Below are positions 1 through 64,000 of a stretch of DNA of 64,000 nt, one piece after another. Each line of letters begins with the position of its first letter. The first letter of the stretch is position 1. This DNA is from Komagataeibacter sucrofermentans DSM 15973 (lineage in GTDB: Bacteria > Pseudomonadota > Alphaproteobacteria > Acetobacterales > Acetobacteraceae): positions 2,788,001 through 2,852,000 of the forward strand of contig NZ_CP137157.1 of the NCBI RefSeq assembly GCF_040581405.1, in the 5' to 3' direction. Made by a program: the position numbers and the translations under genes. Under the pieces are notes generated by a model, which worked only from the letters and a program-made list of their open reading frames with translations, did no database searches and was not told the DNA's origin.

Positions 1-88
1 GTACTTCCCGGGTCCTGTTATATGATCGACCCGCGCGCAAATCCAACCCCACGCACACGCGCGGCGTGCATTTACGCCCCGTGGCCTA

Positions 89-1453
89 TCACGGCATGCG
101 CGGCAGGACAATTTCCGCGCATAATCCGCCCCCCAGCCGGTTGAACAGCCTGAACCGCCCGCCGCCACGCGCCACCTCGCGGCTGACAATGGCCAGTCCC
201 AGCCCCAGCCCGCCCGTGCTGCGCGAGCGCGAACCCTCCACGCGGTAGAACGGCGTGGTGACCCGGTCGAGTTCGGCCTCGGGCAGGCCGGGGCCGTTAT
301 CCTCCACGCGGATGCACAGCGCATCTTCCATCAATGTCAGGCTGACATGGGCGTTGCCGCCATAGTTCACGGCATTGTCAATCAGGTTGCCCACCACGCG
401 CTTGAGGGCCAGCGGGCGCACGATGGCCTGCGCCTGGTCCGGGCCATCATAGGTGACGTCGCGGCCCTGATCGGCCTCGTCATCCACGCGCGTGGCCAGA
501 ATGGAGGCCACATTGACCGAACGCGCGGGCTCGGGGTCCTTCTCGCCCGAAAGGTAGGCCAGCACGCCGGCAATCATGGCCTCCATCTCGGTCACGTCGG
601 CCTCGATCTCCTTCTGCGCGTTCGCATCCTCCAGAAAGCCCGCGCGCAGGCGCAGGCGGGCCAGCGGCGTGCGCAGGTCGTGCGATACGGCGGCCAGCGC
701 CTCGGTGCGGTCAGCAATGAGGCGGTTGATGCGCTCCTGCATGGCGTTGATGGCGCGGGCGAGATAGCGCACCTCACGCGGGCCCTTGTCGGCCAAAGGC
801 ACCCACCGGCCCGACCCCACCGTATCAGCCACGTCGGCCAGCGCGCGCAACGGCATGCTCAGCGCGCGCACCAGCATGCCCGCAGCCCCGATGACCGCCC
901 CCGCAAGAATGGCCGCCGAGACAAGGCCCCGGCGCATATGGTGCGGCTCAAGAATATCGGGGGCGAGAAAGCCCATGTAGCTGCCATCGGGCAGGCGCAG
1001 CGTGCCGCGCACATCCGCCGTGCCCATGATGGTGCCAGACAGGTTGAGCGCATCGCCCTGCAACACCGGCAACGTGCCCGCCAGCCGGTCATGCAGCTTG
1101 CGCAGCGAAGGAGGCTCGACCTTGAGCGTGCCCTGCTGGCCCTGGTTGCGCCAGTCTACCGTCAGATCGCTTGTGGAGAGCATGGCGGCAAGCACCATGC
1201 GCTGCGAGGTTGGCGTTGCCGCCAGCACGCGCGCATCGATCACCAGCCGCTCGCCCACCTGCTCAAGCTGGGCGTCGTCTATGGTGTAGGTCTCGGCTTC
1301 CTCATAGAAAACGGAACTGCCCACGAACACGAGCGCCACCGCCACGAGCAGCACGAACATGACGCGCCCGACCAGCCCGCGCGGCCACAGCGTGATGCGC
1401 CGCGCCACCGCCTGCGGCGCGCGCGCGCCCTGTGCACTCCCCTGCCCCGCCAC
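89..1453 (-). CDS. EnvZ-like sensor histidine kinase
   Basis: A 454-residue inner-membrane sensor kinase that should phosphorylate the response regulator encoded just upstream. Membrane segments lie near residues 31-48 and 176-196 and enclose a periplasmic sensor region of about 125 residues. A HAMP-like linker follows, then the dimerisation box VSHDLRTPL with phospho-acceptor His258, the N box NLIDNAVNYGG, and the ATP-lid motifs DNGPGLP and GLGLGLAI. It starts at a GTG 11 bases after the regulator's stop codon, so the two form an operon. The signal sensed cannot be read from the sequence. Family assignment is secure; a specific orthologue is not claimed. Confidence 0.93.
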   Translation of the reverse strand: MAGQGSAQGARAPQAVARRITLWPRGLVGRVMFVLLVAVALVFVGSSVFYEEAETYTIDDAQLEQVGERLVIDARVLAATPTSQRMVLAAMLSTSDLTVDWRNQGQQGTLKVEPPSLRKLHDRLAGTLPVLQGDALNLSGTIMGTADVRGTLRLPDGSYMGFLAPDILEPHHMRRGLVSAAILAGAVIGAAGMLVRALSMPLRALADVADTVGSGRWVPLADKGPREVRYLARAINAMQERINRLIADRTEALAAVSHDLRTPLARLRLRAGFLEDANAQKEIEADVTEMEAMIAGVLAYLSGEKDPEPARSVNVASILATRVDDEADQGRDVTYDGPDQAQAIVRPLALKRVVGNLIDNAVNYGGNAHVSLTLMEDALCIRVEDNGPGLPEAELDRVTTPFYRVEGSRSRSTGGLGLGLAIVSREVARGGGRFRLFNRLGGGLCAEIVLPRMP

Positions 1454-1464
1454 GGCGCGCGTGC

Positions 1465-2250
1465 TCAGACCCGCTCCACTTCAGCGGTGAAGATGTAGCC
1501 CATGCCGCGCACGGTGCGGATTAGCCCATCCGAATCCGGCCCCAGCTTGCGCCGCAGGCGGCTGACCAACACATCCACGCTGCGGTCGGACACATCGCCC
1601 AGCCGCGTGCGCGACAGTTCGAGCAGCCGGTCACGCCCGATCACGCGCTGCGGGTTGTCAAGAAAGCTGGTGAGCAGGTCATGCTCCGCCCCCGAAATTT
1701 CGACCGCCATGCCCGAGGGATCAGTCAGTTCACGCCGCCGTAGGTCGAGCATCCACCCGCCAAAGCGTACGGTTTCCTTGCGCTGGCGCCCGGCACTGGG
1801 CGTAGTCACGCCGCCGCCGCGCCTGCGCAGCACCGCGCGCACGCGGGCAAGCAGTTCTTTCTGGCCAAAGGGCTTGGGCACGTAGTCATCCGCGCCGAGT
1901 TCGAGGCCCTGCACGCGGTCGAGTTCCTCGCCACGGGCGGAGACGATAATGACCGGCACCTCGGTCAACGGGGCCTCGCCCGGCACCGAGGGGTCAGCCT
2001 GCGTGCGCAGGCTGCGGCACAGATCCAGCCCGTTGGTACCCGGCAGCATCACGTCAAGGATGATGAGGTCGGCCGCCTGCGCCTTGAGCGCATCCCACAT
2101 TTCAGGACCATCCTGCACGCCGCGCACGCGGTAGCCATCGCCCTGCAGGGCGCGGACAATCAGGGTGCGCATGCCGGGGTCATCTTCCACCACGAGGATG
2201 CGGGCGGGCAGATCGGCTGTGGCAGGTGTCTGTGTCATTCTCTTGGCCAT
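1465..2250 (-). CDS. OmpR-family response regulator
   Basis: A 261-residue two-component regulator. The receiver domain covers about residues 16-140, with the acidic pair in VVEDD, the phosphorylation site Asp66 in IILDVMLPG, and the conserved Lys in DDYVPKPFG. A winged-helix DNA-binding domain covers about residues 160-255, with the typical VLVSRLRRKLG and RTVRGMGYIF segments. It is transcribed first, followed by the histidine kinase. Target genes are unknown. The closest named relatives would be OmpR- or PetR-type regulators. Confidence 0.94.
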   Translation of the reverse strand: MAKRMTQTPATADLPARILVVEDDPGMRTLIVRALQGDGYRVRGVQDGPEMWDALKAQAADLIILDVMLPGTNGLDLCRSLRTQADPSVPGEAPLTEVPVIIVSARGEELDRVQGLELGADDYVPKPFGQKELLARVRAVLRRRGGGVTTPSAGRQRKETVRFGGWMLDLRRRELTDPSGMAVEISGAEHDLLTSFLDNPQRVIGRDRLLELSRTRLGDVSDRSVDVLVSRLRRKLGPDSDGLIRTVRGMGYIFTAEVERV

Positions 2251-2366
2251 GTTCCGGTTCTGGGGCAGGCATGATGCCCTTCATGCAACAGCGCCCAGCA
2301 TAGCCAACGCGCGGCATGGGGATAAGGCCATCGTTCATATCATAAAATGTCTGCCCATACGCAAAC

Positions 2367-2400
2367 GGGGCGCCGGATGATCCGACGCCCCGTCCGGGGA
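2367..2400. terminator. GC-rich hairpin, possible terminator
   Basis: The inverted repeat GGGGCGCCGGA/TCCGACGCCCC has a three-base loop and sits between the stop of the TPR gene and the start of the response regulator. It has no long T-run on the minus strand, so it is a weak terminator candidate. Confidence 0.35.
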
Positions 2401-2429
2401 CAAACTTGTAAATAGCCACAAAAAATCAA

Positions 2430-2507
2430 GCGTTTCCGGGCGCTGCCTTTTTGAAAAAAAGGCAGCGTCTTTCAAAGCTTTTACACAAAAGCTTCACCAA
2501 AAACTTC
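2430..2507 (+). repeat. Three-stem palindromic repeat, copy 1
   Basis: Hairpin 1 is GCTGCCTTTTT with its complement (2442-2466). Hairpin 2 is AAGCTTTT/AAAAGCTT (2475-2494). The right arm is CACCAAAAACTTC. The left arm (GCGTTTCCGGGCG) is diverged. It lies 8 bases beyond the stop codon of the TPR gene. Confidence 0.85.
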
Positions 2508-2515
2508 TGTTTTCA

Positions 2516-3772
2516 TCAATGCGCCGCAGGTGCCGCATTCAGCTTGAGCACCCAGAACTGCGCGATGTCACGTGCGCCATTGGTGCCTTCCACGCTGTTG
2601 AACGTGGTGATGGCAGCCGCCTTCTGGCCTGCCGCCGCCTGCGCCAGGCCATAATGCAGGCGACCGATATTGATGTCGGACGGCCCCTTGGCCAGACCCT
2701 GCTGCATCAGCGCCAGACCCTTGTCGGCCTGCCCATACAGCACGTAGTTGTAGCCTGCCGTGAGCATGGCGTTGCCGGTTGCGGCCTGGCTGGCTGCCGT
2801 ATCGAGGTTGGCCTTGGTGCTCTCGGCATTCTGGGCCACCATCGCCTTCAGCTTTTCGCTGCGCGGGGCGGAGGCATCATGCCCGAGCACGCCGCTGGCA
2901 TAACCCTGATTGATGATGTCGAGCGCAAGCTGGGGCAGGCCCGCCTGCATGGCCAGTTCGGTAATGTCCATATACTCGGCCGAGGTCTTGACCAGACCAG
3001 CCTCAAGGCGCACGCGGTCGATATCAAGCCGCAGGCCCGGCGCCATGTTGGGGTTGCTCAGCACGGAATGGACCACCTGCGCCCAGTAATCGGGCTTGGG
3101 GTAGTAGGTGGCGAGCATGACGTAGGTCTTGGTCAGCGCCGCGTTGTCCTTCAGCTGCGCCTGGCAGGCGGCCAGAAGCTGGAGCTGGTTCTCGGTGGGC
3201 TTGCCACCGGCCTTGATGGCGGCATCGATTTGGCCCTGCTGCACGCGGGCCGCATTGGCGAAATCATGCTGCAGGTAATAGGCCTGGATCAGGATGGTCA
3301 GCATCTGCGGGTTCTTGCCACCCGCCTTGATGTATTTCTCGCTCACCGTAACGGCGGTGGGGTAATCCTTGGCGGTAAAGGCCATGCTGCCTTCAGCCAG
3401 CGCCATCTGCTCCTTGGTGGCGGCAGGCGTGCGTGGGGAGGCGATCAGCTTGTCATAGGCCGAGATCGCGGCAGGCACGTTGCCCGACTGGGCAGCCACG
3501 GCGGCGCGCATCTGGGCAATGGTATAAGATTCGTAATCGGACTTGCCGCTCACGGCGTCCGCTTCGTCCACCTCGGTCATGGCCTGCGGGTATTTCTTGG
3601 CGGCAAGGTCGGTCTGGGCCTTCTGCAGCGCCATGCCCACCTTCTGGCCAAGCTGGTCAGCCGCGTGCGCACCATGCATGGGCAGGACGCCCGCCACCGG
3701 CAGCGCCATCATGACCCCGGCCAGCAGGCGGCCACGCAGCCGGAACAGCGATTTGGATGTGATGTTTTTCAA
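2516..3772 (-). CDS. Secreted TPR-repeat protein
   Basis: 418 residues. The N-terminal signal peptide has a basic start, a hydrophobic core LLAGVMMALPVAGVLPM and likely cleavage after AHA. The rest is almost entirely alpha-helical, with tetratricopeptide-like units such as AKKYPQAMTEVDEADAV and YGQADKGLALMQQGLAKGP. It should sit in the periplasm as a protein-binding scaffold. It follows the ExbB-like gene on the same strand and probably closes an operon with it and the TonB-like stub, so a role with that energised envelope complex is an inference. I do not recognise a characterised family beyond TPR. Confidence 0.8.
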   Translation of the reverse strand: MKNITSKSLFRLRGRLLAGVMMALPVAGVLPMHGAHAADQLGQKVGMALQKAQTDLAAKKYPQAMTEVDEADAVSGKSDYESYTIAQMRAAVAAQSGNVPAAISAYDKLIASPRTPAATKEQMALAEGSMAFTAKDYPTAVTVSEKYIKAGGKNPQMLTILIQAYYLQHDFANAARVQQGQIDAAIKAGGKPTENQLQLLAACQAQLKDNAALTKTYVMLATYYPKPDYWAQVVHSVLSNPNMAPGLRLDIDRVRLEAGLVKTSAEYMDITELAMQAGLPQLALDIINQGYASGVLGHDASAPRSEKLKAMVAQNAESTKANLDTAASQAATGNAMLTAGYNYVLYGQADKGLALMQQGLAKGPSDINIGRLHYGLAQAAAGQKAAAITTFNSVEGTNGARDIAQFWVLKLNAAPAAH

Positions 3773-3936
3773 CTGTGATGTCCTTCCATGAACGGGTCAT
3801 GGCCCGAATGATCGGCCAGGGCATCACGATGGACCCGTCCGGCCCATCATTCAATCCGCCCCCGACCGCTGGCGCGGCAGCTCAAGGGAGCCGCCGCGCC
3901 GTGACGTTGAAATCAGGTTACGCGCGGATGGCAGGC

Positions 3937-4704
3937 TTATTCCGACGGTTCGTGCGTTTCATGGCGGTAGCCGCCGATCAGGATGGACTGCACGTCAGCC
4001 GCGAAGTTGCGCACTTCATCCAGCGCGCCCTTGTTGCGACGGACCAGCATGTTGTAGCCCAGCACCGCAGGCACGGCGGTGCCCAGGCCAATGGCGGTCA
4101 TGATGAGCGATTCACCCACGGGGCCTGCAACCTTGTCGATCGAGGCCTGACCCGCGATGCCGATGGCCGTCAGCGCGTGATAGATGCCCCACACCGTGCC
4201 GAACAGCCCCACGAACGGCGAGGTCGAGCCCACGGTGCCAAGGAAGGCAAGGCCACCCTGCAGGCGGTTCTGGATGAAGTCCACCGAGCGCTGGATGGAC
4301 ATGGTGGTCCAGGAATACAGGTCGATCGTCTCCTGCATCGTACCTTCGTGGTGCTCGGCGGCGGTGATGCCGGTATCGGCGATGTAGCGGAAGGGCGATG
4401 CGGTATCGAGCTGGGCAGCGCCTTCCTTGATGTCATGGGCCTGCCAGAACTTGGCCTTCACTTCCTTGGCGGCCTTCATCATGCGGGCCTGCTCGAGGAA
4501 TTTGGTGATCATGATGTACCAGGTCCCGACAGACATCACGACCATGATGATGAGCACGGTGCGGGCGATGAAGTCACCATTCGACCACAGCGCGCCCAGG
4601 CCGTAGGGATTATCGGCGGCTGCGGCGGGCGTGGCGTAGGCCAGTGCCGAAAAGGCGGTCAGCAGCGCGGCCGCCATGACTGGTTTACGATGCTGTCGGG
4701 TCAT
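3937..4704 (-). CDS. exbB: MotA/TolQ/ExbB proton channel family protein
   Basis: A 255-residue inner-membrane protein. The N-terminus has an Ala-rich leader ending near AAAA. A first membrane segment (ARTVLIIMVVMSVGTWYIM) is followed by a cytoplasmic loop and the conserved ExbB/TolQ block GSTSPFVGLFGTVWGI, then a third segment TAIGLGTAVPAVLGYNM. ExbB proteins form the pentameric proton channel that energises TonB-dependent outer-membrane transport. The start codon follows GAGGTAA. No ExbD follows, which is unusual. The neighbouring gene encodes a TonB-like N-terminus. Confidence 0.9.
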   Translation of the reverse strand: MTRQHRKPVMAAALLTAFSALAYATPAAAADNPYGLGALWSNGDFIARTVLIIMVVMSVGTWYIMITKFLEQARMMKAAKEVKAKFWQAHDIKEGAAQLDTASPFRYIADTGITAAEHHEGTMQETIDLYSWTTMSIQRSVDFIQNRLQGGLAFLGTVGSTSPFVGLFGTVWGIYHALTAIGIAGQASIDKVAGPVGESLIMTAIGLGTAVPAVLGYNMLVRRNKGALDEVRNFAADVQSILIGGYRHETHEPSE

Positions 4705-4812
4705 TTACCTCAAATCCTCTGACGAATAGGGCCATACTTCTGGCCCGCAACACATTTCATGACTGTTATCTGACCAGTCCGGACGCTGAAAATCAATCCA
4801 CCTGTATCGTTT

Positions 4813-5142
4813 TCAGAACAATTCCGGCTCACGGACCCTGTTATCACGCCCGATCACCGGGGCGGGAATGACCGGAACCACCGGCGCGACCATGACCGGG
4901 CGCACGGGCGGCGGCGCGGGCGGCACCGGCGGTGGCGGCTCGGGAATGATGCGGATCGCGAGTGGCGGCAGGGGGCGGTATGGCTCGGGAAACATGGGCT
5001 TTGCCTTGGGCCGCAGCCCGTAAGCCAGCGCCGACACGACAACGACATGGACCAGCACGATCACCCCCGCCACGCGCAGGTAGGGCGTGCGCCGTCGCTG
5101 CTTGGCGGCATAATCCTCTCCCATGACTTCGTCAGACCACAT
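4813..5142 (-). CDS. TonB-like membrane-anchored proline-rich protein lacking the C-terminal domain
   Basis: 109 residues. A short basic cytoplasmic N-terminus is followed by one membrane segment (VAGVIVLVHVVVVSALAYGL) and a Pro/Val-rich stretch (PEPPPPVPPAPPPV), the architecture of a TonB N-terminal half. It stops after VREPELF without the TonB C-terminal domain that contacts the TonB box of receptors. I see no continuation in other frames before the ExbB gene 109 bases away, so this looks like a genuinely short protein rather than a recent frameshift. The start ATG follows AGGAG at 5 bases. It precedes the ExbB-like gene on the same strand. Confidence 0.65.
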   Translation of the reverse strand: MWSDEVMGEDYAAKQRRRTPYLRVAGVIVLVHVVVVSALAYGLRPKAKPMFPEPYRPLPPLAIRIIPEPPPPVPPAPPPVRPVMVAPVVPVIPAPVIGRDNRVREPELF

Positions 5143-5305
5143 GCCGCTCCTGTCCAGCCCCTGCGCGGCAACCCGCGCGGGCGCCTGCTGTTCAAATTGC
5201 CCTGAGCGGAATTGGGCGTGCTCGGGGGCGCTGTGTCAAGCATCATATGACACAGATTCGAAACAATTTTCTCTTGGCAGAACAATGCCCCAGCACCCAT
5301 GGCAT

Positions 5306-5336
5306 GAAAAAACCCCGTGGCCTGAGCCACGGGGTT
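5306..5336 (-). terminator. Rho-independent terminator of prfB
   Basis: Read on the minus strand, a 9-bp stem CCCCGTGGC/GCCACGGGG with loop TCAG is followed directly by six T residues. It lies 28 bases beyond the prfB stop codon. Confidence 0.9.
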
Positions 5337-5363
5337 GCCTGCCTGCACGCCCCGGTTGCGGCG

Positions 5364-6495
5364 TTACTGCGCCTGAGCGCTTGCTTCCGAGCGGGTAGCC
5401 CCCACGCGGGCGGCAAGGGCGGCTGCCATGAAGTCATCGATGTCACCATCCAGAATCGCACCCGGGTTGGTTTTCTCGACGTTGGTGCGCAGGTCCTTGA
5501 CCAGCTGGTAAGGGGCCAGCACGTAGGAGCGGATCTGGTGCCCCCAGCCGATATCGGTCTTGCTGGCCTCGGTCTGGGCGGCGGCGGCCTCGCGGCGCTG
5601 GAGTTCCTGCTCGTACATCCGCGCCTTGAGCATGGTCATGGCGGTGGCGCGGTTGCGGTGCTGCGAGCGGTCGGTCTGGCACGCCACCACGATGCCGGTG
5701 GGGATGTGCGTGATGCGGATGGCCGATTCCGTCTTGTTGACGTGCTGCCCACCCGCGCCCGAGGCGCGGAAGGTATCGACACGCAGGTCGGCCTCGTTGA
5801 TCTCGATCTCGATCGAGTCATCGACCACCGGATACACCCACACGGAGGCAAACGAGGTCTGCCGCCTTGCCGCCGCATCGAACGGCGAGATGCGGACCAG
5901 CCGGTGCACGCCCGCCTCGGTCTTGAGCCAGCCATAGGCGTTGGGGCCGGTCACCTGGATGGTGGCGGACTTGATGCCGGCCTGCTCGCCCTCCGAGCTT
6001 TCCATCATGGTCACCTTGTAGCCATGCTGCTCGGCCCAGCGGGTGTACATGCGCAGCAGCATCTCGGCCCAGTCCTGCGCCTCGGTGCCGCCCGCGCCCG
6101 CATTGACCTCAAGGTAGCAGTCATTGCTGTCGGCCTCGCCCGAGAGCAGGCTTTCGGTCTCGCGGCGCTTGGCTTCCTCGGCCAGGGCGCGCAGGTTGCC
6201 GAGCGCCTCGGCCACCACGGCCTCGTCGCCTTCCATCTCGGCCAGCTCAACGAGTTCGATCGTATCGTTTACATCGGCTTCAAGCCGCTGCACGCCCTCG
6301 ATCTGGCCAGCGAGCATGGTGCGCTCGCGCATGAGTTTCTGCGCTGCGTCCGAATCGTTCCACAGGTCGGGATCTTCGGCCCGGTTGTTCAGTTCCGCGA
6401 GGCGGTCGATTGCGACATCCCAGTCAAAGATGCCTCCTCAGCAGCGCCACCGACTGCTTGATCTGGTCGTTCAGGGCCTCTGTCTCGGCAGACAT
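5364..6495 (-). CDS. prfB: Peptide chain release factor 2, expressed by programmed +1 frameshift
   Basis: Recognises UGA and UAA stop codons and releases the finished peptide. Reading begins at the ATG at 6495 and runs 23 codons ([10 protein letters not shown]...LLRRHL) to an in-frame TGA at 6424-6426. Slipping forward one base after CTT continues as [12 protein letters not shown] and gives about 376 residues. The SPF specificity motif ([10 protein letters not shown]) and the catalytic GGQ loop ([13 protein letters not shown]) are both intact. The coordinates span both frames. It lies 67 bases downstream of the PBP1A gene on the same strand, an order common in Alphaproteobacteria. Confidence 0.97.
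6423..6438 (-). promoter_or_regulatory. prfB: Programmed +1 frameshift signal in prfB
   Basis: On the minus strand the sequence is AGGAGGCATCTTTGAC. A Shine-Dalgarno-like AGGAGG lies just before the slippery CTT codon, followed by a TGA stop and C. This is the classical RF2 autoregulatory signal: when RF2 is scarce the ribosome pauses at TGA and slips into the +1 frame. Confidence 0.96.
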
Positions 6496-6562
6496 GGGCT
6501 TGCTCCTTGGTCAACGGTCAACAGTGCGGGCGTGCGCATGTCACGCCCGGCCATAAACGGCG

Positions 6563-9127
6563 TCAATACAGCCCGCCCATGCCAATGTCACCCCCGGAAG
6601 GCTGCGTGGCGGGTGCTGCCGCAGGCGCCGCAGGGTGGCCTGCCGATGTCGTGCCATCAGGCAGGGCGGTGGGGCTGGCGGGCATCGTGGCCATGTCGTT
6701 CTCGGAATCGGGCATGTTCTCGGCCCCCGTATCCGCCGCCGTCAGGGCCATGCCGGAACCTGCGCCAAGATCCACGCTCTCACCGGGCACCTGGCCGGGC
6801 TTGAATGCATCGATTGCGACTCCCATGCCGGTATCATAGCGTGCAAGCTGCACACCATCAGGCACGCGGAAGTCAAGGCGCGGGCGGGTGGCGAGGGCCG
6901 CCTTCATCACCTGATTCCAGATCGGGCCTGCAATCACGCCGCCGGTCTCGTTCTTGCCCAGCGACTGCGGCGTGTCGAACCCGATCCACACCACCGTGAC
7001 CAGATCGGGCGAGAAGCCCGCGAACCACGCATCATTGAAGTCCTGGCTGGTGCCGGTCTTGCCCGCGATGGGCCGGTCGATGCCCGCGCCCGCGCGCACG
7101 CCCGTGCCCCGGCGCACCACATCCTGCATCATGGCCACGATCTGGGCCGCGCTGGTGGCGGAGACGACCTGCGGGCGCGTATCGGCCACCTGCGGGCCAT
7201 CGGCTGGCGTGCTGCCGGGCTGCCACGCAACCCCTTCGGGCCGCCACACCACGTTGCCGTTGCGGTCCTTGATGTCATCGATCAGGGAAGGTGTTACCAG
7301 CCTGCCGCCATTGGCGATGGTGGCGTAAGCGCCAGCCTCCTTCATGACGGTGGTCTCGACCGCGCCGAGGGCCGCGGGCAGCACCAGCGGCATGGAACGC
7401 ACGAGGCCAAGCCCCTGCGCGAGGCTGGCCACCGGCTTCATGCCGATCTGGGCGGCAAGGCGGATGGTGACGAGATTGCGCGATTCGCGCAGCGCATCAT
7501 GCAGGGTCGTGGGGCCCCAGAAATCCTTCTCGTAATTGTTGGGGTGCCACTCGCCGTAGCTGACCGGGGAATCATCGAATTTCTGCGAAGGCGAGATCCC
7601 CTGCTCCATCGCCGCCAGATAGACGAACGGCTTGAACGAGGACCCCGGCTGGCGCGCCGCCTGAATGGCGCGGTTGAACTGCGATTCGCGGAACGACCAG
7701 CCCCCCACCATGGCCAGCACGCGCCCGGTGCGCACATCGATGGTGGCAAGCGCCCCTTCCACGCGCGGCACCTGGCGGATGGCAACGCCGCTGCCATCGG
7801 CCTGCGGCTCGATCAGCACGACGTCGCCGGCCTGCACGCCCTTGCCGGTGCGCATCCACGTCATGTCACGCGCCAGCACCGTGCCGGTATGGGGCATGAC
7901 GGGATCGCGCCCCTCAAGCCAGCCGACCCGGCCCGTGGCGGCCGACAGCACCACGGCCATCCGCCACTGCTCCAGCATGGCGGCGGGCGGTGTCACGTGC
8001 GCCAGCGCATTGGCCCAGTCGCCCGCCACGTCCGCCGCCCCGACATGCGCGAACGCGCCCCGCCAGCCGCCATGGGCGCGGTCATAGCGCAGCAGCCCCT
8101 CGCGCAAGGCGCCGGTGGCCACCTGCTGCAGGTGCGAATCCAGCGAGGTATGGACCGAAAGCCCGCCCTCCATGGTGGTGCCGATGCCGTAGCGCTCGAT
8201 CAGTTCGCGGCGCACTTCCTCGGCAAACCATTCCGAGCCGGGCACGGGGCCGGGGCGGGTGAAGTTGGCGGGCACGAGGGGTTCAAGCTGGGCCGCGCGC
8301 GCCTCCTCGGGCGTAATCACCTTGAGGTCGGCCATGCGGTCGAGCACCCAGTTGCGCCGGTTGGTCGCCGCCTGCACGTAACGGTGCGGGTTGTAGTTGG
8401 TGGGCGATTTGGGCAGCGCGCCGAGGAAGGCGGCCTCGGCATTGTCAAGCTGGTCGAGCGGCTTGTTGAAATAGGTCTGGGCGGCGGCACCGATGCCGTA
8501 CGCGCCCTCGCCCAGATAGATCTCGTTGAGGTAGATCTCGAGGATCTGCTCCTTGCTCAGCGTCTGCTCAAGGCGCATGGCCAGCAGCGCTTCCTTGATC
8601 TTGCGGTCGATCGACACCGCATTCGACCCCAGCAGCATGATGCGCGCGACCTGCTGCGTGATGGTCGAGGCCCCGATGGGGCGGTGCTTGGTGCCGTGCA
8701 TCATCATGTCGGTGATGCCGGCACGCAGGATGGCCAGCGGGTCGACGCCGCCATGGCTGAAGAATTTCTGGTCCTCGGCAGCCAGGAAGGCGCTGCGCAC
8801 GCGCTCGGGTATGGCGCTGTAGGGCACGAAGATGCGCCGCTCGGCGGCAAGCTCGGCCATCACCTGGTCATCACCGGAATACAGGCGGCTCATGACGGGG
8901 GGCTGGTAGGTGCGCAGGCCATCGACCGTGGGCAGGCCCTCGCTCAGGCGCTCATATTCGTACCAGCCCACAATGCCTGCGCCGCCACCACCCAGCAGCA
9001 GCACCGCCAGCGTGGTGCCCGCCAGCCAGCGCACCATGCGGTAGCGCGGGCGGCGCGGGCCACCCCCACCGGGGCGGGAGGGTCCATCCATCCGGCCATC
9101 GCGGCCTGATCCGTCAGCAAGCGTCAT
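6563..9127 (-). CDS. mrcA: Penicillin-binding protein 1A, bifunctional transglycosylase/transpeptidase
   Basis: 854 residues. It polymerises and cross-links peptidoglycan at the outer face of the inner membrane. A Pro/Gly/Arg-rich cytoplasmic tail precedes one membrane anchor (WLAGTTLAVLLLGGGGAGIV). The GT51 domain follows with EDQKFFSHGG (catalytic Glu) and GASTITQQVAR. The transpeptidase domain carries all three motifs: SSFK, SRN and KTG (in GKTGTS). An OB-like insertion lies between the domains. The C-terminus is an Ala/Pro/Thr-rich disordered tail of about 60 residues. It is followed by prfB on the same strand. Confidence 0.96.
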   Translation of the reverse strand: MTLADGSGRDGRMDGPSRPGGGGPRRPRYRMVRWLAGTTLAVLLLGGGGAGIVGWYEYERLSEGLPTVDGLRTYQPPVMSRLYSGDDQVMAELAAERRIFVPYSAIPERVRSAFLAAEDQKFFSHGGVDPLAILRAGITDMMMHGTKHRPIGASTITQQVARIMLLGSNAVSIDRKIKEALLAMRLEQTLSKEQILEIYLNEIYLGEGAYGIGAAAQTYFNKPLDQLDNAEAAFLGALPKSPTNYNPHRYVQAATNRRNWVLDRMADLKVITPEEARAAQLEPLVPANFTRPGPVPGSEWFAEEVRRELIERYGIGTTMEGGLSVHTSLDSHLQQVATGALREGLLRYDRAHGGWRGAFAHVGAADVAGDWANALAHVTPPAAMLEQWRMAVVLSAATGRVGWLEGRDPVMPHTGTVLARDMTWMRTGKGVQAGDVVLIEPQADGSGVAIRQVPRVEGALATIDVRTGRVLAMVGGWSFRESQFNRAIQAARQPGSSFKPFVYLAAMEQGISPSQKFDDSPVSYGEWHPNNYEKDFWGPTTLHDALRESRNLVTIRLAAQIGMKPVASLAQGLGLVRSMPLVLPAALGAVETTVMKEAGAYATIANGGRLVTPSLIDDIKDRNGNVVWRPEGVAWQPGSTPADGPQVADTRPQVVSATSAAQIVAMMQDVVRRGTGVRAGAGIDRPIAGKTGTSQDFNDAWFAGFSPDLVTVVWIGFDTPQSLGKNETGGVIAGPIWNQVMKAALATRPRLDFRVPDGVQLARYDTGMGVAIDAFKPGQVPGESVDLGAGSGMALTAADTGAENMPDSENDMATMPASPTALPDGTTSAGHPAAPAAAPATQPSGGDIGMGGLY

Positions 9128-9226
9128 CCGGTGTCCAATAAGGAGAGAAAGGGGCTGTTCTGTGTCGTAAGGCCCCTGTCTAGCATTGTCCCGCGCTGCC
9201 GTCGCCCCCGATCCGCCCCGGTCCGT

Positions 9227-10114
9227 TCAGCCCGCGTTGCGGCTGGCCCATTCGGCCCGGCCATCGTTATCAAGCTGGCGGAATTCCTCATCGCTCAGTT
9301 CGATCGCGGCGGCAGCGGCGTTATCGGCCACATGCCCGGGACTGGACGTGCCGGGAATGGGCAGCATGACCGGTGAGCGGCGCAACAGCCACGCCAGCGC
9401 GATCTGGCCGGGCTGCACGCCTTTCTCGCCCGCAAGGCGCGTGAGCACGGTATCGCCCTTGGTCAGCCCGCCCGCCGCAAGCGGTGCCCACGGGATGAAG
9501 CCGATATTCTCGCGCGTGCAGTAATCGAGCACGTCCTCCGAATAGCGGTTGACGAGGTTGAAGCGGTTCTGCACCGTCGCGACCGGGAAATACAGCCGCG
9601 CGCGCTCGATCATTTCCACCGTCACTTCCGACAGGCCAACATGACGGATCAGCCCCTGCGCGCGCATGGCGGCGATGGCCTCGAACTGCTGTTCGGGCGT
9701 GCAGTCCGCCCCCACGCGGTGCAACTGCCACAGGTCGATGCGCGCGACACCGAGCCTGCGCATGCTCATCAGCACGCACTGGCGCAGGTAATCGGGGTTG
9801 CCCACCGGCTTCCATATATCCGGCCCGTGGCGCGTATGGCCGCCCTTGGTGGCAATGAGCATGCCCTCATAGGGGTGCAGCGCCTCGCGGATCAGGTTCT
9901 CGCTCACCTCGGGGCCATAGGCATCGGCGGTATCGACAAGATTGATGCCCAGCTCGGGCAGGCGCTTCAGCGTGGCAAGGGCCTTGGCGCGATCGGCAGG
10001 CTCCCCCCATATGCCCGGCCCGGTAATGCGCATGGCCCCAAAGCCGAGCCGTGTAACCTCGATATCGCCCCCGATCATGCAAGACCCGGACTGGCGTGCA
10101 TCAGGCGTGAACAT
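9227..10114 (-). CDS. Aldo/keto reductase family oxidoreductase
   Basis: 295 residues, a single TIM-barrel NAD(P)H-dependent reductase. The catalytic tetrad is visible: Asp and Tyr in [12 protein letters not shown], Lys in LIATKGG and His in WQLHRVG. The C-terminal cofactor-binding segment reads [15 protein letters not shown]. Substrate is unknown; relatives reduce a wide range of aldehydes and ketones. It stands alone between the PBP1A gene and hrcA, all on the minus strand. The 111-base gap to hrcA holds a GC-rich hairpin (GCACGCCCGC near 10136-10164). Confidence 0.93.
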
Positions 10115-10225
10115 GGCTTTCTCCCTGCTTGATGGGCACGCCCGCGCCAGTATGGCGGGCGTGCGGTTGCTGCCTGCCCACCATAAGGGCGCCCTGCGGG
10201 CACGGTTGCATGCCCATGCGGCAGC

Positions 10226-11299
10226 TCAGCCCAGCAGGCGGCCGATCACGCGCGCGGTGTAGTCCACTACAGGAATGATGCGGCCGTAATTGATGCGGGT
10301 CGGCCCGATCACGCCAATCGCGCCCACGATGCGGTTGCTGTCGGTGCGCGCGGGGGCCACCACGACCGACATGCCCGCCATGCCGAACAGCCCGCTTTCG
10401 GCCCCGATGAAGATGCGCACCCCTTCTGATTCACGCGCAAGGTCGAGCAGGCGCAGCATGGTCTCCTGTGTTTCCAGCCGCTCGAACAGCATCTGGATGG
10501 TGGTCAGGCGCTCGATCTCGGTCACATCGGCCAGCAGGCGGCCCTGCCCGCGGATGAAGAGCGTGCCGCCGCGTTCCTCGGCATCGCTCCATGTGGCAAG
10601 GCCACTGGCCACCACGCCCGCCGTGAGGTGGTCGAGTTCGTTGCGGTTGGCGGTCATGTCGGTGCTGACCGTCTCCCGCAGGCGATCGAGCGTCTGGCCT
10701 GACAGGTGGGCGTTGAGGTAATTGCCTGCCTCGACCAGCGCCGAGGGCGGCAGGCCGGGCGGTGTTTCGATCACGCGGTTTTCCACCTGCCCGTCCGCGC
10801 TGACCAGAATGACCAGCGCGCGCCCCGGGCCAAGGGCCACGAATTCGATATGCTTGATGGTGCTCGAATCGCTCTTGGGCGCCATGACCAGCCCCGCCGC
10901 CGAGGACAGGCCCGAGAGCATGGAGGATGCCTGCGCCAGCATGTCCTCCAGTGAGCGGCCCTTCACATCGAGCGTGCCCGCAATGCTTTCGCGCTCCTCC
11001 TCGCTCAGGCTGCCAAACTGCAGCAGGCCATCGACAAACAGCCGCACCCCCTTCTCGGTAGGCAGGCGGCCCGCCGAGGCATGGGGCGAGAACAGCAGCC
11101 CCGCATCGGTCAGGTCGGCCATGACGTTGCGAATCGTGGCAGGCGAGAGCGAAAGCGGCAGGCGCTGCGACAGGGTGCGCGAGCCCATCGGCTCGCCCGT
11201 TTCCACATACTGTTCCACGATCTCGCGCAGGATCGCGGCGGAACGCGCATCAAGCCCGGACAGAAGGGCCGGCTGCGATACCGGTGATCGGGTTTCCAT
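10226..11299 (-). CDS. hrcA: Heat-inducible transcription repressor HrcA
   Basis: 357 residues. HrcA represses chaperone operons by binding CIRCE operators and needs GroEL for activity. The N-terminal winged helix contains AILREIVEQYVETGEPMGSR and ATIRNVMADL, followed by the linker SAGRLPTEKG. The C-terminal GAF-like region ends GPTRINYGRIIPVVDYTA. The start is set at the ATG at 11299, seven bases after AAAGGAGG; the open frame continues upstream but would run into the divergent rph promoter. No grpE follows. I found no CIRCE sequence in the window. Confidence 0.95.
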   Translation of the reverse strand: METRSPVSQPALLSGLDARSAAILREIVEQYVETGEPMGSRTLSQRLPLSLSPATIRNVMADLTDAGLLFSPHASAGRLPTEKGVRLFVDGLLQFGSLSEEERESIAGTLDVKGRSLEDMLAQASSMLSGLSSAAGLVMAPKSDSSTIKHIEFVALGPGRALVILVSADGQVENRVIETPPGLPPSALVEAGNYLNAHLSGQTLDRLRETVSTDMTANRNELDHLTAGVVASGLATWSDAEERGGTLFIRGQGRLLADVTEIERLTTIQMLFERLETQETMLRLLDLARESEGVRIFIGAESGLFGMAGMSVVVAPARTDSNRIVGAIGVIGPTRINYGRIIPVVDYTARVIGRLLG

Positions 11300-11432
11300 C
11301 GCCATGCCTCCTTTGCACGTCATCATCCGCCAGCCCCCATTATAACAGATCCCACCCGTCCCTGCCCACGCGGGACTGGAAATAGGGGCGGATTGCGCGC
11401 TATGCCGCCCCCTCACCTTGCGGAGTTGCCCC

Positions 11433-12161
11433 ATGCGCCCATCCGGCCGCGCCCCCGACGCGCTGCGTCCCGTCTTCATCCAGACCGGCTTTGCCCGCCA
11501 TGCGGAAGGCTCCGCCCTGATCCGCATGGGCGGCACCGAGGTGCTGTGCGCGGCCAGCGTCGAGCCGCGCGTGCCCTCCTTCCTGCGCGGCAAGGGGCAG
11601 GGCTGGGTCACGGCGGAATACGGCATGCTGCCCCGCGCCACCCATAACCGTGGCCCGCGCGAGGCGGCGCGCGGCAAGCAGAGCGGCCGTACGCTCGAAA
11701 TCCAGCGTCTGATCGCCCGCGCGCTGCGCGCCGTGGTGGACCTCAAGGCCCTGGGCGAGATCTCGATCACGGTGGATTGCGACGTGCTGAACGCCGATGG
11801 GGGCACACGCTGTGCGGCCATTACCGGCGCATGGATCGCGCTGCGCCTGGCGCTGGAAAAACTGGTGCGTGAGGGCACGCTGCCTGCCGTGCCGCTCAAG
11901 GGGCAGGTCGCGGCCATATCCTGCGGGCTGACCGAGACAGGCGCCGTGCTCGACCTTGACTATGCCGAGGACAGCAATGCCAGCGCCGACGCAAACTTCG
12001 TGCTGACCGCTGATGGCGGCATTGTGGAAATTCAGGGCACGGCGGAAAAAGATCCTTTTACCGAGGCGCAGTTCAACACGCTCATGCGCCTTGCCCGCAC
12101 CGGCACCGCCGAACTGTTCCATATCCAGACCGTAACCGTGAACGAGGCGCTCGCATCATGA
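11433..12161 (+). CDS. rph: Ribonuclease PH
   Basis: 242 residues. A phosphate-dependent 3'-5' exoribonuclease that trims tRNA 3' ends. Family segments include [14 protein letters not shown] at the start, the RNA-binding [19 protein letters not shown], and the phosphate/catalytic [19 protein letters not shown] lies upstream of the chosen ATG. It overlaps rdgB by four bases (ATGA), so the two are translationally coupled; rph-rdgB (often followed by hemW) is a common alphaproteobacterial arrangement. Confidence 0.97.
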
Positions 12162-12772
12162 CCATCCCTCACCTCAACCGTGGCGACACGCTGGTGCTGG
12201 CCACGCATAACAAGGGCAAGATTGCCGAATTCGCCGCCCTGCTGGGGGGGTATGGCATCCGCGTCATCTCCGCAGGCGACCTGTCGCTGCCTGAGCCTGA
12301 CGAGACGGCGGACAGCTTCGCGGGCAATGCCGCCATCAAGGCTGTCGCTGCGGCCAAGGCGGCCAACCTGCCCGCACTGGCCGATGATTCGGGCTTCTGT
12401 GTCGCGGCCCTTGATGGCGCGCCCGGCATTTTCTCGGCCCGCTGGGCTGGCCCCACCAAGGACTACCCCGACGCCATGCGCCGCATCCATGAACAGATGG
12501 GCGACAACCCTGATCGCAGCGCATGGTTCATTTCCGTGCTGTGCCTGGCCTGGCCCGATGGCCGCACCGAAACCTTCGAGGGCCGGATTGATGGCCACGT
12601 CATCTGGCCGCCACATGGCACCAACGGCCATGGCTACGATCCGCTTTTTGCCCCCGGCACCGGCACGCGCAGCTTTGCCGACATGAGTGATGCCGAAAAG
12701 AACGCCATCAGCCACCGCGGCCTGGCCTTCGCACTGTTCAGCGAGGCATGCCTGCCAAAGACAGAAGGATAA
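12158..12772 (+). CDS. rdgB: RdgB/HAM1 XTP/dITP diphosphatase
   Basis: 204 residues. It hydrolyses dITP, dXTP and ITP to monophosphates, keeping deaminated purines out of DNA. Visible motifs are the N-terminal [28 protein letters not shown], the metal site [22 protein letters not shown] (shown in two parts in the family signature) and the C-terminal ISHRGLAF. It is coupled to rph. Its TAA stop lies inside the first bases of repeat copy 2, showing how tightly that element abuts the gene. Confidence 0.96.
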
Positions 12773-12850
12773 AAGTTTTTAGGTGCTGCCTTTTTTCAGA
12801 AAGGCAGCATTCTTTTCGAAGCTTTTTGAAAAAAGCTTCACCAAAAACTT
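12771..12850 (+). repeat. Three-stem palindromic repeat, copy 2
   Basis: A full-length copy of about 80 bp. The outer arms AAAAGTTTTTAGGTG and CACCAAAAACTT pair. Hairpin 1 is CTGCCTTTTTTCAGAAAGGCAG. Hairpin 2 is GAAGCTTTTT/AAAAAGCTTC. It begins within the rdgB stop codon. Confidence 0.92.
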
Positions 12851-12858
12851 CTTTATTG

Positions 12859-12894
12859 AAAAAGGCCGGTCCCTCGCGGGCACCGGCCTTTTTG
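12859..12894. terminator. Bidirectional rho-independent terminator
   Basis: The stem AAAAAGGCCGGTCCC... pairs with ...GCACCGGCCTTTTTG. It has A-run and T-run flanks that serve both strands. It lies between the convergent rdgB and the nitronate monooxygenase-like gene. Confidence 0.88.
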
Positions 12895-12911
12895 TCGTGA
12901 TCCGATCAGGC

Positions 12912-14336
12912 TCAGCGCCCGGTCATGATCCGCTCGAGCAGTTGCGCCACGGTCGGCACAAAGCCGTTGGCATAGAACGGGTCGGTCGCGAACCGCCACG
13001 CATTGGTGCCACCGAACATGAGGTTGTGGTCGATCACCTCAGCCTGGTCAGGCCCGTGGGCGTGAGCTGCATCCTGAAGGGTTTTCTGGATGCAGTAGGA
13101 ACGCGGGTCCGCCTTGTGCCCGTTGGAATAGGCAGGCGGCTTCTGCGACCAGTTGGAAAAGCGGCACTCCGACAGGCAGCCCATGCAGGCCCCCTGATCG
13201 GCCAGGATTTCACGCGCGCGCCCGGGCGAGACGAACACCAGCGTGTTGTCCGGCGTGCGCATGGCCTCGGTGTGGCCTTCTTCCATCCACAGATGGGCGC
13301 GCTGCCCATCAGCGGGGGTAACAAAAACCTGCCGCCCGCGCGCGCCAATGGCGAGCGCCATGGTGTGCTCGCCAAGGGCTTCGGGCGAGAACGGGATCTG
13401 CCGCTCCGAGCGCCCGCGCAACTCGCGCAGGAAGCTGTTGTTGACGGCGGAAGAATAGAAACCCGTGGGCGAGAAGCGGTTGAGGAACACATCCCCCTTC
13501 TTCAGCGTCAGCAGGCGATCTTTCCATGCCTGCGGAATCGGGCTCTCCTGCGTGAGCAGCGGGCGGGTGCCGAACTGGAACACGATCGGCCCGAGTTCGG
13601 GGTTGTCGATCCAGTCCTGCCATTCCTCCAGCCACCACACGCCACCGGCCATGATGATGGGGGTGTCGTCCAGCCCGAAGGCGCGCATCTGCTTGCGCAG
13701 CGCCAGCACGCGGGGGAACGGATCTTCCGGCGCCAGCGGGTTCTCGGTATTGGACAGGCCATTATGCCCGCCCGCCCGCCAGGGGTCTTCATACACGACC
13801 GCGCCCAGCAGCTCGGCGGTCTTGTGATACGACCGCCGCCACAGGGCGTTGAACGCGCGCGCGGACGAGACGATGGGGTAGTAATGGATGCCGAATTTCG
13901 CCGCGATGTCTGACAGGCGGTACGGCATGCCCGCGCCACAGGTCAGGCCCTGGATCAGGCCCGGAGCCCCTTCGAGCACGCCATTGATGACCTGTTCCGC
14001 CCCGCCCATTTCCCACAGGATATTGGCGTGGATACGGCCCTTGCCACCGGCGATCTCATGCGCGATGCGGGCCTGGGCGATGCCGCCGCGAATGGCGTAA
14101 TCAACCAGTTCCTCATGGCGCTCGCGCCGGGTCTTGCCGTGATAGATCTGCGGCACGATGTTGCCGTCCGCATCATAGGAATCGGCGTTCACGATCGAGA
14201 CCGTGCCCGCCCCCCCGGCTGCCGCCCAGTGCCCGGCGGAAACGCCGGTCGAGATCGAGACGCCCTTCCCCCCCTCGACCAGGGGCAGAATATCCGTCCC
14301 GCCCATACGGATCGCATTGATCGGCTTCATCACCAT
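12912..14336 (-). CDS. Nitronate monooxygenase-family FMN-dependent oxidoreductase
   Basis: 474 residues, a TIM-barrel flavoprotein of the 2-nitropropane dioxygenase/NMO superfamily, longer than typical NMO (about 320-380). The N-terminal GGKGVSISTGVSAGHWAAAGG, the glycine-rich GLTCGAGMP and IIMAGGVWWLEEW fit the FMN phosphate-binding strands. The C-terminal extension carries a cysteine cluster (CMGCLSECRFS) and a further Cys in SYCIQKTL, which could bind metal. The substrate cannot be assigned. It lies 86 bases after pnp on the same strand, with a hairpin between. Confidence 0.85.
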   Translation of the reverse strand: MVMKPINAIRMGGTDILPLVEGGKGVSISTGVSAGHWAAAGGAGTVSIVNADSYDADGNIVPQIYHGKTRRERHEELVDYAIRGGIAQARIAHEIAGGKGRIHANILWEMGGAEQVINGVLEGAPGLIQGLTCGAGMPYRLSDIAAKFGIHYYPIVSSARAFNALWRRSYHKTAELLGAVVYEDPWRAGGHNGLSNTENPLAPEDPFPRVLALRKQMRAFGLDDTPIIMAGGVWWLEEWQDWIDNPELGPIVFQFGTRPLLTQESPIPQAWKDRLLTLKKGDVFLNRFSPTGFYSSAVNNSFLRELRGRSERQIPFSPEALGEHTMALAIGARGRQVFVTPADGQRAHLWMEEGHTEAMRTPDNTLVFVSPGRAREILADQGACMGCLSECRFSNWSQKPPAYSNGHKADPRSYCIQKTLQDAAHAHGPDQAEVIDHNLMFGGTNAWRFATDPFYANGFVPTVAQLLERIMTGR

Positions 14337-14353
14337 TCCATCGTCATGTGTCT

Positions 14354-14398
14354 ACCCGGCCACGGGGGCGCCATGCAGGCGCACCCTCATGGCCGGGC
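14354..14398 (-). terminator. GC-rich hairpin after pnp
   Basis: A long imperfect stem CCCGGCCACGGGGGCGCC pairs with GGCGCACCCTCATGGCCGGG. It lacks a T-run, so it may act as an mRNA 3'-stabilising or rho-dependent element rather than a strong intrinsic terminator. Confidence 0.4.
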
Positions 14399-14422
14399 TG
14401 TCTGTAGGCCGGAACCGCGCGC

Positions 14423-16561
14423 TTAGCGTGCGGCGGGAGCACGGCCGGGCTTGGCGCCCACGGTCTCGGCAATGTCGGCACCGGTCTCCTGATCAACCAC
14501 GCGCATGGACAGCTTCACCTTGCCGCGGTCATCAAAGCCCAGAACCTTCACCTTCACTTCATCGCCCTGCTTGACCACGTCCGTCGTCTTGGAGACCCGG
14601 CCCTGTGCCAGCTCGGAGATGTGCACCAGACCATCACGCGGGCCGAGGAAGTTGACGAACGCCCCGAAATCGGCGGTCTTGACCACCTTGCCGTTGTAGA
14701 TGTGGCCCACTTCGGGTTCAGCCACGATGCCACGGATCCGCTCGATGGCCTTCTCGGCCTGATCGTCGGAGGACGCGGCGATCATGATCGTGCCGTCATC
14801 GTTGATATCGATCTTCGCACCCGAATATTCAACGATCTCACGAATGACTTTACCGCCCTGGCCGATCACATCACGGATCTTTTCCTTCGGCACGGAGATC
14901 GTGGTGATCTTCGGCGCGGAGGAGGAGACATCCGTGCGGCCCTCGGTCAGCGCCTTGGCCATCTCGCCCAGGATGTGCATGCGGCCATTGCGGGCCTGAC
15001 CCAGCGCGATCTTCATGATCTCGGGGGTGATGGACGTGATCTTGATGTCCATCTGCAACGCGGTCACGCCCTGCTCGGTGCCCGCGACCTTGAAGTCCAT
15101 GTCGCCAAGGTGATCTTCATCGCCAAGGATGTCGGACAGAACCGCGAAGTCCTCGTCTTCCTTGATGAGGCCCATGGCGATACCGGCCACCGGACGCTTG
15201 AGCGGCACGCCCGCATCCATCAGCGCCAGCGACGTGCCGCACACGGTCGCCATGGAGGACGAGCCGTTGCTTTCCGTGATCTCGGACACAACGCGCATGG
15301 TGTACGGGAAGGTGTCCTTGCCCGGCAGCAGCGGGTGGATGGCGCGCCATGCCAGCTTGCCATGGCCGATTTCACGACGGCCCGGCGAGCCCATGCGCCC
15401 GCACTCACCCACCGAGAACGGGGGGAAGTTGTAGTGCAGCATGAAGTTGTTGCGGTACTCGCCTTCCAGCGCGTCCACGATCTGCTCGTCCTGGCCGGTG
15501 CCAAGGGTCGCGACCACAAGGGCCTGCGTCTCGCCACGGGTGAACAGGGCGGAGCCATGCGCGCGCGGCAGGATGCCGACTTCGGACACGATCGGGCGGA
15601 TCGTCTCGAGGTCGCGGCCATCAATGCGGTAGCCGGTGTCGAGCACCTCGGTGCGCACCACGTCGGCCTCAAGATCCTTGATCATCGGCTTGGCGGCATC
15701 GGCCTCGGCCTCGCCGATCTTGGCAAGGATCGCCTCACGGGCGGCGGCGACCTTCTTGTAACGCACCTGCTTGGCGCGTTCCTTGTAGGCCTCGGCGATC
15801 AGGGCGCGACCGGCCTTGTCCACCTTCTTGCGCAGCTTGATTTCCTCTGCCGTCGGCTCGGCCAGGTCCCACGGGGCCTTGGCGGCATCTTCGGCGAGGT
15901 CGATGATCAGGTCGATCACCGGCTGGAAGGCTTCGTGGCCAAACGTCACGGCGCCGAGCATCACGTCCTCGGACAGCTCGACCGCCTCGGACTCGACCAT
16001 CAGCACGCCTTCGGCGGTGCCGGCCACGACCAGGTCAAGCGCGCTGTCCTTGAGCTGCGAGATGGTCGGGTTGAGCACGTATTCGCCGTTGGCGTAGCCC
16101 ACGCGGGCCGCACCCACCGGGCCAAAGAACGGAATGCCTGACAGCGTGAGTGCTGCCGAGCAGCCGATCAGCGCCACGACGGCGGGATCGTTTTCCATGT
16201 CGTGGCTGAGCACGGTGGCCACGACCTGAACTTCATTGCGGAAGTTCTCGGGGAAGAGCGGGCGCAGCGGGCGGTCGATCAGGCGCGAGTTCAGCACCTC
16301 GGCCTCGCTCGGGCGGCCTTCACGCTTGAAGAAGCCACCGGGGATCTTGCCCGCCGCGTAGGCTTTTTCCTGGTAGTTGACCGTAAGCGGGAAGAAGTCC
16401 TGCCCCGGCTTGACGCTTTTGGCGCCAACGGCCGTGCACAGCACCACCGTGTCGCCATAGGTTACGACCACCGCGCCATCGGCCTGGCGGGCGACCTTGC
16501 CCGTTTCCAGAACCAGCGGGCGACCGCCCCATTCCATTTCCTTGCGAAAATAATTGAACAT
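14423..16561 (-). CDS. pnp: Polynucleotide phosphorylase
   Basis: 712 residues. A phosphorolytic 3'-5' exoribonuclease and a core of RNA decay. It has two RNase PH-like domains (first starts [22 protein letters not shown], split here by family convention; second contains [18 protein letters not shown]), an alpha-helical linker, a KH domain ([15 protein letters not shown]) and a C-terminal S1 domain ([18 protein letters not shown]). It ends in a short Ala/Pro tail. It is the last gene of truB-rpsO-pnp and is separated from rpsO by 304 bases with a strong hairpin. Confidence 0.98.
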
Positions 16562-16865
16562 CCAGACAAACCCTGTCCGTTGACTGCCGCAATGCAGGCG
16601 GGCCGGACATTGGAACGTATGATGGCAGCGCCTCGGACGGCATGGAGCGATGGCGGCACATACCGCCAGAACACCATGTGGCCTGAAACGCTGCGATCCG
16701 GTCCGGACATCTCCGCCGTGGCGTCGGCAGCGTGTTGGCGGCGCCCGTCAGGGGCGCCTGAAAAAATGCGGCCCCGCGGGGCATGGCCATGCCTGCGCAT
16801 GCGCCATGCCCGCATGGGCCACGCGGGAGGCGGGCATTATGCCTGCCCTCCCGCATGGTCGCAAA
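16562..16865 (-). other. rpsO-pnp intergenic spacer with hairpin
   Basis: 304 bases without a gene. Just after the rpsO stop there is a hairpin, GCGGGAGGCGGGCA paired with TGCCTGCCCTCCCGC (16823-16854). Further palindromic GCATGGCC/GGCATGCC segments lie near 16769-16820. In E. coli the equivalent spacer carries an rpsO terminator and the RNase III-cleaved pnp leader. A similar role here is inference. Confidence 0.5.
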
Positions 16866-17135
16866 TCAGCGACGCAGGCCGAGGCGCTTGATCAGCGTTT
16901 CGTAACGGGCCACGTCCTTGCGCTTGACGTAGTCAAGCAGGCGGCGGCGGCGGCCAACCAGCATCAGCAGGCCACGGCGGGAATGGAAATCCTTCGCGTG
17001 GGTCTTGAGGTGGTCGGTCAGGTTCACGATCCGCTCGGTCAGCAGGGCAACCTGCACTTCCGGCGAGCCGGTATCGGTTGCAGCGTTGCGGTATTCACCA
17101 ATAAGCGCCGTGCGGCGTTCGGCAGTAATCGACAT
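16866..17135 (-). CDS. rpsO: Small ribosomal subunit protein uS15
   Basis: 89 residues, the usual length. S15 binds 16S rRNA early in 30S assembly and contacts helices 20-22. Family segments are [37 protein letters not shown] and DYVKRKD. The start MSITAERR is chosen because it matches the family and has GGAGA five bases upstream; an ATG one codon earlier is possible. It lies 24 bases after truB. Confidence 0.97.
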
Positions 17136-17159
17136 CATTCTCTCCATTGATCATTCGGT

Positions 17160-18080
17160 TCACAGCATGCGCACTGATCGCAGCACGCCGCCTTCAGGGC
17201 GGCACAGCCCGACCACGCGCGCCCCGTCCATCGCACGCACGACCCCGCTACGGGGGTCGGTGTGCGCGGGCATCCGGCCTGCCAGCTGCTCCAGGTCAAT
17301 CACCTGGCCAAATGACAGGGCATCCGCTTCCTCACGGGTCAGGGCCAGCGCCGGGATGTCGGCCAGCGCGGTCGCGACCGGAAGAAGCAGATCCGGTGGG
17401 GCAGGCGCGTTGTCGGCGCTTGCGACAATTTTGTCCAGCGGAATCGCATGGGATTCATCAAATGGCCCCACGTTCAGCCGCCGCAGCGCCGCCACATGCC
17501 CCACCGTGCCGCAGGCCAGCGCAATGTCACGCGCAAGCGCGCGCATGTACACGCCCTTGCCCGATTCCACCTCGAACACCGCCGTATCGGCATCGGGCCG
17601 GGCGATCAGCTCGAAACGGTCGATACGCGCGGGCCTTGGCGCGAGTTCGGGGGCGTTGCCCGCGCGCGCCATGTCATAGGAGCGCTGCCCCCCCACCTTG
17701 AGCGCCGAGAACACCGGCGGCACCTGCATGATCTCGCCGCGGAAAGCGGCCAGGGCGGCCTCGAACGCGGCATTGTCGGGCCGCACGTCCGATGTGGCGG
17801 TGACCGCACCCTCGGCATCATCACTATCGCGCGCCTCGCCGATGCGCAGGGTGAAGTGGTAGCGCTTGGTGCCATCCATGATGTAGGGCACCGTCTTGGT
17901 GGCCTTGCCAAAGGCGATGGGCAGCAGGCCGGTGGCCAGCGGGTCGAGCGTGCCGCCATGGCCCGCCTTGGCGGCATCGAACAGGTAGCGCGCGCGGCCC
18001 ACCACCTGCGTGGAGGTCATGCCCAGGGGCTTGTCGATGATCAGCCAGCCGTCAAGCGGGCGGCCACGTTTGCGTCGCAT
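17160..18080 (-). CDS. truB: tRNA pseudouridine(55) synthase TruB
   Basis: 306 residues. It converts U55 in the T-loop of tRNAs to pseudouridine. Motifs are WLIIDKPLGMTS, the catalytic GHGGTLDPLATGLLPIA (Asp in GTLDPLA) and GKGVYMRALARDIA. The C-terminal extension ends in a PUA-like tail. It heads a truB-rpsO-pnp cluster, while its usual upstream partner rbfA is separated by an oppositely oriented MCE gene. Confidence 0.97.
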   Translation of the reverse strand: MRRKRGRPLDGWLIIDKPLGMTSTQVVGRARYLFDAAKAGHGGTLDPLATGLLPIAFGKATKTVPYIMDGTKRYHFTLRIGEARDSDDAEGAVTATSDVRPDNAAFEAALAAFRGEIMQVPPVFSALKVGGQRSYDMARAGNAPELAPRPARIDRFELIARPDADTAVFEVESGKGVYMRALARDIALACGTVGHVAALRRLNVGPFDESHAIPLDKIVASADNAPAPPDLLLPVATALADIPALALTREEADALSFGQVIDLEQLAGRMPAHTDPRSGVVRAMDGARVVGLCRPEGGVLRSVRML

Positions 18081-18334
18081 TGCACGGCACCTTGCATGGA
18101 ATTGGGGAGTGCCGTGCGTTTAGACGAGGCACGCATGCACTTCAATGCCCCATTCCGCCACAGGGGCTGGCCGCCTGCGCCACACATGTTAAAAGGACAG
18201 GCGGGCACATGCCTGCCATCCCTCCAGGCTGCTTGGCCAGCGGGGCATGGAGTGCCATCTTGCAGCAAAACGGATGCATGGATAACCGTGTGCCACAGTA
18301 TTTTTCATTCCGCGTCTAGGGAGACCTGAACACC

Positions 18335-19306
18335 ATGGCTGAACGGCAGACCACGGTCGGTGCATTTGTGTTGGGTGGAGCCCTGCTTGGTGTGACGGCC
18401 ATAGCGCTGTTCGGACAGTTTCATCCCTTTTCGCCCACCAACCGCGCCGTGGTGGTTTTTGACAACCCGATCAACGGGCTGGGCGTGGGCGCGCCGGTCA
18501 CGTTCGATGGCGTGCAGGTCGGCCATGTGGAGCACATCGCCGTTCAGTTCGATCCGCAGACCCATCAGGCCTATATTCCGGTTACGGTGGAGCTTGAGGC
18601 CAATGGCGCGCGCATGGCGGGCTCGCATGGCCGCGCACTCGATGCCAACGAACTGCCCAAGCTGATTGAAAACGGGCTGCGCGCCGAGCTGCACATGCAG
18701 AGCTTCGTGACCGGGCAGGAAGAAATCGACCTGACCTTCGACCCCGGCATCCCTGCCCACCTGCATCCCGGGCTGAGCCCGCTGATCGAGATCCCGACCC
18801 GCGAATCGGAAATGCAGAAGCTGACCGATGCCCTGACGGCCCTGCCGCTCAAGAACATCGCCAACAATGCCGATACCATGCTGGTGAGCATCCGCACCCT
18901 GGCCGACAAGCTCGACAAGGACCTGCCGCCGCTGGTGGATAGCGTGCGCACCACATCCGACCATACGCGCGTGACCGTGGATACCGCGACCGACACCATT
19001 CGCGACCTCGACAAGCACCTCGACACCACGCTGGCCTCCATCGACCATCTGGCCGATACCGGCACCGCCCAGCTTGATGCGCGTGGCAGCGAACTGCACA
19101 CGCTGCTGGTCAACTCCAACGATACGGTAACCGAGGCGCGCGGCGCGCTGGCGGGGCTGCATGACATTACCGCCCCGAGTTCGGCTGACCGATCCAATAT
19201 CGATTCGTCGCTGCGTGACCTTGCCGCTGCTGCTGCCGCCCTGCGCGGGTTTGCAACCGACGTGGAGCGCAACCCCCAGCTTCTGCTCATGGGGCGGCGC
19301 AACTGA
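18335..19306 (+). CDS. MlaD/MCE-family lipid-transport substrate-binding protein
   Basis: 323 residues. One N-terminal membrane anchor (VGAFVLGGALLGVTAIALFG) is followed by a single MCE domain (about residues 36-120: VVVFDNPINGLGVGAPVTF, DGVQVGHVEHI) and a long helical C-terminal half that ends RNPQLLLMGRR. MCE proteins form periplasmic hexamers that carry phospholipids between membranes, normally with MlaE/MlaF permease-ATPase partners. No partner gene is adjacent. It is transcribed against the flanking translation operons. GGGAG lies 11 bases before the ATG. Confidence 0.85.
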   Translation: MAERQTTVGAFVLGGALLGVTAIALFGQFHPFSPTNRAVVVFDNPINGLGVGAPVTFDGVQVGHVEHIAVQFDPQTHQAYIPVTVELEANGARMAGSHGRALDANELPKLIENGLRAELHMQSFVTGQEEIDLTFDPGIPAHLHPGLSPLIEIPTRESEMQKLTDALTALPLKNIANNADTMLVSIRTLADKLDKDLPPLVDSVRTTSDHTRVTVDTATDTIRDLDKHLDTTLASIDHLADTGTAQLDARGSELHTLLVNSNDTVTEARGALAGLHDITAPSSADRSNIDSSLRDLAAAAAALRGFATDVERNPQLLLMGRRN

Positions 19307-19330
19307 CCGGGCGTTCACCCGCCACGATAT

Positions 19331-19370
19331 AAAAAAGGCCGGTGGAGCAATGCTCCACCGGCCTTTTTTA
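19331..19370. terminator. Bidirectional rho-independent terminator
   Basis: A 15-bp perfect stem AAAAAGGCCGGTGGAGCA pairs with TGCTCCACCGGCCTTTTT. It sits between the convergent MCE gene and rbfA and is flanked by A- and T-runs for both directions. Confidence 0.92.
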
Positions 19371-19390
19371 TGAACTGGCTTTTCAGGAAT

Positions 19391-19468
19391 AAACGTTTTG
19401 GGTACTGCCTGTTTTCAAAAAGCGGCGTTTCCTGAAGCTTTTTGAAAACAGCGTCACCAAAAACTTTT
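19391..19468 (+). repeat. Three-stem palindromic repeat, copy 3 (diverged)
   Basis: Outer arms AAACGTTTTGGGT and CACCAAAAACTTTT. Hairpin 1 is weakened (ACTGCC against GCGGCG). Hairpin 2 is GAAGCTTTTTGAAAACAGC. It lies between the MCE terminator and the rbfA stop. Confidence 0.8.
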
Positions 19469-19505
19469 CTTGTTTTTTATCTACGGCCTGTTTTCGAACA
19501 GACGC

Positions 19506-19952
19506 TCAGTCTTCATCCGAGAGGTCGCGCAGCACTTCAGGTTGGCGCAGCATGGTGTCGACTTCCATGGCGTAATCAAGCGCCGTATCAGGCTGGAAGT
19601 GCAGGTCTGGCACGCCACGCAGCCTGAGCGCGTGCGACAGGCGGGTGCGCAGGAACGGCGTTACGCGCTTGAGCGCGGGCAGCAGTTCCGCCACATCGCT
19701 CCGGCCCAGTCGTGCCACGAAAACCGTGGCATGCTTGAGGTCGGGCGAGATACGCACTTCGGTGACCGTAATGCGCACATCGGCCAGATCCGGGTCACGG
19801 AATTCGGTGCGGGCAAATATTTCCGCCAGCACGCGGCGGACTTCTTCCGCCACACGCAGCTGACGCTGCGAGGGACCAGACGCGGAATGGCCGGCAAGTT
19901 TCCCTGCCGGCCCACTCTCGCTCATCCCTTTTCTGGATGAATTGCGGCTCAT
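19506..19952 (-). CDS. rbfA: 30S ribosome-binding factor RbfA
   Basis: 148 residues. A KH-fold assembly factor that helps mature the 5' end of 16S rRNA. Core segments are [36 protein letters not shown] and [20 protein letters not shown] Ser/Gly-rich N-terminal extension of about 30 residues is longer than in E. coli. It overlaps the infB stop by four bases (ATGA) and is the last gene of the rimP operon. Confidence 0.96.
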
Positions 19953-22645
19953 GCCGGGACGAGTTCCATTTCATAACACTCGACCACGTCACCCTCGCGC
20001 AGGTCGTTATACCCGGCAAAGGACAGGCCGCATTCGTAACCGCGCGCCACTTCCTTGACGTCATCCTTGAAGCGCTTGAGCTGGCTCAGTTCACCTTCAT
20101 GGATCACGACGTTGTCACGCAGCAGGCGCACGCCACAGCCACGCTTGACCACACCTTCGGTCACGTAACAGCCGGCAACCTTGCCCACCTTGGTAATTTC
20201 AAAAACCTTGCGGATTTCGGCATAACCCAGGAACTTCTCGCGATGCTTGGGCGCAATTTTGCCACGCACCAGCTGCTCCACGTCATCCGCCACCTGGTAG
20301 ATGATCGAGTAGTAGCGGATGTCCACGCCTTCACGCTGTGCAAGCTCACGGGCCTGTGCCGTAGCGCGGACATTGAACGCGATGATGATCGCACCCGATG
20401 CCTTGGCAAGCTGCACATCGCTTTCCGTAATCTGGCCCACGGTAGCGTTGAGCACGCGGATCTTGACTTCCTCATGCTCAAGCTTCTGCACGGTGGCTTC
20501 AAGCGCCTCCGCCGAGCCCTGCACGTCAGCCTTGATCAGAACCGCGACTTCCTTCTGCGCGCCTGCCTGAATACGGGCGAGCATCTGGTCAAGCGTGCCG
20601 CGTGCAGCAGTCTGGCCAGCGGCCATGCGCTCCTTGATCACGCGCTGGCGGAACTCGGAGATTTCGCGGGCGCGATTCTCGTTTTCCACCACCACGAACG
20701 GCTCGCCTGCGCCCGGCACGCCGGTAATGCCCAGGATTTCAACCGGCATGGACGGACCCGCCTCGCCAAGCTGGCGGTTGCGGTCGTCGATCATGGCGCG
20801 CACGCGGCCCCATTCGGCCCCGGCCACCACGATGTCGGTGCGGCGCAACGTGCCCTTCTGGACCAGAACGGTCGCAACCGGACCACGCCCACGATCAAGG
20901 CGGCTTTCGATCACCGAACCTTCGGCCACCCGATCGGGATTGGCCTTGAGGTCAAGGATTTCGGCCTGCAGCAGGATCGCTTCCTCAAGCTTGTCCAGGC
21001 CCGTGCGCTTGAGCGCCGAGACCTCGACATCCTGCGTATCGCCACCCATGCTTTCCACTACGATTTCGTGGTTCAGCAGTTCCTGGCGCACGCGGTCGGG
21101 GTTCGCACCCGGCTTGTCGCACTTGTTGATGGCCACGATGATCGGGGCATCAGCAGCCTTGGCGTGCTTGATGGCTTCGATCGTCTGCGGCATCACGCCA
21201 TCATCGGCGGCCACCACCAGAATGACCACGTCGGTCACCGAGGCGCCACGGGCACGCATGGCGGTAAACGCCTCATGGCCCGGCGTATCGATGAAGGTGA
21301 TCTTGGCACCCGAGGCCAGCGTGACCTGATACGCGCCGATATGCTGCGTAATGCCGCCTGCTTCGCCATTGGCGACATCGGTGGTGCGCAGCGCATCGAG
21401 CAGCGAGGTCTTGCCGTGATCGACATGACCCATCACGGTCACGACCGGCGGACGCGGCCGCAGATCTTCTTCGCTGTCCTCGATGCCTTCGATGCCGATC
21501 TCGACATCGCTATCGGAAACACGGCGCACGCGATGGCCGAATTCCTGCACGATCAGTTCCGCCGTGTCCGCGTCGAGCGACTGGGTCACGGTGGCCATCA
21601 CGCCCATCTTCATCAGCGCCTTGATGACCTCGCCCTGACGGGCGGCCATGCGGTTGGCGAGTTCCTGCACCGTAATGCTCTCGGGCAGGACAACATCGCG
21701 CACCACGCGCACCTGGTCGGAGCGCAGGCGTTCGAGTTCAGCCTGACGGCGCTCACGCTCACGCTGGCGGCGGACCGAGGCGAGCGAACGGGTCTTGTCG
21801 TCATCCCCTTCGATCGCGGCCTGCACGTCAATGCGGCCAGCGCGACGGCTGTCGTTGTTCTTCTTGGCGCCACCTGAGGGGCGGCGGTTCGGCACGGCGC
21901 TACCGGGGCGACGGCTGGGGCGACGTTCTTCCTCGCCACCATCCGCACGGCCCGTGCGCAGGCGCAGCGTCTCGCCAGCACCGCCTGCGGGGCGTGCCGT
22001 GGTAGCAGCACCACCGCCACCAGCAGGCCGCGACGGACGCAGCGGCTGGGCGGGCATGATCGCGCGCTCGGCCAGCGGGCGCAGGCGCTGCATGGGCGGC
22101 GCCAGCGTCACTTCACCCGGGATGGGCACGGACGAGACAACCGGCCCTGCGGGATCCATCGAGTCGGGCGCTGCGGGGGCCGGCGCGTTGCTGGCCTCCT
22201 GCTTGCGTGCTTCCTCGACCGCAGCAGCGGCATCTGCCTTGGCGCGTGCCTCTTCTTCGGCACGGCGGGCATTTTCCTCTTCAGCGCGGCGGGCTTCCTC
22301 CGCGGCGGAGAGGATCGTGATCTTCTCCTGCTCGCGGGCCTCTTTCTCGCGCTGGATTGCGGCGCGACGCTGCTCATCGAGCACGCGCTGGCGTGTCGCC
22401 AGTTCCGCTGCCGTCAGCGCGCGACCGCCCCGACCACCGGCGCGACCGCCAGCCGGCCCCGATCCGTTACCTGCGGCCCCGGCCCCGCGCTTCTTGCGCA
22501 CCTCGACCTGAACCACCTTTGAACGACCATGGCTGAAGCTCTGTCGCACGGAACCGGCATCCACCGTCCGTCCGACCTCCCTGCGGCCCGCCGGCCGCAG
22601 AGACAAGCGTCCCTTACCCTGATCCTGATCGTTGCCTTCGCTCAT
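19949..22645 (-). CDS. infB: Translation initiation factor IF-2
   Basis: 898 residues. The GTPase that places initiator tRNA on the ribosome. A long charged N-terminal region (Arg/Glu/Ala-rich, with coiled-coil stretches such as [20 protein letters not shown]) precedes the IF2-N module. The G domain follows with [12 protein letters not shown] (G1), DTPGHEAF (G3) and NKCDKP (G4), then domains II, III and IV ending at [11 protein letters not shown]. It overlaps ylxR upstream and rbfA downstream by four bases each, giving tight translational coupling. Confidence 0.97.
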
Positions 22646-23274
22646 GTACCCGCCTGTTCACACCGTCCGGCGGAACGATCCGCCGAATTCGGGCCAATCC
22701 TGCCGGACAGACCCGCAAAACGTTCACTCTCGATACGGAAACGGCGCGCCAGTTCACCATGCAGAATCGCTGCATGAACAACATGGTCGCGGCCAAATGC
22801 CGCACCCAGACCCGATGCCGTAGGAACAGCCACAACCGGCAGTTCCCGTGCACCAGACAAAACTCTCTTCCTCTCGTCGGGGCTGCCATCGGCCGCCTGT
22901 ATGACCAGACCGGCACGACCGCCCACAACCCACTCACGCACCTTGGCGAAACCGCAGACAATCTGCCCGGCCCGCCGTGCCAGCCCCGCGACATCCATCA
23001 TGCGCCGCAGTAACCCGTCCTTCACAAGATGGGTCAGGTCAGGGGGAATAACAACCCTTCCCCTCGCCGCGCGGGCAAATACGCCGCGTGTGCGTGCTGT
23101 TTCTAACACATCCGCGCGTGCGCTCAACCAAATTCCCCGTCCGGGCAGCCGTGCGGAAAGATCAGGGATCACGACTCCATCGGGGGAAATGACAAAACGG
23201 ATCATTTCCTCCTTGGGCAGCCGGAGCCGGGTCACGGCGCAACGGCGCAGTGGCCCGCGCTCTTCAGGCTCCAT
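22642..23274 (-). CDS. YlxR (DUF448) RNA-binding protein with L7Ae-like C-terminal domain
   Basis: 210 residues. The N-terminal DUF448 domain ([20 protein letters not shown] ... [13 protein letters not shown]) is a small RNA-binding fold found between nusA and infB. The C-terminal half ([20 protein letters not shown] ... [19 protein letters not shown]) resembles the L7Ae/YlxQ kink-turn-binding fold, so this is a fusion of two proteins that are separate in Firmicutes. The open frame extends upstream into nusA; I chose the ATG at 23274 after GGAAG. The stop overlaps infB. Confidence 0.88.
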
Positions 23275-23308
23275 GCCTTCCGGATCTTCCGCGTTCAGGT
23301 CGGTTTGC

Positions 23309-24847
23309 TCAGACGTCGGACGTCTCCTCTTGCACGGGCTTCGCCTCGTCACCATCGAACCAGTGGGCGCGCGCCGCCATGATGATCTCGTTGGCCGCAT
23401 CCTCGTCAATGGCATCGCTGCCCAGGATCTCGACAAGTTCATCACCGGCCAGGTCGGCCAGGTCATCAAGCGTCTTCACGCCTTTTTCACCCAGCGTCAC
23501 CAGCATCTGGTTGGTGAACACGCCCAGCACGGCGATATCATCGCTCACGCCCAGCGTGCGGCGCTTGTTGTCAAGCTCCTCTTCCTGGCCAGCCAGATAG
23601 CCTTCGGCGCGGCGGACCAGTTCACTGGCCACATCCTCGTCAAAGCCTTCGATGTTGGCCAGCTCCTCGGGGTCGGCAAAAGCCAGTTCCTCGATGGAAT
23701 GGAAGCCCTCGGTCACCAGCAGGCCCGCGATGACATCATCCACGTCCAGCGCTTCAACAAACAGGTTGCTGCGGCGACGGAATTCTTCCTGACGGCGCTC
23801 CGATTCCTCGGCCTCGGTCAGGATGTCGATGTCCCAGCGCGTCAGCTGGCTGGCAAGGCGCACGTTCTGGCCGCGGCGGCCAATGGCCAGGCTGAGCTGG
23901 TCATCGGGCACGACAACCTCGACGCGACCCGCTTCCTCATCCATCACCACCTTGCTGACTTCAGCCGGGGCAAGGGCGTTGACTACGAAGGTTGCGGCCT
24001 GCGGGCTCCACGGAATGATATCGATCTTCTCGCCCTGGAGTTCCTTGACCACTTCCTGCACGCGGCGGCCACGCACGCCCACGCAGGCGCCCACGGGGTC
24101 GATCGAGGCATCACGCGAGATGACGGCCATCTTGGCGCGCGAACCGGGGTCACGCGCCACGGCCTTGATCTCGATGATGCCATCATAGATCTCGGGCACT
24201 TCCTGCGCGAACAACTTGGCGAGGAACGCCGGATGCGTGCGCGAAAGGAAGATCTGCGGGCCACGCGGCTCGTCACGCACGTCATAGATATAGGCGCGCA
24301 CGCGATCGGAGTTGCGGAAGCTTTCACGCGGGATCAGCTCATCACGGCGCAGCAGGGCCTCCGCATCGCCGATCTCGACGAGCAGATTGCCATATTCCGT
24401 GCGCTTGACGGTGCCGTTGACGATCTCGCCCACGCGGTCCTTGAAGTCGTTGAACTGGCGGCGGCGCTCATATTCACGCACGCGCTGGACAATGACCTGC
24501 TTGGCCGTCTGCGCCGCGATGCGCCCGAAATCGATGGGCGGCAGCGGGTCGATCAGGTATTCGCCAAGCTGGATCTCGGGCTTGAACTTGCGCGCGATGT
24601 AGAGCGGGATCTGGGTTTCCTCGTTCTCCACCGCCTCGACCGCCTCGGTCCAGCGCGACAGGCGCACATCGCCGGTGCGGCGGTCGATGGTGGCGCGGAT
24701 ATCCTTTTCATGACCATATTTCGCGCGGCCGGCCTTCTGGATGGCCTGCTCCATCGCTTCGAGCACTTCCTCGCGGTCAATCGACTTTTCCCGCGCTACG
24801 GCATCGGCCACCAGCAGCAGTTCGGGACGGGCAACGGACGTATCCAT
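23309..24847 (-). CDS. nusA: Transcription termination/antitermination factor NusA
   Basis: 512 residues. It binds RNA polymerase and modulates pausing, termination and antitermination. Order: N-terminal polymerase-binding domain ([20 protein letters not shown]), S1 domain ([19 protein letters not shown]), tandem KH domains ([19 protein letters not shown] and [19 protein letters not shown]) and two C-terminal acidic helix-hairpin repeats. The ATG at 24847 has GGAG six bases upstream and matches the family N-terminus; an in-frame TTG further upstream is less likely. It is second in the operon after rimP. Confidence 0.96.
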
Positions 24848-24867
24848 CAGTGTCTCCACAACATCGT

Positions 24868-25521
24868 TCAATTGGCCTTGCGGGCCGACTTGCGACCCGA
24901 CTTGCCAGCGGGCTTGCGGTCTTCAGCCGGGGAAGGATCTTCCTCCAGGCCAGTCTCCTCGGGGCTTGCCGCCGGCTTCATCATCCGGGCGCTCGCCTCG
25001 ATCAGTTCATCGGTCAGGACAAGGCGCGCCTTGCGCATTTCAGCGAAAGGCAGCGAAACCTCGCTCCCGTCATCGAGCCGCATCAGGCCATGGCCCTCGC
25101 GCGCGCCGAGCACGATCCCGGCAAAACGCTTGCGGCCTTCAATGGGCATGTTCATCTCGGCGCGGGCAAGGTGGCCTGCAAACCGCTCCCAGTCCTTGGC
25201 GCGCGTCAGGGGGCGGTCGATGCCGGGGGATGAGACCTCGAGCGTCCATGCGCCGGGCAGCGGGTCTTCCACGTCCAGTATCGCGCCAACCGCATGGCTG
25301 ATCTGTTCGCAGTCCTCAATGAGCAGGAGCGTGCCATCGGCACGGTCCGCCATGATCTGCACGGTAGGGGACTCGCGGCCCAGCACCGCCACGCGCACGA
25401 GGTCGAACCCCATGTCGGCCAGCGCGGGGGCGACCATTGCGGCGATGCGGGCATCGAGGCCCGACAGGAAAGGCAGATCAGCGTCCAATGCAAAAAAGGC
25501 AGCCCTGCGGCCACCCCCCAA
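24868..25521 (-). CDS. rimP: Ribosome maturation factor RimP
   Basis: 217 residues. It is needed for 30S subunit maturation. The N-terminal domain contains [19 protein letters not shown] and [20 protein letters not shown], the family signature. An SH3-like C-terminal domain follows, with a basic Lys/Arg-rich tail ([12 protein letters not shown]). It is the first gene of rimP-nusA-ylxR-infB-rbfA. The first residues ([14 protein letters not shown]) are a possible over-extension. The promoter should lie within the 143 bases shared with the divergent gene at 25665. Confidence 0.94.
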
Positions 25522-25664
25522 AGAAAAAAACCATAAATGAAGGAATAATCGGTAACATAGGTCACGCCATGCCTTACCGCAAGGACTATATGGGCGCGCG
25601 GGGGTTACATTTCCTCTCTCTTAACATCTTGCCATTCGCCCCGCCCCGCACACATTATGTACGG

Positions 25665-26303
25665 ATGATGCCCACGCCCTCCGCGCCGGAACCGACACGG
25701 GAACGCAGCGAACGCTCGTCTAGCCGCAAGCTGGTCGTGGTGGGGCTGATTGCGGCCGTCGTGGCCGGCGGGGGACTGGGCGCTGGCGGCTTCCTGACCC
25801 CGGAGGAAGGTGGCAGCGGCAGCCAGACGCCCCCCGTCGCAGCCGAGGCCGGCGGCGGCCGGGGCAATGGCGGCAATCACCTCATGCTGAACGCGCCGGT
25901 GCAGGGCAGGCCCGACATGATGGGCCAGATGCCCATGATCTCGCCCGATCGCGCGGCGGAAATGCTGCGCCAGACAAGTTTTACACTGCAGGAGCAGGCC
26001 GAGATCATGGCGGCGTTGCGACGGCGCGAGATCATACTGGCCGACATGCCGATGTATGACACCGCAGGCGGCGGGTCAGTCGTAAACGTGGAGTCCCTTG
26101 GTCTCGTGCAGACCGTGCATCTCGGGCCGCAGCCCCGCAGCGTGATCCTGCCCATCCGCATCGCAGGCAATGTGTCGATCTCGCCCGCGGGTGACCCGGG
26201 GCCGATGGGCGTGCACGCCGCGGCGGTGTTCGTGCCGGGGCCCATGCCGCTGCCGGTGCTGATGCGCGGGGTCAATTTTGTCATCGGGGTTGTGGTGCAA
26301 TGA
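25665..26303 (+). CDS. Unknown single-pass membrane protein, first gene of AAA+ operon
   Basis: 212 residues, not recognised. A basic, Ser/Arg-rich N-terminus (TRERSERSSSRK) is followed by one membrane segment (LVVVGLIAAVVAGGGLGAGG), then a Gly-rich linker with Met/Pro-rich stretches, a short helix (ISPDRAAEMLRQTSFTLQEQ) and a beta-rich C-terminal part ending NFVIGVVVQ. The bulk should be periplasmic. Its stop overlaps the start of the AAA+ gene by four bases (ATGA), which ties the two products together. The open frame extends upstream, but the paired ATGs at 25665/25668 fit a membrane-protein start best. Confidence 0.7.
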   Translation: MMPTPSAPEPTRERSERSSSRKLVVVGLIAAVVAGGGLGAGGFLTPEEGGSGSQTPPVAAEAGGGRGNGGNHLMLNAPVQGRPDMMGQMPMISPDRAAEMLRQTSFTLQEQAEIMAALRRREIILADMPMYDTAGGGSVVNVESLGLVQTVHLGPQPRSVILPIRIAGNVSISPAGDPGPMGVHAAAVFVPGPMPLPVLMRGVNFVIGVVVQ

Positions 26304-27571
26304 AGCCGCTTTATCCGATCCTGATGGAACGGGTCGTGCCGATCGCCATGGTTATTTTCCTGGTGCTTGGCAGTTTTCAGGCCGCAATGGCGTTGCATCT
26401 TTCGCTCGCCAGCATACGGCATTTCATGGAATGGTGCGCACCGGCCTATCCGGTCATGGCGGCGGTAAGCGCCCTGCTGGTGCTGAGCGGGCTGTGGTTC
26501 GATAGCCGGGCCGAGAAACTCGCCCGCAAGGGAATCCGACGCAGACGGGGATGGATGATGGACGTACTGGCCAGGCTGACCAATCGTAGCGCGCTTGAGG
26601 AAATGCTGGCGCGCGAACAGAAAGAAACCGTGATCGACGCCGAGGAACTCGCCGCCAGCCTGCGCGCGCGCGTGATCGGCCAGGACCAGGTATGCGAGGA
26701 CGTGGCGACCCAGCTGCGCCGCCGCCTGGCCCTGCAGGTGCGCGGCAAGCCGGTGGGAATCTTCCTGCTTGCCGGGCCGCCGGGCACGGGCAAGACCTAT
26801 CTGGCCAAGCAGCTTGCCCGCCAGCTTGACCGCCCGCTGCTCAACTTCGACATGACGCAGATGAGCTCGCCCCATGCCGCCACCCAGCTCTTCGGCTCGC
26901 CCAAGGGGTATGTCGGCTCGGACACCTACGGCAAGCTGACCGGCGGCCTGAAGGAAAAGCCGGATGCGGTAGTGCTGCTCGATGAAATCGAGAAAGCGCA
27001 CCCCGATGTGTTCAAGAAATTCCTGACCGCCTGGAATGACGGGCACGTGACCGAGGCCTCGACGGGGCAGCAGATCTCGACCGTGCGCTGCATCTTCATC
27101 CTGACATCGAACATCGCCACCGATGCGCTGTCCGAGATCGCGGACCGGCTGGCGGATGAACCCGACAAGATGCGCGCCGAGTCGGTCGAGGCGCTGCGCC
27201 AGGCAGGCTTTGCGCCTGAAGTGCTGAACCGGCTGGACCGCATTTTCGTGTTCCGCCCGCTTGAAGGGCTGGACATCGCCCGCGTGTCGGCGCTGGAAAT
27301 CGAGGCGATGATCGACAGTTATGGCCTCAAGGTCGAGACCGGGGGCATCGACCCCGCCCTGCTGTTCGAGGTCATGCGCCGCCAGGGCCGCATGGGCCCT
27401 GCCGCAAGTGCGCGCGACCTGGCCCGCTCGATCGAGGACATGATCAGCGACTCGCTCATCACCGCCCGCCAGCAGGGTGCCAAACTTGTGCGCGTAGTGC
27501 AGAACGAAGATGGCATCGTGGCCGAAATCGCGGACAAGGGCGACGCGCAGCAGGCCCGGATCAGTTCCTGA
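26300..27571 (+). CDS. Membrane-anchored single-ring Clp-type AAA+ ATPase
   Basis: 423 residues. Two hydrophobic segments (about 12-32 and 50-66) anchor the N-terminus. One AAA+ module of the ClpB/ClpA D2 type follows: VIGQDQV (125-131), Walker A GPPGTGKT (159-166), pore loop GYVG (203-206), Walker B LLDEIEKAHPDV (226-237), sensor 1 LTSN (268-271), arginine-finger region EVLNRLD, and a sensor-2 Arg in ARDLARSIEDMI. ATPase activity and threading of protein are therefore likely. It lacks the Clp N-domain, the D1 ring and any ClpP-docking IGF/IGL loop that I can see. It is coupled to the preceding gene and 42 bases from the next. Function unknown. Confidence 0.88.
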   Translation: MKPLYPILMERVVPIAMVIFLVLGSFQAAMALHLSLASIRHFMEWCAPAYPVMAAVSALLVLSGLWFDSRAEKLARKGIRRRRGWMMDVLARLTNRSALEEMLAREQKETVIDAEELAASLRARVIGQDQVCEDVATQLRRRLALQVRGKPVGIFLLAGPPGTGKTYLAKQLARQLDRPLLNFDMTQMSSPHAATQLFGSPKGYVGSDTYGKLTGGLKEKPDAVVLLDEIEKAHPDVFKKFLTAWNDGHVTEASTGQQISTVRCIFILTSNIATDALSEIADRLADEPDKMRAESVEALRQAGFAPEVLNRLDRIFVFRPLEGLDIARVSALEIEAMIDSYGLKVETGGIDPALLFEVMRRQGRMGPAASARDLARSIEDMISDSLITARQQGAKLVRVVQNEDGIVAEIADKGDAQQARISS

Positions 27572-27613
27572 GCCATGGCCGTGCTGTTCCGCCCTGCCCC
27601 CGTGGCCTGCTGA

Positions 27614-28549
27614 ATGTCTGCTTTTTCGCGCCTCTGGTATCGTGCGCCGTTGTGGCGTCTGTGCCTGTACCTGATCCTGCCGTTCGTGGCGCTGACGTTC
27701 ATTTTCCCGCCCGCCTATCTTACGCGGTGGCTGCCCCGCATGGGGCAGATCACCACGGCCATCCATAAGCGCCTTGGCATGCAGGACCTGCCTGCCGACG
27801 CCAACCAGTTCGGCGGGCCGGGAGATGGGGTCGTGACCATCATGCCCATCACAGAGCGCCTGACCAAGGCGATTCCGTTTGCCGGGCGCATCCTGCCGCT
27901 GCCCGCAGGCGTGTGGCACCCGATCATCAACGTGATTGAAGGCCCGCATGGCGAAGTGCTGGAAAACATTCTGGTGCGGGTGCAGAATCATGTCGTGACC
28001 GGCCTGATCGTGGCCAGCGGCACGACACAGTCGATCCTGACCGCCGCCAACACCACAATGGACACGGAATGCCATGATGACCGCAACTACATGGCGCATA
28101 TCGCGGCCAGCCATCCGCCCGTGATGGAATGCTGGCTCACGCGCCTGGTCGATCCGGCCTCCATCCTCCACATGAACGTCATTGCCGAGCGGCTGCAGCA
28201 GGAAGGCATCACGCTGCCGCCTGTCCTGCTCAGGGCCACGTGGATCAACAGCGCCGCCGCCTCCGAAGACAGCCTCAATGCCGAGACGGTGGCCATCTAT
28301 CTCAATCCGGTCAACCTCGACGACACCAAGACCCTGCGCTCACCCGGTTTCTGGACCAGGGAGGCGCTGACGCAGCAACCCGCCGCCAATGACTTCGTCA
28401 GGCGCATGAATGCATGGATGGCAGGCTGGGCACCGGTGCTGCATGATGGCTTCAACAGCGACATGCTGGCCTCAAGCGAGGAGCAGCGCGCCCGGCTTTC
28501 GGTTGACCCGGCAGCCCCCCGCCCCGGCGAAGGCAACCCGCTGGACTAA
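27614..28549 (+). CDS. Unknown membrane-anchored protein, third gene of AAA+ operon
   Basis: 311 residues, not recognised. One N-terminal membrane segment (LWRLCLYLILPFVALTFIF) precedes a large domain that would be periplasmic. Cysteines occur at TECHDDRN and VMECWLT and could pair if exported. The C-terminus is Pro-rich (DPAAPRPGEGNPLD). It lies 42 bases after the AAA+ gene with no terminator between, so it is probably the last gene of the same operon. I can name no domain. Confidence 0.7.
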   Translation: MSAFSRLWYRAPLWRLCLYLILPFVALTFIFPPAYLTRWLPRMGQITTAIHKRLGMQDLPADANQFGGPGDGVVTIMPITERLTKAIPFAGRILPLPAGVWHPIINVIEGPHGEVLENILVRVQNHVVTGLIVASGTTQSILTAANTTMDTECHDDRNYMAHIAASHPPVMECWLTRLVDPASILHMNVIAERLQQEGITLPPVLLRATWINSAAASEDSLNAETVAIYLNPVNLDDTKTLRSPGFWTREALTQQPAANDFVRRMNAWMAGWAPVLHDGFNSDMLASSEEQRARLSVDPAAPRPGEGNPLD

Positions 28550-28560
28550 GCTGGTTCTGA

Positions 28561-28621
28561 AACCCAAAAAACTTCAGAAAAACGCCGCCTTTTTTCAAAA
28601 AGGCGGCGCCTGGAACTTTTG
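28561..28621 (+). repeat. Three-stem palindromic repeat, copy 4 (partial)
   Basis: The strong hairpin 1, CGCCGCCTTTTTTCAAAAAGGCGGCG (shown here only by its arms, 28583-28608), is intact. Hairpin 2 and the right arm are missing. It sits between the convergent third AAA+-operon gene and the LysR gene, where it may terminate both. Confidence 0.75.
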
Positions 28622-28642
28622 TTTCTTCTCAATGGCTTCTTT

Positions 28643-29539
28643 TCAGCCCTGACGCAGTACGTCCGATATCTCGATCAGGAAATCGAGCACCGTGCGCGTG
28701 CGCAGCGGCAGGGTGCGCGGGCCGGTATGCACGGCATAGAAGGGCAGCTCGGGAATGGTCCATTCCGGCAGCAGGTGCACAAGGCGACCTGCCGCAATAT
28801 CCTCTTCCACCTGAAATGTCGGCAGCATGCCAATGCCAAGCCCCGCCCGCACGGCCTGAAGCACGGCTTCGCTGCTATTGGCGCGAAATGGCCCGTTGGC
28901 CGCCACCGTGGTCTCGCTCTCGCCCTTGCGGGTGAACTGCCAGTCATGCCGCGTGCCGCCATAGCTATAGGCAATGCAGGGGTGATTGAGCAGGTCGCGC
29001 GGGTGGGCGGGGGTGCCACGGCGGGCAAGATAATCGCTTGAAGCAATGACGCAGCGATGCACCGAGCCCAGGCGGCGGGCAATCAGCGAACCCTCGGCGA
29101 TGGAGCCGATGCGGATGGCAAGGTCCAGCCCTTCTTCCACCAGATCGCCAAACCCGTCGCGCATGACCAGTTCAACCGACAGGTCGGGATGTTCCTCCAG
29201 CAGGCTGCTCAGGCGACTGGTCAGGTACAGGCCAAACGCCGTGGTCACGCCCAGCCGCACCAGCCCGGACACCGAGGCCCGCCTGCGGCCCAGCGCGGTT
29301 TCCGCCGTTTCAAGAATTTCCAGCACTTCATAGGCATGCGGCAGGAGACTGCGCCCGTCTTCCGTCATCATCAGGCTGCGGGTGGTGCGGGCGAACAGCG
29401 TTGCGCCGTAATGAGCCTCAAGCAGGGCGATATGGCGGGAAATGGTAGGCTGGCTTGCCCCCGTCTCCCTTGATACGGCAGAGAATGATCCCGTTGCAGC
29501 CACACGGACAAAGCTGTGCAAAGCAGAAAGCAGATCCAT
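28643..29539 (-). CDS. LysR-family transcriptional regulator
   Basis: 298 residues. The N-terminal winged helix-turn-helix (LHSFVRVAATGSFSAVSRET, GASQPTISRHIALLE) is followed by a periplasmic-binding-protein-like effector domain (VRLGVTTAFGLYLTSRLSSL ... AGLGIGMLPTFQVEEDI). It belongs to the CrgA/AaeR-like branch by general appearance. Target and effector are unknown. It is not divergent from an obvious target; the next gene on the same strand upstream is acnA. Confidence 0.93.
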   Translation of the reverse strand: MDLLSALHSFVRVAATGSFSAVSRETGASQPTISRHIALLEAHYGATLFARTTRSLMMTEDGRSLLPHAYEVLEILETAETALGRRRASVSGLVRLGVTTAFGLYLTSRLSSLLEEHPDLSVELVMRDGFGDLVEEGLDLAIRIGSIAEGSLIARRLGSVHRCVIASSDYLARRGTPAHPRDLLNHPCIAYSYGGTRHDWQFTRKGESETTVAANGPFRANSSEAVLQAVRAGLGIGMLPTFQVEEDIAAGRLVHLLPEWTIPELPFYAVHTGPRTLPLRTRTVLDFLIEISDVLRQG

Positions 29540-29682
29540 GGGGCCCCATCATATCCGGCATGTTATTACACTATCCCGGCTTTAAACGGCATCGTATTTA
29601 TACACAATACAGAGAAAAGGCACCGCGGATATGTGTTTAACGCAGAGGTAACTTATACCACTCACGCATAGATGAGCGGCCA

Positions 29683-29719
29683 TAAAAAAACGGCGACCCG
29701 CATGATACGGGCCGCCGTC
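29683..29719 (-). terminator. acnA: Rho-independent terminator of acnA
   Basis: On the minus strand, ACGGCGGCCCG and CGGGTCGCCGT pair around a seven-base loop and are followed by seven T residues. It lies 46 bases after the acnA stop. Confidence 0.9.
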
Positions 29720-29764
29720 CTTATCCCTCCGGCCCGGCTCAGGCCGGGACGGCGCTGCCTGTTA

Positions 29765-32458
<2,694 letters not shown>

Positions 32459-32656
32459 TGGCTTTGTTTCCTCCGAGGCATCAGCAACGGATCGTCCCGT
32501 GTGATCGTATGTCCTCCGCTGCCTTTTTTCGTGGCGCGGGGTTTGTGACCTTGTCGGGGACAACCTGCTTGATCTCCCAACGGTGGTAGAACATACCCGG
32601 ACGCGGTTGCGACACAAGCTGGAGCCGGTAACAAGAAACCGGGAGCAGGCATTTTT

Positions 32657-33385
32657 TTGCCTGAGCCCCACCATCGACCCATTGCCCGGAGGATTTCCGT
32701 CATTCCTGCCTTTACTCCCCCCGGCCGCCCCCTGCTGGAAGTGGAAAACATCTCGGTTTTCCGCGGTGAACGGCTGGTTCTGGACCGTGTCGGCTTTAAG
32801 CTCGAGGCCGGTGACGCCCTGCTCCTGACCGGCCCGAACGGGGCTGGCAAGTCCACCTTGCTGCGCGTGCTGGCGGGATTGCACAAACCGGAAGGCGGCC
32901 ATGTGCTGTGGTCTGGCGTGGATGCGCTGGCCGATCGCAGCCAGCATGCGGGGCGGGTGGCCTATCTGGGCCACCAGGATGCGCTCAAGCTGGGGCTGAC
33001 ACTGCGCGAAAACCTGACGCTGGCGGCGCGCGCAAGCGGCGGGAATCCTGACCTGTGCATGGAATCACTCAATATTTCCGGCCTGGCCGACCTGCCCGCG
33101 CGCATGCTCTCGGCGGGGCAGAAACGCCGCGCGGCGCTGGCGCGCGTGCTGCTGGCGCAGGCGCCGCTCTGGCTGCTTGATGAGCCAAGCCTGGGGCTGG
33201 ATATCAACACGATGGGGCTGCTTGGCACCCTGTTTGCCGCCCACCGGCAGGCTGGCGGAATTGTGATTGCAACCACCCATGTTCCCCTGCCCCTGCCCGA
33301 TGCCCGCACCCACGCTCTGCCGGGCCTGAACGAATCCGACATCCCCCAGCCGCTGGAGGATTTCCCCGAGGACGACCTGCTGTGA
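32657..33385 (+). CDS. ccmA: Heme exporter ATP-binding protein CcmA
   Basis: About 242 residues. The ATPase of the CcmAB(C) transporter acts in cytochrome c maturation system I. Walker A is [10 protein letters not shown], the signature is [15 protein letters not shown] and Walker B is [12 protein letters not shown], with a switch His in ATTHVPL. The start is uncertain: the TTG at 32657 is used here, but GGAGG at 32688-32692 would better serve an ATT at 32702, just before the conserved LLEVENISV. It overlaps ccmB by four bases (GTGA). Confidence 0.92.
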
Positions 33386-34062
33386 CACTCCGGATTCCCG
33401 CCCTCATCACCGCCATCCTCGAACGCGACCTACGGCTCGCGCTGCGCCACGGGGCCGACACGCTGGGGGCGGTGCTGTTCTTCATTCTGGCAGGCGCGCT
33501 GTTCCCGCTCGCCCTTGGCCCCTCGCCCGAGCTGCTGCGGCGCATGGCGCCGGGTATCGTGTGGGTGTGCGCGCTGCTCGCGGCCCTGCTGCCGCTTGAC
33601 CGGCTGTTCGGCTCGGAGCTGGAAGATGGCTCGCTGGACCAGCTGCTCATGACCGGCCTGCCGCCCTCGCTCATCGCGCTGGCCAAGATGATGGCCCACT
33701 GGCTGACCACCGGCCTGCCGCTGCTGCTGGCCGCAGGGCCGCTGGCCATCATGCTCGGCATGCCCACCACCTCCATGGTGGTGCTGCTGACCGGGCTGCT
33801 GCTGGGCACGCTCATCCTCTCGCTCATTGGCGGCATGGCCGCCTCGGTCGTGCTGGGCGCGCGGCGCGGCGGCGTGCTGCTGCCGCTGCTGGTGCTGCCG
33901 CTGACCACGCCCGCGCTGATCTTTGGCGCAGCCGCCCTCGATGCGGCGCAGACCGGCCTGTCATGGGGGCCGGACCTGGAACTGCTGGGCGCGTTTCTTG
34001 CGGCCGCCCTTCCGCTATGCCCGCTCGCCGCGGGTGCCGGGCTGCGGGCCGCGGTGGAATAA
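33382..34062 (+). CDS. ccmB: Heme exporter membrane protein CcmB
   Basis: 226 residues with about six membrane segments, the permease partner of CcmA. Family segments are LFFILAGALFPLALGP, PGIVWVCALLAALLPLDRLF and ELEDGSLDQLLMTGLP. It starts with GTG and is coupled to ccmA. The usual next gene, ccmC, is absent: an oppositely oriented CopC-like gene ends 5 bases away. Confidence 0.94.
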   Translation: MTLRIPALITAILERDLRLALRHGADTLGAVLFFILAGALFPLALGPSPELLRRMAPGIVWVCALLAALLPLDRLFGSELEDGSLDQLLMTGLPPSLIALAKMMAHWLTTGLPLLLAAGPLAIMLGMPTTSMVVLLTGLLLGTLILSLIGGMAASVVLGARRGGVLLPLLVLPLTTPALIFGAAALDAAQTGLSWGPDLELLGAFLAAALPLCPLAAGAGLRAAVE

Positions 34063-34067
34063 GGCGG

Positions 34068-34478
34068 CTATTTTTTACCCGCAGGCGCTGCTGCGGCTAC
34101 GGGGCCTGCGGGGTCTACATCAAAGGGCACATTGCCTTCCGCAGGCGTGCCGCCGGGCGCGCGCATGCGCCAGTGCAGCACGTAATGCCCCGGCGCCAGC
34201 GCCACGGTGGTGGCCAGGCCCTGCTGTTCATCATCACTGGGGGATGCCACAAGCAGTTGCGGCACGCCGCTCGGCCCAAGCAGGAGCAGGCGTGCGCGGA
34301 ACGGGTCGATCACGCTGTTATAGGTCAGCTTTATCGCGACATTGCCCGCAGGCACATGCTGCCCTGCCAACGGCGTGGCATGAACCAGCACGGGGGCTGC
34401 AAACGCCCGCGCCGCCACGACGCACCCGATAAAGGACAGGCCCAGCAAACGCAGCGTTGAAACACGGGACACGGGCAA
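34068..34478 (-). CDS. CopC-domain periplasmic protein, metal ligands apparently lost
   Basis: 136 residues. A signal peptide (LGLSFIGCVVAARAFA, cleavage before APVLVH) precedes one CopC/YobA-like beta-barrel domain: LVHATPLAGQHV, IKLTYNSVIDPFRARLLLLG and YVLHWRMRAPGGTPAEGNV. In typical CopC the mature protein begins with His and the C-terminal strand reads D-x-H-P. Here those positions are Ala and GGTP, so the Cu(II) site looks absent. No CopD follows. The tail is Ala/Pro-rich. Confidence 0.8.
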   Translation of the reverse strand: MPVSRVSTLRLLGLSFIGCVVAARAFAAPVLVHATPLAGQHVPAGNVAIKLTYNSVIDPFRARLLLLGPSGVPQLLVASPSDDEQQGLATTVALAPGHYVLHWRMRAPGGTPAEGNVPFDVDPAGPVAAAAPAGKK

Positions 34479-34505
34479 GGAACACCTCCGGCATGGATGG
34501 AACTG

Positions 34506-34560
34506 CCCTGTGTATCCCCCCGATACACGCAGGGCGGCAAGACTTTCATCCTGCCGCCCC
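34506..34560 (-). terminator. Two hairpins after the decarboxylase gene
   Basis: GGGCGGCA/TGCCGCCC (34532-34559) and CCCTGTGTATC/GATACACGCAGGG (34506-34534) adjoin each other between the decarboxylase stop and the CopC-like start. Neither has a clear T-run, so the terminator call is tentative. Confidence 0.4.
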
Positions 34561-34595
34561 GGTATTCACACGTGTTCAGGTCGTGCTGAACGCGA

Positions 34596-35726
34596 TCAGA
34601 TATAGTGTTCCTGAATGGGCTTGAGGCCATTGAACCCGGTCGAGCAGTAGGTCGAAACATACGCCCCGGTGGAGAGCAGTTCGATCCGGTCGCCCGATTC
34701 CAGCCCAAGCGGCAGGGCGTAGGGGGTCTTTTCATACATGATGTCAGCCCCGTCGCAGGTCGGGCCTGCAATGGCGACCGGGCCGGTTGCCGTGCCATCA
34801 TGCGGGGTGCGGATGCCGTAGCGGATGGCCTCGCCCTCGGTCTCGGCCAGACCGCCGAAACGCCCGATGTCGAGATAGACCCAGCGCACGCCATCATCCA
34901 TGCCGCGACGGCTGACCAGCACCACTTCCGACGACACCACACCCGCATCGCCCACCATGAAGCGGCCCGGCTCGATGATCATTTCCGGCAGGTCGTTGCC
35001 GAAATGCTCGGTCATGGCGTGGCTGATGGCCACGGCAAAGCGGTCGATGCCCGGCACGTCGTCACGGTAGCGGATGGGGAACCCGCCGCCGAGATTGACC
35101 ATGCGCAGGTCAAGCCCTGCGGCCTTGAGGTCGGTAAACAGCATGCCCACGCGGGCAATTGCCGCCTCGTACGCGCCGGTCTCGGTCTGCTGGCTGCCCA
35201 CGTGGAAGGACAGGCCATAGGGGTCGAGTCCCAGGTCACGCGCACGCAGCATCAGGTCGCGGGCGTTGTCCAGCGTGGTGCCGAACTTGCGCGACAGTGG
35301 CCAGTCCGCGCCCTCGTTCTCCACGATCAGGCGGCAGTAAACGCGCGAACCGGGCGCGTGGCGGGCCAGCTTTTCAAGCTCTTCCGCGCAGTCAAAGGCG
35401 AACATGTCCACGCCTGCGGCAAATGCGCGGGCGATGTTCGACGCCTTCTTGACCGTGTTGCCGAACGAGACATCGACCGGGCGCGCGCCGGCTTCGAGGC
35501 ACATGGAAATCTCTTCCCACGAGGCGGCATCGAACGACGAGCCAAGACCCACGAGGCGGGTCAGGATCTCACGGGCGGGATTCGCCTTCACGGCGTAGTA
35601 GATCCGGGCCAGCGGCAGCGCCTCGCGCAGGGCGCGGTAGCGTTCTTCCACCCGGTCGACATCAACGATAAGGCATGGCGTGGCAGGAGCCTGCTCAGCC
35701 AGATAACGAGCGATTTTGGGAGTCAT
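34596..35726 (-). CDS. Class III PLP-dependent ornithine/lysine decarboxylase family protein
   Basis: 376 residues, alanine-racemase fold. PLP-binding Lys is in YYAVKANP. HVGSQQ and GGGFPIRY bind the cofactor phosphate, EPGRFMVGDAG is conserved, and the second-subunit active-site Cys is in GPTCDGADIMYEK. It should decarboxylate ornithine (putrescine synthesis) and possibly lysine; the specificity cannot be read reliably. The ATG at 35726 is chosen because MTPKIARYL matches the family start. It stands alone, with a gene-free upstream region of nearly 380 bases. Confidence 0.92.
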   Translation of the reverse strand: MTPKIARYLAEQAPATPCLIVDVDRVEERYRALREALPLARIYYAVKANPAREILTRLVGLGSSFDAASWEEISMCLEAGARPVDVSFGNTVKKASNIARAFAAGVDMFAFDCAEELEKLARHAPGSRVYCRLIVENEGADWPLSRKFGTTLDNARDLMLRARDLGLDPYGLSFHVGSQQTETGAYEAAIARVGMLFTDLKAAGLDLRMVNLGGGFPIRYRDDVPGIDRFAVAISHAMTEHFGNDLPEMIIEPGRFMVGDAGVVSSEVVLVSRRGMDDGVRWVYLDIGRFGGLAETEGEAIRYGIRTPHDGTATGPVAIAGPTCDGADIMYEKTPYALPLGLESGDRIELLSTGAYVSTYCSTGFNGLKPIQEHYI

Positions 35727-36104
35727 CGCACCCAAATCCCTTCTGTACTGCCGCCCGGATGAACACAATTCTGGAATTGCACAAACGGACAGATGTTGCG
35801 AAACGGTCTAACGGACCAGCGACCAATAAGGACCCCCACCATGTGGCGGCCCGATTGCCAGAACGCTTGACGTCGTTGCGTAACCTCAGAGGGCCAGTGG
35901 CACGTGCGTTGTTGCGTAGGGAGCGCATATGCGCACAATACGCGCCTGACGCAATAGAAAAATCCGCACGGTCCGCAATTTTTCCTTTAGGATCACACGA
36001 TCGTGGCACAATACACACAGGCCGCTCCTCTCCGCGCCCGACGTGCCACCGCACAATAGGACAAGAAGCCCGCCTTGATTGGTTCCTCCTCTACTGAAAT
36101 CGAT
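35727..36104. other. Divergent promoter region, no gene seen
   Basis: 378 bases between the decarboxylase and the BrkB-family gene. It holds the promoters of both. I see a short perfect palindrome CACGATCGTG near 35997-36006 and A/T-rich stretches, but no promoter that I can place with confidence and no riboswitch fold. Confidence 0.5.
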
Positions 36105-37046
36105 ATGACGGACATGCCCCCGCCCGCACGTCACCTGCCGCAATTTTCCATGCAGCAGGTCAGGAAAGTGCTGCGGCAGGTCGCCCGCAACATCGTATCC
36201 GACCAGATTACGCTGGCTGCGGCAGGGTGTGCGTTCTACGCCACGCTGTCGCTGTTTCCGGCCATGAGCACGCTCATCTCGCTCTATGGCCTCCTGTTCG
36301 ATCCGCAGACGGTGGAGCCCCAGCTTGTGGTGCTGCGCAACGTGCTGCCACCTTCAGCCTATGACATGATCGGCGCGCGCATCCACCTGCTGGTGGCCGA
36401 ATCGCACTCATCACTCACGCTGAACCTGATCATATCGACCACCATCGCCACATGGTCGGCCTCGGCGGCCACGCGCTCGCTCATCCTGGCGATGAACGTG
36501 GCCTACAACACGCCCGAGACCCGCAGCTTCCTGCGCTTTCAGGCCATGGGCATGGCGCTGACCTTCTGCTCGATCTGTGGCGGCATCCTCACGCTGGCGC
36601 TGATGGTGGCGCTGCCGTTCCTGCTTGACTACCTGCCGCAGAAGCTCGAACTCGCCCCCCCGCCCGGCTCGGTCGAGCTGCTGGTGCGCATGGGCGGCCC
36701 CATGCTCATGCTCCTGTTCGTGCTGTCGCTATGTTCGGCGCTGTACCGCTTCGGCCCCAACCGGCCCCATACCTACTGGTGGTGCATCCTGCCCGGCTCG
36801 ATCGGGGCCACGCTGCTATGGCTGCTCTCCTCGGCGGGGTTCTCGTATTATGTCAGCCATATTGCGGGCTACAGCGCCACCTATGGCCCGCTGGGCGCGT
36901 TCATTGCCATCATGATGTGGTTTTATGTCTCGGCCTATGTGGTGCTGCTCGGCGCGGAACTGAATGCGGGACTCGAGATCGAGATGAAGCTGCGCTGTTC
37001 GCCCGACACGACCATGGAAGGCTGGACCAAGCACCAGCGTCTGTGA
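36105..37046 (+). CDS. YihY/BrkB-family (UPF0761) inner-membrane protein
   Basis: 313 residues with about six membrane segments. Family segments are AAAGCAFYATLSLFPAMST, SLILAMNVAYNTPETRSF, RFGPNRPHTYWWCILPGSIG and the C-terminal GPLGAFIAIMMWFYVSAYVVL followed by GAELNAG. It was formerly called RNase BN, but that name was withdrawn. Its biochemical role is unknown and may involve envelope lipid or solute flux. The ATG at 36105 is used; there is no strong ribosome-binding site. Confidence 0.9.
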   Translation: MTDMPPPARHLPQFSMQQVRKVLRQVARNIVSDQITLAAAGCAFYATLSLFPAMSTLISLYGLLFDPQTVEPQLVVLRNVLPPSAYDMIGARIHLLVAESHSSLTLNLIISTTIATWSASAATRSLILAMNVAYNTPETRSFLRFQAMGMALTFCSICGGILTLALMVALPFLLDYLPQKLELAPPPGSVELLVRMGGPMLMLLFVLSLCSALYRFGPNRPHTYWWCILPGSIGATLLWLLSSAGFSYYVSHIAGYSATYGPLGAFIAIMMWFYVSAYVVLLGAELNAGLEIEMKLRCSPDTTMEGWTKHQRL

Positions 37047-37072
37047 AGGCGTGCTGACTGCCGCGCGCATGA

Positions 37073-37093
37073 TGCTTCTTTAAAAAAGAAGCG
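37073..37093. terminator. Short hairpin between convergent genes
   Basis: GCTTCTTT and AAAGAAGC pair closely between the BrkB-family gene and rlpA, with A and T runs in the loop. It may be a remnant of hairpin 2 of the repeat family. Confidence 0.5.
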
Positions 37094-37096
37094 CCC

Positions 37097-37639
37097 CTAG
37101 CGTGTGGCGCTGGCCACTTCCTCATCCGCCTCGCGCGCGGGTTCTATTTCCACCTTCGAGATACCCCGGCCCATGATGCCGAGCTGGCGCGCGGCCTCGG
37201 GCGACAGGTCGATGATGCGGTGCCCGTGATACGGCCCCCTGTCATTGACCCGGACCACGACCGAGCGCCCGGTGCTGACGGCATGCACCCTGACCCGCGT
37301 GCCCAGGGGCAACTGGGTGTGGGCAGCGGTTAGCGCATCAGGGTCAAACCGCTCGCCCGAGGCCGTGGCATGCCCGCTCTGCCTGCCCGTGCCATACCAG
37401 CTGGCCAGGCCGTGCTGGTTCCAGTTCGCGGGCACATGCGCCATGGCGGGCGGGCGCCGCACGCGGGTGCCTGCCCCATGCCGGGTGGTGCCCACCCCGT
37501 GCCGTGCCGCCGCCTGCGCCGCGCTGAGCAGGCCCGATGTCGCCAGCATCAGGCATGCCACCGCCACGGAGGCCCCGAAGCGCGCCGTATTGCCGCCCCG
37601 TGCGCCGCGCGCGCGCTGGTGATCGGTTTTTCCTGTCAT
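37097..37639 (-). CDS. rlpA: RlpA-like septal ring lytic transglycosylase domain protein
   Basis: 180 residues. A twin-basic N-terminus and hydrophobic segment (VAVACLMLATSGLLSAAQAAA) suggest export. The double-psi beta-barrel domain covers about residues 75-165: GLASWYGTGRQSGHATASGE, TAAHTQLPLGTRVRV and VVVRVNDRGPYHGHRIIDLS. RlpA proteins cleave denuded glycan strands at the division septum. There is no lipobox and no C-terminal SPOR domain, so septal targeting is unproven. Start at 37639. Confidence 0.88.
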   Translation of the reverse strand: MTGKTDHQRARGARGGNTARFGASVAVACLMLATSGLLSAAQAAARHGVGTTRHGAGTRVRRPPAMAHVPANWNQHGLASWYGTGRQSGHATASGERFDPDALTAAHTQLPLGTRVRVHAVSTGRSVVVRVNDRGPYHGHRIIDLSPEAARQLGIMGRGISKVEIEPAREADEEVASATR

Positions 37640-37771
37640 GACGCCACCATAACATAATTGGACCCGCAGGACATAATTCAGCCTGCAGGCCGGGCGCGGG
37701 CGGCCCCGCAGGGGGGCATGACGCATGATCGGACTTGGAACCGGGCGGCGGGCGTGCTAGGCGCGTGCATC

Positions 37772-38227
37772 ATGGAGCGCCCTCTCATTGCCGTGTTGAA
37801 CGGCCCAAACCTGAACATGCTCGGACTGCGGCAACCCGAAGTCTATGGCCATGCCACGCTTGATGACGTGGAACAGGTCTGTGTCCAGGCAGCCGAACGG
37901 CTCGATGTAGCCATCGACTTCCGCCAGACCAATGGCGAGGGGGAACTCGTTTCATGGATACAGGAATGCCGGGGCCGCGCACGCGGCATCATCATCAACC
38001 CGGCGGCCTATTCCCACACCTCGGTTGCCATACTCGACGCGCTGCTGGCCGTTGATCTGCCGGTCATCGAGGTGCACATCTCCAACATTCACCGCCGTGA
38101 AGCCTTTCGTCATCACTCCTACGTCTCCCAGGCCGCCATTGGCGTTATATGCGGGCTGGGCGTACGGGGGTATGCCCTGGCGCTTCAGGCCATGACAGAC
38201 ATGATTCTGGACGAGGACGATCAATGA
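37772..38227 (+). CDS. aroQ: Type II 3-dehydroquinate dehydratase
   Basis: 151 residues. It converts 3-dehydroquinate to 3-dehydroshikimate in the shikimate pathway and forms dodecamers. Motifs: LNGPNLNMLGLRQPEVYG (N-terminal signature with catalytic Arg and Tyr), RQTNGEGELVSWIQE, NPAAYSHTSVAILDAL and EVHISNIHRREAFRHHS (catalytic His). It overlaps accB by four bases. The order aroQ-accB-accC is widely conserved in Proteobacteria. Confidence 0.97.
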   Translation: MERPLIAVLNGPNLNMLGLRQPEVYGHATLDDVEQVCVQAAERLDVAIDFRQTNGEGELVSWIQECRGRARGIIINPAAYSHTSVAILDALLAVDLPVIEVHISNIHRREAFRHHSYVSQAAIGVICGLGVRGYALALQAMTDMILDEDDQ

Positions 38228-38688
38228 GCCGACTGCTCGTGGATGCGGATGCCATACGGGCATTGGCTGAAATTCTCACCGATACCGGCCTGACCGAAAT
38301 CGAGATCGCGGAAAAGGACAACCGCATCCGCGTGGTGCGCGCGGCCGCCCCCGTGGCGCATGCCGTGCCTGCCCCGGCCCCCGTGGCCGCGGCGCCGGTT
38401 GCGCCCACGCCCGTGGCGCCCCCTGCCGCCAACCCGGCCGACCTGTCCAAGCACCCCGGCGCGGTGACCAGCCCGATGGTGGGCGTGGCCTACCTCGCAC
38501 CTGATCCGTCCTCGCCCGCTTTCGTCTCCGAAGGCCAGCAGGTGACCGCGGGCCAGACGCTGCTGCTGATCGAGGCGATGAAGACCTTCAACCAGATCAA
38601 GGCCCCGCGCGCAGGCACGGTCAGCCGGATTCTGGTGCAGTCTGGCGACCCGGTCGAGTTCGGCGAAGCGCTGGTCATCATAGAGTAA
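38224..38688 (+). CDS. accB: Acetyl-CoA carboxylase biotin carboxyl carrier protein
   Basis: 154 residues. The N-terminal helical domain ([20 protein letters not shown]) is followed by an Ala/Pro linker and the biotinyl domain. The biotin-attachment Lys lies in EAMKTF, preceded by the protruding-thumb region. It carries biotin between AccC and the carboxyltransferase for malonyl-CoA synthesis. It is coupled to aroQ upstream and shares one base (TAATG) with accC. Confidence 0.97.
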
Positions 38689-40037
38689 TGTTTTCCAAGA
38701 TCCTCATTGCCAATCGTGGCGAGATCGCCCTGCGCATCCTGCGGGCCTGCCGCGAACTGGGCATCCGGACCGTTGCCGTGCACTCCACGGCCGATACGGA
38801 TGCCATGTATGTCCGCCTTGCGGATGAAGCCGTGTGCATCGGGCCACCCGCCAGCCGCGACTCGTACCTCAATGTAGCGGCCATCCTTTCGGCAGCCACC
38901 ATCACCGGGGCGGACGCCATTCACCCCGGCTACGGCTTCCTGTCGGAAAACGCCGATTTTGCCGAGACGGTAGAAGCCCACGGCCTGACCTTCATCGGGC
39001 CGACGGCGGAGCATATCCGCATGATGGGCGACAAGATCACCGCCAAGACCACCATGATGGCGCTCGGCGTGCCGCTGGTGCCCGGATCGGATGGCGCGCT
39101 GGAAAGCCTGGAGCAGGCGCGTGAGGTCGCGGCGAAAGTCGGCTACCCCGTGCTGATCAAGGCTGCCGCCGGCGGCGGCGGGCGCGGCATGAAGGTCGCC
39201 CCCACCGAGGCGGACCTTGAAGAGGCATGGAGCGTGGCCCGCACCGAAGCCCGCGCCGCCTTTGGCAATGACGAGGTCTATCTCGAGAAATACCTCGACA
39301 AGCCGCGCCATATCGAACTGCAGATCATGGCCGACACGCATGGCAACGTGGTGCATTATGGCGAGCGTGACTGCTCGCTGCAGCGCCGCCACCAGAAGCT
39401 GCTTGAAGAGGCGGGCTCCCCTGCCCTGACAGCAGAGCAGCGTGACGAGATCGGCGCGATTGCCACCGCCGCCCTGACCAGGCTCGGCTACCGCAACGCT
39501 GGCACGCTGGAGTTCCTGTATCAGGACGGGCAGTTCTGCTTCATCGAGATGAATACCCGCCTGCAGGTGGAACATCCGGTGACGGAGATGGTGTGCGACG
39601 TGGACCTCGTGCGCGAGCAGATCCGCATCGCGGCGGGCGAGCCGATCGGCTACAGCCAGTCGGACATCAAGTTCTCCGGCCATGCGATCGAATGCCGCAT
39701 CAATGCCGAGGACCCGCAGACCTTCATGCCCACGCCGGGCACGATCACGGTCTACCACCCGCCCGGCGGCCTGGGCGTGCGAATCGATAGCGCGCTGTAT
39801 GCGGGCTACCGCGTGCCGCCTTACTACGACAGCATGATCGCCAAGCTGATCGTGCGCGCGCCGACCCGCCTTGAGGCCATCGAGCGCATGCGCCGCGCGC
39901 TGGATGAATTCGTGATTGAAGGGGTCAAGACGGTCATCCCGCTGCACCGCAAGATCCTGGAAGACCCCCAGTTCCGCAAGGGTGACTACACCATCCACTG
40001 GCTGGAAAACTTCGTGGCCCGCCAGCAGCAGGGCTGA
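38688..40037 (+). CDS. accC: Acetyl-CoA carboxylase biotin carboxylase subunit
   Basis: 449 residues, the usual length. It carboxylates the biotin of AccB using ATP and bicarbonate, the first committed step of fatty-acid synthesis. The N-terminal [20 protein letters not shown], the ATP-grasp glycine loop [13 protein letters not shown], and [14 protein letters not shown] are intact. A strong terminator follows. It closes the aroQ-accB-accC operon. Confidence 0.98.
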
Positions 40038-40060
40038 ATAGCCAATCACGCCCCAAAACA

Positions 40061-40100
40061 GAAAAGCGACCCCTGCCATTGCGCCGGGGTCGCTTTTTTT
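40061..40100 (+). terminator. accC: Rho-independent terminator of accC
   Basis: AAAAGCGACCCC and GGGGTCGCTTTT form a perfect 12-bp stem with a T-run of eight. It lies 24 bases after the accC stop. Confidence 0.94.
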
Positions 40101-40116
40101 ATGGCTAAAATCATAA

Positions 40117-40146
40117 GAACGTTTTTGGCAAAGCTTTTAGATAACG
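40117..40146 (+). repeat. Repeat-family remnant, copy 5
   Basis: GAACGTTTTTGGCAAAGCTTTTAG retains the outer arm and half of hairpin 2 from the three-stem repeat; hairpin 1 is deleted. It is the weakest member of the set. Confidence 0.45.
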
Positions 40147-40183
40147 TCCCTCATACGGATCAGCGCAGAAAGAACACCGCGCT

Positions 40184-42418
40184 TCACGCCATGACCGGAT
40201 CCAGATACGGGCTGGAGGCATCAAAGAATTTCTGGTTGTGATCCAGCTCAAACGAGATCACGTACAGGCACCCCAGCGCGCTGTCTATTTCCAGCCGCAC
40301 GCCCAGATTATCGGTCTGCCCCGCAAGCTGCTGCAGGTGTACGATGGCGAATTTGGCCGAGCGCGCCGTGCGCCCGTAATGGCCGCCATACCGCCCGCTG
40401 AACTGCGCCATGCGGCCCATCATCTCGCCAACCACGCGCTGCGCCTCGGGCGGCAGCATGTGTCGCTCAAGGATGGCGCGCAGGCGGATGACGTTCAGCC
40501 CGATGGTCATGGCCGACAGGATACCCTGCAGGTAGGCATCGATAATGGTGTCAGGCGTGTTTTCCGCATTGGTCAGCAGGCGCACGAAGCGGTCCACGTT
40601 ATGCTCGACCACATACAGCGTGGTGGGCAGCGTGCGCGCCCGCGCCACATAGCGCAGCCCGCGCAGGATGCCGGTGCGCATCTGCCAGCGCATGTCGTTC
40701 GTATCGAACGGCAGCACCAGCCGGAAGGCCCACATCGCATACCACAGCCCGACAATCAGCGGCATGGCGGTGTTGAAAAACGCCACCTCGTCCAGCCGCG
40801 TCTGGTTGCCCGGCCCGAGCAGGATGGGCAGGAACAGGTTGTACGACACTGCACCAAGAATCAGCGCCGGATAGGCAAAGGCCAGCCCGCCCGCCAGCAT
40901 GGGCAGGAACAGGCACAGCGCCAGGATCTCATACGTGGTGGGCGAGGCCAGGCGCCACAGCACCAGAACACCCGCCACAACCGAGGCGATAATGGCCCCG
41001 CCAAGGAAGGCCCGGGTGGCAAGGGCAGGTTTTTCCAGCGTGGAGAACAGGCTGCACACGATGGAGACGAACATGATGAAGGTCAGCCCGGCCGACCATG
41101 CGGTCGTGATCCAGATCACCCCCGCCCCGAAGATGGTGACCGAAGCCCGCAGGCTGTTGGTAAAGGCCTGCTGCCAGTCACGGAAGGTCTTGAGCCGGTA
41201 GTGAAAATGGTCATGCGCCAGCGGGTTGCGGCTGGCGTCGAACTGGATCAGCGCCTGCTCCAGCTCATCAAGGATCTGGCCCAGCGCGTAATTGAGCATG
41301 CGCTGCTGCGAGAGCATCTGCACCAGCTGGGGGTCAACCGGCAGGGCGCCGGGGGTGCCCATTTCCTGATTGAGTGAATCGGCCACGCTCTGCCGGCAGG
41401 CCGCCTGCAGTTCCGCAAGCCGGGCCAGCACGGGGTGAATGTCGTCACTGGCCTCAAGCTCGCCCGCCATGTCCTTGAGGAAGGCCTGCACCTTGCTCGA
41501 TGTCGCGCTGAAGGCGGCATCGGGCCTGCCCACCGGCCCCTGCATGAGGGCGGCAAGATCCAGCCCGCGCGAGAGCAGCATCGCAACCCGCGCCAGCGCC
41601 GCGCGGGCATGGTCGCCCTCATGGCCGCGATGGGACCCCATCTCGACCTCGGCAAACTCGATCTGGTCGCTCAGCGTGGTGATGTTGGAGAACACGCCCC
41701 GCGCCTGCTTGAGCACCTGCGTATCACCCGACAGCAGGGAGGCCAGCGTCTGGGCCGCGCCATTGATGGCGGTCATGAAATTGTCGGCCAGCCGGTCTTC
41801 CGCGCGCTTGGCCAGCTTGAACTGGAACAGCGAGGAAACCGTGCTTTCCAGCACGATGCCCAGCACGATATAGGTCGCGCGCGACATGGCGGTCATGAAG
41901 ATGTGCTGCGGGTCGGCAATGCCATCAAGCGAGATGATGGCGTAGGTAAACCCGCTCGCCCGCATGCCGTGAATGCGGTAGTTGGTCATGGTGGCGGGGC
42001 CGGGCAGCAACGTGCCGATAAAGCAGAACGTGCCAATGCCGATGGCCAGCAGCAGGATGAACATGAGCGGCGCCTGCGGAAACGCCGCCACCAGCAGCAC
42101 GGCGCAGATCGTGCCCACCACCATGCCGAACAGATGCCACCGCGCCTTGGCCACGCTCTTGCCGCGCGAGCCCTGCGCCACCATCCAGACCGTCAGCGCC
42201 GCCCATTGCGGGCTGCCAAGCTCCCACCACAGCGCGATGCCCAGCGCGATGAGCGAGGTAATGGTGGTGCGCAGCGCATAACCAAAGGTGAAGATGCCCG
42301 GCGCGTACAGCCACCGCAGATGGTCCTGGCGCGGGGTCATGCCCGGCGGCCACAGCCGCCGGAAAAATGCCCGTATCTGATCCTGAAAACGGATCAGGGA
42401 AAGCTCAAGACCTTTCAT
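40184..42418 (-). CDS. FUSC-family (aromatic acid exporter/YccS-like) membrane protein
   Basis: 744 residues. It has two bundles of hydrophobic segments: one near residues 35-200 (ITSLIALGIALWWELGSPQW, LFGMVVGTICAVLLVAAFP) and one near 425-570 (LRASVTIFGAGVIWITTAWS, LALCLFLPMLAGGLAFAYPA), each followed by a cytoplasmic helical domain. This is the duplicated architecture of fusaric-acid-resistance/AaeB-type exporters. Substrate unknown. No membrane-fusion (AaeA-like) gene is adjacent, which would be usual for AaeB. Confidence 0.85.
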   Translation of the reverse strand: MKGLELSLIRFQDQIRAFFRRLWPPGMTPRQDHLRWLYAPGIFTFGYALRTTITSLIALGIALWWELGSPQWAALTVWMVAQGSRGKSVAKARWHLFGMVVGTICAVLLVAAFPQAPLMFILLLAIGIGTFCFIGTLLPGPATMTNYRIHGMRASGFTYAIISLDGIADPQHIFMTAMSRATYIVLGIVLESTVSSLFQFKLAKRAEDRLADNFMTAINGAAQTLASLLSGDTQVLKQARGVFSNITTLSDQIEFAEVEMGSHRGHEGDHARAALARVAMLLSRGLDLAALMQGPVGRPDAAFSATSSKVQAFLKDMAGELEASDDIHPVLARLAELQAACRQSVADSLNQEMGTPGALPVDPQLVQMLSQQRMLNYALGQILDELEQALIQFDASRNPLAHDHFHYRLKTFRDWQQAFTNSLRASVTIFGAGVIWITTAWSAGLTFIMFVSIVCSLFSTLEKPALATRAFLGGAIIASVVAGVLVLWRLASPTTYEILALCLFLPMLAGGLAFAYPALILGAVSYNLFLPILLGPGNQTRLDEVAFFNTAMPLIVGLWYAMWAFRLVLPFDTNDMRWQMRTGILRGLRYVARARTLPTTLYVVEHNVDRFVRLLTNAENTPDTIIDAYLQGILSAMTIGLNVIRLRAILERHMLPPEAQRVVGEMMGRMAQFSGRYGGHYGRTARSAKFAIVHLQQLAGQTDNLGVRLEIDSALGCLYVISFELDHNQKFFDASSPYLDPVMA

Positions 42419-42554
42419 CCCGGCGCGTGGCTCCCCCTATCCAGATACGATGCCTGCATAGCGTACACCATAGCGGGCGTACGAACAGGCTGACAGCCGA
42501 ATGGCCGCATGGAAGAAAGCGTATACCGCATGCCACCAGCGCCCGGACTGCGGG

Positions 42555-43085
42555 TTATTCGTCGTAAGAGACGAGCGTCTTGACCGGCAGATCCAGCCGG
42601 TCGCGGCCACCAAGGCCGGTCAGTTCGATCAGGGTGGCGGCCCCCACCACATTCGCGCCCACCTTGTGCAGCAGGGCAACCGAGGCGACCAGCGTGCCGC
42701 CGGTTGCCAGCAGGTCATCCATCACCACCACGCGCTGGCCGGGCAGGATCGCATCCGCCTGGATGTGCAGCGAATCGGAGCCATATTCCAGGTCATAGTT
42801 GTAGGATACCGTCTCGCCCGGCAGCTTGCCCGGCTTGCGCAGCATGACCAGCCCGCAGCCCAGGCGGCTGGCAAGCGGCGCTGCCGTCAGGAACCCGCGC
42901 GATTCGATGGCGGCCAGCACATCAGGCGCCCACGGTGCGACGGCGGCGGCAAGGCGGCCCATGGCGATCTGCCAGGCATCGGCATTCCGCATCAGCGTCG
43001 AGATATCGTAGAACAGGATGCCCGGCTTGGGAAAATCCGGGATATGGCGAATATACTGTTTCAGGTCGATCTGGGCGGTCGTCAT
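42555..43085 (-). CDS. apt: Adenine phosphoribosyltransferase
   Basis: 176 residues. It salvages adenine to AMP using PRPP. The N-terminal [37 protein letters not shown] and the PRPP-binding loop [15 protein letters not shown] are all present. It is monocistronic by appearance, in a 136-184 base spacer on either side. Confidence 0.96.
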
Positions 43086-43269
43086 GATCGGTGCACGGTC
43101 CCCGTTGCATGGTCATACAAATCCGGGACATATGCGCCCCGTTCACGAAACTGTCGCCCACTGGACGGCCCCCCGCTGTAGCCGCCACGCGCCAGCCCGA
43201 CAACCCCATCCGCACCCCTTTGCCCATGCTTTGGCACCCATCACGCGCCAGGGCGGGGGGAAGAAGATT

Positions 43270-44568
43270 TTATTCCTCAGCCGCTCCGGCAGGGATGGAC
43301 GTAGGCACGCGGGCGGGGCGCAGCAGCACCATCACCATCATGATCGCAGCCCCCATCAGCATCACGCCCGCCATGGGCAGCGGCGAGTTGGCGGGCAGCA
43401 TGCCCACGAAGGCACCGGCCACGGCACCGAGCACATATTGCAGCGTGCCGACAAAAGCCGAGGCGCTGCCCGCAAAACGCGGGTGGTCGGCCAGCGCGCC
43501 CACCGTGGCATTGGGGCCGATGATGCCGGTCGTGCCCAGCGAGACCATCATGGCCAGGATCAGGCAGCCCAGCATCCACAGCGGCGGGTGGCCGCCATGC
43601 TGCATGGCAAAGGCGATGACCACGGCCATGGCCGTCATGGCCATGGTGCCTGCCACCGCAACACCCACCGACACGCCAAGGATGCGGGCGGCGTCAATGC
43701 GCCCCACCAGCGCGCCGTTGAGCTGCGACGCCCCGATCATGCACACCGCGAACACGCCAAACATCATGCCGAAATGCGCCGGCGTGAGCCCGAACTGGTG
43801 AATGAACACCGAAGGGGCCGCCGACAGGTAGGTAAACGACATGAAGCACGCGAAACCCGCGATCATGGCATGGGTAATGAACCCCCGGTCACGCGCCAGC
43901 ATGACATAGCGGCTGAACAGCGTTACGGGCGAGAACTCGCTGCGGTTGGCTGGCTGCAGGGTCTCGGGCAGGACGCGCCAGATCAGCCCGATGCAGATCA
44001 CGCCATACACCGCCGCCGCCCAGAAGATCGACCGCCACGACGCGATCGACAGCACCAGCCCGCCCAGCGTGGGGGCCAGGATGGGCACGACCCCCATCAC
44101 CAGCACCAGCCGCGACATCAGCCGCGCGGATTCATTGCCGTGCGACATGTCGCGCACGCAGGCACTCGGAATGATCAGGCTGGCCGAAGCCCCGAGCGAA
44201 GCCACGAAGCGGAAGAACGAAAAGGTGGGAATGTCGCGCGCCATGGCGCAGCCAACCGAGGCCAGCGTATAGACCAGCGTGCCCAGCAGCATGGGCCTGC
44301 GGCGGCCGAATCGGTCCGATAGCGGGCCCATGGTGATCTGGCCGATGGCCAGCCCCACGAACCACACCGCAAGCGTCATCTGCGCCGAGCCCGGACGGCC
44401 GTGCAGCGTGGTTTCAAGCTCGGGGAAGGCAGGCAGGTAAATATCGGTCGAGACCGGGCCGACCGCGGTGAGGAAGCCCAGCAGGATCGCGATCCAGCCC
44501 ATGGGGCGGCCGGTCGTTTCGGGCACAGGGGTTTCTGCCGGACGGCCCGCCGTTGCGGATGTGCCCAT
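43270..44568 (-). CDS. Bcr/CflA-family multidrug efflux MFS transporter
   Basis: 432 residues, 12 predicted membrane segments. Segment 1 contains VGPVSTDIYLPAFPELE, typical of Bcr/CflA drug:proton antiporters, and the loop 2-3 motif is GPLSDRFGRRRPML. The ATG at 44568 with GGAG six bases upstream is preferred over an upstream TTG. Drug spectrum unknown; relatives export bicyclomycin, chloramphenicol or sulfonamides. Confidence 0.92.
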   Translation of the reverse strand: MGTSATAGRPAETPVPETTGRPMGWIAILLGFLTAVGPVSTDIYLPAFPELETTLHGRPGSAQMTLAVWFVGLAIGQITMGPLSDRFGRRRPMLLGTLVYTLASVGCAMARDIPTFSFFRFVASLGASASLIIPSACVRDMSHGNESARLMSRLVLVMGVVPILAPTLGGLVLSIASWRSIFWAAAVYGVICIGLIWRVLPETLQPANRSEFSPVTLFSRYVMLARDRGFITHAMIAGFACFMSFTYLSAAPSVFIHQFGLTPAHFGMMFGVFAVCMIGASQLNGALVGRIDAARILGVSVGVAVAGTMAMTAMAVVIAFAMQHGGHPPLWMLGCLILAMMVSLGTTGIIGPNATVGALADHPRFAGSASAFVGTLQYVLGAVAGAFVGMLPANSPLPMAGVMLMGAAIMMVMVLLRPARVPTSIPAGAAEE

Positions 44569-44654
44569 GAGGCGCTCCAATATTAAAAGACTGTGGGGAC
44601 TAGTAGACCAGCGCGGTCCATTTTTTCACCCTCTAATTACAACATCGCTGCAAT

Positions 44655-45347
44655 TCACTCCTGCCATGGCGGCAAGCCGCGCATGCGGCGCATGAGCCAC
44701 AGCCCCACCAGCGCGGAAAGGCCAAACAGCCCGATGGCGACCCCGATGCGCACGCCACCACCAAGCCGCATGCCCGTGCCCACCAGCACGAACACCACGG
44801 TCTGTGGCAGGCTGCCCAGCAGGGTTGCCAGCACAAACGCCATGACCCTGACCCCCAGCATGCCCGCCGCCAGGTTGAGCAGCAGCGCCGAGCCCACCGG
44901 CATGAGCCGCAGCGCCAGCACCGAGGCGAAGGGGGCCGCGCGTACGCAACCTTCCACCCGCGCCAGGGTTGCACCAAGCCGCGCGGGCATGCGCACGCGC
45001 CCTGCCCACCGGCCCCAGCCATAACCCCACAGGCACCCGGTAACCGTGGCCAGCGTGGCAAGCACGCATCCGGCCCCGATTCCGTAAGCAGCACCTGCTG
45101 CAAAGCACACCGCCTGCCGGGGCAGGCCCAGGCCACAGAAAGCGCTGGCCGCCAGCACGAACATGATCGCGCCACCAGCCCCCGCATGCAGGCCATGGCG
45201 CGCTGTCAGCATGTCGCACAGGCCCGGCAGGCGGCCAAGCACCACCGTGAGCGCAACAAAGGCCGCCAGCAGAAGCAGGGGCCGGACCAGCACGCGCAGG
45301 CTGCCCTGTGCCACGGGCGCGGGCGGTACTGCGTGCGGTGCTGTCAT
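44655..45347 (-). CDS. TVP38/TMEM64 (DedA-like VTT) family membrane protein
   Basis: 230 residues with about six hydrophobic segments. The VTT domain signature is visible: FCGLGLPRQAVCFAAGAAYG (FxxG/A-G motif), LWGYGWGRWAG, and FASVLALRLMPVGSALLLNL followed by AAGMLGV. Relatives include lipid scramblase-like proteins; the bacterial role is uncertain. The start at MTAPHAV is chosen; an earlier in-frame ATG adds 16 residues. Confidence 0.86.
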   Translation of the reverse strand: MTAPHAVPPAPVAQGSLRVLVRPLLLLAAFVALTVVLGRLPGLCDMLTARHGLHAGAGGAIMFVLAASAFCGLGLPRQAVCFAAGAAYGIGAGCVLATLATVTGCLWGYGWGRWAGRVRMPARLGATLARVEGCVRAAPFASVLALRLMPVGSALLLNLAAGMLGVRVMAFVLATLLGSLPQTVVFVLVGTGMRLGGGVRIGVAIGLFGLSALVGLWLMRRMRGLPPWQE

Positions 45348-45434
45348 GCGTGCATCCCAGTTGTGGAAGAATATATGTTCCTTCGCGCCTAGCATCGCCT
45401 TGCGGCTGACTGCAAGGGCAGTCTAAATCCGGTT

Positions 45435-46535
45435 ATGTCCGCATATCCTTCCACTGGCTCCCTGATGGGCCGCACGCCCCCTTCCGCGCAGGATCTGCGC
45501 AACAGGCAGCGTATCTCCACATGGCTGTTCGCCATCTGCTTCATGCTCGTGGGCATGATCGCCCTTGGCGGCTACACGCGCCTGACAGGCTCGGGCCTGT
45601 CCATCATGGACTGGCGGCCGATCACCGGCATGATCCCGCCGCTGAGCCATGCGGAGTGGGAGCGGCAGTTCGAGCTGTACAAGACCATCCCGCAATACAA
45701 GATCCTGCATGATGGTTTCGGGCTTGCGGGCTTCCAGCAGATCTTCTGGGCGGAATGGACGCACCGCTTCTGGGGGCGGCTGATGGGCTTCGTGCTGCTG
45801 GTGCCGCTGGTATGGTTTTCCATCACCGGGGCGCTGAGCCGGGGGCTGGCGCTGCGGCTGGTGCTGTTTTTCGTGCTGGGTGGGCTGCAGGGCGCCATCG
45901 GGTGGTTCATGGTAGCATCGGGCTTCAACCCGGACAGCACGGCCGTCGCCCCCGTGCGGCTGGTGCTGCATCTGTGCTGCGCCTTCGCGCTCTACATCGC
46001 CATTTTATGGACGGCACTGTCAGTGCGCACGCCACGCCCCGCCTTCATTCCCGCAACGCCGGAAGTCAGGCGCATGCACGCGCTGGTCTGGGCCATCTGC
46101 GTGCTGGTGGGCATGACCGTGATCGCGGGCGGTTTTACGGCGGGCACGCATGCGGGCTTTGCCTACAATACCTTTCCGCTCATGGATGGCCACCTGATCC
46201 CGCAGGGTTACGCAAAGCTGCACCCCTTCTGGCTGAACTGGTTCCAGAACATTCCCGCCATCCAGTTCGACCACCGGCTGCTGGCCACCACCACGGCGGT
46301 GCTGATTGGTGTAACGATCGTGCTCGGGCTGCGCACGCCACAACTGGGCAAGGACGTGCATGCGGCTCTGACCATGCTGGGCTGGCTGGTGCTGCTGCAA
46401 TACGCGCTGGGCGTGACCACGCTGCTGCTGGTCGTGCCGGTATGGGCGGGCACGGTGCACCAGACCTGTGCTGCCATCGTGCTGACGGCGGCCATCATCA
46501 CGCTGCACCGGCTGCGTGGGGTTGGCCGCCCGTAA
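45435..46535 (+). CDS. ctaA: Heme A synthase (COX15/CtaA)
   Basis: 366 residues, eight membrane segments. It oxidises the C8 methyl of heme O to the formyl group of heme A for terminal oxidases. Family segments are [20 protein letters not shown], the heme-ligand His in [26 protein letters not shown], and the second half's [17 protein letters not shown] and FDHRLLA. It is divergent from the TVP38-family gene with an 87-base gap. Ferrochelatase lies 1 kb downstream on the other strand. Confidence 0.95.
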
Positions 46536-46563
46536 ACCCGCTGGAATACGCGGCCAATCATAA

Positions 46564-46605
46564 GAACGCCGCTTTTTTCAAAAAGGCGGCACCCAAAAAC
46601 GTTTA
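46564..46605 (-). repeat. Three-stem palindromic repeat, copy 6 (partial)
   Basis: Hairpin 1 (GCCGCTTTTTTCAAAAAGGCGG, arms only) is followed by CACCCAAAAACGTTT, the left outer arm read in reverse orientation. Hairpin 2 is missing. It lies 28 bases after ctaA and could terminate it. Confidence 0.75.
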
Positions 46606-46982
46606 CTATTTTTTAAGTAACCAGCTCTTTTTTAAAATAATTCTTGCATCCCGCCCGGTGCGATAACGGTTTCATGCCCATGGGCAGCCGACCTGGCGCC
46701 GGGGCGGCGTAAACCATCGGTCATATGCTACGGAATGTTACGGCCCTGCACCCTACGCTTGCACATTGGGCCAAACCGGGCAGAAATGCCGTTCATGAAC
46801 AAAAGGGCACAGACCCGTTCGCCGCCTGCACCGCACGGTTGCCCGTGCAGGCATCCGGCCTAGCTGTCCCTGCGTTATAGAAGCGGGCGTAAGGGGACCG
46901 GCCGGGCGGCCTGCCGCGCCGCGTCTTTTCCCGATCTATGATTTTCTGCGATAAACCCCATCACGACATGCAGGAATGGAAC
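46606..46982. other. Long gene-free spacer before the Gly/Trp-rich gene
   Basis: 377 bases with no convincing coding frame. It is A/T-rich at first (46606-46650), then GC-rich with several short inverted repeats (for example CTGCACCGCACGGTTGCCCG with GTGCAGG near 46826-46855). A TATGAT at 46937-46942 could be a -10 box for the downstream gene, but no good -35 is present. It could be a long 5' leader or an unannotated small RNA. Confidence 0.4.
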
Positions 46983-47561
46983 ATGCACAAGCTGAAACAG
47001 GCACTGACAGGCGTGACGCTGGCACTGATCGCATGCGGCTCACTGAGCCTGCCCGCCCATGCTGGCCCCCACGGCGGCGGCTGGCGCGGCGGCGGCGGTG
47101 GCGGCTGGCATGGCGGCGGGGGTTGGTATGGTGGCGGCGACTGGGGCGGCTGGCATGGTGGATGGGGATGGGGCGGCTGGGGTGTGGGCTACTATCCCGG
47201 CTATATCGGCTGGGGCTGGGGTTACCCCATGGGTGGATGGGGATGGGGATGGGGATGGGGATGGGGCGGCGGCTGGGGATGGGGCTGGCCCGGCTATTAT
47301 GCTGCGGGGGCCGCGATGGGGGCTGCCGCGGCAAGTGCCAGCTATCAGGCCGCACCCGAGGTCTATAACGCCACGGGCAACAACGCGCCGGAAGACGACT
47401 CCGTCTATGACAAGGATCTGTCCACCCTGCTGGCACCCGCGCCAGCCCAGCAGCAGCCCGGCCCGCAGGGCAATGGCCAGCCTGCGCCGCAGCGCCCTCC
47501 CGCCTCGTGCCCTAAAGGACAGGTCTATAACGATTTGATCGAAAGCTGCGACCGGCCCTGA
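46983..47561 (+). CDS. Secreted Gly/Trp-rich repeat protein
   Basis: 192 residues. A clear signal peptide (MHKLKQALTGVTLALIACGS, cleavage after AHA) leads into a low-complexity region of GGGW, GWGW and GWHG units covering about residues 25-105. A short helix (AAGAAMGAAAASASYQAA) and an acidic, Pro/Gln-rich C-terminal part with two Cys (RPPASCPKGQ, IESCDRP) follow. It is likely an exported surface or periplasmic structural protein. I do not recognise a named family. The start at 46983 is chosen for the signal peptide. Confidence 0.75.
   Translation: MHKLKQALTGVTLALIACGSLSLPAHAGPHGGGWRGGGGGGWHGGGGWYGGGDWGGWHGGWGWGGWGVGYYPGYIGWGWGYPMGGWGWGWGWGWGGGWGWGWPGYYAAGAAMGAAAASASYQAAPEVYNATGNNAPEDDSVYDKDLSTLLAPAPAQQQPGPQGNGQPAPQRPPASCPKGQVYNDLIESCDRP
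47231..47287 (+). repeat. GGGGAT hexanucleotide tract, potential G-quadruplex
   Basis: GGATGGGGAT units repeat four to five times without interruption, followed by further GGGG blocks spaced 2-8 bases apart. Within the coding frame they give alternating Gly-Trp. Four or more G4 runs with two-base spacers on the coding strand fit a G-quadruplex and also favour replication slippage. Confidence 0.85.
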
Positions 47562-47577
47562 CCGTAGGGCATCATCA

Positions 47578-47634
47578 ACGTTTTCGGGTGCCGCCTTTTT
47601 CCCTAAGGCGGCACTTCATGAAGCTTTTTTTGGT
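47578..47634 (+). repeat. Three-stem palindromic repeat, copy 7 (partial)
   Basis: Left arm AACGTTTTCGGGTG, hairpin 1 GCCGCCTTTTTCCC/AAGGCGGC, then the first half of hairpin 2 (GAAGCTTTTTTT). It lies between the Gly/Trp-rich gene and the convergent hemH. Confidence 0.75.
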
Positions 47635-47652
47635 CTACGGGCAGCGATAACC

Positions 47653-48708
47653 TCAGCCAGTAGCGGCTGCCGGTTTACGTGGCAGCCAGCCTGCCAGTTC
47701 TTCACGCACCAGGGTTTCGAGCAGGTCAATGGCATCGGGCGAGTTGTTCAGGCACGGGATCAGGGCCAGTTCCTTGCCGCCGGCCTTGATGAAGTCTTCC
47801 CCCGCCTCATTGCCGATTTCATCGAGCGTTTCGATACAGTCGGAAATGAAGCCCGGCGTAATCACCGCAATGCGCTCGATGCCCTGCGCGGGCAGCGACT
47901 CGATAAACGGCGCGGTATAGGGCTCCAACCACTTGGCCGGGCCAAAGCGGGACTGGAAGGTGAGCGGCATCATCTGCGCGTCATACCCCATGACCTGACG
48001 CAGCGCGACGATGGTGCGCGCGCATTCATCGGCATAGCTGTCGCCCTTTTCCACATACACCTTGGGCAGGCCATGGAAGGAGGCGACAATCATCTGCGGC
48101 TTGAAATCAAGCGTTTCGAGCCGGGCCATGATCGAGCGCCCAAGGGCCGCGATATAGGCCGGATGGTCGGCAAAGGCCGGCAGGGTGCGGATGGCAGGCT
48201 GGTTGCGCAGCCGCATGAGAGCACGGAACGCCTGGTCATTGGCCGTGGCCGTGGTGGTGGCGCTGTATTGCGGGTAAAGCGGGGCAAGCAGGATGCGGTC
48301 GCACCCCTGCGCCACCAGTTCATGCAGCGCCTGCTTTATGGAAGGCTGGCCATAACGCATGCCCCACGCCACCGGCACGTTGTCACCGGCCAGCCGCGTT
48401 GCCAGCATTTCCGCCTGATCGCGCGTGTAGGTGCGCAACGGGCTTTCATTACGGTCATGGTGCCAGATGCGGTGATACGCCTCGCCCGACTTGCGCGGGC
48501 GGAAGGTCAGCACCGGGCCATACAAGATCGGCTTCCAGATCAGGGGGCTTGCTTCGATAATGCGCCGATCTGACAGGAATTCAGCCAGATAACGGCGCAC
48601 CGCGCCATAGCCGGTGCCATCGGGGGTGCCAAGATTGCTCAGCAATACCCCGATGCGCGGCGGCGCATCTTCATGCCCCGCCGCGCGGTTTACAGTAATG
48701 AATGTCAT
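47653..48708 (-). CDS. hemH: Ferrochelatase
   Basis: 351 residues. It inserts Fe2+ into protoporphyrin IX in the last step of heme b synthesis. N-terminal GVLLSNLGTPDGTGYGAVRR, the catalytic His region IVASFHGLPKVYVEKGDSY, FQSRFGPAKWLEPYT and the C-terminal PGFISDCIETLDEIGNEA are typical. The MTFITVN start at 48708 is used; 12 further residues are possible upstream. It may be cotranscribed with the small frame at 48781-48903. Confidence 0.96.
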   Translation of the reverse strand: MTFITVNRAAGHEDAPPRIGVLLSNLGTPDGTGYGAVRRYLAEFLSDRRIIEASPLIWKPILYGPVLTFRPRKSGEAYHRIWHHDRNESPLRTYTRDQAEMLATRLAGDNVPVAWGMRYGQPSIKQALHELVAQGCDRILLAPLYPQYSATTTATANDQAFRALMRLRNQPAIRTLPAFADHPAYIAALGRSIMARLETLDFKPQMIVASFHGLPKVYVEKGDSYADECARTIVALRQVMGYDAQMMPLTFQSRFGPAKWLEPYTAPFIESLPAQGIERIAVITPGFISDCIETLDEIGNEAGEDFIKAGGKELALIPCLNNSPDAIDLLETLVREELAGWLPRKPAAATG

Positions 48709-48780
48709 ACTTCGGCTGCTACAGGAAGCCAGAGTGGGATGCAAAAGAACAGCGGGTCATACCCCTGCACGAAGGGCATC

Positions 48781-48903
48781 CTAGCGCCGGGCACGCACCC
48801 GGATCGGCTGCATGGCGCGCGCAGGAGCGGAACAGTAACGGGCGGCGGCAACAAGGCCCAGCAGGGCCATAACGGGGGAAAGCATCTGGACAAAAGCGAA
48901 CAT
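48781..48903 (-). CDS. Possible 40-residue membrane peptide upstream of hemH
   Basis: A short frame MFAFVQMLSPVMALLGLVAA... ending RVRARR, with AAAGGGA six bases before the ATG. It would be a single hydrophobic segment with a basic C-terminus. It lies between mutY and hemH on their strand. No family is recognised; the frame could be chance. Confidence 0.4.
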   Translation of the reverse strand: MFAFVQMLSPVMALLGLVAAARYCSAPARAMQPIRVRARR

Positions 48904-48963
48904 CACGGTCCCTTTCCTGATCGGACACCTGTTACTCAACCGCGCCGATCGGGGCGGCGTCAA

Positions 48964-50037
48964 TCAAAAAATACCGGCCCTGCGTGCAACCTTTACGCAT
49001 TTGTCCATAAGCGAGGGCAGCGCCACGGCTGCGTCACCGGGGTAATGCACGCATCCCGCCGCCGCCATACTGTTGGGAAAGGCCGCAATCCGCGCTGCGT
49101 ACACATCCACCAGCAGGGTGAAATGGGTGAAGACATGCTTCACCTGCCCCACCATGCGCCAGTGTGGTTGCAGGCGGGGCGCTGCCGGGGCAAGGCTCAG
49201 CGCCTCGGCCTCGGGCCACGGGTCATCGCGCCAGTGCGGCCCCGGCAGGCCCATCATGCCGCCAAGCAGCCCCTTTTCGGGGCGGCGGACCAGCAGCAGG
49301 CCCCCGGCTTCATCCACAAGGCAGAAATGCACGCCATGGCGCACGGGCCGCACGGGCTTGGGCGCCCGGCGCGGCAGGGTGGCGGCAATGCCCTGCGCAT
49401 GGCCCGCGCAGGCTTCACGCCACGGGCACAGCACGCAGGCGGGATTGCGCGGCGTGCAGATGCCTGCCCCGAGGTCAAACAGGGCCTGCGCGAAATCGGA
49501 GGGGCGGGCTTTCGCCTGCGCATCCGCGTTCAGGGTTATGGCGCGGGCGGCAATGGCCTTGCGGGCACCGGGCAGCGGGTCGGTCAGGGCGAACAGGCGG
49601 CTGGTCACGCGCTCCACGTTGCCATCCACCGGCACCACGGGGCGGCCAAAGGCGATGGCGGCAATGGCCGCTGCCGTATAGGCTCCGACTCCCGGCAGTT
49701 CCAGCAACCCTTCCACCGTATCGGGAAAGCTGCCGCCCCGCGCCGCCACAGCCTGCGCGCAGGCGTGCAGGTTGCGCGCGCGGGCATAGTAGCCAAGCCC
49801 CGCCCACAGCGCCATGACCCGGTCCTGCGGGGCGCGGGCCAGCGCCGTGACATCGGGGAAGGCGGCAAGGAAGCGCTCGAAATAGGGCATGACCGCCGTA
49901 ACCGTGGTCTGCTGGAGCATGATCTCGCTCAGCCAGACCCGATAGGGATCAATGTTCTGGCCGGGCAGCGCGCGCCATGGCAGAATGCGACGGTGCCGGT
50001 CATACCAGCGTAACAGATCGGTAGCACAAGGTAACAC
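48964..50037 (-). CDS. mutY: A/G-specific adenine DNA glycosylase MutY
   Basis: About 357 residues. It removes adenine mispaired with 8-oxoguanine. The N-terminal RRILPWRALPGQNIDPYRVW, the helix-hairpin-helix ELPGVGAYTAAAIAAIAFGR with catalytic Asp in PVVPVDGNVERVTSR, and the [4Fe-4S] cluster Cys pattern in CTPRNPACVLCPWREAC are all present. A C-terminal NUDIX-like 8-oxoG recognition domain covers about residues 225-350. The GTG at 50037 is the likeliest start; the longer open frame overlaps the divergent DUF721 gene and is artefactual. Confidence 0.95.
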   Translation of the reverse strand: MLPCATDLLRWYDRHRRILPWRALPGQNIDPYRVWLSEIMLQQTTVTAVMPYFERFLAAFPDVTALARAPQDRVMALWAGLGYYARARNLHACAQAVAARGGSFPDTVEGLLELPGVGAYTAAAIAAIAFGRPVVPVDGNVERVTSRLFALTDPLPGARKAIAARAITLNADAQAKARPSDFAQALFDLGAGICTPRNPACVLCPWREACAGHAQGIAATLPRRAPKPVRPVRHGVHFCLVDEAGGLLLVRRPEKGLLGGMMGLPGPHWRDDPWPEAEALSLAPAAPRLQPHWRMVGQVKHVFTHFTLLVDVYAARIAAFPNSMAAAGCVHYPGDAAVALPSLMDKCVKVARRAGIF

Positions 50038-50047
50038 GGACCCGTTT

Positions 50048-50548
50048 ATGACGAACCCGCCGCCACGCAGCAAGAAAAAGAACGAAGCCGCCGCCGCTCC
50101 CGAGCCGCCGCGCCGGGCCTTCCGTGCGCGCAGCATGGCCGCCCTGCTGCCACAGATCAGCCAGCCGGTCTTTCGCAAGCAGTCGGCTGCCGCGGTGCAG
50201 GTCATGACGGACTGGGCGGATATTGTCGGCCCCCATCTGGCCACCCTGACCGTGCCGCGCAAACTCTCGGCCGGCACGCTGACGGTGGGCTGCCAGGGGC
50301 CTGTGGCGATGGAACTGCAACACCTTGCCCCCACCGTTATTGCCCGCATCAACACCACCTGCGGGCACGGCGTGGTCAAGCGGCTGAAAATGGTGCAGGA
50401 CCTGCTGGCCCCGCCCCAACAGGCCGCATCCCCTGCCCCGCCGCGCACACCGCCCCCGCCAGTGAAAATTGACGATATGCCCGACGGCCCGCTGAAAGAG
50501 GCGCTGGAATCGCTCGGCGGATGGCTCCGCGCCCGGCAGGACCGCTGA
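50048..50548 (+). CDS. DUF721 (DciA-like) protein
   Basis: 166 residues. A basic, Pro-rich N-terminus precedes the DUF721 domain (VMTDWADIVGPHLATLTVPR, GTLTVGCQGPVAMELQHLAP) and a Pro-rich tail. DUF721 includes DciA, the ancestral loader of the replicative helicase DnaB, though in Alphaproteobacteria this mutY-linked copy has not been proven to have that role as far as I know. It is divergent from mutY with only 10 bases between start codons. Confidence 0.8.
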   Translation: MTNPPPRSKKKNEAAAAPEPPRRAFRARSMAALLPQISQPVFRKQSAAAVQVMTDWADIVGPHLATLTVPRKLSAGTLTVGCQGPVAMELQHLAPTVIARINTTCGHGVVKRLKMVQDLLAPPQQAASPAPPRTPPPPVKIDDMPDGPLKEALESLGGWLRARQDR

Positions 50549-50553
50549 AAAAC

Positions 50554-50634
50554 GAAAGTTTTTGGTGAGGCTTTTTCCAAAAAGCTTTGAAAGAACAGCG
50601 CCTTTTTAAAAAAGACGACACCCAAAACCTTTTA
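50554..50634 (-). repeat. Three-stem palindromic repeat, copy 8
   Basis: Reverse orientation and close to full length: right arm GAAAGTTTTTGGTG, hairpin 2 (GGCTTTTTCC/AAAAAGCTTT, imperfect), hairpin 1 (GCGCCTTTTTAAAAAAGACG, imperfect) and left arm CACCCAAAACCTTTT. It begins 5 bases after the DUF721 stop. Confidence 0.85.
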
Positions 50635-50818
50635 TCTGTCAGGTGCCATCGGGTCGGCAGGGCCATCGCTCCAGCGTGGAGCCCACTGTCATGAAAACGC
50701 CCTGTTGTGAAGGTTTTCTACCGCGCAACATCACGGAACGGTGAGGTAACGGGGCTGGATATCTGGCCAATCCATGCCAATATCGGCTTTGCAATGGTAC
50801 ACAAAAGGAACCCGTCAG

Positions 50819-51151
50819 ATGCGTAAGTTGGCCCTGCTGCTGGCTGTATCCATGGGACTGGTTGGCGTATTGCCCGCTCCTGCTGCCCATGCCTGGGGTG
50901 GTGGCTGGCGGGGTGGCCCGGGCTGGGGCGGCGGCTGGCACCGTGGCTGGGGCTGGGGTGGTTTTGGCATGGGCATGGCCGCTGGCACGGCGCTGGGTGT
51001 GGCCATGTCGCCCTATCGCTATCGCTACCGGCCTTATGGCTACGGGTATGGCTATCCGGTTTACGGCTATCCGCCGCCGCCCTACCCGGTTTATGCCTAT
51101 CCGCCGCCACCACCCCCGCCACCTCCGGCCTATTACGGTTATTACCCCTAG
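50819..51151 (+). CDS. Secreted Gly/Trp- and Pro/Tyr-rich protein
   Basis: 110 residues. Signal peptide MRKLALLLAVSMGLVGVLPA with cleavage after AHA. The mature protein has GGGW/GWGW units (about residues 25-50), an Ala/Gly helix (GMAAGTALGVAM), then YRYRYRPYGYGYGY and a PPPP/YPVYAYP tail. It shares the signal-plus-GW layout of the product at 46983 but is shorter. Probably surface or periplasmic and structural; not a family I can name. AAGGAA precedes the ATG. Confidence 0.75.
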   Translation: MRKLALLLAVSMGLVGVLPAPAAHAWGGGWRGGPGWGGGWHRGWGWGGFGMGMAAGTALGVAMSPYRYRYRPYGYGYGYPVYGYPPPPYPVYAYPPPPPPPPPAYYGYYP

Positions 51152-51172
51152 GATCTGAGACGGAGGAAAGCT

Positions 51173-51212
51173 TCGTAAAGATGCCGTCCTTTAAAAAGAC
51201 GGCACCCAAACA
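51173..51212 (-). repeat. Three-stem palindromic repeat, copy 9 (partial)
   Basis: Hairpin 1 (GCCGTCCTTTAAAAAGACGGC) and the left arm CACCCAAAC are kept in reverse orientation; only CGTAAAG remains of the hairpin 2 side. It lies between the Gly/Trp/Tyr-rich gene and the convergent trpF, 3 bases from the trpF stop. Confidence 0.75.
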
Positions 51213-51215
51213 CAT

Positions 51216-51842
51216 TCAGGGACTACGGGCCGCCCGCACGAATTCACGGATCAACGCAGGCGACTTGATGCCGGGAGCCGTCTCCACCCCGGATGAAACA
51301 TCCACCGCCCGCGCCCCGCTGCGGGCAACGGCCTCGCACACGTTATCGGGGCGCAGGCCACCGGCCAGCATCCACGGGGCCGGTGCCTGCCAACCCTCGG
51401 TCAGGCTCCAGTCAAACACCTGCGCATTGCCACCGGGGCGCTGTGCGCCTGCGGGCGGGCGGGATTCAATCACCAGACCATCCACAGTACAGCTTTGCGG
51501 CAGGTCGGCGCGGGTAGCGATACCGGCGGCCAGCCATGCCGGCACGCCAAACCGGGCGCGGATGGCGGCGGCACGGGCGGGGGTGTCATAGATCTGCACT
51601 CCATCGAGTGCGATCGTATCCAGCACGTGACGGATTTCATCATCCGTCGGGCGCACGAACAGGCCGATGGCGCGCGGGCCGCCGGGCGGCAGGCGGCGCA
51701 CCAGCGGAGCGGCCTGCAGGGCCGTGACATGGCGGGGCGAGCGGCTGAAAAACACGAACCCCACCCAGTCGGCCCCGGCCGCACAGGCAGCGTCCAGTCC
51801 CACTTCGTCGCGGATGCCGCATATCTTGACCTTGACCGTCAT
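51216..51842 (-). CDS. trpF: Phosphoribosylanthranilate isomerase
   Basis: 208 residues, a TIM barrel that isomerises phosphoribosylanthranilate in tryptophan synthesis. VKICGIRDEVGLDAACAAG carries the catalytic Cys; the general acid Asp lies in AVDVSSGVETAPGIK; WMLAGGLRPDNV binds phosphate. trpB and trpA do not follow, so the usual trpFBA cluster is broken here. It is preceded on the same strand by pyrF across repeat copy 10. Confidence 0.96.
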   Translation of the reverse strand: MTVKVKICGIRDEVGLDAACAAGADWVGFVFFSRSPRHVTALQAAPLVRRLPPGGPRAIGLFVRPTDDEIRHVLDTIALDGVQIYDTPARAAAIRARFGVPAWLAAGIATRADLPQSCTVDGLVIESRPPAGAQRPGGNAQVFDWSLTEGWQAPAPWMLAGGLRPDNVCEAVARSGARAVDVSSGVETAPGIKSPALIREFVRAARSP

Positions 51843-51876
51843 GATGATCCCGCCGCCTTTTAATATGTAAATTTAT

Positions 51877-51959
51877 AAAAGTTTCCGGGTGCCGCCTTTT
51901 TTCAAAAAGGCAGCGTTCTTTTCGAAGCTTTTTGAAAAAAGCTTCACCAAAAACTTTTT
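51877..51959 (+). repeat. Three-stem palindromic repeat, copy 10
   Basis: Full length. Arms AAAAGTTTCCGGGTG and CACCAAAAACTTTTT; hairpin 1 GCCGCCTTTTTTC/AAAAAGGCAGC; hairpin 2 GAAGCTTTTTG/AAAAAAGCTTC. It lies 1 base from the pyrF stop and 35 bases upstream of the trpF start. Confidence 0.92.
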
Positions 51960-51960
51960 C

Positions 51961-52680
51961 TCAGGAGAGGGCCGTTTCCAGTTCGGCGGCAATCGCGGCA
52001 GCAGCGGCTGCCGTGTCTGCGGCACGGGTAATGGGGCGGCCCACCACAATCCAGTCTGCCCCGGCGGCACTGGCCTGTGCCGGGGTCATGACCCGCTTCT
52101 GGTCGCCCAGCGCGCTGCCTGCCGGGCGGATGCCTGGCACCACCAGCACCGGCTTATGACCAAGTGCCGCACGCAGCGGCGCGATCTCGTGCGAGGAACA
52201 GACCAGCCCATCCGCGCCGGAGTCCATGGCCAGCGCGCCAAGACGCAGCACCTGCGCCTCCACGCTGCCTTCCACCCCGGTTTCGTGCAGGGCGGCCTCG
52301 TCCATGCTGGTCAGCACGGTCACGGCCAGCAGCAGCGGGCGGGCGCCTTCGGGAAAGGTCTCGTCAATCGCCTTGCGGGCGGCGGCGATCATGGCGCGGC
52401 CACCGCTGGCGTGGATGGTCAGCATGGCAGGCCGGAGTGCGGCAAGGCTGCCAATGGCCGAGGCCACGGTGTTGGGAATGTCGTGCAGTTTCAGGTCAAG
52501 AAAAAGCGGGCTGTCGCCTGCCGCCTTGCGCACCGCATCGAGCCCGCAGGCATAGGTGAACTCAAGCCCCAGCTTGACCATGCCTGCATGCCCCGCCACC
52601 TGCTCGCGCCAGCGCACGGCCTGTGCCGTATCCTTGGTGTCGAGGGCAACGATCAGGCGGGTGGACCGTCCATGGCTCAT
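51961..52680 (-). CDS. pyrF: Orotidine 5'-phosphate decarboxylase
   Basis: 239 residues. It converts OMP to UMP. The N-terminal RLIVALDTKD, the catalytic charged network LFLDLKLHDIPNTVASAIG and the phosphate-binding VVPGIRPAG and WIVVGRPITRA are intact. The ATG at 52680 with GGAG eight bases upstream is used; the open frame upstream is Pro/Arg-rich and overlaps the lapA-like gene. It follows the LapA-domain gene closely, probably in one transcript. Confidence 0.96.
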   Translation of the reverse strand: MSHGRSTRLIVALDTKDTAQAVRWREQVAGHAGMVKLGLEFTYACGLDAVRKAAGDSPLFLDLKLHDIPNTVASAIGSLAALRPAMLTIHASGGRAMIAAARKAIDETFPEGARPLLLAVTVLTSMDEAALHETGVEGSVEAQVLRLGALAMDSGADGLVCSSHEIAPLRAALGHKPVLVVPGIRPAGSALGDQKRVMTPAQASAAGADWIVVGRPITRAADTAAAAAAIAAELETALS

Positions 52681-52720
52681 TGGCGGTGCTCCAGAGGCAG
52701 AAATGGCGGGTTGGTCAGGA

Positions 52721-53134
52721 TCAGGAATGCTCGGGGGGCTTGGGCAGTTGCGGGGCCGCCTCGGGGGCCGGGGCCACCTCGGGTGCGGGCTGCGTCTCGA
52801 CCGGCGCGGCGGCATAAGCCTTGAGCATGGGGGAATCAGCCGGGGCCGATGTCAGGCCCTGAGGGCGGGCGGGCGCATCGGTATCAGGCAGGCTGGCGCG
52901 CAGGGTGCGCAGTTCCTGTTCGGCGCGGCGCGCGCGGCGGATCTGGCGCAGCACCACGATCCAGACACTGGCCGAGCCGGTGGCATAGAACAGGGCGGCC
53001 ACCAGCAGCGCAAGCACGCCGGGGGATGACGTCCATTTCCACTGCAGCCATGACAGTTCCACGGGCGCCTGGTTGCAGGCCGCGAAAATGATCAGTGCCA
53101 CCGTCACGGGCAGGGTGATGAAAAGACGTATCAT
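52721..53134 (-). CDS. LapA-domain (DUF1049) inner-membrane protein
   Basis: 137 residues. Two membrane segments (IRLFITLPVTVALIIFAACN and PGVLALLVAALFYATGSASV) flank a short loop with the VELSWLQWKW segment. A basic coiled stretch (RQIRRARRAEQELRTLRASL) and an Ala/Pro-rich tail follow. In E. coli LapA (YciS) with LapB regulates LPS synthesis through FtsH/LpxC. LapA next to pyrF is a common arrangement. No lapB is adjacent. Confidence 0.85.
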   Translation of the reverse strand: MIRLFITLPVTVALIIFAACNQAPVELSWLQWKWTSSPGVLALLVAALFYATGSASVWIVVLRQIRRARRAEQELRTLRASLPDTDAPARPQGLTSAPADSPMLKAYAAAPVETQPAPEVAPAPEAAPQLPKPPEHS

Positions 53135-53254
53135 GACCCTGTTCCCTACCCCCAACAACCAGCCCCTGCAAGAAAATCAATTCATACGGCGCTGGCTTGA
53201 TCGCGTGGCACGGACATGGTTGCCTGTACCACACAGGGTGCAGGGAGCGGGGCA

Positions 53255-53545
53255 ATGGGCAAGGTTGTCGTTTTTCGCAACACGGCGCGACGTGATGAAT
53301 CCTGGGCGGTGGAAGCCCGCACCGGGCGCGAGACGCGCATCGCCAGCATCTATGCCACCCGCGCCGCAGCCGAGGCCGACTGCGTGTGGCGCAACAGCCA
53401 GGTCGCGGCCTATCGCGCCTTTCTTGAGCGCAATGCGGTGGCCGTGCCGCATTACAGCATCCGCCCCTATCGCCGCGCCGACCTGCCCCGCGCCTGGCGC
53501 CCGCTGCCCGCGCTGGGCTTTCTGCATGGGCAGTGCCGCTCATGA
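53255..53545 (+). CDS. Small conserved-looking protein of unknown function
   Basis: 96 residues, no domain recognised. The N-terminal half looks like a small alpha/beta fold (GKVVVFRNTARRDESWAVEA, RIASIYATRAAAEADCVWRN) and the C-terminal half is rich in Arg, Pro and Tyr. No signal peptide or membrane segment. GGGAGCGGGGCA precedes the ATG. Repeat copy 11 follows 5 bases after the stop. Confidence 0.6.
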   Translation: MGKVVVFRNTARRDESWAVEARTGRETRIASIYATRAAAEADCVWRNSQVAAYRAFLERNAVAVPHYSIRPYRRADLPRAWRPLPALGFLHGQCRS

Positions 53546-53549
53546 ATGG

Positions 53550-53621
53550 ATTGGTGCCGCCTTTTTGAAAAAAGACGGCATGCTTTCAAAGCTTTTTGAA
53601 AAAAGCTTCACCAAAAACATC
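53550..53621 (+). repeat. Three-stem palindromic repeat, copy 11
   Basis: Left arm reduced to TTGGTG. Hairpin 1 GCCGCCTTTTTG/AAAAAAGACGGC, hairpin 2 AAAGCTTTTTG/AAAAAAGCTTC, right arm CACCAAAAACATC. Confidence 0.88.
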
Positions 53622-53789
53622 TCCAGGTTTTCACGCTTCTTGTTTGCCACGGCCTTTGCGCCCGCCCGTCCTTGACGATCTGCCTGATCCGTTGCTGTCA
53701 TACGTCCCGCCCGCGCGCCCTGGGGTGTGGTATAAAGCGCGGTCAGGCCCATGACAGGCCACCAGCCGATTGCAGCAAACGGAGATTTC

Positions 53790-55196
53790 ATGACCGCGAC
53801 CGCCTCCTCCCTTTCTCCCGTTCTGGAACAGGCGGACCGCACGCTCGATGCGGCCCTTGAGCGGCTTTTTGCCTTCCTGCGCATTCCCAGCATTTCCACC
53901 CAGCCTGAACATGCCGATGACTGCAGGCGCGCGGCACAGTGGCTGCGTGATGAACTCGATGGCCTCGGCTTTGACGTGACCCTGCACGAAACCCCCGGTC
54001 ACCCCATTCTTGTTGCCCACGACCGCACGCCGCCCGCAGGCCCGCATGTGCTGTTCTATGGCCACTACGACGTGCAGCCCGTCGATCCGCTGGAATTGTG
54101 GGAAAGCGGGCCATTCGAGCCGAAGCTGGTCATGGGAGAAAATGGCACGAAGCGCATCGTCGCCCGGGGCGCATCGGATGACAAAGGCCAGGTCATGACC
54201 TTTATCGAGGCCATCCGCGCCATCCGCACGACAAACGGGCAGATGCCGGTGCGCATCTCGCTGCTGATCGAAGGCGAGGAAGAATGTGGCGGCCCCAGCC
54301 TGCTGCCCTTCATGGAAACGCACCGCGATGAACTGCGCGCCGATGTCGGCCTGATCTGCGATACCGCCATGCTGCCCGGCGTGCCCGCCATCACCACCAC
54401 GCTGCGCGGCATGGTGGGCGAGGAAGTGCATCTGCGCTGTGCCTCCCGTGACCTGCATTCGGGCATTTATGGAAATGCCGCGCGCAACCCCGCCGAGGTG
54501 CTGTGCCGGGTGCTCTCCTCCATCCGCGATGAGGCGACCGGGCGGGTCACGCTGCCCGGCTTTTATGCAGGCGTGCACGACCCTGCCCCCGAACTGCGCG
54601 CGCGCTGGCGCGAGATTGCGCCCGATGACGCAACATTTCTGGGCGAAGTCGGGCTGTCGCGCCCGGCGGGTGAGAAAGGCTATACCGCCATCGAGCAGAC
54701 ATGGTGCCGCCCCAGCTTCGAGATCAATGGCATTTCCAGCGGTTATGCTGGCGCAGGCTTCAAGACCGTGCTGCCCGGCGAGGCCGTGGCCAAGGTGTCG
54801 TTCCGGCTCGTCGCCGGGCAGGACCCGGTGCATATCCGCCAGGCTTTCTGCAGCCATGTCCGCAACCTGCTGCCCGAGGACTGCACGGTTACCTTCACGC
54901 CCTGCGGCGGATCGGTGGCCAGCACCCTGCCCGATGATGCCTTTGGCCTGAAACCCGCCCTCAACGCACTGGGCGAGGAATGGAACACCCCTGCGGTGAC
55001 CATCGGTTGTGGCGGCTCGATTCCGGTTGCCGCCGACATGCAGCGCGTGCTGGGCATGCCCGCCCTGCTGGTGGGCTTTGCGCTCGATGATGACCGCGCC
55101 CATTCGCCCAACGAGAAATATGACCTGACCTCCTTCCACAAGGGCATGCGCTCGTGGGTCCGCATCCTGCACGCCATGGCCACGACCGATGCCTGA
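53790..55196 (+). CDS. M20-family metallo-dipeptidase
   Basis: 468 residues. Zinc ligands and catalytic residues are visible: [11 protein letters not shown] (His, Asp), [11 protein letters not shown] (bridging Asp), [11 protein letters not shown] (catalytic Glu pair), ICDTAML and the C-terminal His. The dimerisation domain covers about residues 210-370. It probably hydrolyses dipeptides in the cytosol. ACGGAG precedes the ATG. It overlaps pdxA by eight bases and so shares an mRNA with the vitamin B6 genes, although its function is not known to be linked. Confidence 0.93.
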
Positions 55197-56178
55197 GGTT
55201 ACCCCTCCTCTTGCCCTGACCATGGGCGACCCGGCCGGGATCGGGCCGGAAATCACCGCAGGCGCCTGGCGGGCCATGCGGGCAGGTGATACGGCCTTTG
55301 CCGTGATTGGCGATGCAGCCCTGATTGCCCGCTCCGGCGTGCCGGTGCGCGAGATTGGCAGCATTGGCGAGGCCACGGGCGTGTTTGCCGATGCCGTGCC
55401 GGTGCTGCCGGTCACGCTGGCCGCCCCCGTTCACCCCGGCCAGCCGGACAGCCGCAATGCGGATGCCATCACCACATCCATCGCGCGCGCGGTGGAACTT
55501 GCTCGCCACGGGCATGCGGCGGGCGTGGTGACCAACCCCATCAGCAAGATCGTGCTCAAAAAGGCGGGGTTCGCCTATCCCGGCCATACGGAATATCTCG
55601 CCGCCCTATGCAACGTGCCGGGGCGCGAGGTGATGATGCTGGCCTGCCCGGAGCTGCGCGTGGTGCCCGTCACGATTCATGTCAGCCTGCGCCGCGCGCT
55701 TGATGAACTCACTACCGAAGGCATCATCGCCGCCACCCGCACCACCTATGCGGCCCTGATCCGGGATTTCGGCATTGCCCGCCCACGCATCGCCATGGCG
55801 GGGCTGAACCCGCATGCGGGCGAAGGCGGCACCATGGGCACGGAAGAACAGACCATCATCATCCCCGCCATCGAGGCGCTGCGCGCACACGGCATGGATG
55901 TAAGCGGCCCGTGGCCACCGGACACCATGTTCACGCCTCCCGCTCGCGCGCGCTATGACGTGGCGATGTGCATGTATCACGATCAGGCGCTGATCCCGCT
56001 CAAGACCATCGACATGACGCAGGGGGTCAACACCACGCTGGGGCTGCCCATCATCCGCACATCGCCCGATCACGGCACCGCCTTCGATATTGCAGGCCAC
56101 GGCACGGCTGACCCTTCCAGCCTTGTCGCAGCCCTGCGCATGGCCATGCAGATGGCCGAACACAGGAACAGGTCATGA
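55189..56178 (+). CDS. pdxA: 4-hydroxythreonine-4-phosphate dehydrogenase
   Basis: 329 residues. An NAD-dependent enzyme of the DXP-dependent vitamin B6 pathway; its product is used by PdxJ. Family segments include [15 protein letters not shown] at the start, [20 protein letters not shown] with [25 protein letters not shown] (metal-binding His) and [14 protein letters not shown]. It overlaps the dipeptidase gene by eight bases and pdxJ by four. Confidence 0.97.
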
Positions 56179-56921
56179 GCGCATCTTCTCCCGCCGCCAT
56201 CCGGCTGGGCGTAAACATCGATCACGTCGCCACCGTGCGCAATGCACGCGGCGGCACGCATCCCGACCCGGTAAAAGCCGCCCTGCTGGCCCAGAAATCG
56301 GGGGCTGATGGCATTACCGCCCACCTGCGCGAGGACCGTCGCCACATCCGTGATGCCGACCTTGAGCGCCTGCGCGCGGAACTTGCCATTCCGCTGAACA
56401 TGGAAATGGCCGCAACCGAGGAAATGACCACCATCGCCACCCGCCTGCGCCCCCATGCGTGCTGCCTGGTGCCCGAACGGCGGCAGGAAGTCACGACCGA
56501 GGGCGGGCTGGACGTGCTGGGGCAGGCCGCAACGCTGGCCCCGCGCATTGCACGACTCAATGACGCGGGCATCCGTGTTTCGCTGTTCATCGACCCCGAT
56601 GCCGCGCAGATTGAAACCGCGGCAAAACTGGGCGCCGCCGTGGTGGAACTGCATACCGGCGCCTATGCCGATGCACCCGATACGGCTGCCCGCGCGGTGG
56701 AGCTCGGCCGCCTGACCATAGGCGCCGCCCATGCCGCGCGGTGCGGGCTGGAAGTGCATGCGGGCCACGGCCTGACTTACGATAACGTGCCCCCCATCGC
56801 AGCCCTGCCGCAGGTGATGGAACTCAATATCGGGCATTTCCTGATCGGGCAGGCCATTTTTGACGGGCTGCCCGCGGTCATCGGGCACATGAAGGCCGTG
56901 ATTGCTGCGGCGCGGGCGTGA
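56175..56921 (+). CDS. pdxJ: Pyridoxine 5'-phosphate synthase
   Basis: 248 residues, a TIM barrel forming pyridoxine 5'-phosphate from 1-deoxyxylulose 5-phosphate and the PdxA product. [45 protein letters not shown] and the C-terminal [11 protein letters not shown] and [14 protein letters not shown] are conserved. It is the last gene of dipeptidase-pdxA-pdxJ. Confidence 0.97.
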
Positions 56922-56941
56922 TGAAGCCACGGCAAGGCAGA

Positions 56942-57023
56942 TAAAAGTTTTTGGGTGCTGCCTTTTTTCAAAAAGGCGGTGTTCTTCGAAGCTTTTTGAA
57001 AAAAGCTTCACCAAAAACTTTTA
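56942..57023 (+). repeat. Three-stem palindromic repeat, copy 12 (best preserved)
   Basis: Outer arms TAAAAGTTTTTGGGTG and CACCAAAAACTTTTA pair along 15 bp with one bulged G. Hairpin 1 is CTGCCTTTTT/AAAAAGGCGG and hairpin 2 is GAAGCTTTTT/AAAAAGCTTC. It makes a good reference copy. It lies 20 bases after pdxJ. Confidence 0.95.
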
Positions 57024-57122
57024 TGATTTCAGTGTTTTATTGGGGCTGCTTTTTCAGGCAGTCTCCAAAGGCACGACCACCGGACCAAAGGGGCACGCCT
57101 GCCCCCTCCGCCCGGTTCATCA

Positions 57123-58583
57123 TCAGCCCCCCGTGCCCCCCACGGTCAGGCCGGTCATTTTAAGGGTGGGCTGGCCCACGCCCACCGGCACGCCCTGACC
57201 GGACTTGCCGCAGGTGCCGATGCCGGGGTCAAGGGCGGGTTCACCGCCAATCATGGTCACCTTGGTCATGGCATCCGCGCCATTGCCGATCAGCGTGGCG
57301 CCACGCACGGGGGATGTGATCCTCCCATCCTCGATCATGTAGGCCTCGGATGCGGCGAACACGAACTTGCCCGATGTGATATCCACCTGCCCGCCGCCAA
57401 AATTGACGGCATACAGCCCGCGCTTCGTGCTGCGGATCATGTCTTCGGTCGTGGCATCGCCGCCGAGCATGATGGTGTTGGTCATGCGCGGCATGGGCGC
57501 ATGGGCATAGGACTGGCGGCGGCCATTGCCGGTGGGGGCAACGCCCATCAGGCGGGCGTTGAGGCGGTCCTGCAGGTAGCCGGTCAGGATGCCATCCTCG
57601 ATCATGACCGTGCGGCCCGTGGGCGTGCCTTCATCATCAATGGTCAGGCTGCCGCGCCGCTCGGGGAGCGTGCCATCATCCACCACGGTTACGCCAGGGG
57701 CCGCCACGCGCTGGCCCATCAGCCCGGCAAAGGCGGACGTGCCCTTGCGGTTGAAATCGCCCTCAAGCCCGTGACCCACAGCCTCGTGCAGCAGGATACC
57801 GGGCCAGCCCGCGCCGAGCACCACCTCCATCTCGCCCGCAGGCGCGGGGCGGGCATCAAGATTGACCAGCGCCATGCGCAGGGCCTCGTCCACCGCGTTC
57901 TTCCACACTTCGGGGGCCAGCAGGCGACTGTAGGCATAGCGCCCGCCCAGCCCGTGGCCGCCGCTCTCGCGCCGCCCGTCGAGCTCCACCACCACTGACA
58001 CGTTCAGCCGCACCAGCGGGCGGATATCGGCCATGCGCTGCCCGTCGGGCCGCAGGATCTGGATGGCCTGCCACTCCGCCGAGAGCGAGGCCATCACCTG
58101 CACCACGCGCGGGTCACGCGCGCGGGCATAGGCATCAAGCTCCGACAGCATGGCCGCGCGCGACGCGAATTCACCCTCCGCCAGCGGGTTGATGTCGGGA
58201 TAGAGGCGATGATTGGTTGAACGGGGGCCTGCCGCCAGCGTGCCCGAACGGCCCGCGCGCACCTGGCTTACGGTCTCGGCCGCGCGGCGGATCGCGCTTT
58301 CGCTGATTTCATCGGAATGGGCGAAGCCGGTTTCCGTCTCCAGCACGGCACGCAGGCCGAAGCCTGATGACGTATCGAAAGTTGCGGAGCGGATGACGCC
58401 TTCATCAAGCGAAATGCCCTCGCTTTCACGATATTCCAGGAAAAGCTCGCCATCATCCATCCCTTCGAGCGCCTGCTGCACAAGGCGCTCGGCATCGGGG
58501 CGGCCAAGGCGGGCACCGGCGCGTTCAAAGAACAGGGCATCGGTTGCGGCCAGCGGGGTAAGACCCTGAAGGGATGAGGGCAT
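57123..58583 (-). CDS. tldD: Metalloprotease TldD
   Basis: 486 residues. TldD with PmbA/TldE degrades and processes small peptides such as microcin B17 precursors and the CcdA antitoxin. The zinc motif HEAVGHGLEGDF (HExxxH) is intact, and the C-terminal segments SYAHAPMPRMTNTIMLGG and CGKSGQGVPVGVGQP are characteristic. The MPSSLQG start at 58583 is used. tldE/pmbA is not nearby. Repeat copy 12 lies beyond its 3' end. Confidence 0.95.
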   Translation of the reverse strand: MPSSLQGLTPLAATDALFFERAGARLGRPDAERLVQQALEGMDDGELFLEYRESEGISLDEGVIRSATFDTSSGFGLRAVLETETGFAHSDEISESAIRRAAETVSQVRAGRSGTLAAGPRSTNHRLYPDINPLAEGEFASRAAMLSELDAYARARDPRVVQVMASLSAEWQAIQILRPDGQRMADIRPLVRLNVSVVVELDGRRESGGHGLGGRYAYSRLLAPEVWKNAVDEALRMALVNLDARPAPAGEMEVVLGAGWPGILLHEAVGHGLEGDFNRKGTSAFAGLMGQRVAAPGVTVVDDGTLPERRGSLTIDDEGTPTGRTVMIEDGILTGYLQDRLNARLMGVAPTGNGRRQSYAHAPMPRMTNTIMLGGDATTEDMIRSTKRGLYAVNFGGGQVDITSGKFVFAASEAYMIEDGRITSPVRGATLIGNGADAMTKVTMIGGEPALDPGIGTCGKSGQGVPVGVGQPTLKMTGLTVGGTGG

Positions 58584-58828
58584 GAAAAGACGACTCCGGT
58601 TTGGCGGAACAGGAAAAACACGAACGCTCGGGCCGCGCAGGCCGGGAGGGCACACAGCATAGCCGGTTTCACACCCTATGGAAAAGCAGGGACATGTTCA
58701 TGACAGCCATCATGCCTGAAAATGAACTTCCCTCCATCTGCATGGTTTCCCTTTGTGATAGGCAGGCAAGGCAGGGCATGTTGCACGGATCATATTCAGC
58801 TTTTTATTATCTGGAGAATTGGCGTCTC

Positions 58829-61513
58829 GTGAAAGTTTTACTCCTGTGCGGTTCAAACCTGTCCCGGTCCGCGCCCCGCCAGGCCGGGCTCGTGCTGGCC
58901 AGCATTCTTTATGCGGGCACGCCCGCCCTGGCCCAGACAGCGCCTGAGTCCACGCAGGCCACGCCCATTGCCCAGACTCCCGCTGCCATCCCGTCCGCGC
59001 CACCCACCGGCACGGAACGGACAGCAGCGGCACCGTCGGCCCCTGCGCCCGCCGCCAGCCCGGACACGGCGGGGGAGCAGGTCTATTCGGTGCCAACGCC
59101 CGAACCGCTTTCGGGGAGCGGAAGCATGCCACCTGCACCAGCCGCCACCACGCCATCCGCAGGCCCCACGCCGCCGCAGGCCGCGTCGGGCACTGCTACG
59201 CCCCCCATGCCCGCAGGCGGTGGCGCGCCCGCGCCCACGGCCCCGCAGCAGGACGCAGCCCCGGCCAGTCCGCCCACGGCCATGCCGGGTCCGGCCAGCG
59301 CCGACCATGCCGACGCCACCCCGCCAGGCACCCAGCCCGCGCAGACCATGCACAAGGATGGCCCGGCATCGAGCGGCAGCAGCCCGGTTCCGCCAGCCGA
59401 CGCCCTGCTATCCGATGCGGCAGCACCCGCGGCCCTGGCCCAGGACCTGCGCCCGCCCTCGATCGCACTTGACGGCCTGTTCCAGGCCATTGGCGAGGCG
59501 CATATCTACACCGATGCCAAGACCGCCGCCGACGCCATACCCGATGAAGCGCCAGCCGACCTCATGGCGCAGTATAACCTCGCCCGCCAGCGCCCCGATT
59601 TCTCGCTCAAGGACTTCGTGGCCCAGCACTTCACCCTGCCCGAGCGCAAGACCGTCTCCTACCAGCGCACGCCGGATGAAAACGTGCGCGACTACATCGT
59701 AGGCATGTGGGAAGTGCTCAGCCGCCCGCCCGACACGCAGGTGGCCTATTCCTCGCAACTGCCCCTGCCGTTTACCTATGTGGTGCCCGGTGGCCGTTTC
59801 AGTGAACTGTATTACTGGGACAGCTACTTCACCATGATCGGCCTGTACGAAAACCAGAAGATCGACCTCATGCGCGACATGGTGCGCGACATGGCCTCGA
59901 TGATCGACCGGTACGGCCATATCCCCAACGGCAGCCGCACCTATTACCTCAGCCGCTCGCAGGCGCCGTTCTTCTCGCTGATGGTCGACCTGCTGGCCAT
60001 GCATGACGGGCAGGTGGCCTACACCACCTTCCTGCCCGAACTGCAGGCGGAATACGACTACTGGATGGACGGCCAGGATTCCGTAGCCCCCGGCAGCGCC
60101 TACCGCCATGTGGTGCGCCTGCCCGATGGCACGATCATGAACCGCCACTGGGATGACCGCGACACCCCGCGTGATGAAAGCTACCCGCAGGACATCGCCA
60201 CGGCCGCCGAGTCCAGCCGCCCCAAGAACGAGGTGTACCGCGACCTCCGCGCGGGTTCCGAAACCGGGTGGGACTTCAGCTCGCGCTGGCTGGCGGACGG
60301 GCATACGCTCTCCACCATCCACACCACGGAACTGCTGACCGTGGAACTCAACTTCCTCATTCCGCACCTGCAGCAGACTTTGGCCCACGCCTATGACCTG
60401 AAGGGCAACAAGGAAGAAGCAGCCCGTTACGCGCACCTGGCCGAAGAGCGCATCAGCGCGGCACAGCGCATCCTGTGGGATGAGCGCCGCGCGGCCTATA
60501 TCGATTATGACTGGAAAAAGGGCGAATCGACCTCCATCCTGTCAGGCGCGACGGTCGTGCCGCTGTTCTTGCAGATGGCAACGCCCGAGCAGGCCAAGGC
60601 CGTATCCGAAACCGTGCGCAAGAACCTGCTCAAGGTGGGTGGCCTGATCGCCACCGAGCGCACCAATAGCGGCCAGCAGTGGGATGCCCCCAATGGCTGG
60701 GCTCCGCTGCAGTGGATGGCGGTCAAGGGCTTTAACCAGTACGGCTATGACCAGTTGGCCAGCGACATCGCGGCCCGCTGGATGGGCCGCGTGATCGGCA
60801 CTTACGAGAAATCGGGCGTGCTGCTGGAAAAATATGACGTGGTCAATCCCTATATCAGCCCCAAGGGCGGCAAGGGCGGCGGCGAATACCCGATGCAGAT
60901 CGGCTTTGGCTGGACCAACGGCACGCTGCTTGGCCTGATGAACCGCTACCCGCAGAACACCCGCGTGGTGCTTGACCGCAACCCGGCGGCGGATCAGCCC
61001 TCGCCCCAGCCCCTGCCGCCCATGAACGCCTATGGCGTGCAGAGCGATGCCGATGCGCTGAACCGCTACACCCAGCCCACCGTAACACTCACCCCGCGCC
61101 CGGTGGCCCCCACCCCCACGCTGCCGCAGGTTTCAAGCGTGGGCGCCAGCGCACCGATCCCGACCACCGAAATACCACCCAGCCCAGCGCCCGCGCAGGC
61201 TACGACCCCGGCCACGCCGCCTGCTGAAGCACCTGCGGCAAACGCCCCCCCGGCAGAGGCTGGCGCACCGGCAGCCCCGGCTTCGCAGCCTGCCCCGGCA
61301 GCGCCCGCGGCGCAGGATACTGCCAGCGCGCCTGCTGCCTCAACGCCACCTGCGGCCACTCAGCCCGCGCCGTCTGCGGCCCCTGAAGCAGGCACGCCGC
61401 CCGCAGCCCAACCAGAACCGGCGCACGCCCCGGCCAGCGATGCGACAGCGCCTGCAAACCAGCAGCCCGCGCCCGCAAGCCCGGCCACACCGCCACAACC
61501 GGCCCAGCCGTAA
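58829..61513 (+). CDS. treA: Periplasmic alpha,alpha-trehalase (GH37) with disordered tails
   Basis: About 894 residues, far longer than E. coli TreA (565). A signal peptide (LVLASILYAGTPALAQ) is followed by about 190 residues rich in Ala, Pro, Thr and Gln, then the GH37 catalytic domain. Both trehalase signatures are present: PGGRFSELYYWDSYFTMIGL and QWDAPNGWAPLQWMAVKG. After the domain comes another Ala/Pro/Gln-rich tail of about 170 residues to the end. It hydrolyses trehalose to two glucoses. The start is uncertain: GTG at 58829 gives the best signal peptide, but in-frame ATGs upstream exist. Followed by a strong terminator. Confidence 0.9.
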   Translation: MKVLLLCGSNLSRSAPRQAGLVLASILYAGTPALAQTAPESTQATPIAQTPAAIPSAPPTGTERTAAAPSAPAPAASPDTAGEQVYSVPTPEPLSGSGSMPPAPAATTPSAGPTPPQAASGTATPPMPAGGGAPAPTAPQQDAAPASPPTAMPGPASADHADATPPGTQPAQTMHKDGPASSGSSPVPPADALLSDAAAPAALAQDLRPPSIALDGLFQAIGEAHIYTDAKTAADAIPDEAPADLMAQYNLARQRPDFSLKDFVAQHFTLPERKTVSYQRTPDENVRDYIVGMWEVLSRPPDTQVAYSSQLPLPFTYVVPGGRFSELYYWDSYFTMIGLYENQKIDLMRDMVRDMASMIDRYGHIPNGSRTYYLSRSQAPFFSLMVDLLAMHDGQVAYTTFLPELQAEYDYWMDGQDSVAPGSAYRHVVRLPDGTIMNRHWDDRDTPRDESYPQDIATAAESSRPKNEVYRDLRAGSETGWDFSSRWLADGHTLSTIHTTELLTVELNFLIPHLQQTLAHAYDLKGNKEEAARYAHLAEERISAAQRILWDERRAAYIDYDWKKGESTSILSGATVVPLFLQMATPEQAKAVSETVRKNLLKVGGLIATERTNSGQQWDAPNGWAPLQWMAVKGFNQYGYDQLASDIAARWMGRVIGTYEKSGVLLEKYDVVNPYISPKGGKGGGEYPMQIGFGWTNGTLLGLMNRYPQNTRVVLDRNPAADQPSPQPLPPMNAYGVQSDADALNRYTQPTVTLTPRPVAPTPTLPQVSSVGASAPIPTTEIPPSPAPAQATTPATPPAEAPAANAPPAEAGAPAAPASQPAPAAPAAQDTASAPAASTPPAATQPAPSAAPEAGTPPAAQPEPAHAPASDATAPANQQPAPASPATPPQPAQP

Positions 61514-61520
61514 AAAACAC

Positions 61521-61556
61521 AAAGGGGGAAGATCAGCAGGTCTTCCCCCCTTTTTT
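61521..61556 (+). terminator. treA: Rho-independent terminator of treA
   Basis: AAAGGGGGAAGA pairs with TCTTCCCCCCTTT around an 8-base loop and is followed by T residues. It starts 7 bases after the treA stop. Confidence 0.93.
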
Positions 61557-61629
61557 GATGAAGCTTTTTTCAAAAAGCGTCAGAAGAACGTCGCCTTTAA
61601 AAAAGGCGACACCCCAAAAACTTTTATTA
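61557..61629 (-). repeat. Three-stem palindromic repeat, copy 13
   Basis: Reverse orientation: hairpin 2 GAAGCTTTTTTC/AAAAAGCGTC, hairpin 1 GTCGCCTTT/AAAAAAGGCGAC, left arm CACCCCAAAAACTTTTA. It directly follows the treA terminator. Confidence 0.88.
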
Positions 61630-61640
61630 TTTCAGAAAAT

Positions 61641-61678
61641 ACGAAAACAGGCCGGTCACCCAAGGGCGACCGGCCTGC
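61641..61678 (-). terminator. Rho-independent terminator of tRNA-Pro
   Basis: On the minus strand, CAGGCCGGTC and GACCGGCCTG form a 10-bp stem followed by TTTTCGTATTTT. It lies 6 bases beyond the tRNA 3' end. Confidence 0.9.
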
Positions 61679-61683
61679 AAATC

Positions 61684-61760
61684 TGGTCGGAGTGAGAGGA
61701 TTCGAACCTCCGGCCCCTGCGTCCCGAACACAGTGCTCTACCAGGCTGAGCTACACTCCG
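61684..61760 (-). tRNA. tRNA-Pro (anticodon CGG)
   Basis: 77 nt including an encoded CCA end. The acceptor stem CGGAGTG/CACTCCG is perfect. The D-arm contains TAGCTCAGCCTGGTAGAGCA. The anticodon stem CTGTG/CGCAG encloses loop TTCGGGA, giving anticodon CGG, which reads CCG. The T-arm is GGAGG-TTCGAAT-CCTCT. A terminator follows. Confidence 0.98.
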
Positions 61761-61816
61761 TTGCAGGCGGCTATACTAGCCTGCTCCGTTTTGTGCAAGG
61801 GGATAGATAAAAAGTT

Positions 61817-62401
61817 TTACAGTGTCGTCACCACATCCGGCACGCCCGAAGGGGCCGGAAGTGCTGCAAGGGCGGCCATGAGGGTGGCCACATCCGGCAC
61901 CACCGCGAACAGGTCGCGCGCGCTTGGTGAGGCAAACCCATCCTCGATACAGGTATCGATCATGGCCAGCAGCGGATCAGCCCAGCCTGCGATGTTGACG
62001 ATATAGATCGGCTTGTCATGCTGGCGCAGTTGCCGCCAGGTCATGATCTCGATCGTCTCGTCAAACGTGCCCAGGCCGCCGGGCATGACCACAAAGGCAT
62101 CCGAGCACGCAAACATGCGCGCCTTGCGGTCGTGCATGCTGTCGGTCACGGTCAGGTCGGTCACGCCTTCATGCATGATCTCGCGTGAATGCAGAAAGCG
62201 CGGGATCACACCCGTCACCGTGCCCCCTGCCGCAAGCGTGGCATCGGCCACCGTGCCCATCAGGCCAACATGCCCGCCCCCATAGACCAGCCGCACGCCC
62301 GCCTGCCCCAGCGCCGTGCCCAATGCGCGCGATTGCGCGGCATATTCCGGCCGCGAGCCGAAACGTGATCCACAAAAAACCGCTACAGATGAAATCCGCA
62401 T
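61817..62401 (-). CDS. LOG-family protein (TIGR00730, Rossmann fold)
   Basis: 194 residues. The conserved LOG motif is present as PGGLGTFDETIE, with VYGGGHVGLMG and HDRKARMFACSDAFV. Relatives are cytokinin-activating nucleoside 5'-monophosphate phosphoribohydrolases. Bacterial members also hydrolyse AMP or other nucleotides. Gene context does not suggest a pathway. It is followed 45 bases away by a MFS gene end on the same strand. Confidence 0.92.
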   Translation of the reverse strand: MRISSVAVFCGSRFGSRPEYAAQSRALGTALGQAGVRLVYGGGHVGLMGTVADATLAAGGTVTGVIPRFLHSREIMHEGVTDLTVTDSMHDRKARMFACSDAFVVMPGGLGTFDETIEIMTWRQLRQHDKPIYIVNIAGWADPLLAMIDTCIEDGFASPSARDLFAVVPDVATLMAALAALPAPSGVPDVVTTL

Positions 62402-62445
62402 CTATCCAGCTCAGCTCCCGCAAGATTGGTCATGTGCCGCGCCCT

Positions 62446-63639
62446 TCAGCGCGGCAGGAATTTCAACGCCATGGTGACACCCACGCCCGCCAGCGTAAAC
62501 AGGGCCGAGACCACAAACAGCGCCCCGTAGCCCATTGTCTGGATCACAAGCCCCAGCAGCGGGCCGGACAGCCCCACGGCAATATCAAGAAACACGGAAA
62601 AAGCCCCCAGGGCCGCCCCCCGGTTCTCCGCCCCCACGCGGCCTACGGCCAGCACCCCCATGGCGGGAAACACCAGCGAGAATCCGGCCCCTGTCAGCGC
62701 GGCCCCAAGGGCCGCGCCCTCCACGCTAGAGCACTGCCACAGCACAAGCAGGCCCAGCGTTTCGACCAGCAGGGAGATGAGGGTGACCTGCAACCCGCCC
62801 CGACGGTCTATCTGCCGGGCGAACAGGAAGCGCATCATCACGAAGGTCAGGCCGAAACCGGCCAGCGCCACGGCAGCGCCATTCCAGTTGTTATGGGCAT
62901 AGAACAGCGCCAGGCAGGCGGAAATGGTGCCAAACCCCACCGACCCGCAGGCCAGCACCGCGCCATGGGGCAGCACGCGCATGAACACCTGCCCAAATGG
63001 CATGGGCGGTGCCTTGGATGGCACGGGCGGCACCGGCGCATACTGACGGGCCAGCACGAAACCGAACAACGTCAGCCCCGCCGAGAGCGCGCCCACCATG
63101 GTCAGCCCGCCATAGGGCATGGGCAGCCCGGACAGGACCTGCCCGATCGGCGCGCCAAGGGCGATGCCGCCATAAGAGGTCACGCCATTCCACGAGATCA
63201 CCTGCGCGGTGCGCCCTGCCCCCACGCGGCCGATATTCCACATGATGGCGCCCGTAGCTGTCCAGCTTTCGCCTATGCCCAGCATCACGCGGCTCAGGAT
63301 CAGCAGCCCGATCGACAGGGCGGCAAAATGCAGCAGCACGCCCGAGGCCAGCAGCATCAGCCCCGAGAGCGTGCACATGGCCAGCCCCACGATGACCGAA
63401 GGCTTGGCGCCACGCCGGTCAGTCTGCCGCCCGGCGCCTGCGCGCGAGGCGAAGGTTGCGAGATACTGGACCGAGACCGCCATGCCCGCCAGCACGGTAT
63501 TGTAGCCCAGCACCTGATGCACAAAAACCGGAATAACCGCCATCGGCAGGCCGATATCGATGTAACACAGCAGATTGAACAGCACGACGGGCAGTATCCG
63601 CCGTGTCGGTGACGCCGATGATGCCTGCGGCCCGGTCAT
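62446..63639 (-). CDS. MFS transporter, YhhS-like
   Basis: 397 residues, 12 predicted membrane segments. The N-terminal half has LPMAVIPVFVHQVLGYNTVL, the loop 2-3 motif AGRQTDRRGAKPSV and LSRVMLGIGESWTATGAIMWN. It resembles the YhhS/YfcJ group of putative exporters. Substrate unknown. The start at 63639 is used; the open frame continues upstream. It is divergent from the NUDIX gene. Confidence 0.87.
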   Translation of the reverse strand: MTGPQASSASPTRRILPVVLFNLLCYIDIGLPMAVIPVFVHQVLGYNTVLAGMAVSVQYLATFASRAGAGRQTDRRGAKPSVIVGLAMCTLSGLMLLASGVLLHFAALSIGLLILSRVMLGIGESWTATGAIMWNIGRVGAGRTAQVISWNGVTSYGGIALGAPIGQVLSGLPMPYGGLTMVGALSAGLTLFGFVLARQYAPVPPVPSKAPPMPFGQVFMRVLPHGAVLACGSVGFGTISACLALFYAHNNWNGAAVALAGFGLTFVMMRFLFARQIDRRGGLQVTLISLLVETLGLLVLWQCSSVEGAALGAALTGAGFSLVFPAMGVLAVGRVGAENRGAALGAFSVFLDIAVGLSGPLLGLVIQTMGYGALFVVSALFTLAGVGVTMALKFLPR

Positions 63640-63850
63640 GATATGCCTGCACTCCCCATAAAAAACGAACGCACCGCACCGGCGCGCATGACAACCCTGA
63701 TTTCCCGCGCCGCAAAAGAGCTTGGGCACAACGCCGGATACGGCTTATGGAAAAAACTGAAAAAACCAACCCGCAACCATTCGTTCCCGCACCACAGCCC
63801 CGTGCAGGATGCATGGAAACGCATCAATCGCCACGAAGGAAACAGCTTTC

Positions 63851-64000
63851 ATGACGCAACGCCCCACCCCCGATGCCGGCGGCTACACCACGCTTTCCAC
63901 CCGCACGGCCTATGAAAACCCATGGACCCGCGTGCGCGAGGACATCATCCTGCGCCCAAACGGCCGCGAGGGGCTGTACGGCGTGGTGGAGCGTGGTGAT
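63851..64000 (+). CDS. NUDIX hydrolase, 5' fragment
   Basis: The first 50 codons of a gene cut by the window end. The start [20 protein letters not shown] continues with [19 protein letters not shown] and LYGVVERGD, typical of the N-terminus of ADP-ribose-pyrophosphatase-like NUDIX proteins. AAGGAA lies 10 bases before the ATG. The NUDIX box itself is beyond the window. Confidence 0.75.

Follow-up and report, generated by a model that had tools for sequence, protein, structure and literature searches.

A predicted membrane-anchored, single-ring Clp-type ATPase at the centre of a three-gene module in Acetobacteraceae

Introduction

Bacterial AAA+ unfoldases fixed in the membrane are usually pictured after FtsH, a single polypeptide that joins a AAA+ module to a zinc metalloprotease, its ring facing the cytosol behind two membrane segments at the N-terminus. 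Torsin is a lumenal single-ring Clp relative at the membrane with the bitopic, AAA-like partners LAP1/LULL1, and Msp1 and YjoB are membrane-anchored AAA+ proteins of the classical branch that carry no protease. Here we describe a set of three genes, P1, P2 and P3, found in a 64,000-nucleotide stretch of DNA (the window) from Komagataeibacter sucrofermentans DSM 15973.

The central protein, P2, resembles the D2 ring of ClpB, ClpA, ClpC and ClpE in its Walker A and B motifs, GYVG pore loop, sensor 1 and NR arginine finger. It differs from these proteins in having neither N-domain nor first ring, in its two membrane segments, in falling into a clade of its own, and in signatures that are not theirs (GSD..G.LTGGL and LTAWNDG). 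Its topology is like that of FtsH, but the FtsH family model matches just a short stretch of it. As a single-ring Clp relative at the membrane with bitopic partners it recalls Torsin; unlike Torsin, P2 is predicted to be cytosolic, and nothing AAA-like was matched by P1 or P3. A membrane anchor and the lack of a protease are common to Msp1, YjoB and P2, but the first two belong to another branch and have no P1 or P3. Finally, DolB of the Dodola system and PDC-M37B contain a ClpB-like AAA module, although the likeness extends to the AAA part of P2 alone and to neither P1 nor P3.

The initial annotation could name no described system with this layout, and our searches agree: no curated whole-protein cut-off was reached, and the open-licence literature yielded no account of the P1-P2-P3 family. 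The passages of PMC8602642 and PMC12041372 that were examined contain nothing on the P1–P3 genes. A Clp-D2 ring that took on FtsH-like topology and drew in two envelope proteins would be a further architecture alongside the soluble Clp rings and FtsH.

Results

Three open reading frames of one orientation fill positions 25665–28549 of the window: P1 (25665–26303, 212 aa), P2 (26300–27571, 423 aa) and P3 (27614–28549, 311 aa). They and all features given within them lie on the plus strand. The stop codon of P1 and the start codon of P2 share the sequence ATGA (gap −4), and 42 bases separate P2 from P3, exactly the layout that had been noted at the outset. An inverted repeat 3′ of P3, seen by eye (28583–28608, no strand assigned), is a possible terminator; a terminator scan made no call there.

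P2 has two N-terminal hydrophobic segments, with hydropathy peaks at about residues 7–25 (26318–26374) and 47–65 (26438–26494); at the same threshold, some of its homologues show one or three peaks. The family signature MDVLARLTNR (residues 87–96, 26558–26587) forms a linker between the membrane segments and the AAA module. Within the module, we take the following to be the characteristic AAA+ motifs: Walker A, GPPGTGKT (residues 159–166, 26774–26797); the pore loop, GYVG (residues 203–206, 26906–26917); Walker B, VVLLDEIEKAH (residues 224–234, 26969–27001); TSN at the sensor-1 position; PEVLNRLD (27215–27238), in which R311 is the putative arginine finger; and SARD at the sensor-2 position. 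The catalytic and pore motifs are intact in 31 of 35 aligned P2 sequences, the exceptions being L183–L185 and the variant L213, and a pore loop of the form GY[VIS]GS[DE] is likewise retained in 31/35.

Family profiles point to the second ring of Clp proteins. AAA_2 (PF07724) matches residues 150–314 at 131.3 bits, against a gathering threshold of 27, which puts P2 in the Clp/Hsp100 class. The ClpB model (TIGR03346) gives 178.5 bits against a cut-off of 1232.1, and the match covers profile positions 535–847 of 853, the second ring; the ClpA model (TIGR02639) gives 166.4 bits against 993.15, over positions 447–716 of 734. Scores for FtsH (TIGR01241, FtsH_fam; 17.4 bits against 600, residues 151–175 only) and Torsin (PF06309; 24.6 bits against a gathering threshold of 27) are also too low for membership. 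P2 falls short of the cut-off of all four families, so we place the module in none of them and, going by sequence, regard it as a variant of the membrane-anchored AAA+ machine. The strongest library match overall is PHROG 4871, annotated as an ATP-dependent protease (208.9 bits); the best solved relatives are ClpE (157 bits) and ClpB (148.9 bits); and in PADLOC the AAA region matches PDC-M37B (85.5 bits) and DolB (72.8 bits). No IGF-type tripeptide is visible by eye in the stretch from sensor 1 to the arginine finger, the expected place of a ClpP-docking loop, except AGF directly before PEVLNR. Hydropathy, the motif alignment and the ClpB and ClpA profiles thus support the earlier reading of P2 as two membrane segments plus one AAA+ module with Clp D2 motifs, and the second-ring-only match in a protein of 423 aa bears out the absence of the Clp N-domain and first ring.

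A phylogeny of 58 AAA domains separates all 32 membrane-anchored sequences from the rest by a branch supported at 100/100; this branch is long, and the tree has other long branches of unsure placement (L213, 5.56; L185, 4.22; and others). The other side holds the D2 domains of seven ClpB, six ClpA, two other and 11 viral sequences, the labels 'ClpA' and 'other' and two of the ClpB labels having been assigned by ORF length and score. P2 is thus a distinct clade beside the ClpA/ClpB D2 rings. Comparison of the window with a same-genus relative, made with our own Nei-Gojobori script, gave dN/dS values of 0.044 for P2, 0.302 for P3 and 0.221 for P1; the motor is conserved, and its partners evolve faster.

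P1 consists of an N-terminal tail that differs between homologues in the alignment, one membrane segment and an extracytoplasmic domain. In the structural model, residues 81–212 have block means of pLDDT of 85–98 and form a beta-sandwich, with the predicted two-helix plus beta-sandwich domain spanning residues 84–212 (25914–26300); residues 1–80, including the membrane segment, are structurally uninformative (pLDDT 44–60). P3 has a short N-terminal tail, one membrane segment, modelled as a helix (residues 12–30), and a periplasmic domain with a predicted alpha/beta fold (about residues 73–283, 27830–28462). Two cysteines lie in this domain: Cys153 (28070–28072), found in 90% or more of 41 alignment rows, and Cys173 (28130–28132), invariant in them. 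With membrane segments read by eye in both, P1 and P3 are bitopic; the initial annotation had called P1 bitopic and P3 membrane-anchored, with Cys residues.

Domains are thus predicted in both partners, and neither has a firm relative. Fold searches with P1 returned generic beta-sandwich matches only, and the resemblance of the P3 model to the Mog1/PsbP folds, a grouping that we take to include PsbP, DcrB, SciW and LpqN, is near background. Neither protein comes near a family cut-off in the curated libraries or PADLOC, nor has either an AAA-like match in the family library or fold searches. Their weak library matches lie far below cut-offs (KYNU_C, 12.2 of 27 bits; CU044_5270_fam, 14.4 of 100; B9-C2, 12.3 of 27; phrog_13336, 9.8, with no cut-off given), as does a match to DUF6611 among homologues of the two (17.1 of 27). 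A P1-domain profile, A6, built from six rows of which one is from an Acetobacteraceae member, found matches in 4/172 genomes: the window's own P1 (4.9e-10) and three others, all weak.

Near its N-terminus, P3 carries the motif LWYRAPLWR (residues 7–15, 27632–27658), generalized as LWxx[AS]xxWR. This pattern is present in 75 of 76 distinct P3 sequences and in none of the 5637 other ORFs at these loci, a count that is partly circular in that the profile used to select P3 contains the motif. In Microvirga, P3 is just 61–82 aa long, and the motif and membrane segment make up nearly everything (5/5). The constant part of P3 is therefore its N-terminal LWxx[AS]xxWR together with the membrane segment. 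The window has both elements by which we recognize the module, a membrane-anchored ATPase and an adjoining P3 with this motif.

Among 100 relatives, P1, P2 (E of 1e-60 or better) and P3 were each detected in the same 27, belonging to 9 of 82 genera. The P2 profile found 71 of 299 Acetobacteraceae genomes (25 of 102 sampled genera), for part of which loci were retrieved. Positives at the level of class (2/385 genomes) and phylum (2/398) were all inside Acetobacteraceae; these searches scored four or five candidates per genome, and weak members may escape them. Hosts include vinegar bacteria, e.g. Acetobacter and Asaia. A DNA pattern that leaves out most acetic acid bacteria retrieved 22 stretches from genome_contigs: 14 from Acetobacteraceae genera/Rhodospirillales, five from Microvirga, and one each from Accumulibacter, Azonexus and Sulfuriferula. 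The three Betaproteobacteria and Microvirga have related, partly reduced versions of the module. Accumulibacter and Azonexus encode P1, P2 and a 484 aa P3-like protein, Sulfuriferula has P2 and P3 with no recognised P1, and in Microvirga P2 is accompanied by a short P3 but no P1; P3 of Microvirga, Accumulibacter and Azonexus is recognised mainly by LWxx[AS]xxWR. Plasmid searches with the window's P1 and P3 found no copies.

In each locus where both neighbours could be placed, the order and strand of the genes are constant, and most loci keep the 4-base P1-P2 overlap. Of 24 fetched loci, the P3 profile detected its target in all and the P1 profile in 20, most rows of both profiles having come from the first ten of these loci; P1 was missing from L183–L185 and from L182, whose sequence opens at a contig start. 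Among the acetic acid bacterial loci listed, L060–L063 and L067–L069 are flanked on one side by what we take to be homologues of rimP-nusA-infB and on the other by presumed ccm homologues, with a presumed acnA in between in all except L067, for which, as for L064–L066, the listing covers part of the rows. The neighbourhood of the module is different in other Acetobacteraceae. Co-occurrence, proposed earlier as a check on the operon, is thus seen with order kept, and partly reduced forms occur beyond the family. We rejected the idea that the genes are chance neighbours because all three recur together, in the same 27/100 genomes and in constant order across differing contexts.

A phage origin was also considered and rejected, as in the best viral ORFs the matching ring mostly follows an N-terminal stretch of several hundred residues; the loci examined were the best 80 of at least 476 confirmed among at least 599 candidate stretches. 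Three viral ORFs viewed in full have two Walker A motifs each. A few are shorter, possibly cut. The family motif pattern, which by design passes over most forms from acetic acid bacteria, had no match in viral contigs, nor did the P0015 search of phages find anything. P2 as a replacement for ClpB was also considered: no ClpB over the cut-off was found in the window's genome, but partial ClpB matches in two sister genomes break off at the edges of covered sequence.

In four genomes, P2 is an open reading frame with degenerate ATPase motifs. L183 and L264, from one genus (genomes G913 and G954), have GPAGNGKK at Walker A, a replaced pore loop, swapped Walker B acids and a replaced sensor-1 Asn. 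In L184 (G873), Walker A reads GPKGTGKK, the pore loop is deleted and the Walker B Asp is changed to Asn. L185 (G827) has GPAHTGKG at Walker A and a deleted pore loop, and has lost the Walker B Glu, sensor 1, finger and sensor 2. Residual features are the two Walker B acids of L183, in swapped order, and the sensor-1 Asn and finger Arg of L184; the membrane segments are retained in L183–L185. Judged by these motifs, the degenerate proteins probably do not hydrolyse ATP. Genus-mates (G858, locus L188; G047, locus L064) have intact ATPase motifs. AAA-part identity is 56% for L188 versus L183 and 86% for the intact pair L188 versus L066; in the anchor region the corresponding values are 42% and 56%. 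On the P3 and nusA trees, the degenerate label requires three changes on the best tree, of which at least two are forced by well-supported branches; a change could in principle be a regain, which for a deleted pore loop is unlikely. Because dN/dS for L183/L264, the one degenerate pair that could be compared in this way, is 0.057 for P2 (P3, 0.058; intact-pair P2, 0.044), this degenerate ATPase looks maintained.

At the loci of these four ATPases, P3 with LWxx[AS]xxWR is present in 4/4 and a recognisable P1 in 0/4. The partners are thus unequal: the motif and membrane segment of P3 are constant, and P1 is not beside any of the degenerate ATPases. The four belong to a set of 77 distinct P2 segments with loci, many of them close relatives. 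Where the motifs are intact and at least 650 bases of upstream sequence are available, P1 is present in 61 and absent in four, namely Microvirga L203, L206 and L208 and Sulfuriferula L211; the link between P1 and the ATPase is therefore not universal, and these intact ATPases indicate that a motor can do without an adjacent P1. Seven loci with a shorter upstream stretch (P1 in one, absent in six) are uninformative. L213, with its variant pore loop, has P1 and no P3 by profile. In L192, P3 scores under the profile cut-off and is seen on inspection of the locus. P1 of L188, counted as present, is broken across two reading frames while the ATPase next to it is intact, which may mean that P1 was lost first or may be a sequencing error.

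Discussion

The explanation we favour, and to which we give about an even chance of being right, is that P2 is a membrane motor, P3 its standing partner and P1 a client or cofactor, with P2 serving as a scaffold where P1 has been lost. P2 would form a hexamer on the cytosolic face of the inner membrane and act, without a protease, to thread or remodel proteins. P3 would dock on the P2 anchor through its N-terminal LWxxAxxWR and membrane segment, presenting its periplasmic domain, a proposal we make because this constant part lies at the membrane and persists beside degenerate motors. P1, its variable tail in the cytosol, would belong to the ATP-driven step as client or cofactor, for instance as a subunit that the motor loads onto or pulls off P3, because P1 is absent just where the ATPase motifs are lost among those Acetobacteraceae loci whose upstream sequence is long enough. 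Once P1 is lost, the motor would be unneeded and P2 could persist as an ATP-independent scaffold for P3, a pattern of loss and degeneration that comprises few independent events. A stronger version is tentative, and we regard it as rather doubtful: that the module represents a new class of Clp machine with separable motor and scaffold roles, in which P3 docks on the membrane anchor of the ring by way of nine residues, P1 is an ATP-dependent client, and a maintained pseudo-ATPase scaffold has arisen more than once after P1 loss.

The initial annotation had pictured an envelope unfoldase analogous to FtsH. What stands is an anchored Clp-D2 motor whose gene sits in a conserved operon with those of two membrane proteins, and the module may extract or remodel envelope proteins. 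Hydrolysis seems dispensable in some lineages, however, so FtsH-like extraction does not fully describe the module; nor are its two partners equal. With intact and degenerate ATPases in close relatives and a minimal P3 in Microvirga, the role of an AAA+ ring without hydrolysis becomes directly testable.

MacB, FtsEX and TonB systems are examples of mechanotransmission, and changes in the P2 ring might similarly pass through the membrane segment of P3 to the periplasm, serving the handling of a lipid, polymer or cofactor with no threading. The constancy of motif and membrane segment in P3 would suit such a device, as would the position of the confidently modelled P1 and P3 domains past their membrane segments. 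A GYVG-type pore loop is a threading feature, though, and its conservation in 31/35 aligned P2 argues the other way, as does the tolerated loss of ATPase motifs with P2 and P3 still constrained (one pair tested); we consider this reading unlikely, if the nearest competitor to a motor with a standing partner. The absence of P1 beside the four degenerate ATPases could also be accommodated if P1 or P3 activated the ATPase, in the manner of LAP1/LULL1 with Torsin, instead of P1 being a client. A single-ring Clp relative on the membrane with bitopic partners fits that arrangement, but P1 and P3, unlike LAP1, have no AAA-like match, and P2 stays under the Torsin threshold, which makes this improbable.

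Less probable again is membrane-tethered proteolysis, in which P2 would feed membrane proteins to ClpP as a Clp-type stand-in for FtsH: a Clp-D2 motor at the membrane and the protease annotation of PHROG 4871 speak for it, yet no protease is recognised within the module, and the presumed docking position offers only the AGF noted above. A role in defence or in mobile elements seems to us very improbable. Its basis is the PDC-M37B and DolB matches, together with two plasmid finds: a P2 relative in Microvirga VF16 (50.9% identity), and a divergent P1-ATPase pair near mobQ, carried by a Methylorubrum plasmid and reached through its P1 domain, in which the profile recognised no P3. Against it, P1 and P3 have no PADLOC match at E of 1 or better (only the module genes were scanned). 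The acetic acid bacterial loci shown, moreover, occupy one chromosomal place, beside the presumed rimP-nusA-infB homologues.

ClpB in the sister genomes

The ClpB matches in the two sister genomes (loci L269 and L270, in G002 and G004, respectively) are partial and reach the edge of the sequence examined; hence, ClpB should not be considered lost on the grounds that it seems to be missing.

Variant loci and related domains

At L188, a homologous locus in genome G858, the ATPase gene is intact and is preceded by two ORFs in different frames, which together correspond to a split P1, the bitopic protein with an extracytoplasmic domain. The split reflects either a transitional state or an error in the sequencing. 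At five Microvirga loci (L031, L203, L206, L208 and L210), a gene of 125–134 aa lies immediately upstream of the ATPase ORF or overlaps its start.

A Rhodovulum plasmid encodes a protein (L214:11074-12264) with a signal-like start and a C-terminal P1-type domain, and no ATPase is annotated adjoining this gene. Genes that combine a signal-like start with a periplasmic domain like that of P3, the bitopic protein with the LWxx[AS]xxWR motif, are found at L231 and L235, where they adjoin a gene of 564–568 aa, presumably encoding a TpsB-like transporter.
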